Assembly (NCBI RefSeq): GCF_000970205.1
Contig: NZ_CP009512.1
Location: forward strand, 62,001-126,000
DNA: 64,000 nucleotides
Source: Methanosarcina mazei S-6
Lineage (GTDB): Archaea; Halobacteriota; Methanosarcinia; Methanosarcinales; Methanosarcinaceae
Direction: 5' to 3'
In this document: one piece after another, positions 1-64,000 of the stretch
How the letters are laid out: each line of letters begins with the position of its first letter
Position numbering within the stretch: the stretch's first letter is position 1
Notes under the pieces: model-generated
Told to the model about the DNA's origin: nothing
Seen by the model: only the letters and a program-made list of their open reading frames with translations
The model's database searches: none
Made by a program: the position numbers and the translations under genes

Positions 1-220
1 TTAGTTTTTGATACTTAAAAGGTGTGAAGGTGATGTCTGAGATAATAATAGAATGTGTATGATAGAATGTGTAAAACGAATTTGAATATCAGGCAGATTA
101 AATGCTCCGAATATAAATAACCGCTCGGATATAAAAAATCAAAGTATGAAAAAAACCTGAGGATGCATAAAATTTCAGGTAAGAAAAACGGAAAAATAAT
201 TCATGAAAAATTACTCTTAA

Positions 221-295
221 TAGCGGGGGATGGATTCGAACCATCGGTCTACGGGTTATGAGCCCGTCGGGATCTCCTGGCTACCCCACCCCGCT
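221..295 (-). tRNA. Initiator tRNA-Met (CAT), copy 1
   Basis: The reverse strand folds into a full 75-nt cloverleaf without CCA. The acceptor stem is AGCGGGG/CCCCGCT with discriminator A, the anticodon loop CTCATAA carries CAT, and the T arm reads GATGG-TTCGAAT-CCATC. The A1-U72 pair and the three consecutive G-C pairs closing the anticodon stem (GGG/CCC) are marks of archaeal initiator rather than elongator tRNA. It is identical to the second copy, 63 nt away. No separate TATA box is visible in the gap, so the two may be cotranscribed from the promoter upstream of copy 2. Confidence 0.96.
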
Positions 296-358
296 ACGGG
301 GTTTGCTGATTATTTTACAAAAGGATTATTATCATGAAGAGATGCGAAACTTTCCTTA

Positions 359-433
359 TAGCGGGGGATGGATTCGAACCATCGGTCTACGGGTTATGAG
401 CCCGTCGGGATCTCCTGGCTACCCCACCCCGCT
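359..433 (-). tRNA. Initiator tRNA-Met (CAT), copy 2
   Basis: This is an exact 75-nt duplicate of the tRNA at 221-295, and the next five bases at the 5' side are also shared. It has the same initiator features (A1-U72, GGG/CCC anticodon stem, CAT anticodon). It is the promoter-proximal copy: a TATA-like box lies about 65 bp upstream of its 5' end. Confidence 0.96.
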
Positions 434-492
434 ACGGGGCTTTATACTTCAGGCATTATGCCCGAGACAGCTATCAGAACATACTAACGATT

Positions 493-506
493 ACTTATAT
501 ACTTTT
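493..506 (-). promoter_or_regulatory. TATA box of the tRNA-Met pair
   Basis: On the minus strand this reads AAAAGTATATAAGT, a good archaeal box A. Transcription would start about 25 nt downstream, near 473, giving a leader of roughly 40 nt before the first tRNA. Inferred from sequence only. Confidence 0.55.
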
Positions 507-674
507 CGCTCACCTGTAATCTTGCAGGAAAATCCGGATGACGGTCATGTCCGATTTAAAAACTTCGCCAAACTCCTCTATTTTACCCGTCTTTATTTCA
601 GGTTTCATTTCTAATAGCTGTTTTTCAGGCTTTTTCGGGAAAGATATTTGAAAGCTGAAGTCCCACGTTATATT

Positions 675-866
675 ATGACCAGATGTTTGTTTTGCGGGGC
701 TTATTGTGAAGTAAAATGCGGTGTCTACTGTGAAAGCTATTCAGGAAACACGGAAGAAAAAGAACATACGGAAGACGCAAACATACTTGGGTGTACCCAG
801 ATAGGCACCTCGTATATCTGCGACAGCTGCCTCAAAGATCTTAAAGAAGCTCTCGGGCTCTTATAA
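675..866 (+). CDS. Cysteine-rich microprotein (63 aa)
   Basis: A small protein that I do not recognise. Counting from the ATG, cysteines sit at about residues 4, 7, 11, 15 and 19, then near 40, and a final C-x2-C pair near 47-50 (CDSC). This spacing suggests a small metal-binding fold. A TTG at 648 would add nine residues, but neither start has a convincing Shine-Dalgarno. The protein is acidic in the middle and has no membrane segment. It stands alone between the tRNA promoter and a convergent lipoprotein gene. That it is expressed is an inference from the dense, ordered cysteines. Confidence 0.55.
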   Translation: MTRCLFCGAYCEVKCGVYCESYSGNTEEKEHTEDANILGCTQIGTSYICDSCLKDLKEALGLL

Positions 867-962
867 AGCTCTTGAAGCCGATGCGGTCCTTAAGAGAAAT
901 ATTTCATGCCTCTATGAGGAGAAAGTAAAAAGAATCAGAGGCATGAAAAATGAGATTACTGC

Positions 963-1796
963 TCAGAAAACATCAACATTAAGTATAAATCTGTCTTCGG
1001 TTCCTGTTTCATTTTCCCAGGGCCTTTTATATACCGCTGTTACTTGCTGGGCGCCCTCGGAATCCGCTTTAATTTCCCACTCACGGACTCCTCCAGCACC
1101 AACAAGAGGTGGAGTATCCTCCTGAGAGTCTGGGGAATAAAATGTTCCATTGATATCAGTGAGATTAAGTCCCTGGCTCAGGTTTAATTCCCACAAATAG
1201 CCTGTAGACGGGTTATCCTTAAGTCTAAGATAGAAACTCTCGCCCTATTCGATATTTATATTTGTCCCATTACCAGCTTCTGTTACTACCTGCTGTCCCG
1301 GTGGCATAGAGTCCGGCGTCTCCTTAAGGATATTATCGACAGTAAGTTCAAAAGATCCGGTCACTCCATTTACATTTACAGTATAATTTCCGGCTCTGAG
1401 ACCCTGGACTTCCAGGGGGATCGTTTCCCTGAAGCTCTCTATAGCCTGGGTGCAGATTGCATCTTTTGGACGCTTTGTCGTGATATTGATATTGAAGGTC
1501 TCTCCTTCCCTTTCGGTCTTTATTTCGTCAATCCTGGTGCATCCATCAGGCAGATAGCCTTCTGCTATTACATTTATCTGCACTGGAAAAGATTCCATAA
1601 TCAGAATATCAATACTCTCCACATTTGCCATACCGTAAGTGTATTCTATTTCAGTGGTGTTATTCTGCTCGTCCTCGACGTTTTCAACACAGCCGGAAAG
1701 AGCAACTATAAAGAATGTAAACAGGACTGCTGTCAATCTTACAGTTTTGACATGCCTGATACTTTTTATGTACTTTCCATCTATTCTTCCTTTCAT
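963..1796 (-). CDS. Lipoprotein with C-terminal chagasin (I42) domain, in-frame TAG at codon 184
   Basis: The reading frame is 277 codons plus a TGA stop, with one internal amber codon (complement of 1245-1247). Residues 1-183 hold a signal peptide ending in a lipobox (ALSGC) and a secreted beta-type domain. Right after the TAG the frame continues with GESFYLRLKDNPSTGYLWEL and then carries the three chagasin protease-inhibitor motifs: NPSTGY, GAGG and the RPW loop (YKRPWE). Chagasin domains normally begin a few residues before the NPTTGY loop, so the amber lies inside the domain. Either the TAG is read through (pyrrolysine in Methanosarcina) or this is a very recent nonsense mutation. The family inhibits papain-like cysteine proteases; the target here is unknown. 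Confidence 0.8.
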
Positions 1797-2036
1797 CTGT
1801 CTCCCTCTTCTTTTAATATATAGATGAAAAAATAAGCCTGTTCCAATTTATCTTTTGCTTAAACTTCAGTTCTGTTCGTAGCTTTCATTTTTTAATCCGG
1901 AATTCTTAAGCAGAAGCATTTAAAAAATGAAAAAGTAAAAAACCGGTTTTTAAATTTCCGGTTTCAATATCAGGGTTTTTAATGGAAGGATAAAGTGTAT
2001 CAGGGGAATAATTCCGGTAATCTTTATTTCTTATTT

Positions 2037-2834
2037 TCAGGATCCATCCTTTAATTCCTGAGCCTGGTTTTTATAATGGAGAATAAGCTCTTCCGCCCAT
2101 TTCAGAGAGGCAGGCTCGAAAGCCACGATACTTTCCTGATCATAGGCTCCTTTCCATGTGAGAAAATCTGCCATCATAAAATGCTCGGTTTTTGTAAGCA
2201 TAGCTATTTTCAGTTCATCAGTGCAAACAAAAAGCTGTCTGTTTTTCCTGGCAATATAAAGTTTCAGCTCTTCCCCAAAGTCTTTTTTTAACCTTTCATA
2301 AATTCTTTCTGTCACTATGAGTGTAATTTCAATATCTTCACCTTCGATTCTTAGAAATATTTCCGGGAATGCCGGATGAAATATTGAAGATAAAGACAAT
2401 ATTCTTTTTGATTTCTCTATGTTTTTCAGAAATACCGGGGAAGTCTCGAAAATTTTGTCAGGATCGGGTTTTACAAGAGAATATGGTTTTAATTCATTAA
2501 GTCTCTCAAGGAATTCAGGAGATAGATCACTGAGATCACGTTCCTGCCAGAAATTTTTATGCTCTTCAATGACCTCAAGAGTGTTAAGCAGAGGCTTCAT
2601 TTTTTCTACCAGAATTTCTGCCAGATGGGTAAGTCTGTATTCTTTATCATCCTGAATAATAAGAAATTCTTCCTTTAGCTTTTTAATCTGCGGAAGCATT
2701 CCTGTAGGGGTGACATTAAGAGTATCTACTATTTCTTCTATTGTCTTCCCTCCATCTCTGAGAAGTATTAAAAGGTCCTTTCTTTTCTGAGACATGAAGA
2801 GCAGGTCTATTAACATTCTATCCATTGTTTTCAC
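2037..2834 (-). CDS. Msr-type winged-helix transcription regulator (265 aa)
   Basis: The N-terminal 80 residues form a winged helix (KRKDLLILLRDGGKTIEEIV, then a recognition helix around TPTGMLPQIKKL). The remainder matches the FilR1/DUF1724 sensor region of the regulators expanded in Methanosarcina, some of which control methanol methyltransferase operons. Length fits the family. No methyltransferase operon is adjacent, so the target cannot be read from context. It is monocistronic and divergent from the phosphoribosyltransferase; the shared 450-bp upstream region is AT-rich. Family assignment is firm, regulon unknown. Confidence 0.82.
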   Translation of the reverse strand: MKTMDRMLIDLLFMSQKRKDLLILLRDGGKTIEEIVDTLNVTPTGMLPQIKKLKEEFLIIQDDKEYRLTHLAEILVEKMKPLLNTLEVIEEHKNFWQERDLSDLSPEFLERLNELKPYSLVKPDPDKIFETSPVFLKNIEKSKRILSLSSIFHPAFPEIFLRIEGEDIEITLIVTERIYERLKKDFGEELKLYIARKNRQLFVCTDELKIAMLTKTEHFMMADFLTWKGAYDQESIVAFEPASLKWAEELILHYKNQAQELKDGS

Positions 2835-3281
2835 TTTCCAGACTTTACCTCTGCAGAAATGCTCTTTGCCTCTGCAGAATTGTTATTTTTGACTTTTCCT
2901 GCTTGCCGGTAATCTTCCAGAACTTGAACTTACTGCCCAAGAAACCATAATATCTAAAAAATCATTAATATAATGCTTAGTTTTAAACGTTTTTTGGAAT
3001 AATATTTTAACTGCTTTTGAAATAATATTTTAACTGCATTCGAATATATCAACAAAGTTTCAGGTCTTTATGCATGTAAGGTTTTCAATCCACTTTAAAA
3101 TATTTCTTTTCAATTCTTTCCCAAACTATTTTTTGACAAGATAAGAAAACTTAAAGCCTATGGGCTAAATTATATAATCTCGAAGGTGGTGCCTGGGCAT
3201 GCGTGCCCCCCAAACAGCATAATTTCCTGTCAATACCGGGTTTCGGATCCGGGAGGGTTTTATATAGAATCGTTTAGATGC
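2835..3281. other. Intergenic region with divergent promoters
   Basis: AT-rich spacer between a minus-strand regulator and a plus-strand phosphoribosyltransferase. It contains a near-direct repeat (gaataatattttaactgc, about 2998 and 3021) and a TATA-like AAATTATATAAT around 3167-3178, which would place the plus-strand transcription start near 3200. A GGGCATGCGTGCCC hairpin follows at about 3196-3209 in the probable 5' leader. Confidence 0.5.
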
Positions 3282-3956
3282 GTGCTTACAAATTGGGATT
3301 ATATTTACAATCTGTGCCGAAACATTTCAAGAGAAGTCAAAAGTTCCGGTTACGAGCCGGATGTTATTATTGCACTGGCCAGAGGAGGCTGGTTTGCAGG
3401 ACGCGTGCTATGTGATTTTCTGGGACTTGATGACCTGTCCAGTCTTAAGGTCGAGCACTATATAGGGGCTGTAGCTATTGACACCGGTGAACCGTATATA
3501 CGGTATCCTCTTTCTGATAATGTAATTAAAGGTAAAAAAGTGCTTATTGTAGATGATATTGTGGATACCGGGGAAAGTATGATCAGCGCTAAAACTTATG
3601 TGGAAAGCAGAAATCCCAGCGAGGTACGGACTGCTTCCTTGCAGTACCTGGGAAGCTCAAAAATAGATCCTGATTATGTAGGAGAACGTCTTGAAGATTG
3701 GGCATGGATTGTTTATCCCTGGAATTTTATGGAAGACATGATAAGCATTCTGACAAAAAACATGAGAAAAGAACCAGAAAAGCACTGGAGTTTAGAAGAT
3801 ATTAAACATAGCCTTTACATAAATCATGCCCTTGACCCTGTGGTTTTTGAAATTACTCAACCTGGCAGGCTTCAGGAAGTTCTGGAAGAAATGGATCGAA
3901 TCCATAGAACTACTTCCAATGTTATTAATAGGAAAAAGTACTGGAGACTTTTATAA
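3282..3956 (+). CDS. Phosphoribosyltransferase (PRTase), 224 aa
   Basis: Type I PRTase carrying the PRPP-binding signature VLIVDDIVDTGES around residue 87 and the IALARGGWFAGR loop near the N terminus, as in archaeal hypoxanthine/xanthine/guanine PRTases. It would transfer phosphoribose from PRPP to a nucleobase. The frame stays open to a GTG at 3186, but that codon precedes the transcription start predicted from the TATA-like box near 3170. The GTG at 3282 (LTNWDYIYN) gives the usual N terminus. Base specificity cannot be decided from sequence. Monocistronic. Confidence 0.8.
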   Translation: MLTNWDYIYNLCRNISREVKSSGYEPDVIIALARGGWFAGRVLCDFLGLDDLSSLKVEHYIGAVAIDTGEPYIRYPLSDNVIKGKKVLIVDDIVDTGESMISAKTYVESRNPSEVRTASLQYLGSSKIDPDYVGERLEDWAWIVYPWNFMEDMISILTKNMRKEPEKHWSLEDIKHSLYINHALDPVVFEITQPGRLQEVLEEMDRIHRTTSNVINRKKYWRLL

Positions 3957-4318
3957 AATAGATTTTTATGTCATGTTCTCGATAATTGTTTTTGATGTAA
4001 ATTTTGATGTAAATAATCTGCATCGGGTAAGGTAAATAATGAGTAAATAAGAGTAAATAAGAGTAAAAACTTCGGGTTAAAGCAGGTCTTTTGAATTTGC
4101 TAAATAAAAAAACTGTAAATACAAATATACATATTTATTAAAGGTATTATTTAAGACAACATTTGAGAAGTATAACATAAGCGTTTATTTCGTGTAAATA
4201 AATCCATACTTAACAGGGTACCGTTCAAATTATTAATTTAAGGTATATATGCAATTAAGATGCATTAGAGCTGTATACTACAGCATTTACGTTTGTATTA
4301 CTGATTACTGGTGAACTC
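3957..4318. other. Intergenic, nothing recognised
   Basis: AT-rich spacer with short reiterations (taaataagag twice near 4040-4065). Probable promoter elements of the zinc-ribbon gene lie near 4240-4280. I see no gene. Confidence 0.4.
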
Positions 4319-4762
4319 ATGCCCCATAGATGTACCAGATGCGGAACCATTTTTGAAGACGGGGATTCTGTAATCCTCAGCGGCTGCCCAAGCTGCGGCT
4401 GGAATAAATTTCTTTATGTGAAACAGGATCCGGAAGGTTTGGAAAACCCGGGAAGAGCCGCTCTGGAAGAACAAAAGCTGGATCTTGAAGCCTCTCTGGA
4501 CGAGGTTGTCAGAAATATTGACGAAGCCCTCGCATCCGAAGAAAAAGAGAAGGAACACGAATCAGGGAGCGAAACTAAAACTGAGGAGGAGAGGGTGGAA
4601 TCTGTGAGGATTCTTGGTCCCGGCTCTTACGAACTTAATCTGGATTCTCTTTTAGAGCGCAAGGAGCTTGTTATGGCAATCAGGGAAGAAGGTTCATATG
4701 CACTCCACTTGCCTTCTGTTTTTAATCAGCAAAAGAAAAACAAAAAGAGAAACCAGGATTAA
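4319..4762 (+). CDS. Zinc-ribbon protein, OapC/ArvC (former DUF2072) family
   Basis: 147 aa. An N-terminal zinc ribbon (CTRCG, then CPSCGW, residues 5-24) is followed by an acidic, Glu/Lys-rich linker and a conserved C-terminal patch (ILGPGSYELNLDSLLER, then the EEGSYALHLPS segment). This is the arrangement of the archaeal COG3364 family of Zn-ribbon proteins. The cellular role is not established; family members are sometimes linked by name to replication-origin neighbourhoods. The start ATG has GGTGA just upstream. Standalone gene. Confidence 0.75.
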   Translation: MPHRCTRCGTIFEDGDSVILSGCPSCGWNKFLYVKQDPEGLENPGRAALEEQKLDLEASLDEVVRNIDEALASEEKEKEHESGSETKTEEERVESVRILGPGSYELNLDSLLERKELVMAIREEGSYALHLPSVFNQQKKNKKRNQD

Positions 4763-5085
4763 AGAGAGAAGATAATTTCTCATTTTTATAAAGTTTTCCA
4801 TCTTAAATCTATTCTTGAATTCCTTGTTTTTTCTATCTTGTATTTATCTTGAATTTCTTAATTTTGTCTATCTTGTATTTATTCTTGAATTTCTTAATTT
4901 TTTAATTATATTAGCTTCAATCCGGCTCTTTATATACATTTTTTTCATTTCGTGAAGCTTTACTTTTTTGCTATTTTTCGATATAATGTAAAAAGATTGA
5001 AATAAAAAGAAAATGTTATTTATGATATGCAATAATTGATTTTTTACTTGATAATTTGAATCTATTTATTAGTGCCGGGATTTAA
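4763..5085. repeat. Imperfect about 40-bp direct repeats in a spacer
   Basis: Between about 4810 and 4905 the phrases cttgaatttcttaattttg and tctatcttgtatttat recur two to three times in tandem. The rest is AT-rich and probably holds the promoter of the next gene. No ORF of note. Confidence 0.6.
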
Positions 5086-5793
5086 ATGAAAATGGACAGC
5101 TTGGGGATAATCTCATTAATTGCAGTCTTTCTGGGTCTGGTTGCTCTTTCAGGATATCTGATTTTAGCTGATGATAGTAATAAAACCAGAACTCCTGGAA
5201 TTGCTGGAAGACCACCTGATAAGATCAATTCAAATGAAGAAATACTTAAGAATTTTTCAAAGACTTCTGATAATATAGTTGAAAAGGTTGAGGTTCAGAA
5301 TATTTCATTTGAGTCTCAAAAATACTGGGACGGGTTTGAAACTGTTACAATAAATGTTGAGGAATTTGAAAGCGCCGCTGCAAATGGAAATTTAAGCCTC
5401 AGATTACTGGAGAATGATTTTGAGATACAGATTAAAAAGATTTCCAGACTTAATGGAGGAAAGTCGTACCAGTATTCTGGGTATGTTAAAGACGTGCCTC
5501 AAAGTGAGGCAACTTTCTATGTCTCCGGAGAATTACTTAGCGGTTCTATAAAGTTTGAAGATCTTATGTACAATATTGCAGTAAGCTCTGAAATAAAAGA
5601 CAAAAAAACCGTTTATATTGTATTTATTACAGACTGGAAAAAGGACAGAGAAAGGCTGAAAAGCTGGTTAAATCCCCTGAAATATTTTTCCTTTGGTAAG
5701 AAGGGAGATATTAATGTGACACCAGCCATGTCTCCTGCAAACCTCAACTCTACTTATAACCTGTCAGGAACAGCCGGCACCATCCGGGGATAA
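5086..5793 (+). CDS. Membrane-anchored extracellular protein resembling a metalloprotease propeptide domain
   Basis: 235 aa. Residues about 5-28 form a signal anchor (LGIISLIAVFLGLVALSGYL), with the rest outside. Residues 95-195 (LSLRLLENDFEIQIKKI through the SGELLSGSIKFEDLMYNIAV region to YIVFITDW) resemble the beta-rich propeptide-like domain found before catalytic domains of secreted methanogen metalloproteases. No HExxH follows; the protein ends in a Ser/Asn/Thr-rich tail. It may be an orphan regulatory domain or the remains of a longer gene. The resemblance is judged by eye and needs a profile search. No operon partner. Confidence 0.6.
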   Translation: MKMDSLGIISLIAVFLGLVALSGYLILADDSNKTRTPGIAGRPPDKINSNEEILKNFSKTSDNIVEKVEVQNISFESQKYWDGFETVTINVEEFESAAANGNLSLRLLENDFEIQIKKISRLNGGKSYQYSGYVKDVPQSEATFYVSGELLSGSIKFEDLMYNIAVSSEIKDKKTVYIVFITDWKKDRERLKSWLNPLKYFSFGKKGDINVTPAMSPANLNSTYNLSGTAGTIRG

Positions 5794-5838
5794 TCTTAAA
5801 GCAGGGGTCAGGATATGCAGAAAATAGAAAAAGAAAGA

Positions 5839-5975
5839 AATTTAAAACAAAAGTAAGCAATTTAAAACAAAAATTTGTAATTTAAAACAAAAATTTGTAA
5901 TTTAAATGAAAATAAGTAACCTGATACGAAAATAATCGATTTAAAATGAAATATGTAATTTAAAGTGGAAATAAT
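5839..5975. repeat. Degenerate 20-bp tandem repeat, five copies
   Basis: The unit aatttaaaacaaaaatttgt is repeated at 20-bp spacing from 5839. The second and third units are identical; the last two are diverged. Intergenic, with no coding potential. Confidence 0.75.
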
Positions 5976-6212
5976 CCAATTGCCTGATTTGATATTTTAG
6001 TAATTTTGTGAGAAATTAGCAGTCATTTTATCTTTCATTTGCTTAATATTCTTTAGCGATATATCCTTTAATTTTTTATTACATAATTACAGGCGTTTTC
6101 ATCCTTTGTGGATTCAAGTTTTGCGGGTTTTGTGATGATAAGAGAGCTTACCTTACTGATAAATTTCATCTTATTTTCAAATCATCCGAATATAAAGAGT
6201 TTGATGGAAAAG

Positions 6213-6271
6213 CTTATATATTATAACCGCTAACTAATGGTTACTAACTATTAATCTCGCAATACGGTTAG
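6213..6271 (+). promoter_or_regulatory. Promoter with HSR1-like operator
   Basis: A TATA box (TTATATATT, 6214-6222) is followed by CTAAC-N5-GTTAC at 6230-6244, then CTAAC at 6244-6248 and GTTAG at 6267-6271. The motif reported for Archaeoglobus HSR1 is CTAAC-N5-GTTAG; the first site differs at one base. The site overlaps the expected transcription start (about 6245), which suits a repressor. It lies some 280 bp upstream of the regulator's own ATG, so autoregulation and a long leader are inferred. Confidence 0.65.
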
Positions 6272-6524
6272 TACTCTGATCAGGGTTATCTGTAAATTTT
6301 GAAATATAGATCAGTAACATTATTTTTACCTGAAACCTGGCTTCCAGACGATAATTCCAGTAATTTGGGTAGAACATTAGCTTCCAATATTGTATTAATT
6401 AAAAAATATGTAATTAATTATTCAAAATTACATAAAAACAGAACCGTAAACTCATCATTAATTAACTCATCATTAATTAATAGTAATTTCAATAGTAAAT
6501 TTCAGCGATCACCAGAGGGGGAAA

Positions 6525-7217
6525 ATGGACCCAGCAAAATTACTTGACATCCTGGGGAATGAAAACCGCAGGAAGATAATTCAGCTTCTTGCAAACCGCC
6601 CCTGCTATGTCAGTGAGATTTCAGGCAGGCTGGGGGTAGGACCAAAGGCGATTATCAGTCACCTTAGCCTGTTAGAACAGGCAGGGCTGATCGAGTGCAG
6701 TGTGGACGAGCAAAGGCGCAAATATTTCAATATTGCAAATAATGTGCGGCTTGAGGTATCTGTATCACCTTATTCATATACGATGGCTCTTCAGGACATC
6801 AACTTCGACAGGGAGAAAAAACGGGAAAGTTATGCTGTCGAAAATAATGGACCTGCTACCAGAGATGAATCATCCTGCTTCTTCCTGAAGCTGAGCGAAA
6901 GGCTCCGTGAACTTAGAATAAAACAGGAAGAGCTTGCACAGATGCAGAAACAACTTCAGGCTGAATATACGGAATTGATGGATAAATGCCTGGATTCCAT
7001 CGAGGATATTGCCAGAAACCCTGTAGAATGTGAGCTTCTGTTCGAGCTTTTGAAAAACGAGGCTACAGCGGCAGTCCTTTGCTATAACCTGCGTCTGCAT
7101 CCCAGCATTATAAACTCTAACCTTATGGATCTTGCAGAAAGAGGCTTTGTTGAGTATACGATCAAAAATAGCCAGCAGTACTGGAAAATATGTGAGACCG
7201 GAGTTGAAAATAAATGA
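6525..7217 (+). CDS. ArsR-type heat-shock regulator, HSR1-like
   Basis: 230 aa. The N-terminal winged helix ([20 protein letters not shown], then the recognition helix region [14 protein letters not shown]) is of ArsR type. A coiled coil (about residues 120-160, [19 protein letters not shown]) and a second helical region follow. It overlaps the next gene by four bases (ATGA), so it is cotranscribed with cdc48 and probably hsp20. The same order, regulator-cdc48-hsp20, is the HSR1 operon of Archaeoglobus fulgidus (AF1298-AF1296). The start has a strong GAGGGGG about 7 nt upstream. Repressor function is inferred from synteny and the operator. Confidence 0.82.
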
Positions 7218-9469
7218 CTGAAGAAATTAATTTGAGAGTAGCTGAGGCTTATCATAAAGACGTGGGAAGGGGAATTGCAAGAATCGACACCCGTTTAATG
7301 CAGGAAATGGGACTTGTAAGCGGGGATATTATTGAGATTTCGGGCAGATCCAAAACCTACGCAATTGTCTGGCCAAACGTCGAACGTGGGCAGGAAAACA
7401 GGATCAGAATAGATGGAAACCTGCGGAGCAATGCAAAGGTAGGAATAGACGACAGAGTCACTATTCAGAAGGTCCAGGCAAAGCATGCTCAGAGGGTTAC
7501 ACTTGCTCCATCCCAGCCTGTCAGGCTTGTGGGTGGTGCTCATTACATCCTGAGAATAATTGAGGGCAGACCTCTAAATAAAGGTCAGCAAATAAGGGTT
7601 GAAACCGTAAACAACCCACTGACTTTCGTGGTCGCATCTACAAGACCTGCAGGTCCTGTTGTTGTTACCAAAGATACTGAAATCATCATTAAAGAAAAAT
7701 CAATTGAAGAGATCAAGGCCCCTGAAGGTATATCCTACGAAGATATCGGAGGGCTCAGACGGGAAATCCAGCTTGTAAGGGAAATGATTGAGCTGCCAAT
7801 GAGGCATCCTGAACTCTTCCAGAAGCTGGGTGTCGAGCCTCCAAAAGGAGTTCTTCTTCATGGACCTCCCGGAACGGGTAAGACCATGATTGCAAAGGCT
7901 GTCGCAAGTGAAACCGATGCCAATTTTATTACAATCAGCGGTCCTGAAATCGTCTCCAAGTATTACGGAGAAAGCGAACAGAAACTCAGGGAAATCTTCG
8001 AAGAAGCCGAGAAGGATGCTCCTTCCATCATCTTCATAGACGAAATAGACTCAATCGCCCCTAAACGAGGCGAAGTCACCGGGGAAATGGAAAGAAGGGT
8101 TGTAGCCCAGCTGCTTTCCCTGATGGACGGGCTCAAGTCCAGGGGCGAAGTGGTGGTCATAGCTGCTACAAACCGCCCGAACTCCATTGATGAAGCTCTC
8201 CGCCGCGGTGGAAGGTTTGACAGAGAGATCGAGATCGGAATACCTGACAGAAACGGCAGGAAGCAGATTCTCCTGATCCATACTAGAGGCATGCCACTCG
8301 AAGATGAAGTGAGCCTCAGTGAGATCGCAGATGTGACCCATGGTTTTGTGGGAGCTGACCTCTCATCCCTCTGTAAGGAAGCTGCAATGCATGCACTCAG
8401 AAGGATCACTCCAGAAATTGATATCGAAGAGGAGATTCCACAGGAGATCATCGACAATCTTGTGGTCACAAAAGAAAATTTCAGAGAAGCCCTGAAAAAT
8501 ATTGAGCCTTCAGCCATGAGAGAAGTCTATATTGAAGTTCCGCATGTTGGCTGGGACGATATAGGCGGGCTTGAGAAAGCAAAACAGGAACTTATCGAGT
8601 CTGTGGAATGGCCTCTCAAATATCCTGAAATGTTCAAGGCTGTCAGTATAAAGCCTCCGAGAGGCGTCCTTCTCTTCGGGCCGCCGGGTACTGGTAAAAC
8701 TTTGCTTGCAAAAGCTGTTGCAAATGAAAGTGAGGCTAATTTCATCAGCATTAAAGGCCCAGAACTCCTCAGCAAGTATGTGGGTGAATCCGAGCGTGCG
8801 ATAAGGGAAACGTTCAGGAAAGCAAAACAGGCTGCTCCGACTGTAATCTTCTTTGATGAGATCGATTCCATTGCTCCTCAAAGAAGCTCTGTTTCCGACA
8901 CGCATGTTTCCGAAAGAGTGGTCAGCCAGATCCTTACGGAACTTGACGGGATAGAAGAGCTGAAAGACGTAATCATAGTCGCCGCTACAAACAGGCCGGA
9001 TATGGTAGACCCTGCCCTTCTGAGGCCCGGCCGCTTTGACAGGCTCATCTACATCAAGCCTCCTGGAAAAGAAGGAAGAGAGAAGATCTTTGAGATTCAT
9101 GCGAAAGAAAAACCGCTTGCAGAAGATGTAAAACTCTCTGAGCTCGCTGAGATGACCGAAGGGTATGTGGGTGCGGATATTGAAGGCATCTGCAGGGAAG
9201 CTGCAATGCTAGCCCTCAGGGAAATCGTCACTCCGGGTGCTGATAGGAAGAACATCCAGGAAAAGGCAGCAGAAGTCCGTCTTTCAAAAAGGCACTTCGA
9301 AAAAGCGATCCGCCGTGTAAAGCCCACGACATCCAGAGAAACTCTGAGTGCCTATGAAAAGAGTGCTGAACTCTTTGCCAGGTACGCAACTGAGTTTGAG
9401 GAAGAGTCTTCAGAAGAAAAAGATCAGGAAATCAAGGTCGAAGAAAAAGATCAGGAAACCAGGGTCTAA
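7214..9469 (+). CDS. cdc48: Cdc48/VAT AAA+ unfoldase (751 aa)
   Basis: Archaeal homolog of p97, a hexameric ATPase that unfolds proteins. It has an N-terminal double-psi barrel domain (about 1-190), then two AAA modules: D1 with Walker A GPPGTGKT near 216-223 and Walker B FIDEID near 274, and D2 with GPPGTGKT near 489 and FFDEID near 547. Arginine-finger and sensor regions (GRFDR) are present in both. The C-terminal tail is highly charged (two near-identical EEKDQE segments). Translational coupling to the upstream regulator and downstream Hsp20 genes marks a proteostasis operon. Length is typical, with no intein. Confidence 0.97.
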
Positions 9470-9655
9470 GAAAAGATTCCTAAGAAAAAGATATCCGGAT
9501 TTTCTGCAGGCAGATAAAACTTTATTTGACCAGCCGGTAAATTCCGGCACTTTAATTTTTGCCAGGAAAAGAGCAGCTTAATTGAAAACTTTATTGATTT
9601 GAGTAGCACTCACTTAAGAAACTCAATACGCATAACTTAATAACGATGTGATTAG

Positions 9656-10180
9656 ATGGACAGAGACAGGAGAAGAAGAAGTTTTTTCGATGAAATATTC
9701 GGAATTGATCCCCTGCAGGATATGGAAGAAATGTTCGAGCGCCTCAGCAGGGCTATGGGCATGAGCATGGACAACTTCGGGCAACATCCGTTTGTTTACG
9801 GCTTTTCTGTAACCCAGAGGCCAGGGGAAGAGCCTGAAATCCGGGAATTTGGGAATATCCCTATGTTTGAGCAGACTGAAACCGGAGAAAAGCGCTATCT
9901 TGACATAAGAAAACCCCTTATTGATGTACTGGAAAGCGAAGAAGTAGTCCATGTGATTGCCGAGATGCCAGGCATCGATAAAGAAAATATCCAACTGAAC
10001 GCAACTGATTTAATACTTGACATCGAAACATTAGATGGGAATCCAAAATATTCCGAACGTGTTGAACTGCCAGTAAAGGTGGATCCCCAGAGTGCCAGAG
10101 CCACTTATAAAAACGGCGTCCTGGAGGTTACCTTTAACAAAATGGAGTCCAGTTCTCGAACTTCAATCAATATTGAGTGA
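9656..10180 (+). CDS. Hsp20/alpha-crystallin-like protein 1
   Basis: 174 aa. The C-terminal half is an alpha-crystallin domain (IDVLESEEVVHVIAEMPGID, then YKNGVLEVTF, the usual A-x-x-x-N-G-x-L motif). The N-terminal half has an amphipathic start followed by FVYGFSVTQRPGEEPEIREF, shared with the next gene but not with ordinary Hsp20. Related archaeal proteins include GvpH-like chaperones; no gas-vesicle genes are nearby. It would bind unfolded protein and hand it to Cdc48 or other chaperones. It lies 186 bp after cdc48, so it may share that transcript or have its own promoter. Confidence 0.85.
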   Translation: MDRDRRRRSFFDEIFGIDPLQDMEEMFERLSRAMGMSMDNFGQHPFVYGFSVTQRPGEEPEIREFGNIPMFEQTETGEKRYLDIRKPLIDVLESEEVVHVIAEMPGIDKENIQLNATDLILDIETLDGNPKYSERVELPVKVDPQSARATYKNGVLEVTFNKMESSSRTSINIE

Positions 10181-10213
10181 TCTTCGGGAGCGTGAGGAAA
10201 ATAAGAGGTAATA

Positions 10214-10711
10214 ATGGTGGGCATAAGAAAAAGAAAGGATTTCTTTGAAGACTTTGGGTCTGAACTTTTTGACAACCTGGAAGAGATTATCGAAGCCCTC
10301 CTGGAAGAAATGGGAGAATCCGGCCCCTTTGTTTACGGATTTTCTATCATTCACCGCCCGGGGGAAGATCCCGAACTCCGGGAATTCGGAAACGTTCCGG
10401 AATACCCTCAAAAAGAAGAGAACTTCTTTCCTTCAGAAACAAAAGAACCTTTAATTGATATCTTCGAAAACGAAGATATGGTGCACGTACTTGCAGAATT
10501 CCCAGAAATCGAAAAGGAAAACCTTCTGCTGCATGCGACTGCCCAGAACCTTGAAATTAAAGTCACAGGGCTTTCTGAATTTTCGGAAGATGTGGAACTT
10601 CCTGTTCCAGTGGACCCGAAGAGTGCAAAAGCCAGCTATAAAAATGGGGTGCTTGAAGTTATCTTCAGGCGCTGTGTTGAAGAAAAACCAGTTGAAATTA
10701 AGATCAGCTAA
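10214..10711 (+). CDS. Hsp20/alpha-crystallin-like protein 2
   Basis: 165 aa, a tandem paralog of the preceding gene 33 bp away and surely cotranscribed. It repeats the block FVYGFSIIHRPGEDPELREF and the alpha-crystallin domain (LIDIFENEDMVHVLAEFPEI, then YKNGVLEVIF). A GAGG lies upstream of the start ATG. It differs mainly in the acidic N terminus, which may allow hetero-oligomers with copy 1. Function as a small heat-shock chaperone is inferred from the fold. Confidence 0.85.
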   Translation: MVGIRKRKDFFEDFGSELFDNLEEIIEALLEEMGESGPFVYGFSIIHRPGEDPELREFGNVPEYPQKEENFFPSETKEPLIDIFENEDMVHVLAEFPEIEKENLLLHATAQNLEIKVTGLSEFSEDVELPVPVDPKSAKASYKNGVLEVIFRRCVEEKPVEIKIS

Positions 10712-11833
10712 TATTTATCAACCCTATATATTTTTTAAGGGTTATATAATGCAGTCTGGAACTGTGAATAATTTCAAGCTCGAACTGCAGATTCGAGAGA
10801 AAATTTGAAGCTCTGGACAAATATAAGCTGATGTTCTAATTAAAAAGATAAAGCCCATAGGAATACCTATAAAGCGAATATTCTCTCTGCTGGTCCAAAA
10901 GAATTAATTTTTTTATCTACTTTTTTATTTTATTCTATTCTTTTTTCACTTTTATATTGGTAGTTTATCAAATTTTTTTATGGATAATCTCTGAATATAT
11001 TTTTCATCATTGGAGTTCCAAGCTCGAATTCCGGTTTTTCTGGGAAAATATTGAGTATAAATAAAAAATATTTATTTTATGGGTTTAAATTCTTAAAAAA
11101 AGATGTATAAAAACTATTTGATCCAAAATAAAAAAATATAGCAAGTTTATGAATTTCCTGTTTCTGGCGCTTAATCTCTTTTTATTAATTTTCCAGCTGG
11201 GAATTTTTACGCTAAACCTTTCACTTTTGATAATAACAAAAGCAAAAACTATATACCTATCTTAGAGTAACAAGATCTCTATAGCCCCGATATAAACAAA
11301 GCATGATGGATTGAGAGAAAGATATATGGATATTAGTTCTGATCTGTGTAATTTTTAACATTAAAAATCCGGGATCACACTTTGTTCTTTATCTTAATTT
11401 CTTAACTCCATGGATTAAAAAATAGAGGCGGTCTTGCCGATAGAATGACTCAACTTCATGTGAATTGTCTGATAATATTTCAATTGTACATAACAATTGT
11501 GGATCGGGACTTTTCCATTTGAAGATTATTAATAAATTGATTTTTCAAATGTATGAAATTGAACAGGTCTATAGCACAGAAAAGGTCTCTGCAAGGCTAA
11601 AAAATGGGGCTTCGCAGCGTTCAACAGGACACAAATTCTTCAATTAGTTTGTAATCTACTGTTTACAGTTAATGATTCTTCATATCAACCAGTAATTATT
11701 GCAATATTAGTTCGGTTATTTCATCCCTCAATATTAGTTATACTGTTAATAAGGGATTTCAAATCTACAGTTTATCAAGTTTTACTTTACTGTGGGAACG
11801 CTACAGGTTTATTAGTAAAGGAGGAAAAAAGTA
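10712..11833. other. 1.1-kb intergenic region upstream of the DUF1646 array
   Basis: Strongly AT-rich. A 60-codon frame at 11465-11647 has no clear homology or Shine-Dalgarno and is not called. The last about 130 bp contain the promoter-like element of the first DUF1646 copy. The word gcgttcaacag (near 11619) recurs upstream of copy 3 (near 15540), consistent with duplicated upstream DNA. No RNA gene seen. Confidence 0.45.
11703..11717 (+). promoter_or_regulatory. Box-A-like element of DUF1646 copy 1
   Basis: The sequence aatattagttcgg starts exactly 131 bp before the ATG, the position of the clearer aatatattatgg element in the other three copies. Weak on its own; supported by the conserved spacing. 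Confidence 0.4.
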
Positions 11834-12946
11834 ATGGCTCTTGAACCAGGAATTTTAGCTGGATTCCTTGTAATCTTCCTGGCCGTATTGTTCGGCCCTT
11901 TTAAGATACATGTTATTGAGGAAAATCTGGAACCATTTTTGCTTGTTTGCGGTATTGCAGCAATGACTCTTTCAGGTTTTGTCGAAATCCCGGGTAATGA
12001 GACCGGCTGGCGGATGGAGATCGTCGAAGAAGCATTTACTGCCCCGTTACACGTTGGAGATATCTTTGGTATTCCAATAGGCATATTCCAGATCGTGCTT
12101 GTAGTCGGTTTGATTATTTATAAATGGCATTCTCCAATCCACAAAGCAATCAGGAAATTGACTGATATGCTTTCTGTTAAGGTTTTAGGTTTTCTCCTTA
12201 TTGTTATTCTGGGACTTCTTTCAAGTGTTATGTCGGCTATTCTTGCATCAATTATTCTCGTTGAGGTAGTTAATGCGATGCCTCTCTCTCGCAAGTCCAA
12301 GATAGACCTCACAATTATTGCATGTTTCTCAATCGGACTTGGAGCAGCACTTACCCCCCTAGGAGAACCTCTTTCAACAATCGCCATCTCAAAATTAGCC
12401 GGTGAACCTTACAATGCTGATTTCATGTTTTTGTTCAATATGCTTGGTAAGTATATTATCCCAGGTATCTTCGCTTTCGGTATTATTGGAGTGTTTTTCC
12501 TTGGAAAAGCTGACCCGAAAGAGGCAGGAATGAAAGCAGCAGACTATAACGAGACTGTAAAGGATGTCGTGATGAGGGCGGTCAAAGTTTATGTGTTTAT
12601 CATGGCTCTAACATTCCTTGGAGAAGGTTTCAAGCCTCTTATCCTTGAATACTTTATCCAGATTCCTTCTGGTATTCTCTACTGGGTTAACATGGTTTCT
12701 GCCATTCTTGATAATGCTACCCTCGCAGCTGCTGAAATCGGACCTGCTCTCAGTGAAATCCAGATTAAGAGTATACTTATGGGTCTTTTAATTGCAGGTG
12801 GTATGCTTATCCCTGGAAATATCCCTAATATTATCTCTGCAGGAAAACTTGGTATTAACAGTAAAGAATGGGCAAGACTTGGACTCCCTCTTGGGGTCAT
12901 CTCAATGGCTGTCTATTTCGTCCTCATCTTCATGCTTGGGATATAA
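11834..12946 (+). CDS. DUF1646 membrane transporter-like protein, copy 1
   Basis: 370 aa integral membrane protein with about ten hydrophobic helices. Signature segments are GLGAALTPLGEPLSTIAISK (middle of the protein) and ILDNATLAAAEIGP near residue 300, two helix-break motifs typical of the ion-transporter superfamily that contains DUF1646. M. mazei members have been annotated as cation transporters, but no substrate is proven. A GGAGG precedes the ATG. It is the first of four equal-length paralogs in tandem, each separated by 550-900 bp, so they are separate transcription units. Confidence 0.88.
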   Translation: MALEPGILAGFLVIFLAVLFGPFKIHVIEENLEPFLLVCGIAAMTLSGFVEIPGNETGWRMEIVEEAFTAPLHVGDIFGIPIGIFQIVLVVGLIIYKWHSPIHKAIRKLTDMLSVKVLGFLLIVILGLLSSVMSAILASIILVEVVNAMPLSRKSKIDLTIIACFSIGLGAALTPLGEPLSTIAISKLAGEPYNADFMFLFNMLGKYIIPGIFAFGIIGVFFLGKADPKEAGMKAADYNETVKDVVMRAVKVYVFIMALTFLGEGFKPLILEYFIQIPSGILYWVNMVSAILDNATLAAAEIGPALSEIQIKSILMGLLIAGGMLIPGNIPNIISAGKLGINSKEWARLGLPLGVISMAVYFVLIFMLGI

Positions 12947-13851
12947 GCTCAAATATGCCCACCAGAAAAGTTGTACCGGTCAGTTCCGAAATCTGGTAAT
13001 GAAAAGCCGGATTCTGGAACAAACTCCGGTATATTTCCATTAGTGATTACAAATTCATAATATTCTCTTCAAGTTTACAGGAAAAGTAATTTTCACAGAT
13101 ATGAAATCTAAAATTTAATAAATACACTCAAGAGACCACATAATCCTATCAATCCATACCACAAAATTCTTTCATATCTTGAATCGAATTTCTCCATGAA
13201 ATTTGAAGAGGATATCATTTTTTTGATAGTTTTGTTGATAACCTTCGATTTAAAACCCTGCAGGAAATACGAGATATTATTTTCTATATCTATTGTTTTT
13301 ATTTACTATTTTTTATATTTGCTATTTTCTATATTTACTATTTTTTATATTTGCTATTTTTTTATACTTATTATTATTATTATTTTATGTTTAATATTAT
13401 TTTATATTTAACTCAGATCACTTTATCTTGATATAAGACGGAGCCTTGAGATTTCTAGGGCTTATAAACTTACTATCCTTACTTCTTTTGGATCGACTCT
13501 TTGATTATGTTTTTTAATCTCACACTGGCTATTATTTATAAAAAGACGTCAAATGTTTATTATTTGTATTACCAGCGCCAAACAGTTTTATTTACTGAAA
13601 ATATGGGCCAAAAATCCTTTTTTAATGATAAAAATATGCTTTATCAGGGTTTCAAATGAAAATAAAATATCCATCTTTGGAAAAAATGTAATACTTTCTT
13701 TATATATTAAACACTAATATATTATGGCAGATTAAATAGAACACCTCTTATAACACTAAAACATTCTAGCCTCTAAAGGAGTTTAACAGTATAATAAACT
13801 CTTAAAGAATTTTGTGGTCTAGATTGATAACTATAGGAGGAAAAAATAGTA
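12947..13851. other. Intergenic region between DUF1646 copies 1 and 2
   Basis: Begins with a 3' flank related to those of copies 2 and 3 (attctggaacaaa). A low-complexity tract of ttttatatttgctatttt-type units runs from about 13285 to 13410. The last 137 bp hold the promoter and leader of copy 2. No gene seen. Confidence 0.5.
13715..13727 (+). promoter_or_regulatory. Box-A-like element of DUF1646 copy 2
   Basis: taatatattatgg, with its attatgg part beginning 131 bp before the ATG, as in copy 3. It predicts a leader of about 105 nt. Confidence 0.55.
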
Positions 13852-14964
13852 ATGGCTCTTGAACCAGGAATTTTAGCTGGATTTCTTGTAATATTCTTGG
13901 CCGTATTGCTCGGCCCTTTTAAGATACATGTTATTGAGGAAAATCTGGAACCATTTTTGCTTGTTTGTGGTATCGCAGCAATGACTCTTTCAGGTTTTGT
14001 CAAAATCCCCGGTGAAGAGACTGGCTGGCGGATGGAAATCATCGAAGAATCACTGACTTCACCTCTGCACGTTGGAGATATTTTTGGCATTCCAATCGGC
14101 ATATTCCAGATTGTGCTTGTTGTCGGTTTGATTATTTATAAATGGCATGATCCGATCCACAAAGCAATCAGAAAGCTTACCGATATCCTTTCTGTTAAAG
14201 TCTTGGGTTTTCTTCTAATTGTTGTTCTTGGCTTATCCTCAAGTGTTATGTCAGCTATTCTTGCTGCAATTATTCTTGTTGAGGTAGTTAATGCAATGCC
14301 ACTTCCTCGTAAGTCCAAGATCGACCTTACAATCATTGCATGTTTCTCAATCGGACTTGGCGCTGCGCTTACTCCCCTTGGAGAACCTCTCTCAACAATT
14401 GCTGTTTCAAAGTTAGCCGGTGAACCTTACCACGCTGATTTCATGTTTTTGTTCAATATGCTTGGTAAATACATTATTCCAGGTATCTTCGCTTTCGGTA
14501 TTGTTGGAGTGTTTTTCCTTGGAAAAGTTGATACTAAAGATGCAGGGATGAAAGCAGCAGATTATAACGAGACTATAAAGGACGTTATAATGAGAGCTGT
14601 AAAAGTCTACGTATTCATTGCAGCACTCGTGTTGCTCGGCGAAGGTTTCAAGCCTCTTATCCTTGAATACTTTATCCAGATTCCTTCTGGCATTCTCTAC
14701 TGGGTTAACATGGTTTCTGCTATCCTTGATAATGCTACCCTTTGCGCTGCTGAAATCGGACCTGCTCTCAGTGAGATACAGATAAGGAGTATACTTATGG
14801 GTCTTTTACTCTCAGGTGGTATGCTTATCCCTGGAAATATCCCTAACATTATCTCCGCAGGAAAACTTGGTATTACCAGTAAAGAATGGGCAAGGCTCGG
14901 TTTCCCACTCGGGATCGTCGCGATGGCTGTCTATTTCGTCGTTATCTTCGTACTTGGAATATAA
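13852..14964 (+). CDS. DUF1646 membrane transporter-like protein, copy 2
   Basis: 370 aa, same topology as copy 1, with the GLGAALTPLGEPLSTIAVSK and ILDNATLCAAEIGP signatures. Over roughly 14090-14390 the DNA is essentially identical to copy 3, whereas the following aattgctgtttcaaag segment matches copy 4 instead. The downstream segment at 15001-15060 is also shared with copy 3. This mosaic points to repeated gene conversion within the array. GGAGG precedes the ATG. Transported ion unknown. Confidence 0.88.
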   Translation: MALEPGILAGFLVIFLAVLLGPFKIHVIEENLEPFLLVCGIAAMTLSGFVKIPGEETGWRMEIIEESLTSPLHVGDIFGIPIGIFQIVLVVGLIIYKWHDPIHKAIRKLTDILSVKVLGFLLIVVLGLSSSVMSAILAAIILVEVVNAMPLPRKSKIDLTIIACFSIGLGAALTPLGEPLSTIAVSKLAGEPYHADFMFLFNMLGKYIIPGIFAFGIVGVFFLGKVDTKDAGMKAADYNETIKDVIMRAVKVYVFIAALVLLGEGFKPLILEYFIQIPSGILYWVNMVSAILDNATLCAAEIGPALSEIQIRSILMGLLLSGGMLIPGNIPNIISAGKLGITSKEWARLGFPLGIVAMAVYFVVIFVLGI

Positions 14965-15611
14965 GCTCAAAATATGCTCATTCAGCTATACTGATTTAGT
15001 TTCAGAATCCGGTGATAAATAAACTTCAAAATCACTGAATTCTGGAACAAATTTTGTTACAGCCTCATAATACTGCTTGCAGTTTCAATTATTCCTCTTC
15101 GAATCGAATGGAAAAAGATTGAAGAAGATACAGTTTTTATACTTGCGCTTTTTTATACTTTCGGCAATTTTTTAAATTTCCTGTAGAAAATGTAATCCGT
15201 TTTAAAACTCAATATTTTCTGTATTCATTTAACTTCTCATCTTTTTTTAATTAAACTCTGAAATTAAACCCTTTTATTTATATTAACAGTTTTCTATAAA
15301 TTAATCCAGATTTTTTTGATTCTCTGGAATAATAGATATGAAAGCAGCCTGACAGAACTATAATTAAAAACACTTTCTAATGGCACCTAAATATGAATCT
15401 TAAGTAAGTTTCTGATAAAGAAAAGCCTGAGAGCCCTGTACAGATCCACAAGAGCTTAATTCCATTTTTAGGGAAAATATATTATGGAAGAATATATAAT
15501 TACTCTGGCTTTTATAAGGTAAAAAATTCGGAACTCAAAGCGTTCAACAGTAGGCGAATTTTACAGGCTTTAATTCTCTAGAATAATAATTTTAAGGAGG
15601 AAAAAATAGTA
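14965..15611. other. Intergenic region between DUF1646 copies 2 and 3
   Basis: Starts with a duplicated 3' flank (cggtgataaataaacttc, then aaaatcactgaattctgg) that recurs after copy 3 around 16772-16830. The remainder is AT-rich. The promoter-like element and leader of copy 3 occupy the last 137 bp. Confidence 0.5.
15475..15487 (+). promoter_or_regulatory. Box-A-like element of DUF1646 copy 3
   Basis: aaatatattatgg, with attatgg beginning 131 bp before the ATG, the same spacing as in copy 2. Confidence 0.55.
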
Positions 15612-16724
15612 ATGGCTCTTGAACCAGGAATTTTAGCTGGATTTCTTGTAATCTTCCTGGCCGTATTACTCGGCCCTTTTAAGATACATGTTATTGAGGA
15701 AAATCTGGAACCATTTTTGCTTGTTTGCGGTATCGCAGCAATGACTCTTTCAGGTTTTGTTGAACTGCCAGGTGAAGAGACTGGCTGGCGGATGGAAATC
15801 ATCGAAGAATCGCTAACTTCACCTCTGCACGTTGGAGATATTTTTGGCATTCCAATCGGCATATTCCAGATTGTGCTTGTTGTCGGTTTGATTATTTATA
15901 AATGGCATGATCCGATCCACAAAGCAATCAGAAAGCTTACCGATATCCTTTCTGTTAAAGTCTTGGGTTTTCTTCTAATTGTTGTTCTTGGCTTATCCTC
16001 AAGTGTTATGTCAGCTATTCTTGCTGCAATTATTCTTGTTGAGGTAGTTAATGCAATGCCACTTCCTCGTAAGTCCAAGATCGACCTTACAATCATTGCA
16101 TGTTTCTCAATCGGACTTGGCGCTGCGCTTACTCCCCTTGGAGAACCTCTTTCAACAATCGCCATCTCAAAGTTAGCCGGTGAACCTTACCACGCTGATT
16201 TCATGTTTTTGTTCAACATGCTTGGTAAATATATCTTCCCGGGTATCTTTGCGTTTGGTCTTTTAGGAGTTTTCTTCCTTGGAAAAGCTGACCCGAAAGA
16301 TGCAGGAATGAAAGCAGCAGATTATAACGAAACTGTAAAGGACGTTATAATGAGAGCTGTAAAAGTCTACGTATTCATTGCAGCACTCGTGTTGCTCGGC
16401 GAAGGTTTCAAGCCTCTTATCCTTGAATACTTTATCCAGATTCCTTCTGGCATTCTCTACTGGGTTAACATGGTTTCTGCTATCCTTGATAATGCTACCC
16501 TTTGCGCTGCTGAAATCGGGCCAGCTCTCAGTGAGATACAGATAAGGAGTATACTTATGGGGCTTTTAATTGCTGGTGGTATGCTCATCCCTGGAAATAT
16601 CCCGAACATTATCTCTGCAGGAAAACTTGGTATTACCAGTAAAGAATGGGCAAGGCTTGGAGTGCCCCTTGGGCTTGTCGCAATGGCTATCTATTTCGTC
16701 GTTATCTTCGTACTTGGAATATAA
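15612..16724 (+). CDS. DUF1646 membrane transporter-like protein, copy 3
   Basis: 370 aa. Most of the protein is identical to copy 2; differences cluster around residues 50-52 and 195-245 and at the C terminus. The ATCGCCATCTCAAA segment for TIAISK follows copy 1, and the following YIFPGIFAFGLLG stretch resembles copy 4. GGAGG precedes the ATG. It is membrane embedded like its paralogs. Separate promoters suggest the copies can be expressed under different conditions, which is an inference. Confidence 0.88.
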   Translation: MALEPGILAGFLVIFLAVLLGPFKIHVIEENLEPFLLVCGIAAMTLSGFVELPGEETGWRMEIIEESLTSPLHVGDIFGIPIGIFQIVLVVGLIIYKWHDPIHKAIRKLTDILSVKVLGFLLIVVLGLSSSVMSAILAAIILVEVVNAMPLPRKSKIDLTIIACFSIGLGAALTPLGEPLSTIAISKLAGEPYHADFMFLFNMLGKYIFPGIFAFGLLGVFFLGKADPKDAGMKAADYNETVKDVIMRAVKVYVFIAALVLLGEGFKPLILEYFIQIPSGILYWVNMVSAILDNATLCAAEIGPALSEIQIRSILMGLLIAGGMLIPGNIPNIISAGKLGITSKEWARLGVPLGLVAMAIYFVVIFVLGI

Positions 16725-17276
16725 GCTCAAAGTGCACCCATTCGAGTGTAATTATATAGTGTAATTATATGTTTCAGATTCGGTGATAAAATAAACTTTA
16801 AAATCACTGAATTCTGGAACAAATTTTAGTAAAGCTCCCATATAACGAATAATTAGCTATTAATTCTCAGATTATCTTAGTATCAGGTTTTAATCCTTAT
16901 TTTTCAATTGTTGATTTTTCCAGATTTGAAATCACCATATTTCCTGGATGTACAATATTTCTAATGTTTTTATCCAATTTTGGAGTTTGCACTTCTCTTT
17001 CATCACAGGCAATATTTGCGTGCAGGTAAAGGAGCCCATGAATTATATGCAGGAATGAATTATTATCAAAACCGAGAACAAGAAGTCCGTGACTATTGTA
17101 CGGGGGGAATAAAATTCTAAAGTATAATATAATGATAGATTAATATATTATAGGACTATATTTAATAAAACAGGTTTCTATAAGGCCCAACCATTCGAGA
17201 ATTTCATGCTGTTAAATAGCAAGCTACTTTCTCAGGCCCTTTATGACCTAGAGTAATAACTAAAGGAGGAAAACTA
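16725..17276. other. Intergenic region between DUF1646 copies 3 and 4
   Basis: Contains the duplicated 3' flank (about 16772-16830) and AT-rich DNA without a recognisable gene. The promoter element and leader of copy 4 fill the last about 136 bp. Confidence 0.5.
17141..17154 (+). promoter_or_regulatory. Box-A-like element of DUF1646 copy 4
   Basis: taatatattatagg; its attatagg part begins 130 bp before the ATG, one base off the spacing in copies 2 and 3. Confidence 0.5.
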
Positions 17277-18389
17277 ATGGCTCTTGATTTAGGAGTTTTA
17301 ATTGGATTTCTTGTAATATTCCTCACCGTATTGATTGGACCTTTTAAAATACACGTTATTGAAGAAAATCTGGAAGTATTCCTGCTGGTCTGCGGTATCG
17401 CAGCAATGACACTTTCAGGTTTTGTTAAAATTCCCGATGTTGAAACAGGATGGAGTTTAGAAATTATTGAAGAGGCAGTGACCGCTCCATTGCACGTTGG
17501 AGATATCTTTGGTATTCCAATCGGCATATTCCAGATCGTGCTTATAGTCGGCCTGCTCATCTATAAATGGCATACTCCAATCCACAATGCAATCAGAAAA
17601 CTTACCGACATGCTTTCTGTTAAGGTTCTGGCTTTTCTTTTGATTGTCGTGCTCGGCTTATCCTCAAGTATTATCTCGGCTATTCTTGCTGCAATAATTC
17701 TTGTTGAGGTAGTTAATGCAATGCCTCTGTCTCGAAAGTCCAAGATAGACCTTACAATCATTGCATGTTTCTCAATTGGTCTTGGAGCAGCACTTACCCC
17801 CCTCGGAGAGCCTCTCTCAACAATTGCTGTTTCAAAGTTAGCCGGCGAACCTTACAATGCTGATTTTCTGTTCCTGTTTAATATGCTTGGCAAATATATT
17901 TTCCCGGGTGTCTTTGCTTTTGGACTTCTTGGTGTGTTTTTCCTTGGAAAAGCTGACCCAAAAGCTCATGAAATGGAATCCGCAGACTATAACGAGACTG
18001 TAAAGGATGTCGTGATGAGGGCTATCAAGGTTTATGTGTTTATTGCGGCGCTCGTACTGCTCGGAGAAGGTTTCAAGCCCCTCATATTCGAGTATTTCAT
18101 ACAGGTTCCGTCTATGGCGCTCTACTGGATTAACATGGTCTCTGCTGTCCTTGATAATGCAACTCTGGCAGCTGCTGAGATAGGACCTATCCTTAGTGAA
18201 TTCCAGATAAGGAGTATCCTTATGGGACTTTTAATCTCGGGAGGAATGATGATACCAGGAAATATTCCTAACATTATCTCTGCAAGCAAATTGGGTATTA
18301 CCAGTAAAGAGTGGGCGAGACTCGGGTTGCCTCTCGGGCTTGTCGCGATGACTATCTATTTCATCGTGCTGTTTATACTCAAAATCTAA
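17277..18389 (+). CDS. DUF1646 membrane transporter-like protein, copy 4
   Basis: 370 aa and the most divergent paralog (starts MALDLGVLIGFLVIFLTVLI). It keeps GLGAALTPLGEPLSTIAVSK and VLDNATLAAAEIGP. It uses more C/G at third positions than copies 1-3 in its second half and lacks their shared 3' flank, so it is probably the oldest member or partly isolated from conversion. AAAGGAGG precedes the ATG. It is followed after 190 bp by the RuBisCO gene, but that spacer has its own Shine-Dalgarno and AT-rich promoter region, so linkage of function is not implied. Confidence 0.87.
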   Translation: MALDLGVLIGFLVIFLTVLIGPFKIHVIEENLEVFLLVCGIAAMTLSGFVKIPDVETGWSLEIIEEAVTAPLHVGDIFGIPIGIFQIVLIVGLLIYKWHTPIHNAIRKLTDMLSVKVLAFLLIVVLGLSSSIISAILAAIILVEVVNAMPLSRKSKIDLTIIACFSIGLGAALTPLGEPLSTIAVSKLAGEPYNADFLFLFNMLGKYIFPGVFAFGLLGVFFLGKADPKAHEMESADYNETVKDVVMRAIKVYVFIAALVLLGEGFKPLIFEYFIQVPSMALYWINMVSAVLDNATLAAAEIGPILSEFQIRSILMGLLISGGMMIPGNIPNIISASKLGITSKEWARLGLPLGLVAMTIYFIVLFILKI

Positions 18390-18578
18390 ACTTTCAAATT
18401 TCTTTTTTTATTTTTATTATTCATCTTTTGAGAGTATTCTTTCGATTTAATTTCTATTTGCTCAGTAAACAAGTTTTTATTTATGTTCAGTTACTTCCTT
18501 CAATCAGAACTACTATTTTTATTTAACAGAATTATGTTCTTGGAATTAATATTCAGTCAGGAGTAAGGAGAAAACAAA

Positions 18579-19865
18579 ATGAGAAGGGACTATATTGACA
18601 TCGGCTACAGCCCGAAAGAGACGGATCTGGTCTGTGAATTCCACATTGAACCAACAGCAGGAGTGAATTTTGAAGAAGCTGCCACCCATCTGGCAGGGGA
18701 AAGTTCCATAGATTCCTGGACTGAGATTGCTACGCTGAGTCCTGAACTTGCAGAGAAACTGAAACCCCATGTCTTTTATGCGGATGAGGGTGCACAGACT
18801 ATAAGGGTTGCTTATTCGGAAGAGCTTTTTGAGCTGGGTTCTGTCCCTCAGGTCCTCAGTGCTGTTGCAGGGAATATCCTGAGCATGAAAATAGTTGATA
18901 ACGTAAGGCTGCAGGATATCGCTTTCCCGAAATCAATGATTAATGAATTCAAAGGCCCTAACTTCGGACTGCCGGGGATCAGAAAACTTGTGGGCGTACA
19001 GGACAGGCCTCTCATAGGGACTATTGTTAAACCGAAAGTCGGCCTGAACTCTGAAAAGCACGCTGAGGTCGCTTACAATTCTTTTGTCGGGGGCTGCGAC
19101 CTTGTTAAGGACGATGAAAATCTGAGTGATCAGAAATTTAACAGTTTTGAGAAGAGAGCCGAGCTTACCCTGAAACTTGCAGAAAAGGCAGAGTCTGAGA
19201 CAGGGGAAAAGAAGATGTACCTCTGCAATGTCACTGCCCCCACCTGCAGGGAAATGATCCGCCGCATGAACTTCCTTAAAGACCTTGGAGCCAGTTATGT
19301 AATGGTTGACATCGTGCCCGCTGGCTGGACTGCGATTCAAACCCTGCGCGAGGAAGCTGAGGATGCGGGTCTTGCCCTTCACGCCCACCGCTGCATGCAT
19401 TCCGCCTACACACGAAACCCGCGCCATGGGATAAGCATGCTTGTTGTTGCCAAGCTGTGCAGGCTGATAGGCCTTGACCAGCTCCACATAGGCACTGTTG
19501 TCGGGAAAATGCATGGAGAAAAGCATGAAGTCCTTAACCTCAGGGACCAGTGCGTGCTCGATAAAGTGCCTGCCGACGAAAGCCAGCATATCCTTGCCCA
19601 GGACTGGGGGGGATTAAAGCCAATGTTCCCTGTAGCATCCGGAGGTCTCGCTCCTACAATGATCCCTGACCTTTATTCTATCTTTGGAAAAGACGTTATT
19701 ATGCAGTTCGGAGGCGGAATTCACGCTCACCCAATGGGCACAGTAGCCGGAGCCACTGCGTGCAGGCAGGCTCTCGAAGCAAGCCTTGAAGGAATCAGCC
19801 TCCAGGACTATGCGAAAAATCATAAAGAACTTGAAACCGCTCTTGGAAAATGGTTGAAGAAATAA
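18579..19865 (+). CDS. rbcL: Form III RuBisCO large subunit
   Basis: 428 aa, short as archaeal form III enzymes are, with no small-subunit gene nearby. Catalytic segments are visible: GTIVKPKVGL near residue 150 (active-site lysine), GCDLVKDDEN near 172 (carbamylated lysine and metal-binding Asp/Glu), HAHRCMHSA near 268, the loop-6 lysine in IGTVVGKMHGE, and GGGIHAHPMGTVAG near the C terminus. In archaea this enzyme carboxylates ribulose-1,5-bisphosphate made from AMP, giving 3-phosphoglycerate. AMP phosphorylase and ribose-1,5-bisphosphate isomerase are not in the window. AGGAGTAAGGAG lies before the ATG. Confidence 0.96.
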   Translation: MRRDYIDIGYSPKETDLVCEFHIEPTAGVNFEEAATHLAGESSIDSWTEIATLSPELAEKLKPHVFYADEGAQTIRVAYSEELFELGSVPQVLSAVAGNILSMKIVDNVRLQDIAFPKSMINEFKGPNFGLPGIRKLVGVQDRPLIGTIVKPKVGLNSEKHAEVAYNSFVGGCDLVKDDENLSDQKFNSFEKRAELTLKLAEKAESETGEKKMYLCNVTAPTCREMIRRMNFLKDLGASYVMVDIVPAGWTAIQTLREEAEDAGLALHAHRCMHSAYTRNPRHGISMLVVAKLCRLIGLDQLHIGTVVGKMHGEKHEVLNLRDQCVLDKVPADESQHILAQDWGGLKPMFPVASGGLAPTMIPDLYSIFGKDVIMQFGGGIHAHPMGTVAGATACRQALEASLEGISLQDYAKNHKELETALGKWLKK

Positions 19866-19991
19866 ATTGCTGAGTGTGAAACAGCCTGTATAAGCGGAAA
19901 TATCGGCAGCACTATTATAGGCTATGAACCGTGCACAGGTTTTACAAACAAAACAATAGCAAAATAACAATCAGTAAGGAGTTTTCCTCTG

Positions 19992-21086
19992 GTGAAGGCA
20001 GAAAACGGAAATAAAAAAGAGACCCGGATTTTGAGGGTCTCTGAAGTGAATTTTGACGTGATTATAGACGAGGCTGCGGAAATCATCCGAAAAGGAGGAA
20101 CTGTCGCCTTCCCAACTGAGACAGTCTACGGGCTTGGGGCTGACGGGCTTAACCCGGATACCGTTCTGAAAATTTTTGAGGCAAAGGAACGCCCCCCGGG
20201 GAACCCTCTAAGTCTCCTTGTCCATTCCAGGGAAGACATTAAAAAGGTTGCAAAAAATATTCCTGAAAAAGCTCTCTTGCTTATGGACACTTTCTGGCCC
20301 GGTCCCCTCACAATTGTGCTTGAGAAAAAAGATACTGTTCCGGAAATCACTTCGGGAAACCTGCCTACAATAGGGCTCCGCATGCCTGACCACAGGATCC
20401 CCCTGGAACTTGTAAAAAGGGCATGCACCCCTCTGGCTGCTCCAAGTGCTAACCTTTCAGGAAAGCCCAGTCCCAGCCTGGCAATCCATGTCCTGGCTGA
20501 CCTGGCAGGCAGGATTGATGCGGTTATTGATGGAGGGGGGACAGCCATAGGGCTTGAGTCTACCGTTGTTGATATGACGGTCGAACCTCCTGTCGTGCTC
20601 AGGATAGGAGCCGTAGGAATTGGCGAGCTTGAAAAAGTTATAGGTAAAATCAGGCCCACATATGCGGGAGCCGAATCCGGGTCTGGAATGCTTATGCCTG
20701 AAAAACAGGCAGGACAGAAGTACAGCCATTACACTCCCAATACACAGGTCGTGCTCGTCGAAGGGAAAAGCGAAGAAAAAGTTTCTGAACAGATTGGTAT
20801 TTTGCTGGAAGAACATGTGAGCAAAGGCCAGAAAGTCGGGCTTTTACTCAGTGATGAGACCGCAGGTTTTTTTACTGCCGAAGAGTTGAATGTCCACGAC
20901 TGCTTTTTACTGGGGTCCCGAAAAGAGCCGGAAGGAGCCGCAAAGAGATTATTTGAAGGGCTCAGGACACTTGACGCAGCAGGGCTGGATGTGATCCTTG
21001 CTGACGGTTCTTTTTCCCATTCAGGACTTGGAGCTGCCCTTATTAACCGGTTAAGAGAAGCCGCTTCAGTAAGGCATCTTGTTTAA
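19992..21086 (+). CDS. sua5: Threonylcarbamoyl-AMP synthase (Sua5 type)
   Basis: 364 aa. The N-terminal YrdC domain (about 20-220; GGTVAFPTETVYGLGAD, then PLAAPSANLSG and the LESTVVD segment) makes threonylcarbamoyl-AMP from threonine, bicarbonate and ATP. This is the first step of the t6A37 modification of ANN-decoding tRNAs. A C-terminal Sua5 domain (about 245-364) is present, distinguishing it from short YrdC/TsaC. A GTG start is used, with AAGGAG about 9 nt upstream. It follows RuBisCO on the same strand with a 126-bp gap. Confidence 0.93.
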   Translation: MKAENGNKKETRILRVSEVNFDVIIDEAAEIIRKGGTVAFPTETVYGLGADGLNPDTVLKIFEAKERPPGNPLSLLVHSREDIKKVAKNIPEKALLLMDTFWPGPLTIVLEKKDTVPEITSGNLPTIGLRMPDHRIPLELVKRACTPLAAPSANLSGKPSPSLAIHVLADLAGRIDAVIDGGGTAIGLESTVVDMTVEPPVVLRIGAVGIGELEKVIGKIRPTYAGAESGSGMLMPEKQAGQKYSHYTPNTQVVLVEGKSEEKVSEQIGILLEEHVSKGQKVGLLLSDETAGFFTAEELNVHDCFLLGSRKEPEGAAKRLFEGLRTLDAAGLDVILADGSFSHSGLGAALINRLREAASVRHLV

Positions 21087-21231
21087 ATCAGGGACATCGG
21101 TTAAATTGCAAGAGTATAAGTGAGGGTTTGACAGTCAGAGTTGAGTGAAGTTTGACACCCGGATCTGAAATTCCGATTCGAGGTTCAAATGTTGATAACC
21201 ATTTATTTTTTAGATATCTGGAGAGATCTTC

Positions 21232-21477
21232 TTGAAGGCGGAAAAAAGAGAACAGATGGAAAAGATGCGGGCTTATAAGAAAGTCCGCGAGCAGAACAAA
21301 AAAACGACATTAATAAGCCTTTCGATCCTGGCTACAGGTATGGTTTTGACAACTCTTGAAATAGACCTCCTTGGAATTGATATCGGATACTATTTGATGT
21401 GGGCTGGGGTTTTTGTCTTCTTTGTTGTCTCAATTCAGGGACTCTTTGCTGCCGGTTCCCTGCGAAAGCAGAGATAA
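21232..21477 (+). CDS. Small membrane protein (81 aa), unknown
   Basis: A basic N terminus (KREQMEKMRAYKKVREQNKK) is followed by two hydrophobic helices (TLISLSILATGMVLTTLEI and YYLMWAGVFVFFVVSIQGLF) and a basic tail. The TTG start at 21232 has GGAG with 7-nt spacing; an internal ATG at 21256 is possible. It sits 32 bp ahead of polC and may be cotranscribed. I do not recognise the family. Confidence 0.7.
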   Translation: MKAEKREQMEKMRAYKKVREQNKKTTLISLSILATGMVLTTLEIDLLGIDIGYYLMWAGVFVFFVVSIQGLFAAGSLRKQR

Positions 21478-21509
21478 TTTTTTCGTTCTCTTAAAAGGGG
21501 ATTTTTAAA

Positions 21510-24500
21510 ATGGGTGAAACTATTGCAAGTGAAGAAATGCACAGGTACTTCGATGGGCTTGAGGCAAGATTAAAAGAAGCAATTGAGATTGCAAACAGAG
21601 CACGAGCCCGGGGAGGAGATCCCAGACCCGTTGTAGAAATCCCTCTTGCCAAAGACCTTGCGGATAGGGTTGAAAACCTTATTGGAGTCAAGGGTGTTGC
21701 TGAAAAGATCCGGGAACTTGAGGCCAGGATGTCCAGGGAAGAAGCTGCCCTTGAGATCGGAAAACAGGTTGCTGAAGGGGTGGTAGGAAGTTTTCCTTCA
21801 AAGAAAGATGCCGTTGAAGCTGCTATTCGTGTCTCAATGGCGGTTCTGACGGAAGGGGTGGTTGCGGCTCCTATTGAAGGAATTGATAAGGTAGACCTTG
21901 GTAAAAATGATGACGGTTCGCAGTACATAAGGATCTTTTATTCCGGGCCTATCAGAAGCGCTGGAGGGACTGCTCAGGCACTTTCCGTTCTGGTCGGCGA
22001 TTATGTGAGACGCGGGATCGGGATCGACCGCTATAAGCCAAGAGAAGAGGAAGTGGAGAGGTATGTGGAAGAAATCCTGCTTTATAAAAGGGTTGCAAGC
22101 TTACAGTATACGCCTTCTGAAGATGAAATCCGCCTGATAGTCCGGAACTGTCCTGTTTGTATTGACGGGGACCCGACTGAAGAAGCCGAGGTTGAAGGGC
22201 ACAGGGACCTTGAAAGGATAGGAACGAACCGCGTCAGGGGAGGGATGTGCCTTGTACTTGCCGAAGGGCTTGCACTCAAGGCTCCCAAGGTCAAAAAGCA
22301 CGTGAATAAATTGAAAATGGACGGCTGGGACTGGCTCGAGACACTTATCGGGGGAGCTAAAAGCGGGGAAAGCGATGAAGATGAGCAGAAAAACAAAATC
22401 AAGCCAAAGGATAAATACATCCGTGACCTGATCGCCGGGAGACCTGTGTTCTCTCACCCCTCAAGGCCTGGAGGATTCAGGCTGCGGTACGGGCGGTCAA
22501 GAAATACTTCTTTTGCTTCAGCAGGGATTAATCCTGCCGGTATGGTTCTGCTTGATGATTTTATTACTAACGGAACCCAGCTTAAGATCGAAAGGCCCGG
22601 TAAAGCTGCCGCAATGTCTGCCGTGGACTCGATAGAAGGGCCTACGGTAAGGCTTTTTTCAGGAGACCTTATCCGGGTAGATGATATAAAGGAGGCGTAC
22701 GAAGTCCGCCAGCAGGTTGAAGTAATTGTGGATATCGGGGAAATTCTGATCAATTACGGGGACTTTCTGGAGAATAATCATCCTCTCATGCCTTCCCCCT
22801 ATGTTTTCGAGTGGTGGATTTATGATTACGAATCCGTCTGCTCCGAAAAGATCCTTGAGAAAGATTTGAAAAATCCGTCCGCCAGTCTTGCCCTCAAGCT
22901 TGCAGAGAAGTATAATGTGCCTCTGCACCCGAAGTTCACCTATCTCTGGCATGACATAAACCGAAATGAGTTTGAGGCTTTAAGAAAGTTCGTAGCTGAA
23001 AAAGGGACCTTTCTGGAGGGTGAAGGAGAAGGAGAAGGAGAAGGAATCCTCAAACTGCCCCTCGAAGACTCTGTTAAAGAGGGCATAAAACCTGTGCTTG
23101 AAAAGCTTCTTGTTCTGCATAAGGTAAAAGAAGGCGGTATCTTTGTTGAAGAAGCTCTCCCGTTTATTTTATGCCTCGGGCTTGACAGGTCGCTTAAAGA
23201 AAAAGTCAGTATGCCGGATACTGGTGATATGGTAGAAGCCGCAGGCATTTTGAGCGGGTTTAAGGTTTATCCAAAGGCTCCTTCAAGGATAGGGGCAAGG
23301 ATGGGAAGACCGGAAAAATCCGACCTGCGAAAGATGTCTCCTGCTGCTCAGGTTCTTTTTCCGATAAGCAATGCAGGAGGAATGACGCGTAACCTTGTCT
23401 CTGCTTCAGATTATACTTCGTGCATGAATGCCAAGATAGGGGAAATCGAAGTTGAACTGGGGCTGAGGGAGTGCCCCGCCTGCGGGAAAGAATCTTATTT
23501 CTGGCGCTGTGAATGCGGGGAATTTACCAATCCCAAACTTTCCTGCCCCCGATGCAAAATTGACGTGAGAGGTGCAGAAACCTGCCCCAAGTGTGGGAGA
23601 AAACCGACCTCCGTTGCGAATGTAAAGCTGGATTTCCGTCCTATTTACAAGCAGGCTTTTGAGAATGTGGGCGAAAGGGAAAGAATGGATATTATTAAGG
23701 GAGTAAAAAGGCTCATGAATGGGCAGATGACTCCCGAGCCTCTGGAAAAAGGAATCCTGCGTGCAAAGCATGATGTTTATATTTTTAAGGATGGGACAGT
23801 CAGGTATGATATGTCCGATATCCCCCTTACGCATATCAGGGCTGATGAGCTCGGAATTACCGCAGCCAGGCTTAGAGAACTCGACTATAAAGAGGACATC
23901 TATGGAAAGCCGCTTGAGAGGGACGACCAGGTTGTCTGTCTGAAGGTTCAGGACCTTCTGCTTTCTTATGATGGGGCTGAGTATATGCTGCGTACGGCAA
24001 AGTATGTGGATGAGCTTCTTGTGAAGTATTACAAGGTTGAACCCTACTATAATGCCGAAACCATTCAGGACCTCGTCGGGGTACTGATGATAGGGCTTGC
24101 TCCACATACTTCAGCGGGAGTGCTTGGGCGCCTTATAGGTTTTACAAAAGCTTCAGTAGGTTATGCACATCCTTTTTTTCATGCTTCAAAACGCAGGAAT
24201 TGTGATGGGGATGAGGACTGCGTAATGCTTCTTATGGACGGAATTCTCAATTTTTCGAGGTCGTATCTTCCCGAGAAAAGGGGAGGAAAGATGGACGCTC
24301 CTCTGGTGTTGACCACCAGAATCGACCCCAAGGAAGTGGACAAAGAAGCCCATAATATTGATTTGCTTGCAAGATATCCTCTTGAGTTTTACAGGGCTAC
24401 GCAGGAGATCAAAAGCCCCACCGAGATTGAAAGCATTATGGACCTCGTCAGCAGCCGGCTGGGTAAGCCTGATCAGTACGAGCACTTTATGTTTACACAC

Positions 24501-24968
24501 GATACTTCAAATATTGCTGCAGGTCCTCTGAAATCTTCATATAAGACTCTTGGAAGCATGATTGAGAAGATGGAGGCTCAACTCTCCCTGGCTGGCAAGA
24601 TAAGGGCGGTAGATGCACCTGATGTGGCTGAAAGAGTTTTAAAGTCTCATTTTCTTCCGGACCTGATTGGAAATCTCCGTTCTTTTTCCAGACAGCGCAT
24701 GCGCTGCATCAAATGTGGAGAAAAGTTCAGACGCCCGCCTCTCACAGGAGCATGCCCTAAGTGCGGGGGCAATGTAGTACTGACTGTACATGAGGGAGCT
24801 GTCCGCAAATATCTTGAAATTTCAAAAGAGATCGGTGAAAGGTACGGGGTTTCAAGCTATACCAGGCAAAGAATCGAGCTTCTTGACTATGATATCTGCT
24901 CTCTGTTTGAAAACCATAAGGTTAAGCAGCTTGGACTCTCGGATTTTATGTCCGGGTCTGCGCGCTGA
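21510..24968 (+). CDS. polC: DNA polymerase D large (catalytic) subunit DP2
   Basis: 1152 aa, the normal length for an intein-free DP2. This is the polymerase subunit of the archaeal D-family replicase; the exonuclease subunit DP1 is not in the window. Visible blocks are the N-terminal [20 protein letters not shown], the central zinc-finger cluster [17 protein letters not shown] through CPKCGRK (about 655-705), the [20 protein letters not shown] catalytic region, where acidic residues bind metal, and a C-terminal zinc ribbon ([14 protein letters not shown]). A Gly/Glu hexanucleotide-repeat insertion (GEGEGEGEG) lies near residue 510. Confidence 0.97.
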
Positions 24969-25327
24969 GTTGAAAAACAGAGAATGTTCAGGAAGATGAA
25001 AATATTCTTATTGCCTTCAGGGAGAAGGTAGGGCAATCTAAATTCCGGTAAAAATGGAAATGTTTATTAATAATGCCTCCAAACCTTCCTGCAGGATTTT
25101 TTTTCTTCCGGAAAAGAGGTCTTTTCATTCTCCGTTCTTTTTTTATCTGCAAAATTCTCTCTATCTAATTGAGTAGCTTTCTATTGATTTTTTCGATAAT
25201 TATATAATTTCTTATGGATTTATATAGTATCTGTTTTAATATCTATACCTTTTTCTGTAGCTCTTTTTTGATGATGTTTTCCTCTTTTTAAAGCTGAATT
25301 TGAACGGGTTCCGGGTAGATCAAGGCT
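24969..25327. other. Convergent intergenic region polC / mmp10
   Basis: AT-rich spacer between converging genes. A run of eight T at about 25097-25104, after a CCTGCAGG palindrome, is a plausible polC terminator. No gene seen. Confidence 0.45.
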
Positions 25328-26563
25328 TTAATCTACCGGCAGTCCAAGGGAGTTAATCTGATTAATAAGCTCTGTGAAACCTTCTATTTCCAGCTCCAGA
25401 ACTTCTTCTCTTGTCATGCCTATGGACATTTCACCGTCTACTGAGAGGCGTTCCGGTCCTCTGCGAACAATCCTGTCTACTCCATCCTTTTTGAGAGCTT
25501 CCCTGACTTCCATATCATGCACAAAAGCTCTTCCAGGTATGAAGACAGTTTCAGTCACCTCGGAGAGGTCCAGATTTCTGAAATCATCAATTGTAATAAG
25601 GCAGCCTATGTCCTTTTTCAACGGGACTACATTCACGCTGCCTCCAAGAGCTTCAAATATTTCGGTAAGCCTGGGGGCTGCTACCTGCCCTGTAAGAACG
25701 GTTGCTTTTTTGGTAACTCCGGGAAGTTTTGAGAGGGCTTCGGGAACGTTCCGGATTGCAAAAGGCGAACCAATTAAAGGGTCTTCCAGTGGTGTTCCTG
25801 TGATCCTCATGGAAGGATGTTTTGCTGCAGAACTGCGTACAATTTCAGTGAACTCGGAGACTGTATGTGGAATTATCCCCGGGATAATTGGAGAATTGTT
25901 AAGGATAAGGCCGTTTTCCTGAAAGTTTGCAAACCTCATAAAAATGGCTCCCTTTGCGCCCATAGATTCCAGGTCGCTGAGGGTCTTTTCAAGTACCTCT
26001 CCATCGTTTATTCCCGGAAGAAGGACTATCGCTCCATACACTTCGCAGTGGGCACAGAAATCCCTGAGAACCTGAATAGATGCTTCGGGTTCAGGGTCTT
26101 TCATGTATTCGGCTCTCAGGGAAGGGTCTGTCGCAAAGACCGTGAAACTCACTTCCGTAACACCGTTGTTTATGTAAAAAAGAGCGTCATCAGGCTTGCT
26201 GAATCCCTTTCCGCTGGTATATCCAAGGTGTATTGGAGTGTTGAACTGGGACAGAAAAGTAATAAGATTCTTCAATTCGGGGTAGCAGCTTAAGTCTCCT
26301 CCTCCGCTAACAGTGAACTTTTTTACCTCTCCGGTTGCGAAATACAGCTTATTTGCAGTCTCTTCGAGTACCATCTGGAGAGGCTTGAAGCCTGAATACG
26401 ATTCTTTTACGCTGCGAGTACAGTAATCGCACCCTTTTTTAAAGGGGAGGCAATACTTGCAGCCGAGGGGCTGAACGTCTTTGACTTTTTTAAAGTAGCA
26501 GTATTTGCAAAAGCCTCTACAGTCTACCCCGGGATTTCCACCTACGTCGACAACTACTTCCAT
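25328..26563 (-). CDS. mmp10: McrA arginine C-methyltransferase Mmp10 (radical SAM)
   Basis: 411 aa from the ATG at 26563, which gives the family N terminus [19 protein letters not shown]; the frame is open 25 codons further but without a good start. [10 protein letters not shown] is the radical SAM cluster motif (C-x3-C-x2-C), and a second Cys-rich stretch (LGCKYC, GCDYC) follows. [10 protein letters not shown] is the SAM-binding region. Mmp10 methylates a specific McrA arginine (Arg285 in Methanosarcina numbering). It is divergent from mcrB across 419 bp, as expected for a dedicated Mcr maturation enzyme. Confidence 0.94.
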
Positions 26564-26982
26564 ATCAAACTTTCGTATAATGAGGATATTACTAAATCTT
26601 TTTGGTATGATTCTATGAGTGAGTATTAACAGAACCAAAAAAATTACATTAATTCAGGCATTTCTCAGAAAAATATATAAATAAGTTTTTTGTCAATTTT
26701 TTGATATTTTTGGGTGTCCCTAAAAATTAAATTTTCGATTGATGCTGTTTTTTAATATAATTATAGAAAAATACAATTCACCTTAATAAAATGATTTTTA
26801 AAAAAATACATGAATTCATCTAGCGGAGAACACAAAAGATTTAAGTACCTTCTAAACGAATGAGATTTCATTGGGAAAGTGGACACTTAAAAACGACGCG
26901 GTACTTGATTTATTGAGTGCAAAAGCACTCGATTAGGTGACCAGTCCCAAAGTGATTTTAATAAATTAAGGAGGAAATTAAA
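26564..26982. other. Divergent mmp10 / mcr regulatory region
   Basis: Contains the mcr promoter and structured leader (separate entry). A second TATA-like tract, aaaatatataaataag, lies near 26669-26684. It could serve either direction, and on position more likely the mmp10 side or an upstream mcr start. Confidence 0.5.
26838..26980 (+). promoter_or_regulatory. mcr promoter and structured 5' leader
   Basis: A box-A-like gatttaagtacc (26839-26850) predicts transcription from about 26870. From there the RNA can form a closing stem TTGGGA (26871-26876) with TCCCAA (26945-26950), enclosing AAGTG-GA-CACTT (26877-26888) and a stronger hairpin GAGTGC-AAAA-GCACTC (26915-26930). The Shine-Dalgarno AAGGAGG follows near 26970, ahead of the GTG start of mcrB. 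The pairing is seen directly; its regulatory role is inferred. Confidence 0.6.
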
Positions 26983-28287
26983 GTGTCTGACACAGTAGAC
27001 ATCTACGACGACAGAGGAAAACTGCTCGAGAGCAATGTCGACATTATGAGCCTTGCTCCAACAAGAAACGCAGCAATTAAAAAGATTATCTTGGACACCA
27101 AGCGGTCCGTTGCAGTCAACCTCGCAGGTATTCAGGGCGCACTTGCCAGCGGCAAGATGGGCGGTAAGGGCCGTCAGATCTTAGGCCGTGGACTCAACTA
27201 CGATATCGTAGGCAATGTTGATGCTATTGCAGCAAACGTAAAGAAGCTCGTCCAGGTTGACGAAGGCGACGACACAAATGTCAGGGTCCTTAAAGGCGGA
27301 AAGAGCCTGCTTATTCAGGCCCCCTCATCCAGAATGGCCGCTGGTGCTGACTTCATGGCTGCAACAACAGTCGGTGCAGCAGCAGTTACCCAGACCCTCA
27401 TTGACATGTTTAAAACAGACTTATACGATGCACCTATCGTAAAATCTGCAGTCTGGGGAAGCTACCCGCAGACAATGGACCTCATGGGCGGACAGGTTCA
27501 GGGTATTCTGAGCATCCCCCAGAACAACGAAGGTCTTGGCTACTCCCTCAGGAACATCATGGCCAACCACGTTGCAGCAATCACCAACCGTGGCGCAATG
27601 AACGCAGCAGCTCTCTCCTCAATCTACGAACAGTCCGGTATCTTCGAGATGGGTGGAGCAGTTGGTATGTTCGAGAGACACCAGCTCCTTGGTCTCGCTT
27701 ACCAGGGTCTCAACGCCAATAACATGGTATATGACATCGTGAAGGAGAACGGTAAGGACGGAACCATTGGAACCGTTATCGAATCAATTGTCGGCAGGGC
27801 AATTGAAAACAATGTAATCTCCGTTGACAAGACCGCACCTTCCGGATATAAGTTCTACAAAGCAAACGACGTCCCAATGTGGAACGCCTATGCCGCAGCC
27901 GGTACACTTGCATCCACTCTCGTGAACTGTGGTGCAGGCCGTGCAGCCCAGAACGTCTCCTCAACACTTCTGTACTTCAACGACATCATTGAGAAGGAAA
28001 CCGGTCTCCCAGGATGCGACTATGGTAAAGTACAGGGTACTGCAGTAGGATTCTCATTCTTCAGCCACTCAATTTATGGTGGCGGTGGACCCGGTGTATT
28101 CAACGGTAACCACGTCGTTACCAGGCACTCCAGAGGTTTCGCAATTCCCTGCGTATGCGCAGCAGTAGCTCTGGATGCAGGTACTCAGATGTTCACAATC
28201 GAATCAACATCTGGCCTCATTGGCGACGTGTTCGGATCGATCGATGAATTCCGCCAGCCAATTAAGGCAGTTGCAGGAGCGCTCTAA
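26983..28287 (+). CDS. mcrB: Methyl-coenzyme M reductase beta subunit
   Basis: 434 aa, full length. Beta subunit of the (alpha-beta-gamma)2 nickel enzyme that reduces methyl-CoM with coenzyme B to methane and the CoM-CoB heterodisulfide. Starts [18 protein letters not shown] at a GTG with AAGGAGG at ideal spacing. Conserved segments include [16 protein letters not shown] and [19 protein letters not shown] near the C terminus, the latter lining the active-site channel. First gene of mcrBDCGA, in which all genes are closely spaced. Codon use is strongly biased, as in a highly expressed gene. Confidence 0.99.
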
Positions 28288-28311
28288 ACAAATTAGTTAA
28301 AAGGTCTAAAG

Positions 28312-28824
28312 ATGTCAGACTCTGCTTCAAACACAGAAAATTCCATTCAAATTGAAATCTTTCCCAGTAGAATTCTGTCCCCTGAGACTGCTCAGAAACT
28401 ACTCGTTGAGCTTTCTCAGGTTGATGGAATACTCCGTGTTATGATCCAGGGCAATAGACTTCCTGAAAAGGTAGGTTATGGTCCTGGCACCGGGGAAAAG
28501 GTTGAACATCCTCTGAGAAAGCCTATTCAGATCGGAGGTCAGGTTATTGAGCTCAGGGTTAGTGTAGGCAGGATCAGGCTTGAGGTCTTAAATGCCGAAG
28601 TCAAGGAAAATGTCAGGGCAGTATGCGAAAAAATGCTCCCGTTCTCTTTTGAATTCAGGGAAGGGCATTTCCTCAGGAGAAAGCCTACAGTAACTGACTA
28701 CGCTAAACTTGGTCCTGAAGCTGATCCACGCTTGCTTGGTATGGTAGATCCCAAAGCCAAAATAAACCAGCTTGTCTTCATTGAGAAACAAGAGAAAGAA
28801 GACGATGAAGATAAAGATGAGTGA
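28312..28824 (+). CDS. mcrD: Methyl-coenzyme M reductase operon protein D
   Basis: 170 aa, not a subunit of the mature enzyme. McrD binds Mcr and is thought to act in assembly or F430 handling. The family core is visible (IEIFPSRILSPETAQKLL, then GPGTGEKVEHPLRKPI). It lies 24 bp after mcrB and 6 bp before mcrC. Third positions are less biased than in mcrB, mcrG and mcrA, in line with lower expression. The C terminus is a charged KEDDEDKDE tail. Confidence 0.97.
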   Translation: MSDSASNTENSIQIEIFPSRILSPETAQKLLVELSQVDGILRVMIQGNRLPEKVGYGPGTGEKVEHPLRKPIQIGGQVIELRVSVGRIRLEVLNAEVKENVRAVCEKMLPFSFEFREGHFLRRKPTVTDYAKLGPEADPRLLGMVDPKAKINQLVFIEKQEKEDDEDKDE

Positions 28825-28830
28825 AAAGAT

Positions 28831-29451
28831 ATGATGTTTGACCGGGAAACACAGGTGGTTGATTGCCGATGCGGTGGAGGACTTGGCAAAGGAGGAGGAC
28901 TTGCTCAAAGAGGCACTCTTTCGGAAGCCGGTCGTGCCGACGTTGTAGCTGTTGCCATGAGTCCCGGACAGAGGCATATCACAAAACCGGTATGTGAGAT
29001 TACATACGGCATGAGGAAAGAAAACATTCAGGTGAGTGTGCTTGTACTTTACTCAGGTTCAGGTATCCCGGAATCAGGCATGAGGACAGGATCATTTGTA
29101 TTGAGTCCGGTAGAAGTCGCACAGATCGAAATGCACAAGCTGGCTGTTATTCACCTCGGGAATATCAAAGACCATGTAATCAGAAAAACCAGAGAAATTT
29201 TGAGCCAGGTAGACATACCGGCAATCATAGTCAGCCAGATTCCGGTGGATTTTGAGGATTTTGCAGAAGCAGGGATAAAGACGAGATTAGTGATGCCAAG
29301 GGATGAAAACATCCGTACCAAAGGAATTGTGATGGATATGGTAAGTGGGGTTACACGCGGTGACTCCTGTCCCAGGGATAAACTAAATTTAATAGTAAAA
29401 TACGTCAAGACGACATTAGACCAGTTAAAAGATCATAAAGGAGTTGCATGA
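28831..29451 (+). CDS. mcrC: Methyl-coenzyme M reductase operon protein C
   Basis: 206 aa. McrC is associated with the ATP-dependent activation complex that reduces the Ni of F430 in Mcr. The Gly-rich N terminus (CRCGGGLGKGGGLAQRGTL) and the VVAVAMSPGQRHITKPVCEI segment match the family. It sits between mcrD and mcrG; its TGA ends two bases before the mcrG ATG, so translation is coupled. It starts with two Met codons, the first taken here. Confidence 0.97.
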   Translation: MMFDRETQVVDCRCGGGLGKGGGLAQRGTLSEAGRADVVAVAMSPGQRHITKPVCEITYGMRKENIQVSVLVLYSGSGIPESGMRTGSFVLSPVEVAQIEMHKLAVIHLGNIKDHVIRKTREILSQVDIPAIIVSQIPVDFEDFAEAGIKTRLVMPRDENIRTKGIVMDMVSGVTRGDSCPRDKLNLIVKYVKTTLDQLKDHKGVA

Positions 29452-29452
29452 G

Positions 29453-30199
29453 ATGGCATACGAATCACAGTATTATCCAGGCGCTACATCTGTCGGCGCT
29501 AACAGAAGAAAGCACATGTCCGGAAAACTTGAGAAACTCAGGGAAATTTCCGACGAAGACTTAACTGCAGTCCTCGGACACCGTGCCCCAGGGAGCGACT
29601 ACCCGAGCACCCACCCACCACTCGCAGAAATGGGAGAGCCTGCATGCTCTGTCCGCGAAGCAGTGGCACCAACACCCGGTGCAGCAGCAGGAGACAGGGT
29701 CAGGTACGTCCAGTTCGCTGACTCAATGTACAACGCTCCGGCTACCCCGTACTTCAGATCATACTTCGCAGCAATCAACTTCAGAGGTGTAGACCCGGGT
29801 ACCCTTTCCGGTCGTCAGATTGTTGAAGCCCGTGAAAGAGACATGGAACAGTGCGCAAAGGTCCAGATGGAAACTGAAATGACTGACCACGCCCTCGCAG
29901 GTATGCGTGGTGCAACTGTGCACGGTCACTCTGTCCGTCTCCAGGAAGACGGTGTAATGTTCGACATGCTTGACAGGAGAAGACTCGAAGGCAGCACTAT
30001 CATAATGGACAAGGACCAGGTCGCAATTCCACTCGACAGGAAAGTAGACCTCGGCAAGCCAATGTCCAGTGAAGAAGCTGCAAAAAGAACCACAATCTAC
30101 CGTGTGGACAATGTAGCCTTCAGGGACGATGCAGAAGTCGTTGAATGGGTACAGAGGATCTTCGATCTGAGAACTAAGTACGGATTCCAGCCTAAATGA
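29453..30199 (+). CDS. mcrG: Methyl-coenzyme M reductase gamma subunit
   Basis: 248 aa from ATGGCATACGAATCACAG; in-frame codons upstream (MHE) overlap mcrC and are not the start. Conserved parts include [36 protein letters not shown] and [20 protein letters not shown]. With McrA and McrB it forms the substrate channel to F430. AAAGGAG lies upstream inside mcrC, and it is followed after 10 bp by mcrA. Confidence 0.99.
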
Positions 30200-30209
30200 G
30201 GTGATCATA

Positions 30210-31922
30210 ATGGCAGCAGATATTTTCTCTAAATTCAAGAAATCAATGGAAGTCAAGTTCACACAGGAATATGGTTCAAACCAGCAGGCTGGTGGAGACA
30301 TCACCGGCAAGACTGCAAAGTTCCTGAGACTCGGTCCTGAGCAGGACGCAAGAAAAGCCGAAATGATCAAAGCCGGAAAGGAAATCGCAGAGAAGAGAGG
30401 CATTGCATTCTACAACCCAATGATGCACTCTGGTGCACCACTCGGTCAGCGTGCAATCACTCCTTACACACTTTCCGGAACTGACATCGTTGCAGAACCT
30501 GACGACCTCCACTACGTCAACAACGCTGCAATGCAGCAGATGTGGGATGACATCAGGAGAACCTGTATCGTCGGTCTTGACATGGCTCACGAGACCCTCG
30601 AGAAGAGGCTGGGTAAGGAAGTTACACCTGAAACCATCAACCACTACCTCGAAGTCCTTAACCACGCAATGCCCGGTGCAGCAGTGGTTCAGGAAATGAT
30701 GGTCGAAACCCACCCCGCCCTTGTTGACGACTGCTACGTCAAGGTGTTCACCGGTGACGACGAACTTGCAGACGAAATCGACAAGCAGTACGTCATCAAC
30801 ATCAACAAGATGTTCTCTGAAGAGCAGGCAGCCCAGATTAAGGCCTCCATGGGCAAGACAACCTGGCAGGCAATCCACATCCCAACAATTGTCTCCAGAA
30901 CAACTGACGGTGCTCAGACCTCCAGGTGGGCAGCCATGCAGATCGGTATGTCCTTCATCTCCGCATACGCAATGTGTGCCGGTGAAGCAGCAGTCGCTGA
31001 CCTGTCCTTCGCTGCAAAGCACGCAGCTCTTGTCTCCATGGGTGAAATGCTCCCGGCAAGGCGTGCACGCGGACCAAACGAGCCCGGTGGACTTTCCTTC
31101 GGTCACCTCGCAGACATTATCCAGACAAGCCGTGTTTCCCAGGACCCGGCAAAGATTGCTCTTGAAGTAGTCGGTGCAGGCTGTATGCTCTACGACCAGA
31201 TCTGGCTCGGATCATACATGTCCGGTGGTGTAGGATTCACACAGTATGCAACAGCTGCATACACAGACGACATCCTCGACAACAACACCTACTATGACGT
31301 TGACTACATCAACGACAAGTACAACGGTGCTGCAAACCTCGGAACTGACAACAAGGTAAAGGCAACCCTCGATGTAGTAAAAGACATCGCAACCGAGTCC
31401 ACACTCTATGGTATCGAGACCTACGAGAAATTCCCAACAGCCCTTGAAGACCACTTCGGTGGGTCCCAGAGAGCAACCGTGCTTGCAGCTGCATCAGGCG
31501 TTGCATGCGCTCTTGCAACCGGAAACGCAAATGCTGGTCTCTCAGGCTGGTACCTCTCCATGTATGTCCACAAGGAAGCATGGGGCAGACTCGGATTCTT
31601 CGGTTTCGACCTGCAGGATCAGTGTGGTGCCACAAACGTTCTGTCCTACCAGGGCGACGAAGGTCTCCCAGACGAACTCCGTGGTCCAAACTACCCCAAC
31701 TACGCAATGAACGTCGGTCACCAGGGTGGATACGCAGGTATCGCTCAGGCAGCCCACTCCGGACGTGGAGACGCATTCACCGTCAACCCACTCATTAAGG
31801 TCTGCTTCGCTGACGATCTCATGCCCTTCAACTTTGCAGAGCCCAGGAGAGAGTTCGGCCGCGGTGCCATCAGAGAGTTCGTGCCTGCTGGTGAGAGATC
31901 CCTCATCATCCCGGCAAAATAA
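30210..31922 (+). CDS. mcrA: Methyl-coenzyme M reductase alpha subunit
   Basis: 570 aa starting at ATGGCAGCAGAT, with GAGGTGAT four bases upstream. It carries the residues modified after translation in known Mcr: His271 (CAC at 31020), Arg285 (CGT at 31062), Gly465 (GGT at 31602, thioglycine in FGFDLQDQC) and Cys472 (TGT at 31623, S-methylcysteine). [20 protein letters not shown] is also conserved. It catalyses methane formation with nickel F430. Codon use is extremely biased. It ends 30 bp before a strong terminator. The enzymes for two of these modifications flank the operon. Confidence 0.99.
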
Positions 31923-31950
31923 ACTCAATAAATTAAACAACTTAAAACAG

Positions 31951-31980
31951 AGCAGGCCTTCGGGCCTGCTTTTTCTTTCT
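31951..31980 (+). terminator. mcr operon terminator
   Basis: A perfect 8-bp stem, AGCAGGCC (31951-31958) with GGCCTGCT (31963-31970) around a short ttcg loop, followed by ttttctttcttt. It lies 28 bp after the mcrA stop. This is the strongest rho-independent-looking terminator in the window. Confidence 0.85.
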
Positions 31981-31982
31981 TT

Positions 31983-32085
31983 CCCGAGTCCCGCCTCGGG
32001 AGGGCGGTGTCCTTTCCGCCCCGAATTGCGCATCGGGAGCACGCGGTCCTTTTCGCTCGCTTTGCTCTCTCAAGAGGACTAATTT
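31983..32085. repeat. Dispersed palindromic element, copy A
   Basis: CCCGAG-type hairpin followed by GTCCTTTT (32046-32053) pairing with AAGAGGAC (32072-32079) around a ctcgc-rich loop. The core recurs at 47006-47068 and 54168-54232. This copy is compound: two CCCGA blocks, and its end (ctcaagaggactaattt) is repeated once more at about 32124-32140. It lies between the mcr terminator and mcmA. Confidence 0.75.
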
Positions 32086-32267
32086 ACAAAATTACATATT
32101 GAGAGCCAGTATTGAGAACTGGGCTCAAGAGGACTAATTTTACGGGAAGTTGCTTCTTTTTGCTCATTCAAAAAAAGTAGAAGTGTGTCTATTTTCCTTT
32201 ACACTTGATATCTTGATCCACGATTTCCTACCATCAGCTTTCCATTCCAGGCTCATATATTTCTATT

Positions 32268-33248
32268 TCAAATCACAACAACATTTTTGCCTAATTTACC
32301 TGCGGCTTCAATAAATTTTGCTGTATCCACACCGGGAAACGTGTCTACGATACAAATATCATATTTTTCATCCAGGTAATTTACTAATTCTCTTATATCC
32401 GTACTGTAAACTTCAAAGTTGTTTCCGGATGCTATTAATTCTTTTTCGCTGCCTGAGAATTTTACCGGAAACCCGTTAGCTTCCAGATTAATCAAAGTAG
32501 TTTCTATTGCAGGGTGCCATATATCATTAAAAACAACTTTTCGCGCGCCGGCTTTAAGGCATGTGATTCCTAAACTTCCGGGGCCGCATGTGCAATCAAG
32601 AACAGAAGGATTATTATAATCTTTCAAAGCTTTTTCAAGTATTTCTATTTTCGGAGAGTGTACCTGCGGAAACTCTATGTGGATTTCATGCTGATATTTG
32701 TAAATCCCTAAAGCACCGTAAGGAGTCTGTATAATATCACATCTTAAATCGCATCCGGCAAGAAGTTCATATATATGGGGGCTGGAATCGGAGTCTTTTA
32801 TGCCCACAGTTTTTCTTGCATCTCCCTTTAAAACTCCTTTAACTTCCGGAACTTCCTTTATAACTCTCTCAGCACATTCTTTATTCATTTCACTGGATAA
32901 TATTACTAAAGAATTCTCAGGCAAAAAGGGTACATAATCAGTTAGATAGCCAGGAGTTATAAGAGGAACACATGCATTCCTTAAATTAGCTTTTTTATCT
33001 TTTATTCCTTCATCTATCATTACTTTTAGCACGTGAGCCATTACAATATCAAGCTGCCTTTTGCCGCATTTACAATTTCCAAAACGGTTATCTATTTCGT
33101 CCAGGTTAATCTGTTCTGCCAGAGGAGAGAATTTTCTTATTTTTTCTGTTTTGCAATCCCTGCATGGTTTGTAGAATAACTCAATGTCTTTCAGTACTTC
33201 CGAAACAGGTTTTATACATTTATCTCCGCACCTGCACTTTATTTCCAT
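32268..33248 (-). CDS. mcmA: SAM-dependent methyltransferase, probable McmA (McrA cysteine S-methylation)
   Basis: 326 aa. A Cys-rich N terminus (CRCGDKC, CRDCK, CKCGKRQ in the first 65 residues) precedes a Rossmann methyltransferase domain with motif I VLDCTCGPGSLGI near 217 and VFNDIWHPAIETTL after it. In M. acetivorans the gene immediately downstream of mcrA on the opposite strand (MA4545, mcmA) installs S-methylcysteine on McrA, and position, orientation and domain content agree here. The Cys-rich head may bind metal. The function is assigned by synteny and family, not by any residue I can check. Confidence 0.78.
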   Translation of the reverse strand: MEIKCRCGDKCIKPVSEVLKDIELFYKPCRDCKTEKIRKFSPLAEQINLDEIDNRFGNCKCGKRQLDIVMAHVLKVMIDEGIKDKKANLRNACVPLITPGYLTDYVPFLPENSLVILSSEMNKECAERVIKEVPEVKGVLKGDARKTVGIKDSDSSPHIYELLAGCDLRCDIIQTPYGALGIYKYQHEIHIEFPQVHSPKIEILEKALKDYNNPSVLDCTCGPGSLGITCLKAGARKVVFNDIWHPAIETTLINLEANGFPVKFSGSEKELIASGNNFEVYSTDIRELVNYLDEKYDICIVDTFPGVDTAKFIEAAGKLGKNVVVI

Positions 33249-33380
33249 ATATTTAATTGTGGATATTTTGTATAAGTACTATGTCATTTCTTATTATTCC
33301 TTATTATTCCTGAACTGGTTCAGATTCATTTAGAAGGCTAATGATTTCTTTGGCAGAGCGGAGAGTAATTTTTATCTCAC

Positions 33381-34673
33381 TTATTCTTCAGGAATCTCCT
33401 TGACTTTTGCTCCAAGGTTTCGCATATCTTTAAAGAAATCAGGATAGGATATCGATACAGACTCAGTGGTGTCAACTATCGTGTTTCCTGCAACCATGCC
33501 TGCTATAGCTAGAGACATCACAATCCGGTGGTCGTCCCAGCCGTGGACTTCGGCTCCCTCAAGAGTCCCTCCGGTGATTGTCAGGCTGTCCATTTCTTCT
33601 TTGAGGGAGACTCCCATTTTCGGAAGCTCGGTCGCAAGGGCGTGAAGCCGGTCTGTTTCTTTATAGCGGACATGCTCGGCGTTTTCTATTCTGCTGGTCC
33701 CTTCGGCAACTGAAGCAAGGACGGCAACAGTCGGTACAAGGTCAGGGGTTGATCCGGCATCAAAGGTAATGGCTTTTAATTTTCTTCCTCCTCTTACGGT
33801 CACAATGCCAGCTTCCATGTCCCATGTTATGTCTGCTCCCATCTGTTTGAGAGTATCAATAATCACTTTATCTCCCTGTTTTGAAGGGAATAGATTTTTG
33901 ACTGTGATTTCGGAGCCTTCAAGCATGGCTGCAGCTGCTAGCAGGTAGGAAGCAGAAGAAAAGTCTCCGGGAACCGTGTATTGTTTCAGGTCGTATTTCT
34001 GTTTTCCGGGGATGATAAATTTCGTGCCGTTATTATCATCTGTATGGATTTTGACTCCTGCCAGCCCGAGCATTTCTATGGTCACGTCAACATAAGGTCT
34101 TGACTTCAGTTTTCCTATAATGGAAAGAGTGGTGCTGTTTTCAGCAAGCGGGCAGGCTATAAGAAGAGCAGAGATAAACTGGGAGCTGATCGAGCCGCTT
34201 ATTTCCACTTCAGATCCCTTAATTCCTCCTTTGACCACAATAGGCGCTCTTTCGTTTCCTCGCGTAGAACAGGCTTTTGCTCCCAGCCTGTTGAGAACTT
34301 CAAGAAGAGGTCCGTTTGGACGCGTGCGAAGAGATGAGTCTCCTGTAAGTACAGTGATTCCGTCAGTTAAGCCTGCTATTGCTGTCATAAAGCGGAGGGT
34401 TGTCCCTGAATTTGCGGCATCAATTACATCATCAGGAATACCGGGCTTTCCATTAGATCCCTGGATGATGAGATTTTCTTTCTCCCGTCTAACCGCGGCT
34501 CCGAACATCTCAGAAGCTCTGATTGTAGCAAGAGTATCAGCGGAAAGGAGGGGACGGTGAATGATCGATTCTTTTGAAAGGGCTGCGAGAGTTATAGCCC
34601 TGTGGGTGTAACTCTTTGAAGGAGGGGCAAAGACCTCCCCTTTGATTGAGGATTTGCTAATTGAGGCGCGCAT
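33381..34673 (-). CDS. aroA: 3-phosphoshikimate 1-carboxyvinyltransferase (EPSP synthase)
   Basis: 430 aa. Transfers enolpyruvyl from PEP to shikimate-3-phosphate in aromatic amino-acid synthesis. Conserved blocks are PPSKSYTHRAITLAALS at the N terminus, NSGTTLRFMTAIAGL and LTGDSSLRTRPNGPLL in the first domain, FSSASYLLAAAAML in the middle and VRYKETDRLHALATEL near the C terminus. Two inside-out alpha/beta domains, cytoplasmic. Other shikimate genes are not adjacent. The ATG start is followed by a normal N terminus. Confidence 0.96.
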   Translation of the reverse strand: MRASISKSSIKGEVFAPPSKSYTHRAITLAALSKESIIHRPLLSADTLATIRASEMFGAAVRREKENLIIQGSNGKPGIPDDVIDAANSGTTLRFMTAIAGLTDGITVLTGDSSLRTRPNGPLLEVLNRLGAKACSTRGNERAPIVVKGGIKGSEVEISGSISSQFISALLIACPLAENSTTLSIIGKLKSRPYVDVTIEMLGLAGVKIHTDDNNGTKFIIPGKQKYDLKQYTVPGDFSSASYLLAAAAMLEGSEITVKNLFPSKQGDKVIIDTLKQMGADITWDMEAGIVTVRGGRKLKAITFDAGSTPDLVPTVAVLASVAEGTSRIENAEHVRYKETDRLHALATELPKMGVSLKEEMDSLTITGGTLEGAEVHGWDDHRIVMSLAIAGMVAGNTIVDTTESVSISYPDFFKDMRNLGAKVKEIPEE

Positions 34674-34776
34674 GTATAATCAGAGCTCTTCTATTTTTTT
34701 AATCCGGGTGTTGTTGAGTTTGACTGCTTTCTTTTTACCTTTTGAAACAGTTGACTGCTGAGTTTGAGCGAAACTT

Positions 34777-35430
34777 TCAGTTTATACCTTTCACAATGTT
34801 TTCTACCATGTCCCAGTCGTGGTCATAGACATGGGCTGAAATGCTTACAGTGGTGATTACTCCTGGCTCCACTCCTACTTTTTCGGCAACGTATTCAAGA
34901 AGTTTGGAGAGTCCGTAAAGGTTTGCAGGGTAAGCTCCTCCAAAGTCGTGGCTCCTGAAAAGTGTAGTAAGGTGGACTTTCTCATCCCGGATCTTGAAGT
35001 CGTCCAGGATCATGCAGGGGACTTCATTGACCTTTGTATCCACAGGCGGAATCCAGGTTACAGCTGTAGCACGTCTGGAGGTGGGACTCTCCTTCAGCTT
35101 TTCGATTACATACTCTATCTGGTCCACCTCCCCATTCCAGTTCCTGAGACGCTGCCCGTAAGTGTACTCAAAGTCCTGTATATTTTCGCCTGAGATCAGC
35201 TGTTTTGCATACTCTTCAAGCCTTTCTTCATTCCAGGCAGTATCTGCGGGAATTCTGTCCGTATAGGGATTTTCAATTACCACCATCAAATCCATGAATT
35301 CCTTTATCTGGCTTCCCCTTTCGTCAGTAATTACTCTCCCGTGGTTCCAGATAATATTAAGTCCGCGGTACCATGCATCAGAAATGTTCTTTGCCCTGAT
35401 GATCCTGCCAATCTCAAACTTGTTTTCCAT
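34777..35430 (-). CDS. thyA: Thymidylate synthase (archaeal short ThyA)
   Basis: 217 aa. The short methanogen form of folate/methanopterin-dependent thymidylate synthase. EVPCMILDDFKI contains the nucleophilic cysteine, SRRATAVTWIPP holds phosphate-binding arginines, and RSHDFGGAYPANLYGLSKLL carries the dUMP-binding Asn and His regions. It would methylate dUMP to dTMP using methylene-tetrahydrosarcinapterin (inferred). It is on the same strand as aroA but separated by 103 bp. Confidence 0.9.
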   Translation of the reverse strand: MENKFEIGRIIRAKNISDAWYRGLNIIWNHGRVITDERGSQIKEFMDLMVVIENPYTDRIPADTAWNEERLEEYAKQLISGENIQDFEYTYGQRLRNWNGEVDQIEYVIEKLKESPTSRRATAVTWIPPVDTKVNEVPCMILDDFKIRDEKVHLTTLFRSHDFGGAYPANLYGLSKLLEYVAEKVGVEPGVITTVSISAHVYDHDWDMVENIVKGIN

Positions 35431-36030
35431 AAAAAGCTCCCCAATCAGATCGGAATAGGGTGTGAATAACCGTGCAATAATTTGTTATACCAGAAGTGTT
35501 CTTCATCCGAATCTGTCTGCTTTATCAAGCATTCTACAAACATCAGATATGGACTGATATAATTTAATTTGTTGGATCTTGTCTTTACCTTTTATCGGCA
35601 ATCTTACCATGAACAGATATCTTTTCTTCTATCTTTTGCAGGCTACCAGTCCATTTATTTCATCTATCATTATCTTTTATAAGTGTCTTTTATAAGTGTC
35701 TTTTATAAGTGTCTTTTATAAGTGTCTTTTATAAGTGTCTTTTATAAGTGTCTTTTATAAGTGTCTTTTATAAGTGTCTTTTCTCTGTGAGTCTGATAAT
35801 TCCTGTGTAGTCTGATACCATATAGCACGCTATGTTTAAAAAAATACCGGGAAGGCTTTCAAAGAGAAAACGGACCTGAAATTTACGATTAAAGAATTTA
35901 AAGAAACTATACATGAAAATGAAAATTAGAAAGATGAATACTGAAAACAAATTAAAAATGAATCGAAGAACAAAATCGAAGATAGGTCAAAAGGTAGAAA
36001 TAAAAATGAAACTTAAAAAGTTAGAGGGCT
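35431..36030. other. 600-bp intergenic region thyA-htpX
   Basis: AT-rich. It holds the 13-bp minisatellite described separately and the thyA promoter region. A frame of 60 codons at 35768-35950 is low complexity (Phe-rich) and is not called. Confidence 0.5.
35674..35777. repeat. 13-bp tandem repeat, eight perfect units
   Basis: cttttataagtgt is repeated eight times without error, plus a partial ninth unit. Perfect homogeneity suggests recent expansion. On either strand the unit carries a TATAA-like word (ttttataag), so it could act as a multi-box promoter array, but this is speculative. Confidence 0.95.
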
Positions 36031-36894
36031 TTAGAACTTCATTGCCCTCAGGCGCCTTACACGTTCATCGGTCACGGGGTGAGTCCTGAAGAGGGACTGA
36101 ACAGCTCCTCCTTTCAGAGGGTTGACAATAAACATGTGGGCACTGCTTTCCTTTGCCTGTACATCTGAGACTCTCGCTCTGTAATGAGAGTTCCCATATT
36201 CGAGCTTTTCAAGAGCATCAGCAAGAGCCCATGGTTTTCTGGAAATCCTGGCTCCTTCTTCATCGGCTGCAAATTCTCTTGACCTTGAGATTGCAAGCTG
36301 GATAAGGGTTGCAGCAATCGGCGCCACAATGGCCATTGCAATAAGGCCAACGATTCCGCCGTTGCCGTCATCGTCTCTGCCTCCGAAACCGCCGAATATT
36401 GCAGCCCACTGCGCCCAGTGAGCAAGCATTGTGACAACACCTGCAAGGGTTGCAGCTATAGCACTTATCAGGGTATCCCTGTTCTTTACGTGTGCCAGCT
36501 CGTGTGCCAGTACACCTTCCATCTCTTCATAAGAGAGGAGCTCAAGAATTCCGGTAGTTGCAGCCACAGCCGCATGCTTTGGATCTCTGCCGGTTGCAAA
36601 GGCATTGGGCATTCCGGACTGTACAATATACACTTTAGGTTTTGGTATTCCTGCTTTCATCACGAGCCCATCGACAATCCTGTGCAGGTTTGGAGCTTCC
36701 GCCGGGGAAACTTCTTTTGCCCTGTACATCTTAAGGACTATCTTGTCACTGTACCAGTAGCTCCCAAAGTTGAGAACTACTGCAAACAGGAATGCGATGA
36801 TCATTCCGCCTGTTCCGCCAAAGTAGTCACCTATGATAACAAGGAGACCTGTAAGGGCGGCAAGCAAAACTGTAGTTTTAAGCATGTTCTTCAT
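36031..36894 (-). CDS. htpX: HtpX membrane zinc metalloprotease (M48)
   Basis: 287 aa. Two N-terminal membrane helices (residues about 6-40), then [13 protein letters not shown] with the HExxH zinc site near residue 132, two more hydrophobic segments ([20 protein letters not shown] and the [20 protein letters not shown] stretch) and [14 protein letters not shown] with the third zinc ligand. It degrades misfolded membrane proteins. The C-terminal [19 protein letters not shown] is typical. The 5' leader has a CCCAG/CTGGG hairpin near 36917-36935. Confidence 0.95.
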
Positions 36895-37323
36895 GACTTC
36901 TCACACGACGTCCTCCCAGGCTAACGTCTGGGTTTTCGGTCTTTGATTTCTATGTTCTGGACTTATTTTAATAAGTTCGATTAAATAGAATCAATAATAA
37001 GTATTCTGTTTACAGATATATATTTTTTATCTCGCATCAGGCAGGTTTCTACAATGGTGCCACATGGTTTTCCTTTTTATCCATAAAACCATTTATGGCT
37101 GTCTCAAAAAGGAAAAATTAAACATCAAGCTGGAAGTTTTTTCCTCTTTGCGATCGTACTTTCTCTGCCTTCTGCTACAATCCCCAAACTTTAAACTTAA
37201 AGCACAACTAAAATATCGGTTTGGATATATTTATATTTTGTATGCTTTTGTATGCAATATTGGTTTGATTTCAAACCATTATATGGGGACTTCAGGTATA
37301 TATTATTTGTTGAAAGAAATTTT
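36895..37323. other. Intergenic region htpX-mrr
   Basis: Holds the htpX promoter and leader. GGTTTGA-TT-TCAAACC at about 37262-37277 is a 7-bp inverted repeat downstream of mrr and may end its transcript. An 87-codon frame on the plus strand (37064-37327) is AT-driven and not called. Confidence 0.45.
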
Positions 37324-38244
37324 TTAGATTACTCCATCTTCAAAATAATCTGTATCCATCTTTTTGACTTCATATGATTTTACCCTCGAAACCCCAACGT
37401 TATACTCAATCATTAGCCGTGCAAGCATTTCCCCGTCAACCAGGACAATATTTCCTGTAAAGTCGGCATATTCAATAGCCTCTTTTGAAAAGCTTGAGGT
37501 CGTTATGAAAACGCCTTTCTTAGCCTTCTTACCTATAAGAGCTCCGGCAAACTTCTGGATTTCAGGTTTTGATACCGTACCTTCCCAGCGCTTCGCCTGT
37601 ATATAAATTACATCGAGCCCTAGCCTGTCTTCTTTTATGATGCCATCAATGCCGCCGTCATGGCTTTTGCCAATCGCTTTTCCGGCATCGACTCTTGAAC
37701 CCCCATATCCCATTTTTGTCAGAACGTCAACAACCAGTGATTCAAAGAAAGCAGGAGAGCATTTTTTAGTAGTAGAAATTATTTCGGAAACAAGTTCGTT
37801 GTGAAGTTTCTGATATGCGATTTCGAGAGATTCTTCGGGGTCGAGAGCTCTTTTTCCTTCCGCTTCGGGAACATCTGGCTTGTCAATTAAAACCTGTTTG
37901 TCCTTATTGTAAAATTCATTAAATTCCTTGTATCTCTTCAGAAAACTGACATCAATGGAAGGAGGTTTTTCTCTGAGAACATCCAGTCCTCTCCGGGTAA
38001 TGGAAAAATATCCTTTTTTTCTGGAACCCAGTAGTCCAGCCTTTTTCAGATAAGTATTAGCCCATCCTATTCTGTTCTTAAAAATAGCCTGTTGACCACT
38101 CGGTAGAAGTTCTTTTCTTTCCTCTTCACTCAGCTCGAATTCTTCGGCCAGTTTTTCTATTGCATCGCGAATGTGGTGCTCTTTACCGTCTCCTGCATAT
38201 TTCAACAAAGGGAGCATTACAGCCTGATAATCTGGAATTGCCAT
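37324..38244 (-). CDS. mrr: Mrr-type restriction endonuclease
   Basis: 306 aa. The N-terminal Mrr_N winged-helix part (about 1-95) begins MAIPDYQAVMLPLLKYAGDG; the C-terminal PD-(D/E)xK nuclease domain (about 150-290) shows FFESLVVDVLTKMGYGG, then DGGIDGIIKEDRLGLDVIYI and QAKRWEG, the D-QxK catalytic core. Mrr enzymes cut methylated DNA. No methyltransferase or specificity gene is adjacent, so this is a stand-alone type IV-like enzyme. The closest gene is the reductase upstream on the same strand. Confidence 0.9.
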   Translation of the reverse strand: MAIPDYQAVMLPLLKYAGDGKEHHIRDAIEKLAEEFELSEEERKELLPSGQQAIFKNRIGWANTYLKKAGLLGSRKKGYFSITRRGLDVLREKPPSIDVSFLKRYKEFNEFYNKDKQVLIDKPDVPEAEGKRALDPEESLEIAYQKLHNELVSEIISTTKKCSPAFFESLVVDVLTKMGYGGSRVDAGKAIGKSHDGGIDGIIKEDRLGLDVIYIQAKRWEGTVSKPEIQKFAGALIGKKAKKGVFITTSSFSKEAIEYADFTGNIVLVDGEMLARLMIEYNVGVSRVKSYEVKKMDTDYFEDGVI

Positions 38245-38319
38245 TAAATCACTCGAAAGCCTGATTAATTCTACTAAGAACTTTGAGTGACCTTCTTTTT
38301 ATGATTTGCTATTTTTTCT

Positions 38320-38856
38320 TTATGTCGGCTTCAGGTTATATTCCGTTCTCAAAAGCCCGCTTTCATATCTCTCCGTATTGGTCATCTTGAGTTTAATCTC
38401 TTTTCCAATCCGATCAAAAAGCGGAATTCCTCCTCCAAGAATGATCGGAACAATAAAAACGATCATATCATCCACCAGGTCTTCTTCGAGAAACGCCTTA
38501 ATAAGCTGTGAGCCACCCACAAGCCAGATATCCTTGTCAGTATTCTCTTTCAGCTGGCGCGTGAACTCTCTGACATTCCCGGAAACAAATTCTACGTTTT
38601 TCTCCCGGAGCAGAGGCTCTTTTTGCCCTGTAAAAACATAAGTTTTCTTGTCCGCATAAGGCCAGTCTCCAAAACCCAGGACCTGCTCATAGGTCTTTCT
38701 GCCCATGAGAACTGTACCGACTGATGCGTAAAATTCGGAGTAGCCGTAATCGGTTTCGGAATTGTTGTCGTATTCTGTTAACCAGTCTATGCTGCCGTCT
38801 TCTCTGGCTATGTAACCGTCGAGGCTGCAGGCGATGTAAAGTTTTATTTTTGGTAT
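38320..38856 (-). CDS. DHFR/RibD-like reductase with apparent AUA start
   Basis: 178 aa if it starts at ATA (complement of 38854-38856). The domain is the dihydrofolate reductase/RibD C-terminal fold: KLYIACSLDGYIAREDGSID at the N terminus, VLMGRKTYEQVLGF, then DIWLVGGSQLIKAFL near the NADPH site. The only NTG start in frame is the ATG of VLMGRKTYE at 38706, which would delete the first 50 residues including the first strand. Upstream the frame is closed by TAA with no NTG. CAGGGGGAAT stands 7 nt before the ATA, ideal Shine-Dalgarno spacing. Substrate unknown. Confidence 0.75.
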   Translation of the reverse strand: MPKIKLYIACSLDGYIAREDGSIDWLTEYDNNSETDYGYSEFYASVGTVLMGRKTYEQVLGFGDWPYADKKTYVFTGQKEPLLREKNVEFVSGNVREFTRQLKENTDKDIWLVGGSQLIKAFLEEDLVDDMIVFIVPIILGGGIPLFDRIGKEIKLKMTNTERYESGLLRTEYNLKPT

Positions 38857-39019
38857 ATTTATTCCCCCTGAAACGAATTAATGGTTCAACAAATTAGTAT
38901 TGAACCTCTCAACATAAGCGTTAAACTCTTACTCCTAAAATTTAAATAGTTGTAAATGTTGTATCATTTGAAAACATGTATTCTTTTTTATCTGTTTTTA
39001 GTAAGCTGGGTTGGGTAAG

Positions 39020-39838
39020 ATGAATACAGCCAAAGAATCTAAAAAACTTATAAAATATAAACCAGGTAAAGAATATATAGCGACTATTCAGTGTACACTC
39101 TCTTCAACCACCCACACAATTACCTATAAAGGCGATCTTAAAGAAGGCTTCTTCCTTAAAGACTTAGCTCCTGGTTTAATCAAAATTTTTGGTAAATCTT
39201 TTACTTCTGCTGTCGGAGAAATTCCCAATTCCTTATTTGCCATAATATTCTTTATAGTGTCTTTTTTTTTCTCGGCATTCTTTCTCTCGGTAGCAAATTA
39301 TTATACTTCTGAAAGGGGCATTTTATTAGCTATTCTTCTTAGCGGTTTTGTAATTACCACTGCAGTGCCTTTAAAACTTCAGTACTATTATATTGCAGAA
39401 TATTACAGAAATACTGTATGTAATAACTGCGGAAAAGAGTTTATCTGCCGTGAAACAGAAAAACCGGATATTAAGGAAATAAGCACTCCAGAAACTTACA
39501 GAATACAGATTACCCGCTATTGGAGTTGCAGATCCTGCGGATATATGAATGTTCGAGAGAGTTCTGAAGGTTTCGTTACAAAAAAAGGAAAAACAATGAA
39601 AGTCTCTGACCTGGCAAAGGTTCAATGTAAAAGATGCGGCAAAACCGGTACATATATTGAATATAAAAAACCGGACATACGGGTGTCTAAAGAGCAAGAA
39701 ACCATGGAAAGACGATATTACAGATGTAAGCTCTGCAACTACGAAGATATTGCAGCAACCGAGTTTTTTATGGTTCCAGATAGTGGTGGCGTTTCTGCAA
39801 TAGAATGGAATATCGATTATGAGGATTACTTTGGTTAA
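39020..39838 (+). CDS. Membrane protein with paired zinc ribbons, unknown
   Basis: 272 aa. Two hydrophobic helices around residues 75-120 (LFAIIFFIVSFFFSAFFLSV and the GILLAILLSGFVITTAVPLK stretch) are followed by a cytoplasmic-looking C-terminal half with four CxxC knuckles: CNNCG, CRSCG, CKRCG and CKLCN, forming two zinc ribbons of similar design (pair spacing about 40 residues). A TTG at 39011 is an alternative start. It lies just before another Cys-rich membrane protein on the same strand. I do not recognise the family. Confidence 0.72.
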   Translation: MNTAKESKKLIKYKPGKEYIATIQCTLSSTTHTITYKGDLKEGFFLKDLAPGLIKIFGKSFTSAVGEIPNSLFAIIFFIVSFFFSAFFLSVANYYTSERGILLAILLSGFVITTAVPLKLQYYYIAEYYRNTVCNNCGKEFICRETEKPDIKEISTPETYRIQITRYWSCRSCGYMNVRESSEGFVTKKGKTMKVSDLAKVQCKRCGKTGTYIEYKKPDIRVSKEQETMERRYYRCKLCNYEDIAATEFFMVPDSGGVSAIEWNIDYEDYFG

Positions 39839-39973
39839 ATATCTTATTTGTTAAATTATTGATGAGCCTCTCTGAAATTTTAATTTTTGATTAGTATCCA
39901 ATACAAGACTGCCCTCCAGCAAAATTCCTTAAGATCCAAAACTTTATACCTTTTACTTTCCCAAAAACTCCTC

Positions 39974-41062
39974 ATGTCTTCAGGCATTTCGCTTCCCTTA
40001 AAAACAGAACATTCTGCCAGAGATCGTCTATACTGGAATTTTTTAAATGCGATCCCTTTCCTTATTGGTTCGATAGCCGTCGCAAGGGACTCTCTCAAAT
40101 TGGTAGCGGTTTACATAGGGATAGCCCTCATTTTCTTCCTGATTATCGAATTACGGTTCGCATGTACTCACTGCTCCTATTACGCTCGGAGCAAAGGATG
40201 CGTAAAATGCATGATGCTTCCGGGAGTTCCAAAAATCTTTAAGGCCCGGCCCGGGTCTCACAGTCCTTTTGAAAAAGCAATGACCGTTCTTGGTACTCTT
40301 CCCATGTTCCTTTTTCCGGTTTACTGGCTTATCAGAGACCTTTTGCTGCTTGGAGCTTATATCGTAGCCTGGGCACTCTTCTTTCTGACGGCTCGGCGAT
40401 ATGCGTGTGTTCGTTGTATTAACTTTGAATGCCCCGTGAACCGTGTGTCTGTGGGCGTGAAAGAAGAATTTAAGAAAAGGGACGGCTTTCCCGGGAATAT
40501 TGAGGTTTCAAAAGAGGAATTTTGGGCAGCAGGTTCAGGCAGATGTACTTCTCTTAGAGTAAAACATGAGTTTAAAGATTTTCTCTACTGGAATTTTGTA
40601 ACTCTTACCATTTTATTTTCAGCTGGACTTGCTATCGGCATCAGTTCAACAGGATGGCTTCTTGCCTACATTTTCATAGCTTTTTTCCATTTTGGAATTC
40701 TGGAACAGCGTTTTTTCTGCACTCACTGCCCTTATTTTGTCAGGGGAGAAAAGTGTTTGAGGTGTATGATGAACTGGGGCTGGCCAAGGCATTTTAAGCC
40801 CAGACCGCACCCGCCGGGCAAATTCGATATTGCCATTACATCTCTAGGGTTCATGATCTTGATTTTCTTCCCTCTGCCGTTTCTGCTGGAAATTCCGTTT
40901 CTGCTGGGGACCTATCTTGTTTCCATATCGGTTTTTCTACTGACAATATGGCGGTATGAATGTGGTCGCTGTATCTATTTCGAGTGCCCTTTTAACAGGG
41001 TGCCGGCTGAAGTAAGGAAAGAGTTTGAAAAGAAAGATTTTGAAAGGATGATCTTGAAATAA
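39974..41062 (+). CDS. Duplicated Cys-rich membrane protein, unknown
   Basis: 362 aa made of two homologous halves. Each half has RLYWNF/FLYWNF, two membrane helices, then THCxYxxRxxxCxxCMM, a PRPH/ARPG patch, two further helices, and a terminal CxRCxxFECPxNRV. The first repeat covers about 15-160 and the second about 190-345. The conserved Cys/His pattern on one face between helices suggests metal or Fe-S binding in a membrane redox or maturation protein; this is inference. The ATG at 39974 is preferred over an upstream ATG at 39887 because homology between the halves starts after it. Confidence 0.72.
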   Translation: MSSGISLPLKTEHSARDRLYWNFLNAIPFLIGSIAVARDSLKLVAVYIGIALIFFLIIELRFACTHCSYYARSKGCVKCMMLPGVPKIFKARPGSHSPFEKAMTVLGTLPMFLFPVYWLIRDLLLLGAYIVAWALFFLTARRYACVRCINFECPVNRVSVGVKEEFKKRDGFPGNIEVSKEEFWAAGSGRCTSLRVKHEFKDFLYWNFVTLTILFSAGLAIGISSTGWLLAYIFIAFFHFGILEQRFFCTHCPYFVRGEKCLRCMMNWGWPRHFKPRPHPPGKFDIAITSLGFMILIFFPLPFLLEIPFLLGTYLVSISVFLLTIWRYECGRCIYFECPFNRVPAEVRKEFEKKDFERMILK

Positions 41063-41205
41063 AAATTTGAAAAAAATGAACTTGAAAAGAATGGAACTTG
41101 ACCTGGAGCTTTGACCCGGAAGTTATCCGAAGTTCAGGTTTTTATCTTCAGATCTGTTTTGCCTTAATTTTTCTGTACTTTTTCTTTCATTTTCTCTAAT
41201 TTAGC

Positions 41206-41267
41206 AAAATTTATTTATATTTGAATAAGGTAATAGGATTCCGTACTTCCTGTGAAGTACAAGGAAT
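41206..41267 (+). promoter_or_regulatory. TATA box and leader hairpin of the small ORF
   Basis: A TATA-like tttatttatatttg (about 41208-41221) predicts a start near 41240. There GTACTTC-CTGT-GAAGTAC (41243-41260) makes a perfect 7-bp stem with a 4-nt loop, extended by ATTCC (41238-41242) pairing with GGAAT (41263-41267) across an AA bulge. A strong 12-bp stem at the 5' end of the transcript would protect or regulate it. Confidence 0.6.
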
Positions 41268-41296
41268 TGCAAAACCAGAAAAGGAGAATCCAGAAT

Positions 41297-41431
41297 ATGA
41301 ACGAAAAAATACAGAGAAAGACTCCGGAACCCGTTTTGCATGGGTTTTTGTTTGGTAACGGAACTTTTATTACTCCCGTGGAAATGAGAATCATGCAAAG
41401 CCTAGGGATCATTCCGGCAACAAAAGCATAA
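41297..41431 (+). CDS. Small protein, 44 aa
   Basis: ATG to TAA of 45 codons, with AAAGGAG about 10 nt upstream. The peptide starts MNEKIQRKTPEPVLHGFLFG and ends SLGIIPATKA; it has no membrane helix or cysteines. Codon use looks like a real gene, and it sits behind its own TATA box and hairpin leader in a spacer of more than 800 bp. An AACCC/GGGTT hairpin followed by TTTTTG (41328-41350) inside the frame raises the alternative that this is a short non-coding RNA. No family recognised. Confidence 0.55.
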   Translation: MNEKIQRKTPEPVLHGFLFGNGTFITPVEMRIMQSLGIIPATKA

Positions 41432-41887
41432 ACTCAAAAATTGGACTGCGAAAGAGCACATTGTAAAAAGGTCAAATAACTCATCATGAATAACCTGTGA
41501 CTAAACCTCCAGAATACCTAACTGCCAGTAATTAGCCTCTAATAAACTCAAATCCAACAAAACAACCTCCTGTAACGCTAAATCGGTCTTACAACAAACA
41601 ATAATTCACTCCTGACCTGACTTCAGCTCAAAAGATAGAAGCTTAAAAGACAGCGATGGAAATGAACAGGTAAAGAAAAAACAGGTAAGAAAAAAGCAGA
41701 TAGAAATTTATCAGGAGTTATTCTATTGACCAATCAGGCTTTGTGTTTCTACTGAGTTCGAATTCCTTTATTTTTTCATTTTTTTATTTCTTTTAACAGT
41801 AGCAGGCAAAATGTTATACAATAAATATGTTATATAATACATCTCTAAAGACCGGATATTTTCTGAAGATAAGGATTTGAGCCCGAA
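41432..41887. other. Intergenic, nothing recognised
   Basis: About 450 bp of AT-rich sequence between a small ORF and a convergent methyltransferase. No ORF with a start and Shine-Dalgarno, no clear hairpin and no tRNA. Confidence 0.4.
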
Positions 41888-42421
41888 TTAACTTTCATCT
41901 TTTTTGAAAGAATATGTCTTTTTACCTTTCTTTTTCAGCTTGAATAATCTTTTTCGAGTAGCCCCTTCCATTATTTCTGATTCATTCATGTAATGGTCCC
42001 TGAAGGAAAGAATGCCTTCGGGTTTAAGAATTCTGTGAAGCTCCTTCATAACCAGTTCCGGTTTTTTCAGGGTATGATAGGTATCATAAAAGAGAACCAC
42101 GTCCATACTGGATGCTGGAAGGCCTGAATTATAGTCTGAAAGGATAGTTTCTACGTTTTTCAGTTGTTTTATAAAAGCGAGTTGATTGACCATCTCAATA
42201 GCAACAGGGTTTATATCCAGGGCGTAGACCTTTCCTGAAGGGCCTGCCATCTCGGAAGCATCACGAATATAGGACCCTGACCCGCAGCCGTAATCCAGAA
42301 CTTTAAAACCGGGCTTTATACCGGCTTCTTCGAGGATCTTTCTGCGGGGAAAAAAGAAGTCGCGCAACTTAAATACGAGGGTATTTGCATGGAACTTGAA
42401 ATCAGAATCTGGCTCTTCCAT
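41888..42421 (-). CDS. Class I SAM-dependent methyltransferase (177 aa)
   Basis: Rossmann methyltransferase with motif I VLDYGCGSGSYIRDAS near residue 41, the acidic motif II YALDINPVAIEM, and DVVLFYDTYHTL for motif IV. It is a small, single-domain UbiE/type-11-like enzyme. The ATG at 42421 has GAAGGA at good spacing; an upstream ATG at 42445 is less likely. The C terminus is a Lys-rich tail (FKLKKKGKKTYSFKKD). Substrate cannot be inferred and there is no operon partner. Confidence 0.8.
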   Translation of the reverse strand: MEEPDSDFKFHANTLVFKLRDFFFPRRKILEEAGIKPGFKVLDYGCGSGSYIRDASEMAGPSGKVYALDINPVAIEMVNQLAFIKQLKNVETILSDYNSGLPASSMDVVLFYDTYHTLKKPELVMKELHRILKPEGILSFRDHYMNESEIMEGATRKRLFKLKKKGKKTYSFKKDES

Positions 42422-42750
42422 GATATTTTCCTTCTGTATGGTCATTTTCAGATCAGTAAAAATTCAGGGCTTTTTGCTGCAAGAGATTTCTTTTTCAGGC
42501 TATTTTGGCATTCACATGTTTTATATTTTATCTCGGAAAATTTTCACGATTTTTTTGCTGTTATATACAAATTTTTTGACATCTATTATATAGTATTGTC
42601 TGCAATAGCTATGAAACTTTCTATAAATTTTACCTCAATGGTGTTTTGTCCTACCGCCCTGCTCCACTGTCTCATTCTACTGTCATCTCAAATCGTAGTC
42701 TTAAACAGGAAAATTGAATATTACTGCAGAATAGAATTACCTCATGAGGT

Positions 42751-42802
42751 ACTTAAACAAATTACTTAAACAAAGTACTCAAACACAGTACTTAAACAAA
42801 GT
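42751..42802. repeat. 13-bp tandem repeat, four units
   Basis: acttaaacaaagt-type units at 42751, 42764, 42777 and 42790, with units 2 and 4 identical. They lie just upstream of the nitrilase-family gene. A frame runs through them, but the Shine-Dalgarno marks a later start. Confidence 0.8.
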
Positions 42803-42848
42803 ACTGAAGTATCTGGTAGATCTGCATTTACAATTAAAAGGAAGGGAA

Positions 42849-43667
42849 GTGACCTCTATTATAACCGCCTGTATCCAGATGAATATTTCACCCTGCTCGA
42901 AGCATGAAAATCTTGATCACGCCCTTTCCCTGGCAGAAGAAGCAGTTTCAAAAGAAGCAGAGTTGCTTGTCTTTCCGGAAGTTTTCTCAACCGGTTTTTG
43001 TTATGAGCGCATAGAAGAAGTGGCTGAAACCGTTTCAGGTCCCACTATTGAGGCTCTCAGTGACTTTTCCAGAGAATATGGCTGTATCCTTGCGGGCTCA
43101 ATGATAGAAAAGAGAGAAATAAAGGATAAGGGGGCAATAAGTCCGGAAAAAAGAGCTCCTTATCAATATAACCTCGGTTTCTGTATCGAATCCGGAAAAC
43201 TTGCAGGCATCCGCAGAAAAGTCCAGCTTTACGGTCCCGAAAAAAAATATTTTGCGTCCGGAGACAGTATAGCCCCTATCAGGCTGCAAAAATACAGCCT
43301 CTCACTGGGACTTATAGTCTGCAATGAACTCAGGTATCCTGAAGTTGCCCGAAAAATGACTCTTGATGGAGCAGACCTTCTGGTCTCAGCTGCCGAAATT
43401 CCGGATTTTTACATATATCCCTGGCGTATCATGTCAATCTCCAGGGCAATAGAAAATCAACTGCCGCATATTGCATGTAACAGGGTTGGAAAAGACAGGT
43501 ATTCTACTTATCCGGGGAGCTCCTTTATTACTGATGGCTGGGGCCGCATTCTGGCAAAGGCTGGAAAAGAAGAGTGTGTTATTCTGGGGGAAATTGACCT
43601 TGACGAGGCAAGAAAAATCAGACAAACCGGCTCTATTCTCGAAGACCGCAGGCCTGACCTTTATTAA
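42849..43667 (+). CDS. Carbon-nitrogen hydrolase (nitrilase superfamily)
   Basis: 272 aa from GTG at 42849, with AAGGA at 6-7 nt; the frame upstream runs through a tandem repeat and is not part of the protein. The Glu-Lys-Cys triad is visible: LLVFPEVFSTGF (Glu), GIRRKVQLYGPE (Lys) and GLIVCNELRYPEVAR (Cys nucleophile). YSTYPGSSFITDGWGRIL is the usual C-terminal block. It should hydrolyse an amide, perhaps of the omega-amidase or carbamoylputrescine-hydrolase type; the substrate is unknown. Monocistronic, convergent with gatB. Confidence 0.88.
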   Translation: MTSIITACIQMNISPCSKHENLDHALSLAEEAVSKEAELLVFPEVFSTGFCYERIEEVAETVSGPTIEALSDFSREYGCILAGSMIEKREIKDKGAISPEKRAPYQYNLGFCIESGKLAGIRRKVQLYGPEKKYFASGDSIAPIRLQKYSLSLGLIVCNELRYPEVARKMTLDGADLLVSAAEIPDFYIYPWRIMSISRAIENQLPHIACNRVGKDRYSTYPGSSFITDGWGRILAKAGKEECVILGEIDLDEARKIRQTGSILEDRRPDLY

Positions 43668-43705
43668 CCGTTAAAAAAGTAGTTAAAAAGGTGAACCCTG
43701 CCGGG

Positions 43706-45193
43706 TTACCCTTTAAGTTCCTTTACAATCAGTTCACGGGCTGTCTTTGCGTCCGCCGTGCCTTTTGTCTTTTTCATGACCTGTCCTACAAGGAAGTTCA
43801 GGGACTTTTCCGTTCCTCCAAGATAGTCCTGCACGGCAGCTTCGTTTTCGGCAATTGTTTCTGCAACAGCTCTGGTTACCAGATCGTCTTCGGCTTTGAA
43901 AAGGCCTTTTTCTTCTATGATCTGCGATGGGCTCTTTTCCTCATTTCCGTCCAGAATGGTACGGATGACTTCAACCGCAGCCCTGTCGCTGACCTTGCCT
44001 TCGGCAAAAAGTGTGACCAGTTCAACCATATCCGAGACCTTGAAGGAATTCTCCACTTCAGGGTCTTTTGCATGGATAAAGCCAATTGTCCTGCCGTCGT
44101 AAGAAGAGATTGCAAGGTCTCTATAGTTTAACTCTCCGAGGAGGACGTCAGCAGTCCAGGTAGCTGCAACCTTCGGGTCTACCCCTTTTGCGCAAACGCC
44201 TTCGTAGAAGTCGGCGAGCATAATCTTTGAGGTCAGGGCTCTTGCATGCATATCTGTGATACCGTACTGCTCCATGAAGCGTGCACGTTTGGCATCCGGA
44301 AGCTCGGGAAGGGTCTCTTTAATTGCGGGTATCCAGCCTGTAACGCGCATTGGCATGAGGTCAGGTTCACGGAAGTAGCGGTAGTCTTCTGCCTCTTCTT
44401 TTGTCCTCATGGAAATGGTTACTCCCCTTCCTTCATCGAAGTGACGCGTTTCCTGCGTAATTTTTCCTCCGCGGCGGATCACGTTTTTCTGGCGCATGAT
44501 CTCGTAGAGAAGTGCTCTTTCCACTCCTTTATGGGAAGAGATGTTTTTGACCTCAACCCTGGTCCCCCAGTGGACAGAAACGTTCGCGTCGACACGCATA
44601 GCTCCTTCAAGGTTTCCGTCAAAGACATCCAGGTATTCGAGGATGTTTCTGAACTTATCAAGGAATCTCCTTGCTTCTTTGGGACTCCTCATATCCGGCT
44701 CGGTAACGGTCTCGATCAGGGGCATGCCTGACCTGTTGTAGTCTATAAGGACACCTTTGGACTTTTCAATGCTCCCTATGTGTACAAGCTTTCCAGGGTC
44801 TTCTTCCATGTGAGCCCTTGTAATTCCTACCACATGCTCCCCGTCTTCTCCTTCGATCACGACTTTTCCTTTGCTAACAATCGGATAGTCGTACTGGGTG
44901 ACCTGGAAACCTTTGGGGAGGTCAGGATAGAAGTAATTCTTCCTGTGGAACTGGGTTTCTTCTGCAATCTCACCTTCAAGGGCAAGCCCCACTTTAATTG
45001 CTGCTTCCACGGCTTTTTTATTAAGGACCGGAAGTGCACCCGGCAGGCCGAGGCAGACCGGACAGGTGTGGGTATTGGGGGCCGCATTGTGATAATCTGT
45101 AGAGCAGCCGCAGAACATTTTGGTCTTGAGTTTGTTAAGCTGGACGTGGATTTCAAGCCCTATCCTTATACCGTCAGGGTTTTCATAGACCAT
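43706..45193 (-). CDS. gatB: Asp-tRNA(Asn)/Glu-tRNA(Gln) amidotransferase subunit B
   Basis: 495 aa. GatB binds misacylated Glu-tRNA(Gln) or Asp-tRNA(Asn) and, with ATP, activates the side chain for amidation. Visible are GLEIHVQLNKLKTKMFCGC with the zinc/Mg region (CPVCLG), FHRKNYFYPDLPKGFQVTQY, the GVLIDYNRSGMPLIE active-site segment, and the C-terminal YqeY-like tail domain. The ATG directly follows the gatA TGA, so the two are translationally coupled. Last gene of gatCAB. Confidence 0.97.
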   Translation of the reverse strand: MVYENPDGIRIGLEIHVQLNKLKTKMFCGCSTDYHNAAPNTHTCPVCLGLPGALPVLNKKAVEAAIKVGLALEGEIAEETQFHRKNYFYPDLPKGFQVTQYDYPIVSKGKVVIEGEDGEHVVGITRAHMEEDPGKLVHIGSIEKSKGVLIDYNRSGMPLIETVTEPDMRSPKEARRFLDKFRNILEYLDVFDGNLEGAMRVDANVSVHWGTRVEVKNISSHKGVERALLYEIMRQKNVIRRGGKITQETRHFDEGRGVTISMRTKEEAEDYRYFREPDLMPMRVTGWIPAIKETLPELPDAKRARFMEQYGITDMHARALTSKIMLADFYEGVCAKGVDPKVAATWTADVLLGELNYRDLAISSYDGRTIGFIHAKDPEVENSFKVSDMVELVTLFAEGKVSDRAAVEVIRTILDGNEEKSPSQIIEEKGLFKAEDDLVTRAVAETIAENEAAVQDYLGGTEKSLNFLVGQVMKKTKGTADAKTARELIVKELKG

Positions 45194-46621
45194 TCATGCC
45201 ACCTCCGGAGGTCTCTTGGTATGGTAATCGGTATTCTTCTCAAAAGTGTAAGCTGCACGCAGGACAGTTTCTTCGTCAAAGGGCTTGCCCATTATCTGAA
45301 GTCCTATCGGCAGCCCGTCCGTAAATCCGCAGGGCACGGAGATCGAAGGCACGCCTGCCAAGTTAATCGGGCAGGTGTTTATGTCTGAAAGGTAGAGGGT
45401 AAGCGGGTCTTCAATCTTTTCTCCGATCTTAAAAGCAGGGTTCGGCATGGTCGGAGCCATGAGCAGATCAACTTTTGAAAGGGCTTTATCAAAGTCCTGC
45501 TTCACAAGAGTCCTGACCTTCAGGGCTTTGAGATAGTATTTGTCATGATAACCTGCAGAAAGAGCATAGGTTCCGAGGAGAATTCTTCTCTTGACTTCTG
45601 TGCCGAAACCTTCAGCTCTGGTCTTTGAAACCATAGCATGCCAGTTTTCTCCGCCTGCTCTGAATCCGTAACGTGTTCCATCGAAGCGGGCAAGGTTTGA
45701 GGACGCTTCACTCATTGCAATTATATAATATGAGGCAAGGGCATACTTTATATGGGGCATTGAGACTTCTTCCCACGTCGCTCCGAGGCTCTCACATTTG
45801 TGTATTGCATCCCATACTGCTTTTTCTACGTCAGGATGGATGCCTTCCCCGAAGAATTCCTTCGGAACCCCTATTTTCAGGCCCTTCACGTCATCAACAA
45901 GAGCTTTCTGGTACTCGGTTTTGCTGTCAATTGAAGTGGAATCTCTTCTATCATATCCGGCTATAACATCCATCAGGACTGCTATGTCTTCCACGTTGTT
46001 TGCGAGGGGTCCAACCTGTTCAAGGGAATTTGCATAAGCCACAACCCCGTACCTTGAAACTGCTCCATAGGTCGGTTTAAGCCCTACAACCCCACAGAAA
46101 GATGCAGGACAGCGTACAGATCCGCCTGTGTCGGAACCGAGAGCAAAAGGAGCTTCTCCTGCTGCTACAACTGCTGCACTTCCACCGGAAGACCCGCCTG
46201 GCACTCTTTCAAGGTCCCAGGGGTTTGCAGTCGGCCCGAAATGACTTGTTTCAGTGGAAGATCCCATGGCAAATTCGTCCATATTGGTTTTTCCAAGGAT
46301 CACTGCTCCTGCAGAAAGAAGTTTCTCTATGACGTGGGCATTGAAAGGAGGGACATAGCCTTCAAGGATCTTCGAGCCACAGCTGTTTGGCAGCCCGACA
46401 ACAGAAATGTTATCCTTAATAGCAATCGGTACGCCTGCAAGAGGGCCTTCATGCCCTTCTTTATCGATCTTTTTTGCCTGCTCAAGAGCCTTATCGGAAA
46501 TCGTTAGATATCCGTTGATTTTGCTTTTTTTGATAACTTCAAGGTATCTGGATGTCACTTCTTCGGCTGAACTTTCTTTAATCTTTTCTTTAACCTGTGC
46601 AACACTCATCCATTTTGCCAT
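45194..46621 (-). CDS. gatA: Asp-tRNA(Asn)/Glu-tRNA(Gln) amidotransferase subunit A
   Basis: 475 aa. Amidase-signature subunit that releases ammonia from glutamine. The Ser-cisSer-Lys triad is present: [10 protein letters not shown] (Lys near 75), then [20 protein letters not shown] and [17 protein letters not shown] (catalytic serines near 150-175). A TTG at 46624 precedes the ATG; GAGGAG is correctly placed for either. It lies between gatC (9-bp gap) and gatB. Confidence 0.97.
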
Positions 46622-46633
46622 CAAAACATCTCC

Positions 46634-46915
46634 TCAGCCGATTTTCGGGACCCTGAAAGTCCCGTCCTGTTTGTGCTCGGTATTTGCAAGAACAGTTTCT
46701 TGCGGGAGGCATTCTTCCGCCACATCCTCCCTGAATACATTATAGACCTCAGCAACGTGGTATGTAGGAGCAACATCCTCGGTTGGCACCTTATCAAGCT
46801 GCCCGAAGTACTCCAGAACTGAGTTAAGTTTTTCCATATATTCGACTGTTTCCTGCTCATTGATCTCAATACGGGCAAGCCAGCCGATATGTTCTACATC
46901 TTCTTTTGTAATCAT
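46634..46915 (-). CDS. gatC: Asp-tRNA(Asn)/Glu-tRNA(Gln) amidotransferase subunit C
   Basis: 93 aa. Small chaperone-like subunit that wraps GatA and GatB. VEHIGWLARIEINEQETVEY at the N terminus and the LDKVPTEDVAPTYHVAEV belt motif are typical; the C terminus FRVPKIG is the family end. First gene of the operon. Confidence 0.94.
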   Translation of the reverse strand: MITKEDVEHIGWLARIEINEQETVEYMEKLNSVLEYFGQLDKVPTEDVAPTYHVAEVYNVFREDVAEECLPQETVLANTEHKQDGTFRVPKIG

Positions 46916-47005
46916 GAAAATTCCTCAAAAATAGAATGATCCGAATAGAATGCCGTTGGTAATGCATAATAGAAACAGTTTATGAAATAAATATATATTC
47001 ATCTC

Positions 47006-47068
47006 GCCCGAATTGCACCTCGGGAGTACGCGGTCCTTTTCACTCGCTTCGCTCGCTCAAGAGGACTT
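47006..47068. repeat. Dispersed palindromic element, copy B
   Basis: cccgaattgcacctcggg, then GTCCTTTT (47033-47040) pairing with AAGAGGAC (47059-47066). It begins about 90 bp upstream of gatC and ends 12 bp after the end of the FrhB-fusion gene, a position suited to terminating that gene. It is the simplest of the three copies in the window. Confidence 0.75.
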
Positions 47069-47079
47069 ATTTATGCTTA

Positions 47080-48243
47080 TTATGTTTTCTGCCTTCTGTG
47101 CAGGTCGTACATCTGTACCTTTTTCATCTTTGCCAGGTTGAGGACTTTTTCGAGTTCGTCATCCGTAAGCTGACGGGCTTCGATGTAGCCATTGTCTATG
47201 GCTTCGTTGAAGATTTCATAGCCTATGGCTGAACGGGCAAGGACTGTAGTGTAGCCTCTGGGACTGCCTACTCCTCCGAAGGAAATGTCTGAGTTTTCGG
47301 CTGTCAGGTCTGTACAGAAACGGCAGGAGGAGCTTCTGTATTCGTCAAATTCGCTGAGTTCGAAGATGTGTTCTTTTCCATCTTTCAGGGCGACCTCGAA
47401 TTTCCCTTTTCGGATTTTCATGGCATCGACGTTGTCAAGAGTGATCCCATAGCTTTCCAGTACTGCTTTGATCCCTTCGTAGGCAAAAGTGTCCATGCAG
47501 AAAAGTCCCAGTTTGAGGACCTTCGCCCTCATAAAAAGGTGCAGAAAACCGTAAGAGCTTTTTTGCATTTTTGTGACTGCATCGATATTGCAGCTCGTAC
47601 CTACGAAGGCAACGCTGTTCATTCCCTGTTTGACTGCGCTCATAAGGGCTTCCAGTGTCATCGAATGGGAGTAAATGCTGCCGCTACTCTTCAGGATCTC
47701 TTCCCTGGTTTTTGCAACTATGGGTACGGGTTTCCAGGGTTCTTCTTCTGAATGAACCGTGACCACGGCGCAGTCGATAAGCCCCTCGTCCAGAGCATAC
47801 AGAAGAAGAGAAGTCACAACCCCTCCGTCCTGACCTTTTATTTCCGGTATGGCAGACTGTGCAGCATAAGCATACCTGAAGCTACCTATCAGCCCTTCTT
47901 CCGTAGTGATAGTTCTGGGGCACTGGTAGTAGCAGACCCCACAGGCTTTGCAGGGACCGATCAGTTCAGGCTTTTCATCTTTGATGGTTATATACTCACA
48001 GCTTGCTGCACAGGCTCCGCAAAGAGTGCAGATTCCCGGTTTTATAATATCTCTCTTTAGTTTTCCAAATGAAATTTTTTCTTTTTCGCTCAGGTTTCTT
48101 TTGAGCCTGATGACGCTTTTTTCAAGTGCATCAAATTTATGCTTGCATTCGGAACTGCAGAAATAGTAATTTTTTCCCCCGTAATCCGAAAAGTATTCAG
48201 TATCCCTGGATATTATTTTTTTGCAAATAGGATCTAACGGCAT
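47080..48243 (-). CDS. YHS-ferredoxin-FrhB fusion, F420-dependent oxidoreductase subunit
   Basis: 387 aa with three parts. Residues 1-38 are a YHS/TRASH-like metal-binding domain (LDPICKKIISRDTEYF, then YYFCSSECKHKFD). Residues about 70-112 carry two [4Fe-4S] motifs (CTLCGACAASC and CKACGVCYYQCP). The remainder is the FrhB/FdhB flavoprotein domain that exchanges electrons with coenzyme F420 (GGVVTSLLLYALDEGLID, then CRFCTDLTAENSDISFGGVG). The electron partner is unknown since no hydrogenase or dehydrogenase subunit is adjacent. The YHS head is unusual and may sense or deliver a metal. Confidence 0.85.
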   Translation of the reverse strand: MPLDPICKKIISRDTEYFSDYGGKNYYFCSSECKHKFDALEKSVIRLKRNLSEKEKISFGKLKRDIIKPGICTLCGACAASCEYITIKDEKPELIGPCKACGVCYYQCPRTITTEEGLIGSFRYAYAAQSAIPEIKGQDGGVVTSLLLYALDEGLIDCAVVTVHSEEEPWKPVPIVAKTREEILKSSGSIYSHSMTLEALMSAVKQGMNSVAFVGTSCNIDAVTKMQKSSYGFLHLFMRAKVLKLGLFCMDTFAYEGIKAVLESYGITLDNVDAMKIRKGKFEVALKDGKEHIFELSEFDEYRSSSCRFCTDLTAENSDISFGGVGSPRGYTTVLARSAIGYEIFNEAIDNGYIEARQLTDDELEKVLNLAKMKKVQMYDLHRRQKT

Positions 48244-49036
48244 TAAAGACCTCCTGTGATTATTGCCCCATATTTAAGGATAACTAGTGCCTGATTCACT
48301 AGTTCCCGATTCTTGAAAAAATCTAAAATTGCTCTTCAATCTGTAATTATTATATTTTATGTGTCTATAATAATTCCTATGTGTTATTATATTTGTACTT
48401 TTTATAATTTATGCTATTTATTAGTACGTGTCTTAATTTATTCTTCCCAAAATATAATTTCTGTCTCGATAGGAAATATAAATCAGGGTTAAAATCTTCT
48501 TTATAAAAACATATTTGAGGGTGAATAAAATAATGCTACAATATGTATCTAAATAAGGCCTTATAGTCACAGATTAAATGCGACCTTATAACCACAGATA
48601 ATTCAAATTCAAGTCTTTTTTAAATAAAGAAAAAAATAGGATAACAAATAGTCCCGCTGGATAAAAATTTAACATAAAAAATTATATTATTTATGTCTTG
48701 CAAACAGAAAAATAACAAATAATAACTAATTGGAATAAACTGTCAATTTGAAGTGTTTTAGAAAAGGTTATTACAGGCTTTGTTTATACCTTCTTTAAAC
48801 TTCAGATAAATTGTATTCTTGTCTCACTTGTTTATTGAATCAGGATTGTTTATTGAATCAGGAGGCAGGTCTTCATACTAGTTCGACATCCATATTTCGG
48901 TTTTTAACTGTTATTATCTCTAAATAAATTTCATGGTGTGTTCCAATACAAATACATTAATTTTCAGTTGCAGGTTCAATAGTATAAGATGCGGATCCAA
49001 TTCAGTCTATAATAGATCCTCAGGAAGGGAAAAAAA
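48244..49036. other. Intergenic region with divergent promoters
   Basis: About 790 bp, AT-rich, between the FrhB fusion and mmp14. It contains an 18-bp direct duplication (ttgtttattgaatcagga, about 48827-48862) and two copies of a ccttata-accacagat-like phrase (about 48557 and 48590). No coding frame with a Shine-Dalgarno seen. Confidence 0.5.
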
Positions 49037-50470
49037 ATGGCTATGAAACCCAGAATTGCAGAATCTCCTCAGGTTCGTTTGATTGACCTCAAGTCAAAAC
49101 CATTCTTTATAGTAGCTTCGGTAGAAGTAGGAAATACCACAACCAAATGTATCCTTACAGCCACCAATCTGGATACTGGCAGGACGCACATCATAAATAA
49201 AGTCGTGCGTATGACCAGAGATGTCCGTCCTCCAAAACCCGGAGAAGCTGTATTTGGAAAAACACTTACTGGTGTAGAACTTACACGCGAGGCTGTTGCA
49301 GAACTTGTTAAGAATACACTTACAGAATCCGTTGAAAAAGCCAGTCTGGACATAAAGACTGACCTTAATTTTGTTGTTCGCTCTACTGGTGTCGTTGCAG
49401 GCTTTGATTCTCCTGAAGAAGTCGGCGAATTTATTAAAGCACTGGCAGATGGGTGTCTTATGGCTGGTGTTCCTCCAAGAAATATGACTGCTCCAATGTC
49501 CATTTCAAATATCCCTAAAAAATTCCAGAAATACAGTAAACTGGAGAAAGTTATTTTTGATGGGGCAGTTGCCGGGGTTGTGCCCCCAATAGGCTCTACG
49601 GGAGTTGAAATTGTCGCAAACGAGATGGAAGGTGAACTTGCAACTGCAGGAATAAAGGAAGCGGCTAAATTGACAGATGTGGATTTCAGGAACCCCTGCA
49701 TCTCAATTGACTTCGGGACCACCCTTGACGGCAGGATAACAAGTTCTGACCAGCCTTATGCAAAAACAATTGGTAATTTCTGCGGATATGCAGGCGCAAT
49801 TCCGGACGCCATAATTCGGGGCTCAAAGGTCGTTGATTCGAAAGTAGGAACTGCTCTGGAAGTTTTTGAAAAACAGAAACCGCCTTCTTTCATTACTTTG
49901 AAAATGAAAGCTAAATCCATAGAAGAGTATTCAAGGCGTATTCATGAGCTGATAACTATTGAAAAAGTCCCCAGGGATAGAAAGAGATACGGCAGTGTCC
50001 CTGTCAGACCCGACGCGGCTGAAGAGATAGGCGTAATACTTATAGGCTGCGATGTGGGTGAGAATGGCTCAAATATGGGAAAACTGAGTGCAATAGGCAT
50101 GGAAGTCTGTAAAAGCCATGGATTATCGATTGTTTATGCAGTCATTGATGAGGTGATGGCAGGAGTGGTGTGCAGGCTCATAGAGGTTGCAAAGAAAGAA
50201 GGCCTTATTTTTGAAGACAGCACTTTCGGAGTTACAGGCAGGGCAGGAATTACCGGGAACAAACCTAAACTGATTTTGAACTGCCTGGAGAAAATGAATC
50301 TCGCCCCCAAGATTGATGAGAGAGTGGTCTTTGTCGACGATGGGCTTGCCAGAGGCGCAGCTGTTATGGCACGCTGCATGAACTCTCTGGGAACCCCACA
50401 AAATCCGCTTGGTGGCAGGCACGGTGGGAAATGTATCCTTGCCCAGCGGATCAAAATGCAGGAAAAATGA
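49037..50470 (+). CDS. mmp14: Methanogenesis marker protein 14
   Basis: 477 aa. Matches the methanogen-only marker 14 family, which has ASKHA-like ATPase/activator features: FIVASVEVGNTTTKCILTAT at the N terminus, SIDFGTTLDGRI in the middle and VFVDDGLARGAAVMARCMN near the end. C-terminal GGRHGGKCILAQRIKM is conserved. Function unproven; resemblance to reductive activators of corrinoid proteins suggests an ATP-driven role. AGGAAGGG precedes the ATG. Confidence 0.92.
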   Translation: MAMKPRIAESPQVRLIDLKSKPFFIVASVEVGNTTTKCILTATNLDTGRTHIINKVVRMTRDVRPPKPGEAVFGKTLTGVELTREAVAELVKNTLTESVEKASLDIKTDLNFVVRSTGVVAGFDSPEEVGEFIKALADGCLMAGVPPRNMTAPMSISNIPKKFQKYSKLEKVIFDGAVAGVVPPIGSTGVEIVANEMEGELATAGIKEAAKLTDVDFRNPCISIDFGTTLDGRITSSDQPYAKTIGNFCGYAGAIPDAIIRGSKVVDSKVGTALEVFEKQKPPSFITLKMKAKSIEEYSRRIHELITIEKVPRDRKRYGSVPVRPDAAEEIGVILIGCDVGENGSNMGKLSAIGMEVCKSHGLSIVYAVIDEVMAGVVCRLIEVAKKEGLIFEDSTFGVTGRAGITGNKPKLILNCLEKMNLAPKIDERVVFVDDGLARGAAVMARCMNSLGTPQNPLGGRHGGKCILAQRIKMQEK

Positions 50471-50614
50471 AAGGATAGCCCAGGTGAAATGGTAGTGTCT
50501 ACAGCAAACTGCCTTTTCTCTTAATATAGCTCACATAAACAAAAGAAATAGCTGTTTAAAGGCAGGCATTGAATTCCTGAATAAAAAAGCAGGGTAAAGT
50601 AAAGGCAGGATAAG

Positions 50615-50941
50615 TTAGCCTCCTGCCCCTCCTCCTCCGGCTTTTCCGAGATCGAAGGCCTGAATCGTTTCCCTTTCTTTCCTGAACCTCTCTTCCAGCT
50701 CTTCGGCAGTAAATTCTCTTTGTTCTTTCTTTTCCGGGGGCTTGATATCAGTATATTCCAGAGTCTCTTCTTTATACCATAGATCGGTTGTTTCGAGCAG
50801 GACCCAGACTTTCCCCTGGTCGTCCTTTTTGATCTCGGCAATACGACTTACAGTATCGCTATTTACGTACTTGACAGCATCTCCCACTTTGATAGTTTTT
50901 TTGTTCCGCCCTACCGCTGTGATTTCCTTAGCATCGTCCAT
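50615..50941 (-). CDS. DUF2098 family protein
   Basis: 108 aa. A small beta-barrel-like core (IKVGDAVKYVNSDTVSRIAE, then VWVLLETTDLWYKEETLEY) is followed by a charged helix (FTAEELEERFRKERE) and a Gly-rich tail. The family is found in methanogens and its role is unknown. Convergent with mmp14, separate from mptA on the same strand. Confidence 0.78.
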   Translation of the reverse strand: MDDAKEITAVGRNKKTIKVGDAVKYVNSDTVSRIAEIKKDDQGKVWVLLETTDLWYKEETLEYTDIKPPEKKEQREFTAEELEERFRKERETIQAFDLGKAGGGGAGG

Positions 50942-51197
50942 GCTTTCACCTCGAGGCTTCCAGGACGCGGTACTTCAGGCCCTGCAAGTCCACTCCTTTT
51001 TCAATATATGCTTATAGGTTATTCAGGTCCTTTAATAAAGTTTGTGTGGTTTACCTGAAAATGTCTGTACAATCTTAAAAGCCTGATAGAGATTATTAAG
51101 TTTAAAAAAACAAAAAAAGGATTTAGTGTTTACTGATTTCTCAGTAAACAGACGTTTCTTTCAGTAAGGGTTGCTTTCTCCACCGGTTACAACCTTT

Positions 51198-52154
51198 TTA
51201 CTGACTGATTTCTTTCCTGAGTTCTCCCATGAGAGCTACCCTTTCAGCAAATGCATTGTGCCTGTGTATGCTTTCCTCATTGGTCTGTTTGATGGTGATC
51301 ACTGCATTGTCAGGAAGGTTCGGGAATTCTTTTACCACGTTGTCTGCCATTGCTCTTACGCAGTCTTCCACAAATTTCGGGTTCATGTGTGCAGTTTCCA
51401 CAACGACTTTTTCGTCCGAACGTTTCAGAACCTCATAAACGCTTGAACTCATGGAGCGCTCAATTATTTTTATTATGCTTTCCAGGGAAACGTCAAAATC
51501 ATGAGCTACTTTAATTGAAATTATGCCTCTGCCACGCTGGTTATGGGTAGCCATGGGGACTTTTTCCAGGAACTTTATAATCTTGTCCCTTTCAACCCCG
51601 AGATTGGCGAGTTCGGTTGCAGCTTTATCTCTCATGATCTCCTGGGCGCAGGGGCATGCAGTCATTCCCACAACTTCAGCGCCTATGAGTTTTTTCACAT
51701 CAAAGTAATCTCTATCGCCGTTGCCCCTGACAGCCGAAGCCTCGGCAAAGATATTAACTACTTCCTGGCACTTGATTCCGGTTGAGGGAGAGGCGCGCCT
51801 GATCATGTATTCGCTCTTCATCCTGACTTCAGCCTGATTTGCATATTCATGGCGGCCAAGCAGGTTATGTGCAATGTCGCTGCATAACTGTTCTATTTCA
51901 TATACCGGTGTGCTGAGAACCTTCTCCAGAACCTCATCTACAGCTTCAAAGTTCCTTGAAAGGTTTGCTCCTTTACGGTCCGAGGGCAGGTCAACAAATA
52001 CATCAAAAGTTGAAATCAATACTATTGGGCGTTTGTCCTTTCTTTTGATTTCAACCAGCTTTTTCATGTTTGTTACCCCAACACGGGTGAGATTGATAGC
52101 TATGCTTGGTTTGCTGGCCTGGACATCCGGGAGGTTGAAAGTACACTTTTCCAT
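51198..52154 (-). CDS. mptA: GTP cyclohydrolase MptA
   Basis: 318 aa. Fe(II)-dependent GTP cyclohydrolase that starts methanopterin synthesis, making 7,8-dihydroneopterin 2',3'-cyclic phosphate. [19 protein letters not shown] opens the protein; [14 protein letters not shown] carries the metal-binding cysteine, [11 protein letters not shown] a conserved His, and [14 protein letters not shown] another His pair. FolE2-type T-fold. Start ATG is preceded by an AT-rich promoter region with no operon partner. Confidence 0.95.
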
Positions 52155-52558
52155 ATTTAACCAGATCCGTGAAAAGATAAGTATGTTTTGTAGGGTAAAT
52201 CCTTAATAAACACATAATTTTATTTTATGCATTTGGAAAAATATAGTGACCATAAGAAGTAATAGCATGTAAAGTTTGTGCTTTCCAGGTTCTTTTCCAA
52301 AAGTACAATAAAATATATTTTAATAGAGTATCTAAAAACCCTTTCCTGAATACTTTTTTGAGTTGTATTTTTAATAAGGGAGAAATATTTAAATATTTCT
52401 TATGCTGGGGACAATTTAGAAAAATTTAGTTTATATACCCTCTACAGATTAAGAGCAGTTTTGTATAAACCACTAACTACAGCCAACATCCGAAGAAAGA
52501 TTTTATATACTTTAAAAATTAATCAGTGTCTAGCAATACAATTTGCGAGGTGACCTTT
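52155..52558 (+). promoter_or_regulatory. mptA / MC1 divergent spacer with MC1 promoter
   Basis: 404 bp, AT-rich. TTTTATATAC at 52501-52510 is a good TATA box for the chromatin-protein gene, giving a start near 52533 and a short leader with GAGGTGA. Another tract, gtttatataccc (about 52429-52440), could be a second start. Nothing coding. Confidence 0.6.
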
Positions 52559-52843
52559 ATGTCCAACACAAGAAATTTTGTTTTACGAGACGAAGAAGGC
52601 AATGAACATGGAGTTTTCACTGGAAAACAGCCTCGGCAGGCTGCTCTGAAAGCTGCAAACCGGGGCTCTGGGACCAAATCCAAACCTGATATCATCCGCC
52701 TCAGGGAACGCGGGACAAAGAAGGTGCACGTTTTCAAGGCATGGAAGGAACTTGTCGCAGCTCCGAAAAACAGGCCGGACTGGATGCCTGAGAAAATCAG
52801 CAAACCCTTCGTTAAGAAAGAAAAGATCGAAAAACTCGAGTAA
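52559..52843 (+). CDS. Chromosomal protein MC1
   Basis: 94 aa including Met. Nearly matches the known Methanosarcina MC1 proteins: SNTRNFVLRDEEGNEHGVFT, GKQPRQAALKAANRGSG, then LRERGTKKVHVFKAWKE and the basic end KPFVKKEKIEKLE. MC1 bends and compacts DNA in place of or alongside histones. The ATG at 52559 follows GAGGTGACC with the same spacing as in mcrA; an upstream in-frame ATG at 52526 is not used. Expected to be abundant. Confidence 0.98.
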   Translation: MSNTRNFVLRDEEGNEHGVFTGKQPRQAALKAANRGSGTKSKPDIIRLRERGTKKVHVFKAWKELVAAPKNRPDWMPEKISKPFVKKEKIEKLE

Positions 52844-53070
52844 ACTTTATTCTCATATCCCCTGGAAAATTGGGGTCCTTTCTTTTTATTTTTGAAATAC
52901 CGATGCGAATTAGCCTGGAAAGGTCTTTTATTTAATACTATCCGGGCTGGCTTATTTCCAGTATTAACAATTTATTTGAGTTTTTTATATTGATCTTTTC
53001 AGGGAATTTTTCTAATTATACCTTTATACTCAACGATAAGTTTAAAAAGAGATTTTCTGATTCCTAAATC

Positions 53071-53949
53071 ATGGAACTCAAAAGAGAGAATGTGCTTATT
53101 GAAGCCCTGCCCTATATGCAGGAGTTTTACGATTCAATTATGGTTATCAAAGTGGGTGGAAACGCAATGGTCAGCGCCCAGATCATGGAGGATATCATAA
53201 AAGATATCGTCCTTCTGCGTTATGTGGGGATCAAGCCGGTTATTGTACACGGCGGTGGGCCTGAAATCACGGAAAAAATGGAGCGCATGGGCAAAAAAGC
53301 TGAGTTCTTCCAGGGACTTCGCATTACGGATGATGAAACCATGGAAATTGCCAGAATGGTTCTGGTAGGAAACATAAATACGAAAATCGTGTCTCTTATT
53401 GGTTTATTCGGCGGCAAAGGCGTTGGGTTTACGGGCTATGACGGAAGAATGATCCTTGGCCATAAACAGGCTGCAAAACATGTGCTCATCGACGGTGTGG
53501 AGACTGAAGTGGATATCGGCTGGGTTGGAGAAAGTGAGGTCATAAATCCCGAGATCCTCCATATTATGCTTGAAAAAGGGTATATCCCTGTTATTTCCCC
53601 TATTGCTGTGGATGCAAAAGGAAATGCCCTTAACATAAATGCGGATACTGTCGCAGGAGATATTGCAGCAGCCCTCCACGCTAAAAAACTTATCCTCATG
53701 ACCGACGTCTCCGGTCTTCTCAGAAACATAAAAGATCCTGGTAGCCGCATATCACGTGTAAAACTCGACGATATTGACCTCCTTATTGAGGAAGGAGTCA
53801 TCAGCGGCGGAATGATCCCGAAAATCAAAGGTGCGGCTGTTGCAGTTAAAAGCGGAGTAGAAAGAGCACATATCATAAATGGAAGCGTTTCCCACTCCAT
53901 GCTTCTTGAACTCTTTACTGACGGCGGAGTCGGGACCATGATTTACTGA
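53071..53949 (+). CDS. argB: Acetylglutamate kinase
   Basis: 292 aa. Phosphorylates N-acetylglutamate in arginine synthesis. VIKVGGNAMVSAQIMEDI and PVIVHGGGPEITEKMERMG form the substrate and ATP sites, GLFGGKGVGFTGYDGRMI and INADTVAGDIAAALHAKKLI the catalytic Lys/Asp region, and GGMIPKIKGAAVAVKSGVER the C-terminal lobe. Other arg genes are not adjacent. Confidence 0.97.
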   Translation: MELKRENVLIEALPYMQEFYDSIMVIKVGGNAMVSAQIMEDIIKDIVLLRYVGIKPVIVHGGGPEITEKMERMGKKAEFFQGLRITDDETMEIARMVLVGNINTKIVSLIGLFGGKGVGFTGYDGRMILGHKQAAKHVLIDGVETEVDIGWVGESEVINPEILHIMLEKGYIPVISPIAVDAKGNALNINADTVAGDIAAALHAKKLILMTDVSGLLRNIKDPGSRISRVKLDDIDLLIEEGVISGGMIPKIKGAAVAVKSGVERAHIINGSVSHSMLLELFTDGGVGTMIY

Positions 53950-54012
53950 ACCCTTCTTCAGTAATTCGCAGCAATATTCAACGTTTCCTGAAAAGAAACC
54001 CGTATTCCAGAA

Positions 54013-54117
54013 GTGAAGTCGGTAAGTTTACTTATCAGGCCTGTCAGACCAGGTGATGCTGAGGCTATCACTAAAGTGAGAAGACAGGAAGATATCAGGG
54101 GGAAATACTTGCTCCGG
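54013..54117 (+). pseudogene. Truncated GNAT acetyltransferase start
   Basis: A GTG-started frame reads VKSVSLLIRPVRPGDAEAIT followed by KVRRQEDI, the typical first strand and helix of a GNAT N-acetyltransferase. After about 35 codons it runs into a 16-bp tandem repeat and the dispersed palindromic element; the acetyl-CoA site never appears. It is best read as a 5' remnant cut off by insertion or deletion at the repeat. It lies 64 bp after argB. Confidence 0.55.
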
Positions 54118-54165
54118 CGCCCGATTTCCTTCTCGCCCGATTTCCTTCTCGCCCGATTTCCTTCT
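54118..54165. repeat. 16-bp tandem repeat, three units, next to palindromic element
   Basis: cgcccgatttccttct repeated at 54118, 54134 and 54150. The next unit start (54166) is the first base block of the palindromic element, so the tandem may have grown by slippage at the element's edge. Confidence 0.85.
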
Positions 54166-54167
54166 CG

Positions 54168-54232
54168 CCCGAGTCCCGTCTCGGGAGGACGGGGTCCTTT
54201 TCGCTCGCTTTGCTCGCTCAAGAGGACTAAAT
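54168..54232. repeat. Dispersed palindromic element, copy C
   Basis: CCCGAG (54168-54173) pairs with CTCGGG, followed by GTCCTTTT (54194-54201) pairing with AAGAGGAC (54220-54227). Closely similar to copies A and B. It interrupts a GNAT-like frame. Confidence 0.78.
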
Positions 54233-54357
54233 TAAAAATTATAGAGTAATCTGAGATTATAAGGATCAAATTGCGGGCATTGACCTCAGATTTTACAAGA
54301 GACCATACTATAAGTTTTGGAACTCGCTTTTTTCAGGTGAGCTGTTTTTTCAGCAGT

Positions 54358-55398
54358 TCAGTTTAAAATGGGCGTGCCATAGGTGAAGTCTTCTATCTCC
54401 AGAACTTTTTTCCACAGTTCTTCACAGCCACAGTCTCTGCTGCTCAGGTCTGCAGGGTTCTGGGTAAGTGAGAAGGTGCGGAGAGAGTCGGCAACATCCG
54501 AGCTGCATTCTTTACAGTTATGGGGGCCACGTTTCGAACCTGCACCGACAGGGTCGGACATCATGGGGAGGTCAGGATGGGCAGCTTTTGCTTTCTGCAG
54601 AATTTCAATTATGCTCCACAGCCAGGGAGGGCGGTACTGTCCTTTTTCCCAGAGAGCTTCGACAAGTGTGCCTTTCTGTACATTGCAAAGGTTGATTGAT
54701 ATGGTGTCCGAATATGGGGCAGCATCGTCTATGGAGCGGAGGATATCTTCCATTGCCTGTTTTTCCGAGAGGAAGAGAGGCTTGAGCATAAGGTAGGATT
54801 TTACGGTTACGCCATAAGTTTTTGCGGTTTGTGCTGCGCGGACAAAGTCCTGGAATGTGAAGCCCTTATTGATTGAGTCCTTTCGGATTTTGTCCGAACT
54901 TGTCTCAAGCCCGAATGCTAATTCGAAGGGTTTGTTTTTCAGGATGCTCAGGCAGGCCTGTATGTTCTCCTCGGTTACAAAGTTAGGGCGCGTTTCCACG
55001 AGTACTTTGATGACTCTGGAGTCTTCTTGAAGGGTTTTAAGGATCGCATCTCTGGCTTCAGGCGGGACTTCCTGTTCGTCCAGAAAACTGCCTGAGGTGA
55101 AGATCTTGACCATGAATTCAGAAAACTTTTCAGCTTTCCTCAATGCTTTTGCAAGCTGTGACTTATAGTCTTCAAGGGTTGGAGGCTCGCTTGCACAGTC
55201 ATAGACATAGCCGCACATTGTGCAGCCTCCGGCTTTTCCCCAGCGACAGCCTGCGCTCTTGAAGATCACGGTGATGGTTTTTGTTTGAACGCCGTCTACA
55301 AGGTCTGTTCCGGTCCAGCTTGCCGCAGGTTCGTCTGTAGGTGAAGGTCTTACTTTGATCCGCTGCCGGATATCCAGCACTGCTTTATTGAGAGACAT
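54358..55398 (-). CDS. Archaeosine radical SAM protein RaSEA
   Basis: 346 aa. CRWGKAGGCTMC is the atypical radical SAM cluster motif (C-x7-C-x2-C) of the COG1244 family. LVETRPNFVTEE and FELAFGLETSSDKIR follow in the TIM barrel, and the tail has further cysteines (HNCKECSS, RDCGCEE). RaSEA works with ArcS to convert a lysine adduct to archaeosine (G+) at position 15 of archaeal tRNA. No archaeosine partner gene is adjacent. The start MSLNKAVLDIRQRIKVRPSP is typical. Confidence 0.85.
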   Translation of the reverse strand: MSLNKAVLDIRQRIKVRPSPTDEPAASWTGTDLVDGVQTKTITVIFKSAGCRWGKAGGCTMCGYVYDCASEPPTLEDYKSQLAKALRKAEKFSEFMVKIFTSGSFLDEQEVPPEARDAILKTLQEDSRVIKVLVETRPNFVTEENIQACLSILKNKPFELAFGLETSSDKIRKDSINKGFTFQDFVRAAQTAKTYGVTVKSYLMLKPLFLSEKQAMEDILRSIDDAAPYSDTISINLCNVQKGTLVEALWEKGQYRPPWLWSIIEILQKAKAAHPDLPMMSDPVGAGSKRGPHNCKECSSDVADSLRTFSLTQNPADLSSRDCGCEELWKKVLEIEDFTYGTPILN

Positions 55399-55580
55399 GG
55401 GTTTAAAACTCGCTTTATGAATTTTTGTTTGTGAATTAATGCTAGTGAATTTCGTAAATTAATACTTCACTTTATTGTTTACTATCCAGTTTGCAAAAAA
55501 AGCCGATGAAGCCAATTGAGGCTTCACTTTACTTTACACTTCTGTTATCTTATATTTTCTCTTATCCTGCATTTCAGGTT

Positions 55581-56498
55581 TTATTCAAACTCAATTGTTG
55601 CAGGCGGCTTGGGAGTAATATCATAAACTACCCTGGCAACTTTCGGGATCTCTGAAGTGATCCTTGATTCAAGGTGTTTAAGCACTTCCCAGGGGAGTTC
55701 GAGAGCTTCCGCAGTCATTCCGTCTCTTGACCCTACAGCCCTTATAGCCACGATCCAGCCGTAAGCCCTGACGTCTCCTTTCACCCCAGTGCCTTTGCCG
55801 AGTACGGCAGCAAAAGTCTGCCAGGGGCAGAACCTTTCAAGAAGCTCCTCTTCTACTATGAAATTAGCTTCTCTTGCTACCTCAAGCTTTTCTTCCGTGA
55901 CCTCACCGAGAACTCTTACAGCAAGCCCCGGACCCGGGAAAGGCATCCTTTCGCAGATCTCGTCAGGCAGCTGGAGAGCCCAGGCAACTTCTCTTACCTC
56001 GTCTTTGTAGAGGTCTTCAATAGGCTCAACGATTTTCTTAAAGTCCATTACGCTTGGGAGCCCTCCCACGTTGTGGTGAGACTTGATGCCGCCTTCGGAC
56101 TCTATCCTGTCAGGGTAAATTGTGCCCTGGATCAGGTAGTCAGCTGCCAGTTTCCTTGCCTCTTCCTCAAACACCCGGATAAAAGTCTCACCTATTGCCT
56201 TTCTTTTTTCTTCCGGGTCAGTAACTCCAGCCAGGGCTGCAAGGAACCTGTCCTTTGCATAAACAACATCCAGGTTCATGTGAGAGAAGATGTGCCTTAT
56301 TCTTTCGGTCTCCCCTTTTCTCATGAGCCCCGTGTCGATATAGATAGGCTGCAGCCGGTCCCCAATTGCCCTGTAAGCCAGCTCAGCACAGACAGAACTG
56401 TCCACGCCGCCGGAGAGTGCAATAATTGCCTTACCGTCCTTTATTTCCTTGCTTATTTTCTCAATTGCTTTCGGAATGAATTTTTCGGGTTTTACCAT
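55581..56498 (-). CDS. guaAB: GMP synthase subunit B (ATP pyrophosphatase)
   Basis: 305 aa. Archaeal split GMP synthase: this subunit adenylates XMP and accepts ammonia from the separate glutaminase subunit, which is not in the window. [20 protein letters not shown] is the PP-loop, [10 protein letters not shown] and [11 protein letters not shown] are conserved, and the dimerisation domain ends [13 protein letters not shown]. Monocistronic. Confidence 0.95.
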
Positions 56499-56596
56499 TG
56501 AAGTGCTCCTTCGAGTGAATCTTTCCTTTGGAGAAATGATAGTGATCGATAACTGTATGAGAATTATGAAAATTTGGTTATATTTTTATGTGATAT

Positions 56597-56985
56597 ATGA
56601 GTCTGTGCATGGGGTTTTTGATATTTAAAGGTATAGTTAGGGAATTATGTAATTGCTTTAATAAAGTACAGGAGCTTCAATCCTTGATAGTCTGTATAAA
56701 TCGGAAAAGCTTTTTCTCCGGGACTTTGAGGATTCGATGGAGGAAGTTCTGGGAGTCATGCCAAGATTGGATTTATGCCAAGATTGGATTTCAGGGATGA
56801 CTTTTTTCGCTAATTATTAATATTCAGGAAAAACATATTCAGGAAAAACTGGTATTTTACTTTGATGAGTTCCAGAACTTTTCCAGGGTAAACCCTGAGC
56901 TTTTTGGTCTGTTTGATGTATTCTCAGATTCATCTGAGTATCAGAAAAAGTTGCAGTATAATATAAAATTTAAACTATAGTTTTC
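56597..56985 (+). pseudogene. Decayed archaeal ATPase (DEFQ type)
   Basis: One frame reads through a TGA at 56798-56800. The first part (FNKVQELQSL, NRKSFFSG) resembles the start of Arch_ATPase proteins (F-x-NR-x-x-EL), and the second (EKLVFYFDEFQNFSRVNPEL) resembles their Walker B (DEFQ). The Walker A GRRRxGKT and about 60 intervening residues are missing, and there is a stop between the parts. Best explained as a deletion remnant. It could also be chance; the DEFQNF segment is the main support. Confidence 0.45.
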
Positions 56986-57189
56986 CATGTCATGCAAAAT
57001 ATCCATGTTTCTGAGTATTTATTCTTGTATTTATATATGAGTACATTTCGAATTAAGAACAGAGGGTCTGGAAACCTGGATAAAGAAATGATATTGAATA
57101 TTGATTGTAAAAAAATGTTATTGAATATTGATTTTTCTGATATTTTTGATAAATACTTAAATTAAATGCACGATTAAAATAAGATTGTT
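56986..57189. other. Intergenic, nothing recognised
   Basis: AT-rich, with a short direct repeat (ttattgaatattga, near 57090 and 57118). No gene seen. Confidence 0.4.
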
Positions 57190-57340
57190 GCAAACGGTGG
57201 AAGTAAAGATTGACATGTGCGGCCATATTTCTTCCCCCTCCTCTAGCCTCCTGCCAGGCACTACTTCCCAGGCGCTTAGGATGCCTTTTCAGAGGCTATA
57301 TAGCCGGTCCATTCCCCCCATTCTTTACTTCCACATTTGC
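57190..57340. ncRNA. Inverted-repeat-bounded GC-rich segment, possible structured RNA or MITE
   Basis: The left arm gcaaacggtggaagtaaaga (57190-57209) is the inverse of tctttacttccacatttgc (57322-57340), with 13 uninterrupted pairs plus an outer GCAAA/TTTGC. The 112 bp inside are clearly more GC-rich than the surroundings and include GGCTATATAGCC (57294-57305) and gccaggc/gcctgg pairings. In this AT-rich genome that composition is typical of structural RNAs, though a small non-autonomous mobile element would look the same. Strand unknown. Confidence 0.4.
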
Positions 57341-57857
57341 TTTTCCGCGTTAGCGGCCTCACCTTTTCTTCCGAGTCCTATCAGCTCATGAAGAACAGGT
57401 ACCATCATCGTTACTTGGTTTTACTTTCCAGTGGACTTTAAATTTCAAGGTACTGGAACGGGAGCTATGTGTTCAGGGAATTTTTTAATATATCTACAGT
57501 ACTGTATTCACAGTGACGAGTTTTCTAATTTGAAGCTATTCTCCGCACATAATTTATTTATTAATGAAGTTAAACGTCATCATTGTTTAAATTTCTTTCT
57601 AATGTACTGCTTTCAATCACTTCATTAAAATAACTCGGGGTTCTAACCTCAGTAATCTCACCAGTTTTTAAAAGAGGTTCATTTTTAACTCTTTGAGAAA
57701 AGCTGGAATATACTGGACGCTGAATACATGACACTGAATACATAATACTTTCACCCCGCATACCTGCAAGTTAAATAAGATGAATCCGAAACATCACAGC
57801 ATTATGGATCCACAAATAATTATATTACTGAGAAAGTGATGTAAATCGATTTTGTGA
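57341..57857. other. Intergenic, nothing firm
   Basis: Short frames on both strands lack start signals and recognisable domains. One minus-strand stretch (57570-57761) has mixed composition and could be a further gene remnant, but I cannot name it. Confidence 0.35.
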
Positions 57858-57914
57858 AATCCTTTTTAGAGATAAAAATCCTTTTTAGAGGTAACGGTCC
57901 TTTTTAGAGGCAAA
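57858..57914. repeat. 19-bp tandem repeat, three units, upstream of recQ
   Basis: aatcctttttagaggtaac-type units at 57858, 57877 and 57896. The core tcctttttagag is invariant. They end 66 bp before the recQ ATG. Confidence 0.85.
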
Positions 57915-57980
57915 GCGGCTGCGGAAACTATTTCGGAGTCTTTTCTACTAGTACGAATTCTGAAGGTTAAGGAATAAAAT

Positions 57981-60671
57981 ATGGGTGCTGATCAAGGAGT
58001 ATTGGAGGACAGTAAAAATGAACTCGAGGCCAGAGTGTTAATGTCTTCTAGAATGCATTCTGTTCTCCGCCAGTACTTCGGATATACTGCTTTCAGACCC
58101 CTTCAGGAAGAAATTATCAGAGATGTTCTGGACCGGAAAGACGTGTTTGTGCTGATGCCCACAGGAGGAGGCAAATCCATATGCTACCAGTTGCCTTCCC
58201 TGCTTCTGGACGGAGTTACTGTTGTAGTTTCTCCCCTGATTTCCCTTATGAAAGACCAGGTGGACGGGCTTGAAGCAAACGGGATTGCTGCGGCCTGCAT
58301 GAACAGCACCCAGAGCCCCAGAGAAAACCGGGATGTTAAAAACGCTTTTCTGGAAAACAGATTGAAGGTACTCTATATTGCTCCAGAGAGGCTTATGATG
58401 CCCGGGACTTTCGCTTTTCTGAAGAAAGGCAAGGTAAGTCTTTTTGCAATTGATGAGGCTCACTGTATTTCGGAATGGGGACATGACTTCCGGCCCGAGT
58501 ACAGAAAATTGAAACTCTTGAGGGACCCAAAGAACGGTTTTCCTGATGTGCCTGTTATTGCACTTACGGCTACAGCTACCGAGAGGGTCAAAAAAGATAT
58601 AGTGTCCCAGCTCGGGCTTAATATCGATCCGGAAAAAGGTCCTTACGTTGCCAGCTTTAACCGGAGCAACCTTTACTACGAGGTCAGGCCAAAGAAAGAC
58701 ACCTTTTCAGAGATAACCGACTATCTACTCAGACACAGGGGAGAAGCCGGAATTATTTACTGCCAGAGCCGGAACAATGTAGAAACCCTTACAAGAAAAC
58801 TGAACCTTGCCGGGTTCAGGGCTCTCCCCTATCATGCCGGGCTTTCGGATTCTGAGCGTTCCCGGAACCAAGAAATGTTCATAAGAGACGATGTGGACAT
58901 AATAGTGGCTACTATTGCCTTCGGGATGGGTATCAATAAGTCCAATGTCAGGTTTGTAATTCATTACGATCTTCCGAGAAACCTTGAAAGTTATTACCAG
59001 GAAACGGGGCGTGGGGGCAGGGACGGCAGCCCATGCGAGTGTATCCTTTTCTTTAGCAGAGGAGACCGCTTTAAAATAGAATACTTCATAGCTCAGAAAA
59101 CAAACGAGAAAGAAAAGGATATTTCCCTTGTACAGTTAAGGCAGATGGTAGCTTATTGCGAAGGTAATAAATGCAGGCGGCAGACTCTAATGGAATATTT
59201 CGGTGAAGAACTTTCAACACCATGCGGCAATTGCGATACCTGCCTCAGGCCTAAAAATACTTTTGATGGAACTGAAGCTGCCAGAAAACTGATTTCCTGT
59301 ATCCAGGACTTGAACCAGCGTTTTGGTACGAATTACGTTATTGATGTTCTCACGGGCTCAAAAAATAAAAAGATCAGGCAGAACCGCCATGAAAAGCTGA
59401 AATCCCACGGCAGCGGCAGGGAATTTACAAAGGAGCAATGGAGGTCGCTTGCTTCCGAAATTCTGAATACCGGGCTTCTGGAAGTCCACGGAGCTCAATA
59501 CCCTGTCCTGAAACTTAACGCTATGAGCAGGAAAATTTTGAACGGTTTGGAAAAAGTTGAACTTGTCTGTCCTGACGGTTTTATACCCGGAGCTGAAGAG
59601 AGTTTCACGCTTCCAGCACCTGCAGGCAAAATTCAGGAAAAAAGTGAGAACGATAAACAAATTCCCGCCCGGGAGGATTCAGTTGCTCCTCCTCTTAAAA
59701 TACCGAAGTCCGGAACATTTCCAAAATCTGGAACAGAGCATGACCCTATTCTTTTTGAGAGATTAAAAGCCCTCAGAAAGAAGATCGCTTTAAACAAAAA
59801 CCTCCCTCCTTATATTATATTTTCTGACACAAGCCTCAAAGAGATGGCTGCAAAGTTCCCTCTTACTTCTGATGAGTTTCATTCAATTACAGGAGTAGGA
59901 GACCATAAGCTCCGGAAATATGGGGATGAATTTCTTAAAGAGATCGGTGATTACTGTAGAGACTATGGCCTGACACCTTCAGGGAAAGTTAACCTTTCCG
60001 GAGACTGCTTTACTGATCTCGAAAAAGAGAAGGGAGATTTAAAGAGCCCATTATATGAAACATCAGTTTCAGGGCTCGAAATTGAAGCCCAGGGAAATGA
60101 TATTTCCTCTTCTGAAGCCGGTAAAGAGAAAAGTTTAGAAACTCCATTCTCCTATGCCCCTCCCAAAAAATCTTCCGAAACACGCAGATCACCAGTAAAA
60201 AGAGTAAAGTATCTGGATATGAGCATTCAGGACTGGTCTGAAACAGACTCTTCTAAACCTGATTCTCCTGATTCAAGTTTTCTTGAAATAGGTTCTTTTG
60301 AAAAGGATACTTTCGAGATTGAGAACTCTGAAATCAATTCTACTGACATGGATATTTTTGAAAATTCGTCTCTTGAAAAGACTTATGCTCTTTATGAAAA
60401 AGGTCTTGATATCGGAGAAATTGCAGAAATTGAAGGGTTAAGTATAAAAAACGTTTACAGGCAATTTGAAAAATTGGTGCTTGCCGGTAAGGTCAGAAAA
60501 ATTGAAAGGCTTGTGCCTTCTGAAAGGCAGGAGCAGGTCAAGTCATTAATGGAAGAGCTGGAAATTGAAATCGATGCCCTGATAAGGGCGAAAATGGGTG
60601 AAGGCTGCCAGGAAGAGGAACTGAATCTCATAAGAGCTCTTCTTATGTCAAAAATTCTTTATCCAATCTGA
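57981..60671 (+). CDS. recQ: RecQ-family DNA helicase with HRDC and C-terminal HTH
   Basis: 896 aa, longer than most RecQ (about 600). Order: helicase core with PTGGGKSICYQLP (motif I), AIDEAHCISEWGHDFRPEY (DEAH and aromatic loop) and QETGRGGRDGSPCECI (motif VI); zinc domain with C-x-x-x-C...CGNCDTC near 400-420; RQC-like region; HRDC domain around 590-660 (LRKKIALNKNLPPYIIFSDT); an acidic, Ser-rich linker; and a helix-turn-helix of the HTH_40 type near 795-830 (YEKGLDIGEIAEIEGLSIKN). 3'-5' helicase for recombination and stalled forks. Standalone. Confidence 0.94.
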   Translation: MGADQGVLEDSKNELEARVLMSSRMHSVLRQYFGYTAFRPLQEEIIRDVLDRKDVFVLMPTGGGKSICYQLPSLLLDGVTVVVSPLISLMKDQVDGLEANGIAAACMNSTQSPRENRDVKNAFLENRLKVLYIAPERLMMPGTFAFLKKGKVSLFAIDEAHCISEWGHDFRPEYRKLKLLRDPKNGFPDVPVIALTATATERVKKDIVSQLGLNIDPEKGPYVASFNRSNLYYEVRPKKDTFSEITDYLLRHRGEAGIIYCQSRNNVETLTRKLNLAGFRALPYHAGLSDSERSRNQEMFIRDDVDIIVATIAFGMGINKSNVRFVIHYDLPRNLESYYQETGRGGRDGSPCECILFFSRGDRFKIEYFIAQKTNEKEKDISLVQLRQMVAYCEGNKCRRQTLMEYFGEELSTPCGNCDTCLRPKNTFDGTEAARKLISCIQDLNQRFGTNYVIDVLTGSKNKKIRQNRHEKLKSHGSGREFTKEQWRSLASEILNTGLLEVHGAQYPVLKLNAMSRKILNGLEKVELVCPDGFIPGAEESFTLPAPAGKIQEKSENDKQIPAREDSVAPPLKIPKSGTFPKSGTEHDPILFERLKALRKKIALNKNLPPYIIFSDTSLKEMAAKFPLTSDEFHSITGVGDHKLRKYGDEFLKEIGDYCRDYGLTPSGKVNLSGDCFTDLEKEKGDLKSPLYETSVSGLEIEAQGNDISSSEAGKEKSLETPFSYAPPKKSSETRRSPVKRVKYLDMSIQDWSETDSSKPDSPDSSFLEIGSFEKDTFEIENSEINSTDMDIFENSSLEKTYALYEKGLDIGEIAEIEGLSIKNVYRQFEKLVLAGKVRKIERLVPSERQEQVKSLMEELEIEIDALIRAKMGEGCQEEELNLIRALLMSKILYPI

Positions 60672-60686
60672 ATTCTTTCTTCGGTT

Positions 60687-61157
60687 TTAAGAGTCCTCAA
60701 GAAGCTCTTTTCTGTAAATAATTTTGTTTCTCCTATCGTTTTTTATTGTAATTATAGCCGAATCTCCGTCTTTCAGTTCTACTCCTTCCGGCAGGGACAG
60801 TTTCATATTATTTGCAACTTCAAGAGTGACAGGGGGTTCAGGGGTAATTTCATACTCAATACCATCATGCTGAAGATATACGTTTGCGTTTTCTCCAAGC
60901 TTGATAGGGTCTCCTCCCATATGTTCTATTTTGAGGCTCTTTGAATCAAGTATTTCAACATCGAGCTGTGTGAAAGTTCCTGATTTCAGGGCTCTTTCAG
61001 TACTTCCTCCGAGGAGTACACCTCCTCCCATGAGGGCAAGAAGTCCTATGCACATCATCGCGAGGGCAATGACCACAACACGGTCTACGGCTTTCTCGTC
61101 ATATATAAATTTATTTAAAGATTTGTTTATAAACTCTTTTAAAAGTCCTGACCCCAA
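60687..61157 (-). CDS. Type IV pilin-like membrane protein
   Basis: 156 aa. A hydrophobic helix at about 26-50 (VVVIALAMMCIGLLALMGGG) follows a charged N terminus, and the outer part contains LKIEHMGGDPIKLGENANVY and then DGDSAIITIKNDRRNKIIYR. The HxGGDPI motif is characteristic of the C-terminal beta domain of archaeal type IV pilin-like proteins, but the N-terminal segment lacks the usual prepilin signal, so surface assembly is doubtful. Convergent with recQ, no pilus genes nearby. Confidence 0.65.
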   Translation of the reverse strand: MGSGLLKEFINKSLNKFIYDEKAVDRVVVIALAMMCIGLLALMGGGVLLGGSTERALKSGTFTQLDVEILDSKSLKIEHMGGDPIKLGENANVYLQHDGIEYEITPEPPVTLEVANNMKLSLPEGVELKDGDSAIITIKNDRRNKIIYRKELLEDS

Positions 61158-61452
61158 AGTAGATTCATCCCCTGAAAATTATTTGAAATCTTTATTAATT
61201 TATTAACATTGTTATGTCATTTCATGTATAAAAAAGTTTTATATGTCTCGGGAATTTTAATCTATATTTATGCAAAAAATGAATAAAATAATTTTTTGAA
61301 AGTCTTATGGGTAAATTGTAGAATGGGTAAATTGTAGAATATTTTAGCAGCAACTCTTAAAAACAACAGCAAAAGAAAAGTTTTCTCAAAAAATGTATAT
61401 GTTATTCTTTGAATAGGAGGCACAAAAATTGAAGTTATTTGGAGGTACTTTC
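61158..61452. other. Intergenic with short direct repeat
   Basis: AT-rich spacer upstream of a small ORF; tgggtaaattgtagaa is duplicated near 61309-61340. A TATA-like tgtatatgttatt lies near 61393. Confidence 0.4.
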
Positions 61453-61611
61453 ATGCCAAATGATTGTAATGAATCCTGTAGATTGCATTTCCGCTGGAAA
61501 AGAATCATAACCGTGAAACTCCAGAGCAGGGTTAACCGGGAAAAGAATCTCTACTATAAAGGCTTTTGCATCAGAGCCTTTAAAAACCCTGTTCCAGAAA
61601 AGCAGGTTTAA
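61453..61611 (+). CDS. Small basic protein (52 aa), unknown
   Basis: ATG with TTGGAGG and 8-nt spacing, starting MPNDCNESCRLHFRWKRI and ending FKNPVPEKQV. A TTG at 61429, itself preceded by AGGAGG, would add eight residues in frame. It is basic with three cysteines. The two stacked Shine-Dalgarno sequences support translation. An AAAGGCT/AGCCTTT hairpin lies in the last third of the frame (about 61558-61581). No family recognised. Confidence 0.5.
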   Translation: MPNDCNESCRLHFRWKRIITVKLQSRVNREKNLYYKGFCIRAFKNPVPEKQV

Positions 61612-61748
61612 ATAAATTTTTTGTTTTTTATTTCTGTTTTTACTCCCGGTTTTTATTTCTGCTTCTATTTCTACTTCTATTTCTACTTCTATTTGTATTT
61701 GTATTTGTTTTTACAATTTCAAAAATTCTTCAGAGAATTTTGCTTTTC
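61612..61748. repeat. Pyrimidine-rich tandem tract
   Basis: Units of ttctatttctac and related hexamers run from about 61660 to 61715, with T-rich sequence on both sides. It may serve as a transcript-ending T-run for the small ORF on the plus strand. Confidence 0.55.
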
Positions 61749-63029
61749 TCAAATTTTTTCCCACTTTTTGAGTTTCAGAATCTCTGAAAGGGTTCCACCT
61801 CTCCGAATTTCATCGAAAAGCCTCTTTTCTTCTTTGTTGACTTCTTTTGCTCTTCTTGCCAGTTCGTAGGCGCGTTCCTTAGGGACGACTACAACTCCGC
61901 TTTCGTCACCGATTATATAATCTCCTGGCTTTACAGCCTGGCTTCCACAGGTGATTTCAGCGTTGATTTCTCCAAATCCCTTTGGGTCTCCGGCATTTGG
62001 CACGGTATTGCTTGTATAAATCGGAAGCCCGAGGTTCTCCACTTCATCAATATCTCTTACAGCCCCTTCAATTACCACGCCTGCAATTCCTTTGTTCAGG
62101 CTGCTCAGGGTTGCAAGCCCTCCCCAGCATGCAATATCCTTGCTTTCATTATAGATTACTATTACATCTCCAGGTTTTGCGAGATCGATGGCTTCTACTG
62201 TCTTTGCCCAGTCCCCCGGGAAACACTGAACTGTAACCGCAGGTCCTACCATTTTCCCTCTTACCAGGGGATGGATACCTTTCATCGCTCCTTTTCTGTG
62301 CATTGCGTCCGATATATTCGAGGTAGAGACTTCCTTAAAGATCTCCCTTATCTCCTGGTCTACGGTTCCCCTGTCCCTGATATCTACAGACTCAGGAGAG
62401 TCAACACTCTTTCTTATTTTTTTTGCGGCTTCGGTTACATTGTCAGAACGGGTTATATTTCCTCCCACTATTACAATCCTGGCTCCTGCCCTGACCGCCT
62501 GAGCTGCACTTTCGGAATCAAGACCTCCGGCTACTGCAAGCTGCACACCCACTTTTTCTGAAATTTCCATTAAAATGGATACCGGGTCCTTTCCAATCAT
62601 TTGCTGGTCTATGCCTACGTGAACGTTAATATAGTCCACCCCAAGAGCTTCGAGTTCAACTGCTCTTTTTACAGGATCAGGAGCCGAGATCAGGTCTGCC
62701 ATCAGCCTGACTCCATATTTGTGGGCTGATCGGAGTGCATCAAGGATTGTGGAATCATCAGCACTACCGAGAACAATAGCCACATCTGCACCGGCTTTTG
62801 CCGCCATCTCCACCTCCATGGCTCCTGTGTCCACAGTCTTCATGTCAGCTAGAATTGTCCTGTCCGGAAAAGCTTTTCTCATGGTGCGGATTGCATTCAT
62901 GCCCTCGCTCTTGATCAGGGGGGTTCCTATTTCTATCCAGTCCGCTCCTCCTGCGACTGCTTCCTTTGCAATCTCCACTGAGCGGTCAAGTTCCAGAAGA
63001 TCAAGTGCAACCTGAATTATGGGAACGAT
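61749..63029 (-). CDS. hps: Bifunctional hexulose-6-phosphate synthase / RraA-like protein
   Basis: Residues about 1-210 are the OMPDC-type TIM barrel of hexulose-6-phosphate synthase ([29 protein letters not shown]), which in archaea runs the RuMP pathway to make ribulose-5-phosphate. The rest is an RraA/aldolase-like domain with [20 protein letters not shown] (the RD motif). The first barrel strand [12 protein letters not shown], with its catalytic Asp, is coded upstream of the only NTG start (GTG at 62978). GAGGTGAT points to an ATC at 63029 as the initiation codon, giving 426 aa. A TATA-like box stands at about 63073-63083. Confidence 0.85.
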
Positions 63030-63420
63030 AGTATCACCTCTATCGGGAAACTGAAAAAAATGTGAAAAATTAATTTTTATATCGGTTTCCCTTCTATTTT
63101 TTAATTGAATTTGTGCACAAATATGCTTAAATATGCTTTACTCTTAATTTTTACTCGATCAAATCTACTTTACTCTTAATTTCTACTTTACTCTTAATTT
63201 TTACTCGACATTTATTATTCTTTTTGATTCTTTCTATTCTATTCATTTGCTGATGCAGATTTTTCAGTATATGAGTTCTTCATTATGTTACTTTTCATTC
63301 TGAGTTTCATTTTTCGAAATCTTTTGTTTTCGAAGTTTCATCTTTGAAATCGAAAGTCTGACGTTAAAAGGTTGACACAAAAATTTTTGATTTGGGAGAA
63401 CCATTAGTCCTGAGGATAGT
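63030..63420. other. Divergent intergenic region with repeats
   Basis: Contains the hps promoter and, near 63135-63210, three to four copies of tttactcttaatttttact-type units (about 18-30 bp spacing). The promoter of the DUF5788 gene is near its right end. No gene seen. Confidence 0.5.
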
Positions 63421-63900
63421 ATGGAAAAGAGCCTCAAACCAAAAGAGAATGAAAACTTGTCTCAAAAATATATCACGGACGCGGAACGTAAACAGTTTCT
63501 GTCTGCTCTACACTGCCGCCTCTTCTGGGTAGGACAATATATCCCGGATTATGTGGAGTTCAAGGGAAAGAGGCACCCGCTCCATAACTATGTGTGGGAA
63601 CTGATTCAGAAAGAGAAGCTTACTGAAGGCGAAAAGTCCCGGATAAACAAATGCATCGATATTATTTCAGTGAAAGAGAAAGAGAATGAAAAGAAATTGG
63701 AAGAGAAACCTCTCACAGAGGAAGAGGCAAAATCCCTGTATCATGAGACTGCAGGTTTGTTGCGCGCAATAACAGACCTTAAAGAAATTGAAAGTGGTGA
63801 ATTTAAAGAGAGCACAAGACGTTTTCAGGAAAAGTTTAATGAACAGAGAGTTAAGGATGCCAAGCTCTGGCTTGAATTCCTCAGAAATGTATCAAAGTAA
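63421..63900 (+). CDS. DUF5788 family protein
   Basis: 159 aa, all-helical and highly charged. ITDAERKQFLSALHCRLFWV, then IPDYVEFKGKRHPLHNYVWE, followed by a Lys/Glu-rich coiled-coil-like middle and the ETAGLLRAITDLKEIESGEF block. This matches a methanogen/haloarchaeal family of unknown function as I remember it. Start ATG follows a weak signal (GAGGATAGT). No cotranscribed neighbour in the window. Confidence 0.65.
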   Translation: MEKSLKPKENENLSQKYITDAERKQFLSALHCRLFWVGQYIPDYVEFKGKRHPLHNYVWELIQKEKLTEGEKSRINKCIDIISVKEKENEKKLEEKPLTEEEAKSLYHETAGLLRAITDLKEIESGEFKESTRRFQEKFNEQRVKDAKLWLEFLRNVSK

Positions 63901-64000
63901 AACCGCGCAGCACCGAGTCTAATCAGGGATTAATTGCTGCAGTATTCCATGGGAAATTTTCAGAGCAAAGATTATATCCCTGTGCACCATTTATGAAAAA
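63901..64000. other. Right edge of window
   Basis: 100 bp after the DUF5788 gene; no feature can be called before the sequence ends. Confidence 0.4.

Follow-up and report, generated by a model that had tools for sequence, protein, structure and literature searches.

An in-frame UAG at a lysine position of a chagasin-domain lipoprotein gene in Methanosarcina mazei S-6: a probable case of recent, near-neutral substitution with ambiguous decoding

A gene of Methanosarcina mazei S-6 that encodes a putative protease inhibitor of the chagasin family, identified as such by its match to Inhibitor_I42, carries an in-frame UAG at codon 184, where most of its closest relatives encode lysine. The explanation that we consider probable is a recent and near-neutral substitution of this Lys codon, after which the UAG would be decoded ambiguously, giving partly a full-length product with pyrrolysine (Pyl) and partly a truncated one. 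A plain nonsense mutation, with the downstream domain in early decay, is a serious rival to this explanation.

The interrupted gene and its product

In the window (the whole 64,000-nucleotide stretch of DNA that was analyzed), the gene occupies 963..1796 on the reverse strand. A sequence-only reading had proposed that the frame runs past a TAG for 93 codons to a TGA at 963, and translation of 963-1796 (-) confirmed this: 183 codons are followed by the TAG (1245-1247), 93 further codons and the TGA. The read-through frame, from 1796 to 963 (-), is MKGRIDG...NINIE-TAG-GESFYLRLKDNPSTGY...LNVDVF-TGA, and the features at the locus are as follows.

963..1796 (-): full read-through frame, 277 codons plus TGA, with a lipoprotein signal, an N-terminal beta domain and a C-terminal chagasin domain
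1248..1796 (-): part before the TAG, 183 codons, with the lipoprotein signal and the beta domain (residues 52-151)
1245..1247 (-): in-frame TAG, codon 184; Lys, Asn or Ser in orthologs
963..1244 (-): part after the TAG, 93 codons plus TGA, nearly the whole chagasin domain with NPSTGY, GAGG and RPW
2037..2834 (-): HTH regulator with a FilR1_middle domain, the upstream neighbor, conserved in most ortholog loci

In the read-through protein, residues 181-274 match Pfam Inhibitor_I42 (PF09394) at 87.1 bits, the cut-off being 27.2 (E 9.5e-25), and a lipoprotein-type signal, LSGC, lies at residues 33-36 near the N-terminus; together, these support the identity of a chagasin-domain lipoprotein that had been read from the letters. 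By contrast, the 183-aa piece before the TAG gave no significant Pfam match on its own, and neither did its beta domain (residues 52-151), which is conserved in all orthologs. Both the frame and the alignment place the three loops typical of chagasins (NPTTGY-like, GXGG and RPW) after the TAG, as NPSTGY, GAGG and RPW within the 93-codon part, just as had been claimed. The domain as a whole lies almost entirely downstream as well, although the Inhibitor_I42 match begins 3 residues before the TAG.

Among solved chagasins, P. aeruginosa ICP, amoebiasin-1 and T. cruzi chagasin match by sequence. In an AlphaFold model, residues 52-151 are well predicted, and the quality is fair over much of the chagasin domain (mean pLDDT 74); a Foldseek search matched this model to EhICP2 and chagasin, with E 1.5e-8 and target TM values of up to 0.84. 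The M. mazei gene thus shares with the chagasin/ICP family (MEROPS I42; T. cruzi chagasin, P. aeruginosa ICP, amoebiasin) its sequence, its predicted fold and its three inhibitory motifs, and differs from it by an added N-terminal beta domain and lipoprotein signal and by the UAG interruption. None of the papers searched links chagasin with Methanosarcina. The model predicts strands at 179-182 and 187-194, and residue 184 falls in the gap between them, upstream of the inhibitory loops. Its counterpart in the solved chagasins is K, Q or V. Codon 184 is predicted to encode part of a poorly conserved beta-turn that does not belong to the inhibitory loops.

An arrangement of two separate genes was considered and rejected: all orthologs are fused, and the first in-frame start after the TAG is a TTG located behind NPSTGY, which leaves no plausible translational restart. 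Gene callers with table 11 would output either a 183-aa product or a pseudogene for this locus.

Several other features of the window were recorded. At 651-866 (+), convergent with the chagasin gene, lies an ORF for a small, cysteine-rich protein (about 71 aa) that matches no Pfam family. Tandem tRNA-Met (CAT) genes with equal Rfam scores lie at 220-296 and 358-434 (-), 138 bases apart, and an ORF at 258-614 (+), antisense to both of them, is probably spurious. At 43709-46633 (-), an amidase-family gene (gatA-like) and, after it, gatB share one reading frame; the TGA that separates them marks a normal boundary between genes.

Orthologs and codon 184

Most of 30 other Methanosarcina genomes contain a full-length or near-full-length ortholog that has no in-frame stop, with 58-78% identity over the aligned part. 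When these genomes were combined with further genome contigs, some of which belong to species already represented among the 30 genomes, 34 Methanosarcinaceae ortholog loci that have a codon aligned to position 184 were obtained, and this codon is open in 34 of 34; TAG occurs in 1 of the 35 loci, that of M. mazei S-6. Most members of the closest group use AAA or AAG here, the others AAT or AAC, and AGC is seen once; the 34 loci thus encode Lys, which prevails in the closest group, or Asn or, in one case, Ser. This answers the question, raised at the outset, of which residue stands there, and no homolog ends at the position of the TAG. The change from AAG to TAG needs a single A-to-T substitution.

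At the homologous end, the orthologs terminate with TGA in all but a few cases, and the FilR1-type regulator adjoins the ortholog in most loci with enough flank. Since the orthologs are open and this neighbor is conserved, the extension of the frame beyond the TAG is not fortuitous. Homology on both sides of the in-frame UAG, as expected of a UAG-containing protein, is thus present, whereas conservation of the UAG itself among orthologs, as seen in MtmB-type genes, is absent (1/35 loci). No relatives of the chagasin gene were found in viral contigs.

Elsewhere in the M. mazei S-6 genome, an intact chagasin lipoprotein paralog of 177 aa is encoded. In other Methanosarcina, chagasin paralogs with in-frame stops occur (G001:C1:902927, G009:C1:2228192, G019:C136:790, G023:C54:117440 and G028:C135:41743); the stops are mostly TGA or TAA, with one case of TAG plus TAA, and these paralogs are probably pseudogenes.

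Pyrrolysine machinery and use of UAG

The machinery for Pyl is complete in M. mazei S-6: a cluster comprises pylT (tRNA-Pyl, anticodon CUA) and pylS, followed by pylB, pylC and pylD, of which pylB and pylC were named from position and sequence, and pylD scores above its curated cut-off. From residue 185 to its end, PylS is identical to the deposited catalytic-domain structure 2q7e, which we take to be that of M. mazei PylRS. The genome also contains two mtmB genes with one in-frame TAG each. Given these Pyl genes, tRNA-Pyl(CUA) and the two TAG-bearing mtmB genes, UAG should be readable as pyrrolysine, and the earlier statement that Methanosarcina decodes it in this way is supported by gene content (pylS, pylB, pylC, pylD and tRNA-Pyl(CUA)). 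Some Pyl-encoding archaea reportedly read all TAG codons as Pyl, according to a report of 2025.

As a stop, UAG is rare, as had been stated. Among strongly coding ORFs of at least 100 aa, TAG closes 1 of 38 in the window, namely the chagasin gene, so that no other such ORF there stops at TAG, and 2 of 219 in 448 kb of sampled stretches, these being the chagasin gene and pylB; M. mazei pylB is known to end in TAG (PMC2933860). In M. mazei Goe1, TAA and TGA close 53% and 42% of the annotated ORFs, leaving about 5% for TAG (PMC11456600). In Pyl-using archaea, UAG serves both as a sense and as a stop codon, and a UAG introduced in uidA was read at approximately 20-30% in M. acetivorans (PMC2933860). 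The PYLIS element is not essential (PMC2933860); PYLIS_1 was not found downstream of the TAG in the chagasin gene, though both mtmB genes match it, and the 103 bases from this TAG onward fold no better than shuffled sequences and form no strong structure. A comparison of codon usage on both sides of TAG codons in the 448 kb and the two mtmB loci, a weak method that ranked neither the chagasin gene nor mtmB, revealed no second convincing sense-like TAG. A match to Rfam sRNA154 (165 bits; L073 803-936) lies near one of the mtmB genes, approximately 1.2 kb away from its PYLIS_1.

Selection after the TAG

The 93 codons after the TAG contain no further stop and no frameshift, the inhibitory motifs are intact, and 22 of the 23 columns that are invariant in 26 relatives have been kept, the exception being E194D. 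The sequence-only reading had argued that a domain behind a true stop should have decayed, and that its preservation therefore speaks for readthrough. That an undecayed domain proves obligatory readthrough is not supported, because the TAG is present in the M. mazei genome only and may be young, and because amino acid replacement after it is raised.

Substitutions were analyzed by pairwise comparison and by counts of private residues. On the terminal branch, pN rises from 0.069 before the TAG to 0.128 after it (bootstrap 95% interval of the difference, 0.006-0.121), and pN/pS is 0.40 after against 0.26 before, a difference that is not significant (-0.13 to 0.38). A comparison of dN/dS on the two sides had been proposed as a check; the ratio after the TAG stays below 1, as expected under continued constraint, but exceeds that before it. 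Residues private to the M. mazei lineage number 11 in 93 after the TAG and 3 in 133 before it (Fisher P 0.004, a somewhat optimistic value because this test was chosen after the first comparison had been seen), which indicates that the downstream part evolves faster. About half of these downstream residues lie in a variable loop (codons 211-232), and after removal of the loop, the count is 6 in 71 (P 0.07). None of ten relatives in which such a rise was looked for shows it; pooled, they have 27 private residues in 930 after and 33 in 1330 before the position of the TAG. Constraint on the C-terminal part is thus somewhat reduced in the M. mazei lineage alone; the relaxed selection that had been named as evidence against readthrough is found in part, and the evidence for a maintained function of the part after the TAG is mixed.

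If constraint is assumed to have been lost when the TAG arose, the ratios of 0.40 and 0.26 date the TAG to about the last fifth of the branch, over which the chance of no second stop is approximately 0.35. Under neutrality across the whole branch, 5.6 nonsense changes are expected and none is seen (chance 0.004), so that complete neutrality of the downstream part over the whole branch is unlikely.

Ambiguous decoding and its alternatives

The favored course of events would begin with a recent A-to-T change in the M. mazei lineage that turned the Lys codon AAG into UAG at a tolerant turn. Some ribosomes would insert pyrrolysine at codon 184 and complete the chagasin domain, while others would stop at the UAG and release a 183-aa lipoprotein without the inhibitor domain; constraint on this domain would then be somewhat reduced. 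We infer ambiguous decoding, and its partial efficiency, because the Pyl machinery is present and decoding of UAG needs no special signal. Near-neutrality of the change is suggested by the several residues accepted at position 184 and by the intact paralog, and as Pyl is a lysine derivative, replacement of Lys by Pyl would be conservative in backbone terms. The tolerant turn, this conservative exchange and the intact 177-aa paralog are what lead us to favor ambiguous decoding.

The alternative that survives best, possible though clearly less probable, is that the UAG mostly terminates translation, so that the lipoprotein made has 183 aa and lacks the inhibitor domain, and that the chagasin domain is in early decay. 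Replacement is indeed raised only after the TAG and only in the M. mazei lineage; an origin in the last fifth of the branch leaves a considerable chance that no second stop has yet appeared; an intact paralog is present in the genome; and interrupted chagasin paralogs occur in the genus. However, most private replacements either are mild (E to D, T to S) or fall in the variable loop, the inhibitory motifs are intact without a frameshift, neutrality over the whole branch is improbable and, with the Pyl machinery present, some readthrough is expected. Ambiguous decoding and plain nonsense differ mainly in the amount of full-length product.

An error in sequencing, or a mutation confined to the culture that was sequenced, would account for the presence of the TAG in one assembly only, yet is improbable: the assembly is a single contig of 4,142,816 bases with an estimated completeness of 99.97%, an A-to-T substitution is not typical of assembly errors, and the higher rate of replacement downstream of it suggests a TAG that is not brand-new. 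Least probable is that the Pyl residue or the readthrough itself is functional and selected or regulated, including the equally improbable switch by which the full inhibitor lipoprotein is made on methylamines when Pyl is produced and the 183-aa form alone is made otherwise: termination at the UAG, which lies at a domain border, would yield a cleanly delimited protein lacking the inhibitor domain, and condition-dependent reading of UAG is known in Acetohalobium arabaticum (PMC8211752), but the TAG occurs in 1 of 35 loci only, position 184 is variable and outside the inhibitory loops, the part after the TAG evolves faster and no PYLIS is found. Nothing points to a role of Pyl in the chagasin lipoprotein. 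Of the Pyl-containing secreted inhibitor first envisaged, the chagasin lipoprotein, the Pyl machinery and the open homologs stand, whereas obligatory readthrough is not supported.

Relation to known UAG-containing genes

The closest precedent under ambiguous decoding is Thg1 (tRNA-His guanylyltransferase) of M. acetivorans, described as having acquired a dispensable Pyl (PMC2933860, citing Heinemann 2009; PMC3639795). The two cases are alike in that a UAG is present in one species and a sense codon in its homologs, outside methylamine metabolism, with the Pyl thought to be neutral; in Thg1, experiment showed that Pyl is not essential for activity. The M. mazei gene differs in encoding what its sequence marks as a secreted lipoprotein, and in having an intact paralog of the inhibitor domain. 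With MtmB, MtbB and MttB, it shares an in-frame UAG in a Pyl-decoding archaeon, and two TAG-bearing mtmB genes exist in the S-6 genome itself. However, the UAG of those methyltransferases is conserved and catalytic and, in mtmB, followed by PYLIS_1, whereas that of the chagasin gene is not conserved, lies outside the functional loops and has no PYLIS.

Neutral UAG codons that occur sporadically in genes other than those of the methylamine methyltransferases have already been described (PMC2933860, PMC3639795), and such cases have been extended beyond Thg1 to other candidates (PMC3639795). Screens of M. mazei have yielded many candidates, among them 87 ORFs with read-through similarity (PMC1242214), and the chagasin gene may already be among these 87 candidates. 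In itself, the UAG of the chagasin gene is a minor case. It would nevertheless add a further natural example of a UAG that has arisen in an ordinary gene of a Pyl-decoding model methanogen. Downstream of the TAG, evolution is mildly accelerated, which suggests that the UAG may not be fully tolerated, and because close homologs have Lys at position 184, the gene offers a clean test of whether a UAG is tolerated as a sense codon or acts as a slow nonsense mutation.

Follow-up and report, generated by a model that had tools for sequence, protein, structure and literature searches.

A tandem array of DUF1646 genes shares its chromosomal slot with the Mrp antiporter operon in Methanosarcina and may encode a stand-in for it

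We analyzed a 64,000-nucleotide stretch of the Methanosarcina mazei S-6 chromosome (NZ_CP009512.1, positions 62,001 to 126,000; hereafter the window, in whose coordinates all features are given). Its forward strand, on which all the features below lie, carries four tandem genes of the family DUF1646 (PF07854), each encoding 370 aa: copy 1 at 11834–12946 (E 2.4e-130), copy 2 at 13852–14964 (E 8.2e-132), copy 3 at 15612–16724 (E 5.7e-132) and copy 4 at 17277–18389 (E 1e-131). All four match the family at E < 1e-129, with 435–441 bits against a curated cut-off of 21.4, and cover profile positions 2–4 to 347 of 347; they are the only four DUF1646 matches genome-wide. An initial annotation, made from the sequence alone, had described four tandem genes of exactly 370 codons. 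Open reading frames and profile matches bear out four intact genes, and the length is correct but does not make the array special, most full-length copies in the genus having 368–372 codons. DNA identity is 87.4% between copies 1 and 2, 87.3% between copies 1 and 3, and 94.9% between copies 2 and 3, with copy 4 at 80–81% to the others; in protein, the paralogs are 85–96% identical to copy 3. Copies 1–3 form a clade of their own (UFBoot 99–100), and copy 4 belongs to a separate D lineage (D clade) that supplies the final gene of most arrays. Across Methanosarcina this slot carries arrays of 1–4 copies; together with pairwise dN/dS of 0.09–0.13 among the window copies, this agrees with its earlier description as a maintained array.

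The coding regions of the array copies recombine, with tracts of dS near 0 lying beside tracts of dS about 0.7. In particular, copies 2 and 3 show no difference along 335 bp (CDS 205–539; 14056–14390 and 15816–16150) and again over 184 bp (CDS 725–908; 14576–14759 and 16336–16519), and between these tracts, at CDS 601–660, their identity is 78%. For the same pair, dS is 0.00 at codons 69–179 and 0.71 at codons 180–241. The longest identical tract is beyond chance (P 5e-5) in a test that placed differences solely at positions variable in 49 homologues. The 66 informative quartet sites divide into 45 grouping 1+4|2+3, 12 grouping 1+3|2+4 and 9 grouping 1+2|3+4, and they are clustered (17 runs vs 32.9 expected, P 5e-5). 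Two switches of affinity that the initial annotation had read by inspection proved real: informative sites 540–555, at the TIA(I/V)SK segment, all group copies 1+3 vs 2+4, and sites 625–649, at Y(I/F)PG, all group 1+2 vs 3+4. The long stretches of DNA shared by copies 2 and 3 and the duplicated 3′ flanks were likewise confirmed, the repeat after copy 2 (family D7; 14999–15063) being 83% identical to that after copy 3 (16771–16835).

Moreover, the coding data reject the topology of the leader classes (delta lnL 507; leaders are described below). A single tree for all segments was looked for and none fits, as judged by the dS contrast, the clustered quartets and the topology test, which supports the gene conversion proposed earlier. 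Conserved motifs might hold certain stretches alike, but a mosaic appearance that arose without recombination, by chance or through selection acting unevenly along one tree, is scarcely credible against dS 0.00 adjoining dS 0.71 in one gene pair, clustered quartet sites and the likelihood deficit of the leader-class topology. Conversion is episodic, since no more than 6 of 36 genes find their best coding match within the same genome. In Methanosarcinales, mtmB, mtbB and others have been described as cases of long-lasting prokaryotic concerted evolution (PMC6053082), and the DUF1646 array resembles it as a recurrent conversion of energy-metabolism paralogs across the species of one order. DUF1646 is absent from that paper's archaeal table, and a further difference is that the leaders of its array are shown to be spared.

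A leader element recognized by one model, R1, precedes each copy: at 11563–11642 for copy 1 (U1 class; E 3.6e-5, the sequence lying outside the R1 training set), at 13706–13803 for copy 2 (U2 class, whose leaders were aligned over 13 copies; E 9.1e-14), at 15469–15567 for copy 3 (E 4.6e-14; its nearest leader is that of copy 3 in genome G002) and at 17134–17235 for copy 4 (U3 class; E 3.1e-17), the last three being in the training set. Across Methanosarcina, the 5′ leaders are orthologous by array position in 36 of 36 genes, and within single genomes some coding regions have been overwritten whereas the leaders have not. Conversion therefore swaps coding sequence and spares the leaders, which stay distinct and position-orthologous. 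Within the U2 class, the similarity of leaders exceeds that of third codon positions in 63 of 78 pairs; for U1 and U3 the same holds in just 60 of 105 pairs each.

No conserved RNA pairing was predicted in the shared leader element, so that it looks more like promoter DNA than structured RNA. We searched for a wider regulon with a sequence-only model, whose best match outside DUF1646 leaders had E 8.7e-4 (genome G026, fragmentary); elsewhere in the window's genome nothing scored better than E 0.0067. A Na+ riboswitch in the leaders was considered and rejected: Rfam gave chance-level matches near the array at E up to 5, and the whole window at gathering scores yielded two tRNAs and no Na+-I aptamer. 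The conserved, unconverted leader class of each copy points indirectly to selection for differential expression. Conversion would keep the transporters alike, and separate leaders would let each copy answer different conditions. The array might instead be kept purely for dosage, with the differences between leaders carrying no regulatory meaning, as the high protein identity of the paralogs to copy 3 and the homogenizing of coding regions by conversion would allow. We consider this unlikely, however, given that leader classes are position-orthologous in every gene compared and that U2 leaders mostly exceed third codon positions in likeness, although U1 and U3 leaders do so less often.

The array lies among conserved neighbors. 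On its left are cdc48 (AAA ATPase; 7214–9469; PF02359/PF02933/PF00004), which adjoins DUF1646 or Mrp genus-wide, and two hsp20 genes of conserved order (PF00011), gene a at 9656–10180 and gene b, the immediate left flank, at 10214–10711. On its right is the gene for the RuBisCO large chain (18579–19865; PF00016/PF02788), which comes after DUF1646 or Mrp, followed by Sua5/YrdC threonylcarbamoyl-AMP synthase (19992–21086; PF01300/PF03481) and DNA polymerase II large subunit DP2 (21510–24968; PF24844/PF24846/PF03833). With cdc48 and RuBisCO as anchors, the DUF1646 array and the Mrp operon have a common slot, cdc48-hsp20-hsp20-[X]-RuBisCO-sua5-polD, and each slot in the genus that is resolved on both flanks holds DUF1646 or Mrp, never both. 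This position in the slot of the Mrp antiporter was absent from the initial annotation. A tblastn search with seven Mrp subunits (E 1e-6) found none in 23 loci of DUF1646-bearing genomes, a set that excludes the window, and the window's genome has no match to the Mrp marker PF03334. Mrp is probably the ancestral occupant, because a sister-genus genome carries cdc48-hsp20-hsp20-MrpABCDEFG-RuBisCO-sua5-polD (genome G118). DUF1646 is carried by two separate Methanosarcina clades, and each of two gene trees rejects a single clade of DUF1646 genomes (AU P 0.0015 and 0.0003); the array and the operon are therefore alternative occupants of one slot that has switched more than once. The conflict between the Mrp operon tree and the cdc48 tree (AU 2.3e-4) also indicates that the slot exchanges its contents.

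Within the genus the two systems exclude each other completely, and within the class almost completely. Among 30 Methanosarcina genomes, 18 have DUF1646, nine have Mrp, none has both and three have neither (Fisher 1.5e-5, phylogeny left uncorrected). Across 149 genomes of the class, DUF1646 occurs in 62 and Mrp in 77 (Fisher 1.1e-24), and the three that have both all belong to one family, f5. The exclusivity recurs in other families of the class and persists where Mrp lies away from cdc48, as in genome G032. Genes for an EchE-like hydrogenase subunit, called by ORF length and score class, were present in 17 of 18 DUF1646 genomes and one of nine Mrp genomes, and Rnf in Mrp genomes only (8 of 30 genomes). 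Three genomes (G015, G016 and G018) have EchE-like genes with neither DUF1646 nor Mrp, and one (G008) combines Mrp with Ech-like and Rnf genes and lacks DUF1646. Ecology rather than function could account for the phyletic pattern. The slot itself might be merely insertion-tolerant, with Mrp and DUF1646 as unrelated cargo that exclude each other through common ancestry and ecology. In Mrp genomes, the interval from Mrp to RuBisCO does contain other genes, among them a metallophosphoesterase, a Mutator transposase and a hydantoinase-like gene, and exclusivity independent of the slot, as in G032, would fit as well. Such an account is nevertheless distinctly unlikely in the face of one system in every resolved slot, DUF1646 in two separate clades and exclusivity that recurs in other families.

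Exclusivity and the same slot suggest that DUF1646 does the job of Mrp in these species. On balance, we think it somewhat more probable than not that DUF1646 is a monovalent cation/proton exchanger, likely Na+/H+, replacing Mrp in Ech-type Methanosarcina. As secondary transporters in place of Mrp, the DUF1646 proteins would swap H+ against Na+ (or a different monovalent cation) and connect the Na+ gradient of Mtr with the H+ gradient that Ech and further proton pumps build. In M. acetivorans, coupling these gradients has been proposed as the task of Mrp (MnhABCDEFG), a multisubunit Na+/H+ antiporter of the same chromosomal slot and complementary distribution. For DUF1646 we suggest this same proposed function in the cell, adjustment of the Na+/H+ ratio. 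Mrp is a seven-gene operon with complex-I-like subunits, whereas DUF1646 is an unrelated single-gene family in tandem. DUF1646 is not the sole exchanger candidate, because PF00999 exchangers occur in 28 of 30 genomes, including the window's with six matches.

In bacteria, the genes associated with Na+-I riboswitches include members of DUF1646, of which some are predicted to encode Na+/H+ antiporters (PMC9337991, PMC9646797). The window genes belong to the same family, at the E values given above, but differ in forming tandem arrays with distinct leaders and in having no Rfam riboswitch match near the array. By analogy, the Na+-activated riboswitch on the bacterial genes suggests Na+ export as the direction of transport in vivo. 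Our literature search returned no paper mentioning DUF1646 together with Methanosarcina, and PF07854/IPR012443 were likewise absent.

NhaD is a member of the ion transporter superfamily, and the fold of CitMHS and this superfamily has two inverted hairpin repeats. In favor of the exchanger reading, DUF1646 has a weak likeness to the superfamily (NhaB, NhaD, ArsB, CitMHS), in that four of the 12 DUF1646 members examined match the CitMHS Pfam profile (PF03600) at an E threshold of 1 (best E 5.7e-6); the best window copy reaches 21.7 bits, below the curated cut-off of 31.9. Profile comparisons were also weak and non-significant by probability, with a CitMHS protein at E 8.5e-4 (probability 24%), ArsB at E 0.0062 (6%) and NhaB at E 0.086 (0.7%). 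A GEP-type stretch aligns with E. coli NhaB. Searched with the DUF1646 family profile, PDB sequences gave no match up to E 10, and an AlphaFold2 model, built on an alignment of only 20 sequences (window and relatives' loci), had a mean pLDDT of 41.9. DUF1646 might carry something else, for example an organic or inorganic anion like CitMHS relatives, its link to Ech-type genomes then reflecting habitat and substrates. CitMHS, a citrate transporter family, is indeed the sole named superfamily signal, and PF00999 exchangers might already provide Na+/H+ exchange. We judge it quite improbable, though, because DUF1646 occupies the exact slot of a Na+/H+ antiporter, excludes that antiporter and, in bacteria, is linked to a Na+ riboswitch (PMC9337991).

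Extending the exchanger reading, we tentatively put forward a broader proposal, to which we give a little less than an even chance. DUF1646 would be an unrecognized Na+/H+ antiporter of Ech-type Methanosarcina and, judging by distribution, of other Mrp-less DUF1646 families of the class. Between species, the hsp20-RuBisCO slot would be an exchange site, occupied either by an Mrp operon or by an array of DUF1646 genes, unrelated answers to one bioenergetic need that swap by recombination through shared housekeeping flanks, with coding conversion proceeding under unmixed leaders. An uncharacterized protein family would thereby gain a specific, testable function, and an answer is offered to the question, raised in PMC3017947, of why freshwater, Ech-type Methanosarcina lack Mrp. 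A protein joining H+ and Na+ gradients also bears on the way in which these methanogens gain ATP when using acetate and H2. The locus would likewise be a clean natural example of in-place non-orthologous replacement, and it is one of gene conversion sparing regulatory leaders.

DUF1646 relatives were also scanned for in viral contigs, and none were found. Within the genus, a DUF1646 match in genome G021 (E 3.9e-4) was dropped, there being no PF07854 match in that genome. The 420-aa ORF behind it looks by eye like a CitMHS-family protein of the window's own genome.

The locus is best read as a probable in-place non-orthologous replacement combined with concerted evolution that spares the leaders, both being kinds of event already known. 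Concerted evolution of methanogenesis genes has been described in the order (PMC6053082), but that paper's archaeal table does not list DUF1646. Our literature search found no paper linking DUF1646 with Methanosarcina and none citing the family's accessions.

DUF1646 (PF07854) genes and the Na+/H+ antiporter Mrp exclude one another across 30 Methanosarcina genomes, 18 encoding DUF1646, nine MrpG, none both and three neither (Fisher 1.5e-5). A nineteenth candidate DUF1646 genome, G021, was dropped, having no PF07854 match. Class-wide (149 genomes), 62 encode DUF1646, 77 MrpG and three both (Fisher 1.1e-24); both tests count genomes as independent, though they are related. The sole three genomes with both (G057, C1:1217229-1231117, L155; G040, C46; G099, C50/C121) have many DUF1646 matches, some within open frames of 579–719 codons and some truncated (~264 codons). 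In G048 (C2:240434-246002, L154), which has an independent array in another family, three DUF1646 genes stand in tandem, spaced by exactly 2273 bp both times.

The two systems share one chromosomal slot. With flanking genes named from Pfam, a single contig carries the order cdc48-hsp20-hsp20-[one to four DUF1646]-RuBisCO in 15 of the DUF1646 genomes, among them that of the window, followed by sua5 wherever the stretch extends that far. G012, G023 and G024 have the slot spread over two contigs, compatible with the same order, and G011 shows only its right flank, with the remaining DUF1646 copies on other contigs. Six Mrp genomes read cdc48-hsp20-hsp20-MrpABCDEFG-RuBisCO-sua5-polD; in G001, which shares this left side, RuBisCO lies ~17 kb past Mrp, G008 has the left side and no RuBisCO in the 37 kb read, and in the fragmentary G026 Mrp adjoins RuBisCO. 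A tblastn search of 23 loci from DUF1646 genomes turned up no Mrp remnants. Mrp was probably the ancestral content, because the entire Mrp arrangement recurs in G118 and its left side in G069, two genomes of the nearest other genus. Around the slot, a Mutator-family transposase lies between Mrp and RuBisCO in G007 (L107 14194-15036), G016 retains cdc48-hsp20-hsp20 followed by different genes, and the first DUF1646 copy of G002 (L046 4452-5560) is broken into two overlapping frames, likely a frameshift or assembly error.

Trees of cdc48 (linked to the slot) and an unlinked AAA ATPase paralog indicate that slot content has switched more than once. In both, the window genome, G023 and G024 nest in an Mrp-bearing clade, apart from the other DUF1646 genomes, and a single grouping of DUF1646 genomes and those with neither system was rejected (AU 0.0015 and 0.00026). 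The Mrp operon tree conflicts with the cdc48 tree (AU 2.3e-4). Slot content seems to move between species and the flanks to follow species; recombination through the flanks would be the simplest route of transfer.

Slot sharing, exclusivity and literature context together suggest a putative exchange role for DUF1646 like that of Mrp. Spring et al. (PMC3017947) reported Mrp only from halophilic Methanosarcinaceae, raised the question why, and suggested a lower reliance on sodium homeostasis in freshwater species. A review assigns Mrp the setting of the Na+/H+ ratio for ATP synthesis (PMC7399021); PMC9337991 shows the DUF1646 RNA motif to be a riboswitch activated by Na+, and states that Na+/H+ antiporters are predicted among DUF1646 proteins. 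On the simplest reading, which we modestly favor, DUF1646 would provide the exchange carried out elsewhere by Mrp. Against it, PF00999 exchangers are also encoded in 28 of the 30 genomes, the tie of DUF1646 to ion transporters is weak, and structure prediction gave no usable DUF1646 fold.

Energy-conservation genes followed a related division, Methanosarcina having been separated into type I (Ech) and type II (Rnf) (PMC12297640). Rnf occurred in 8/30 genomes, every one an Mrp genome. An EchE-like protein, told apart from the other PF00346 matches by its score class and an ORF of about 362 aa, occurred in 17/18 DUF1646 genomes, 3/3 with neither system and 1/9 Mrp genomes (G008). The DUF1646 genome G020 (75% complete) had no PF00346 match at all. 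In G023 the sole PF00346 match is EchE-like and an FpoD-like match is absent, so this genome may have lost the Fpo complex. The genomes with neither system (G015, G016, G018; L114-L116) likewise have only an EchE-like PF00346 protein, and G015 and G016 gave no PF00999 match at E 1e-10.

The window's copies 1–4 (+ strand; 11834-12946, 13852-14964, 15612-16724 and 17277-18389) are tandem, intact frames of 370 codons, each with a full-length PF07854 match, and its genome (one contig, 4,142,816 bp) has no further DUF1646 gene. Pairwise dN/dS of 0.09–0.13 shows all four to be under purifying selection. The initial annotation had described them as gene-converted mosaics, and the mosaic structure was borne out by informative-site grouping, run clustering and dS jumps. 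Of 66 informative sites, 45 group 1+4 vs 2+3, 12 group 1+3 vs 2+4 and nine group 1+2 vs 3+4, in 17 runs against 32.9 expected (P 5e-5). Copies 2 and 3 share two identical tracts (335 bp and 184 bp) with 78% identity in the stretch between; their dS is 0.00 at codons 69–179, 0.71 at 180–241, 0.00 at 242–302 and 0.37 at 303–370. Uneven protein-level selection cannot easily explain this contrast.

The leaders of DUF1646 genes escape this conversion. Comparing 600-bp 5' flanks of Methanosarcina arrays, we found agreement across species by array position (U1, first gene; U2, middle; U3, last). For 36 genes in 12 genomes with the array on a single contig, the best other-genome match fell in the same position class for 36/36 leaders and 31/36 coding sequences; the best coding match lay within the own genome for 6/36, so conversion occurs in episodes and is not wholesale. 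The U1/U2 split, with class labels taken from our own flank comparison, was rejected by the coding sequences of 15 U1 and 13 U2 genes (delta lnL 507, AU 4e-22). In the window, leaders of copies 1–3 (-200 to -20) are 54–59% identical, vs 52–53% for shuffled sequence, and their coding regions 87–95%. A leader-element sequence model gave no match better than E 8.7e-4 outside DUF1646 arrays in the 30 genomes, and the element had no predicted RNA pairing and no Rfam match. The model matched upstream of all four window copies, most matches arising by construction because all 22 training sequences are DUF1646 leaders; copy 1's leader was outside the training set. Leader conservation exceeded that of third codon positions in 63/78 pairs for U2 and in only 60/105 pairs each for U1 and U3.

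Also in the window, a 26-nt inverted repeat (92% complementary) lies within the copy 1–2 intergenic region (13147-13172 / 13804-13829, 631 nt apart), and two tRNA genes with equal Rfam scores lie near each other on the (-) strand (221-295 and 359-433).
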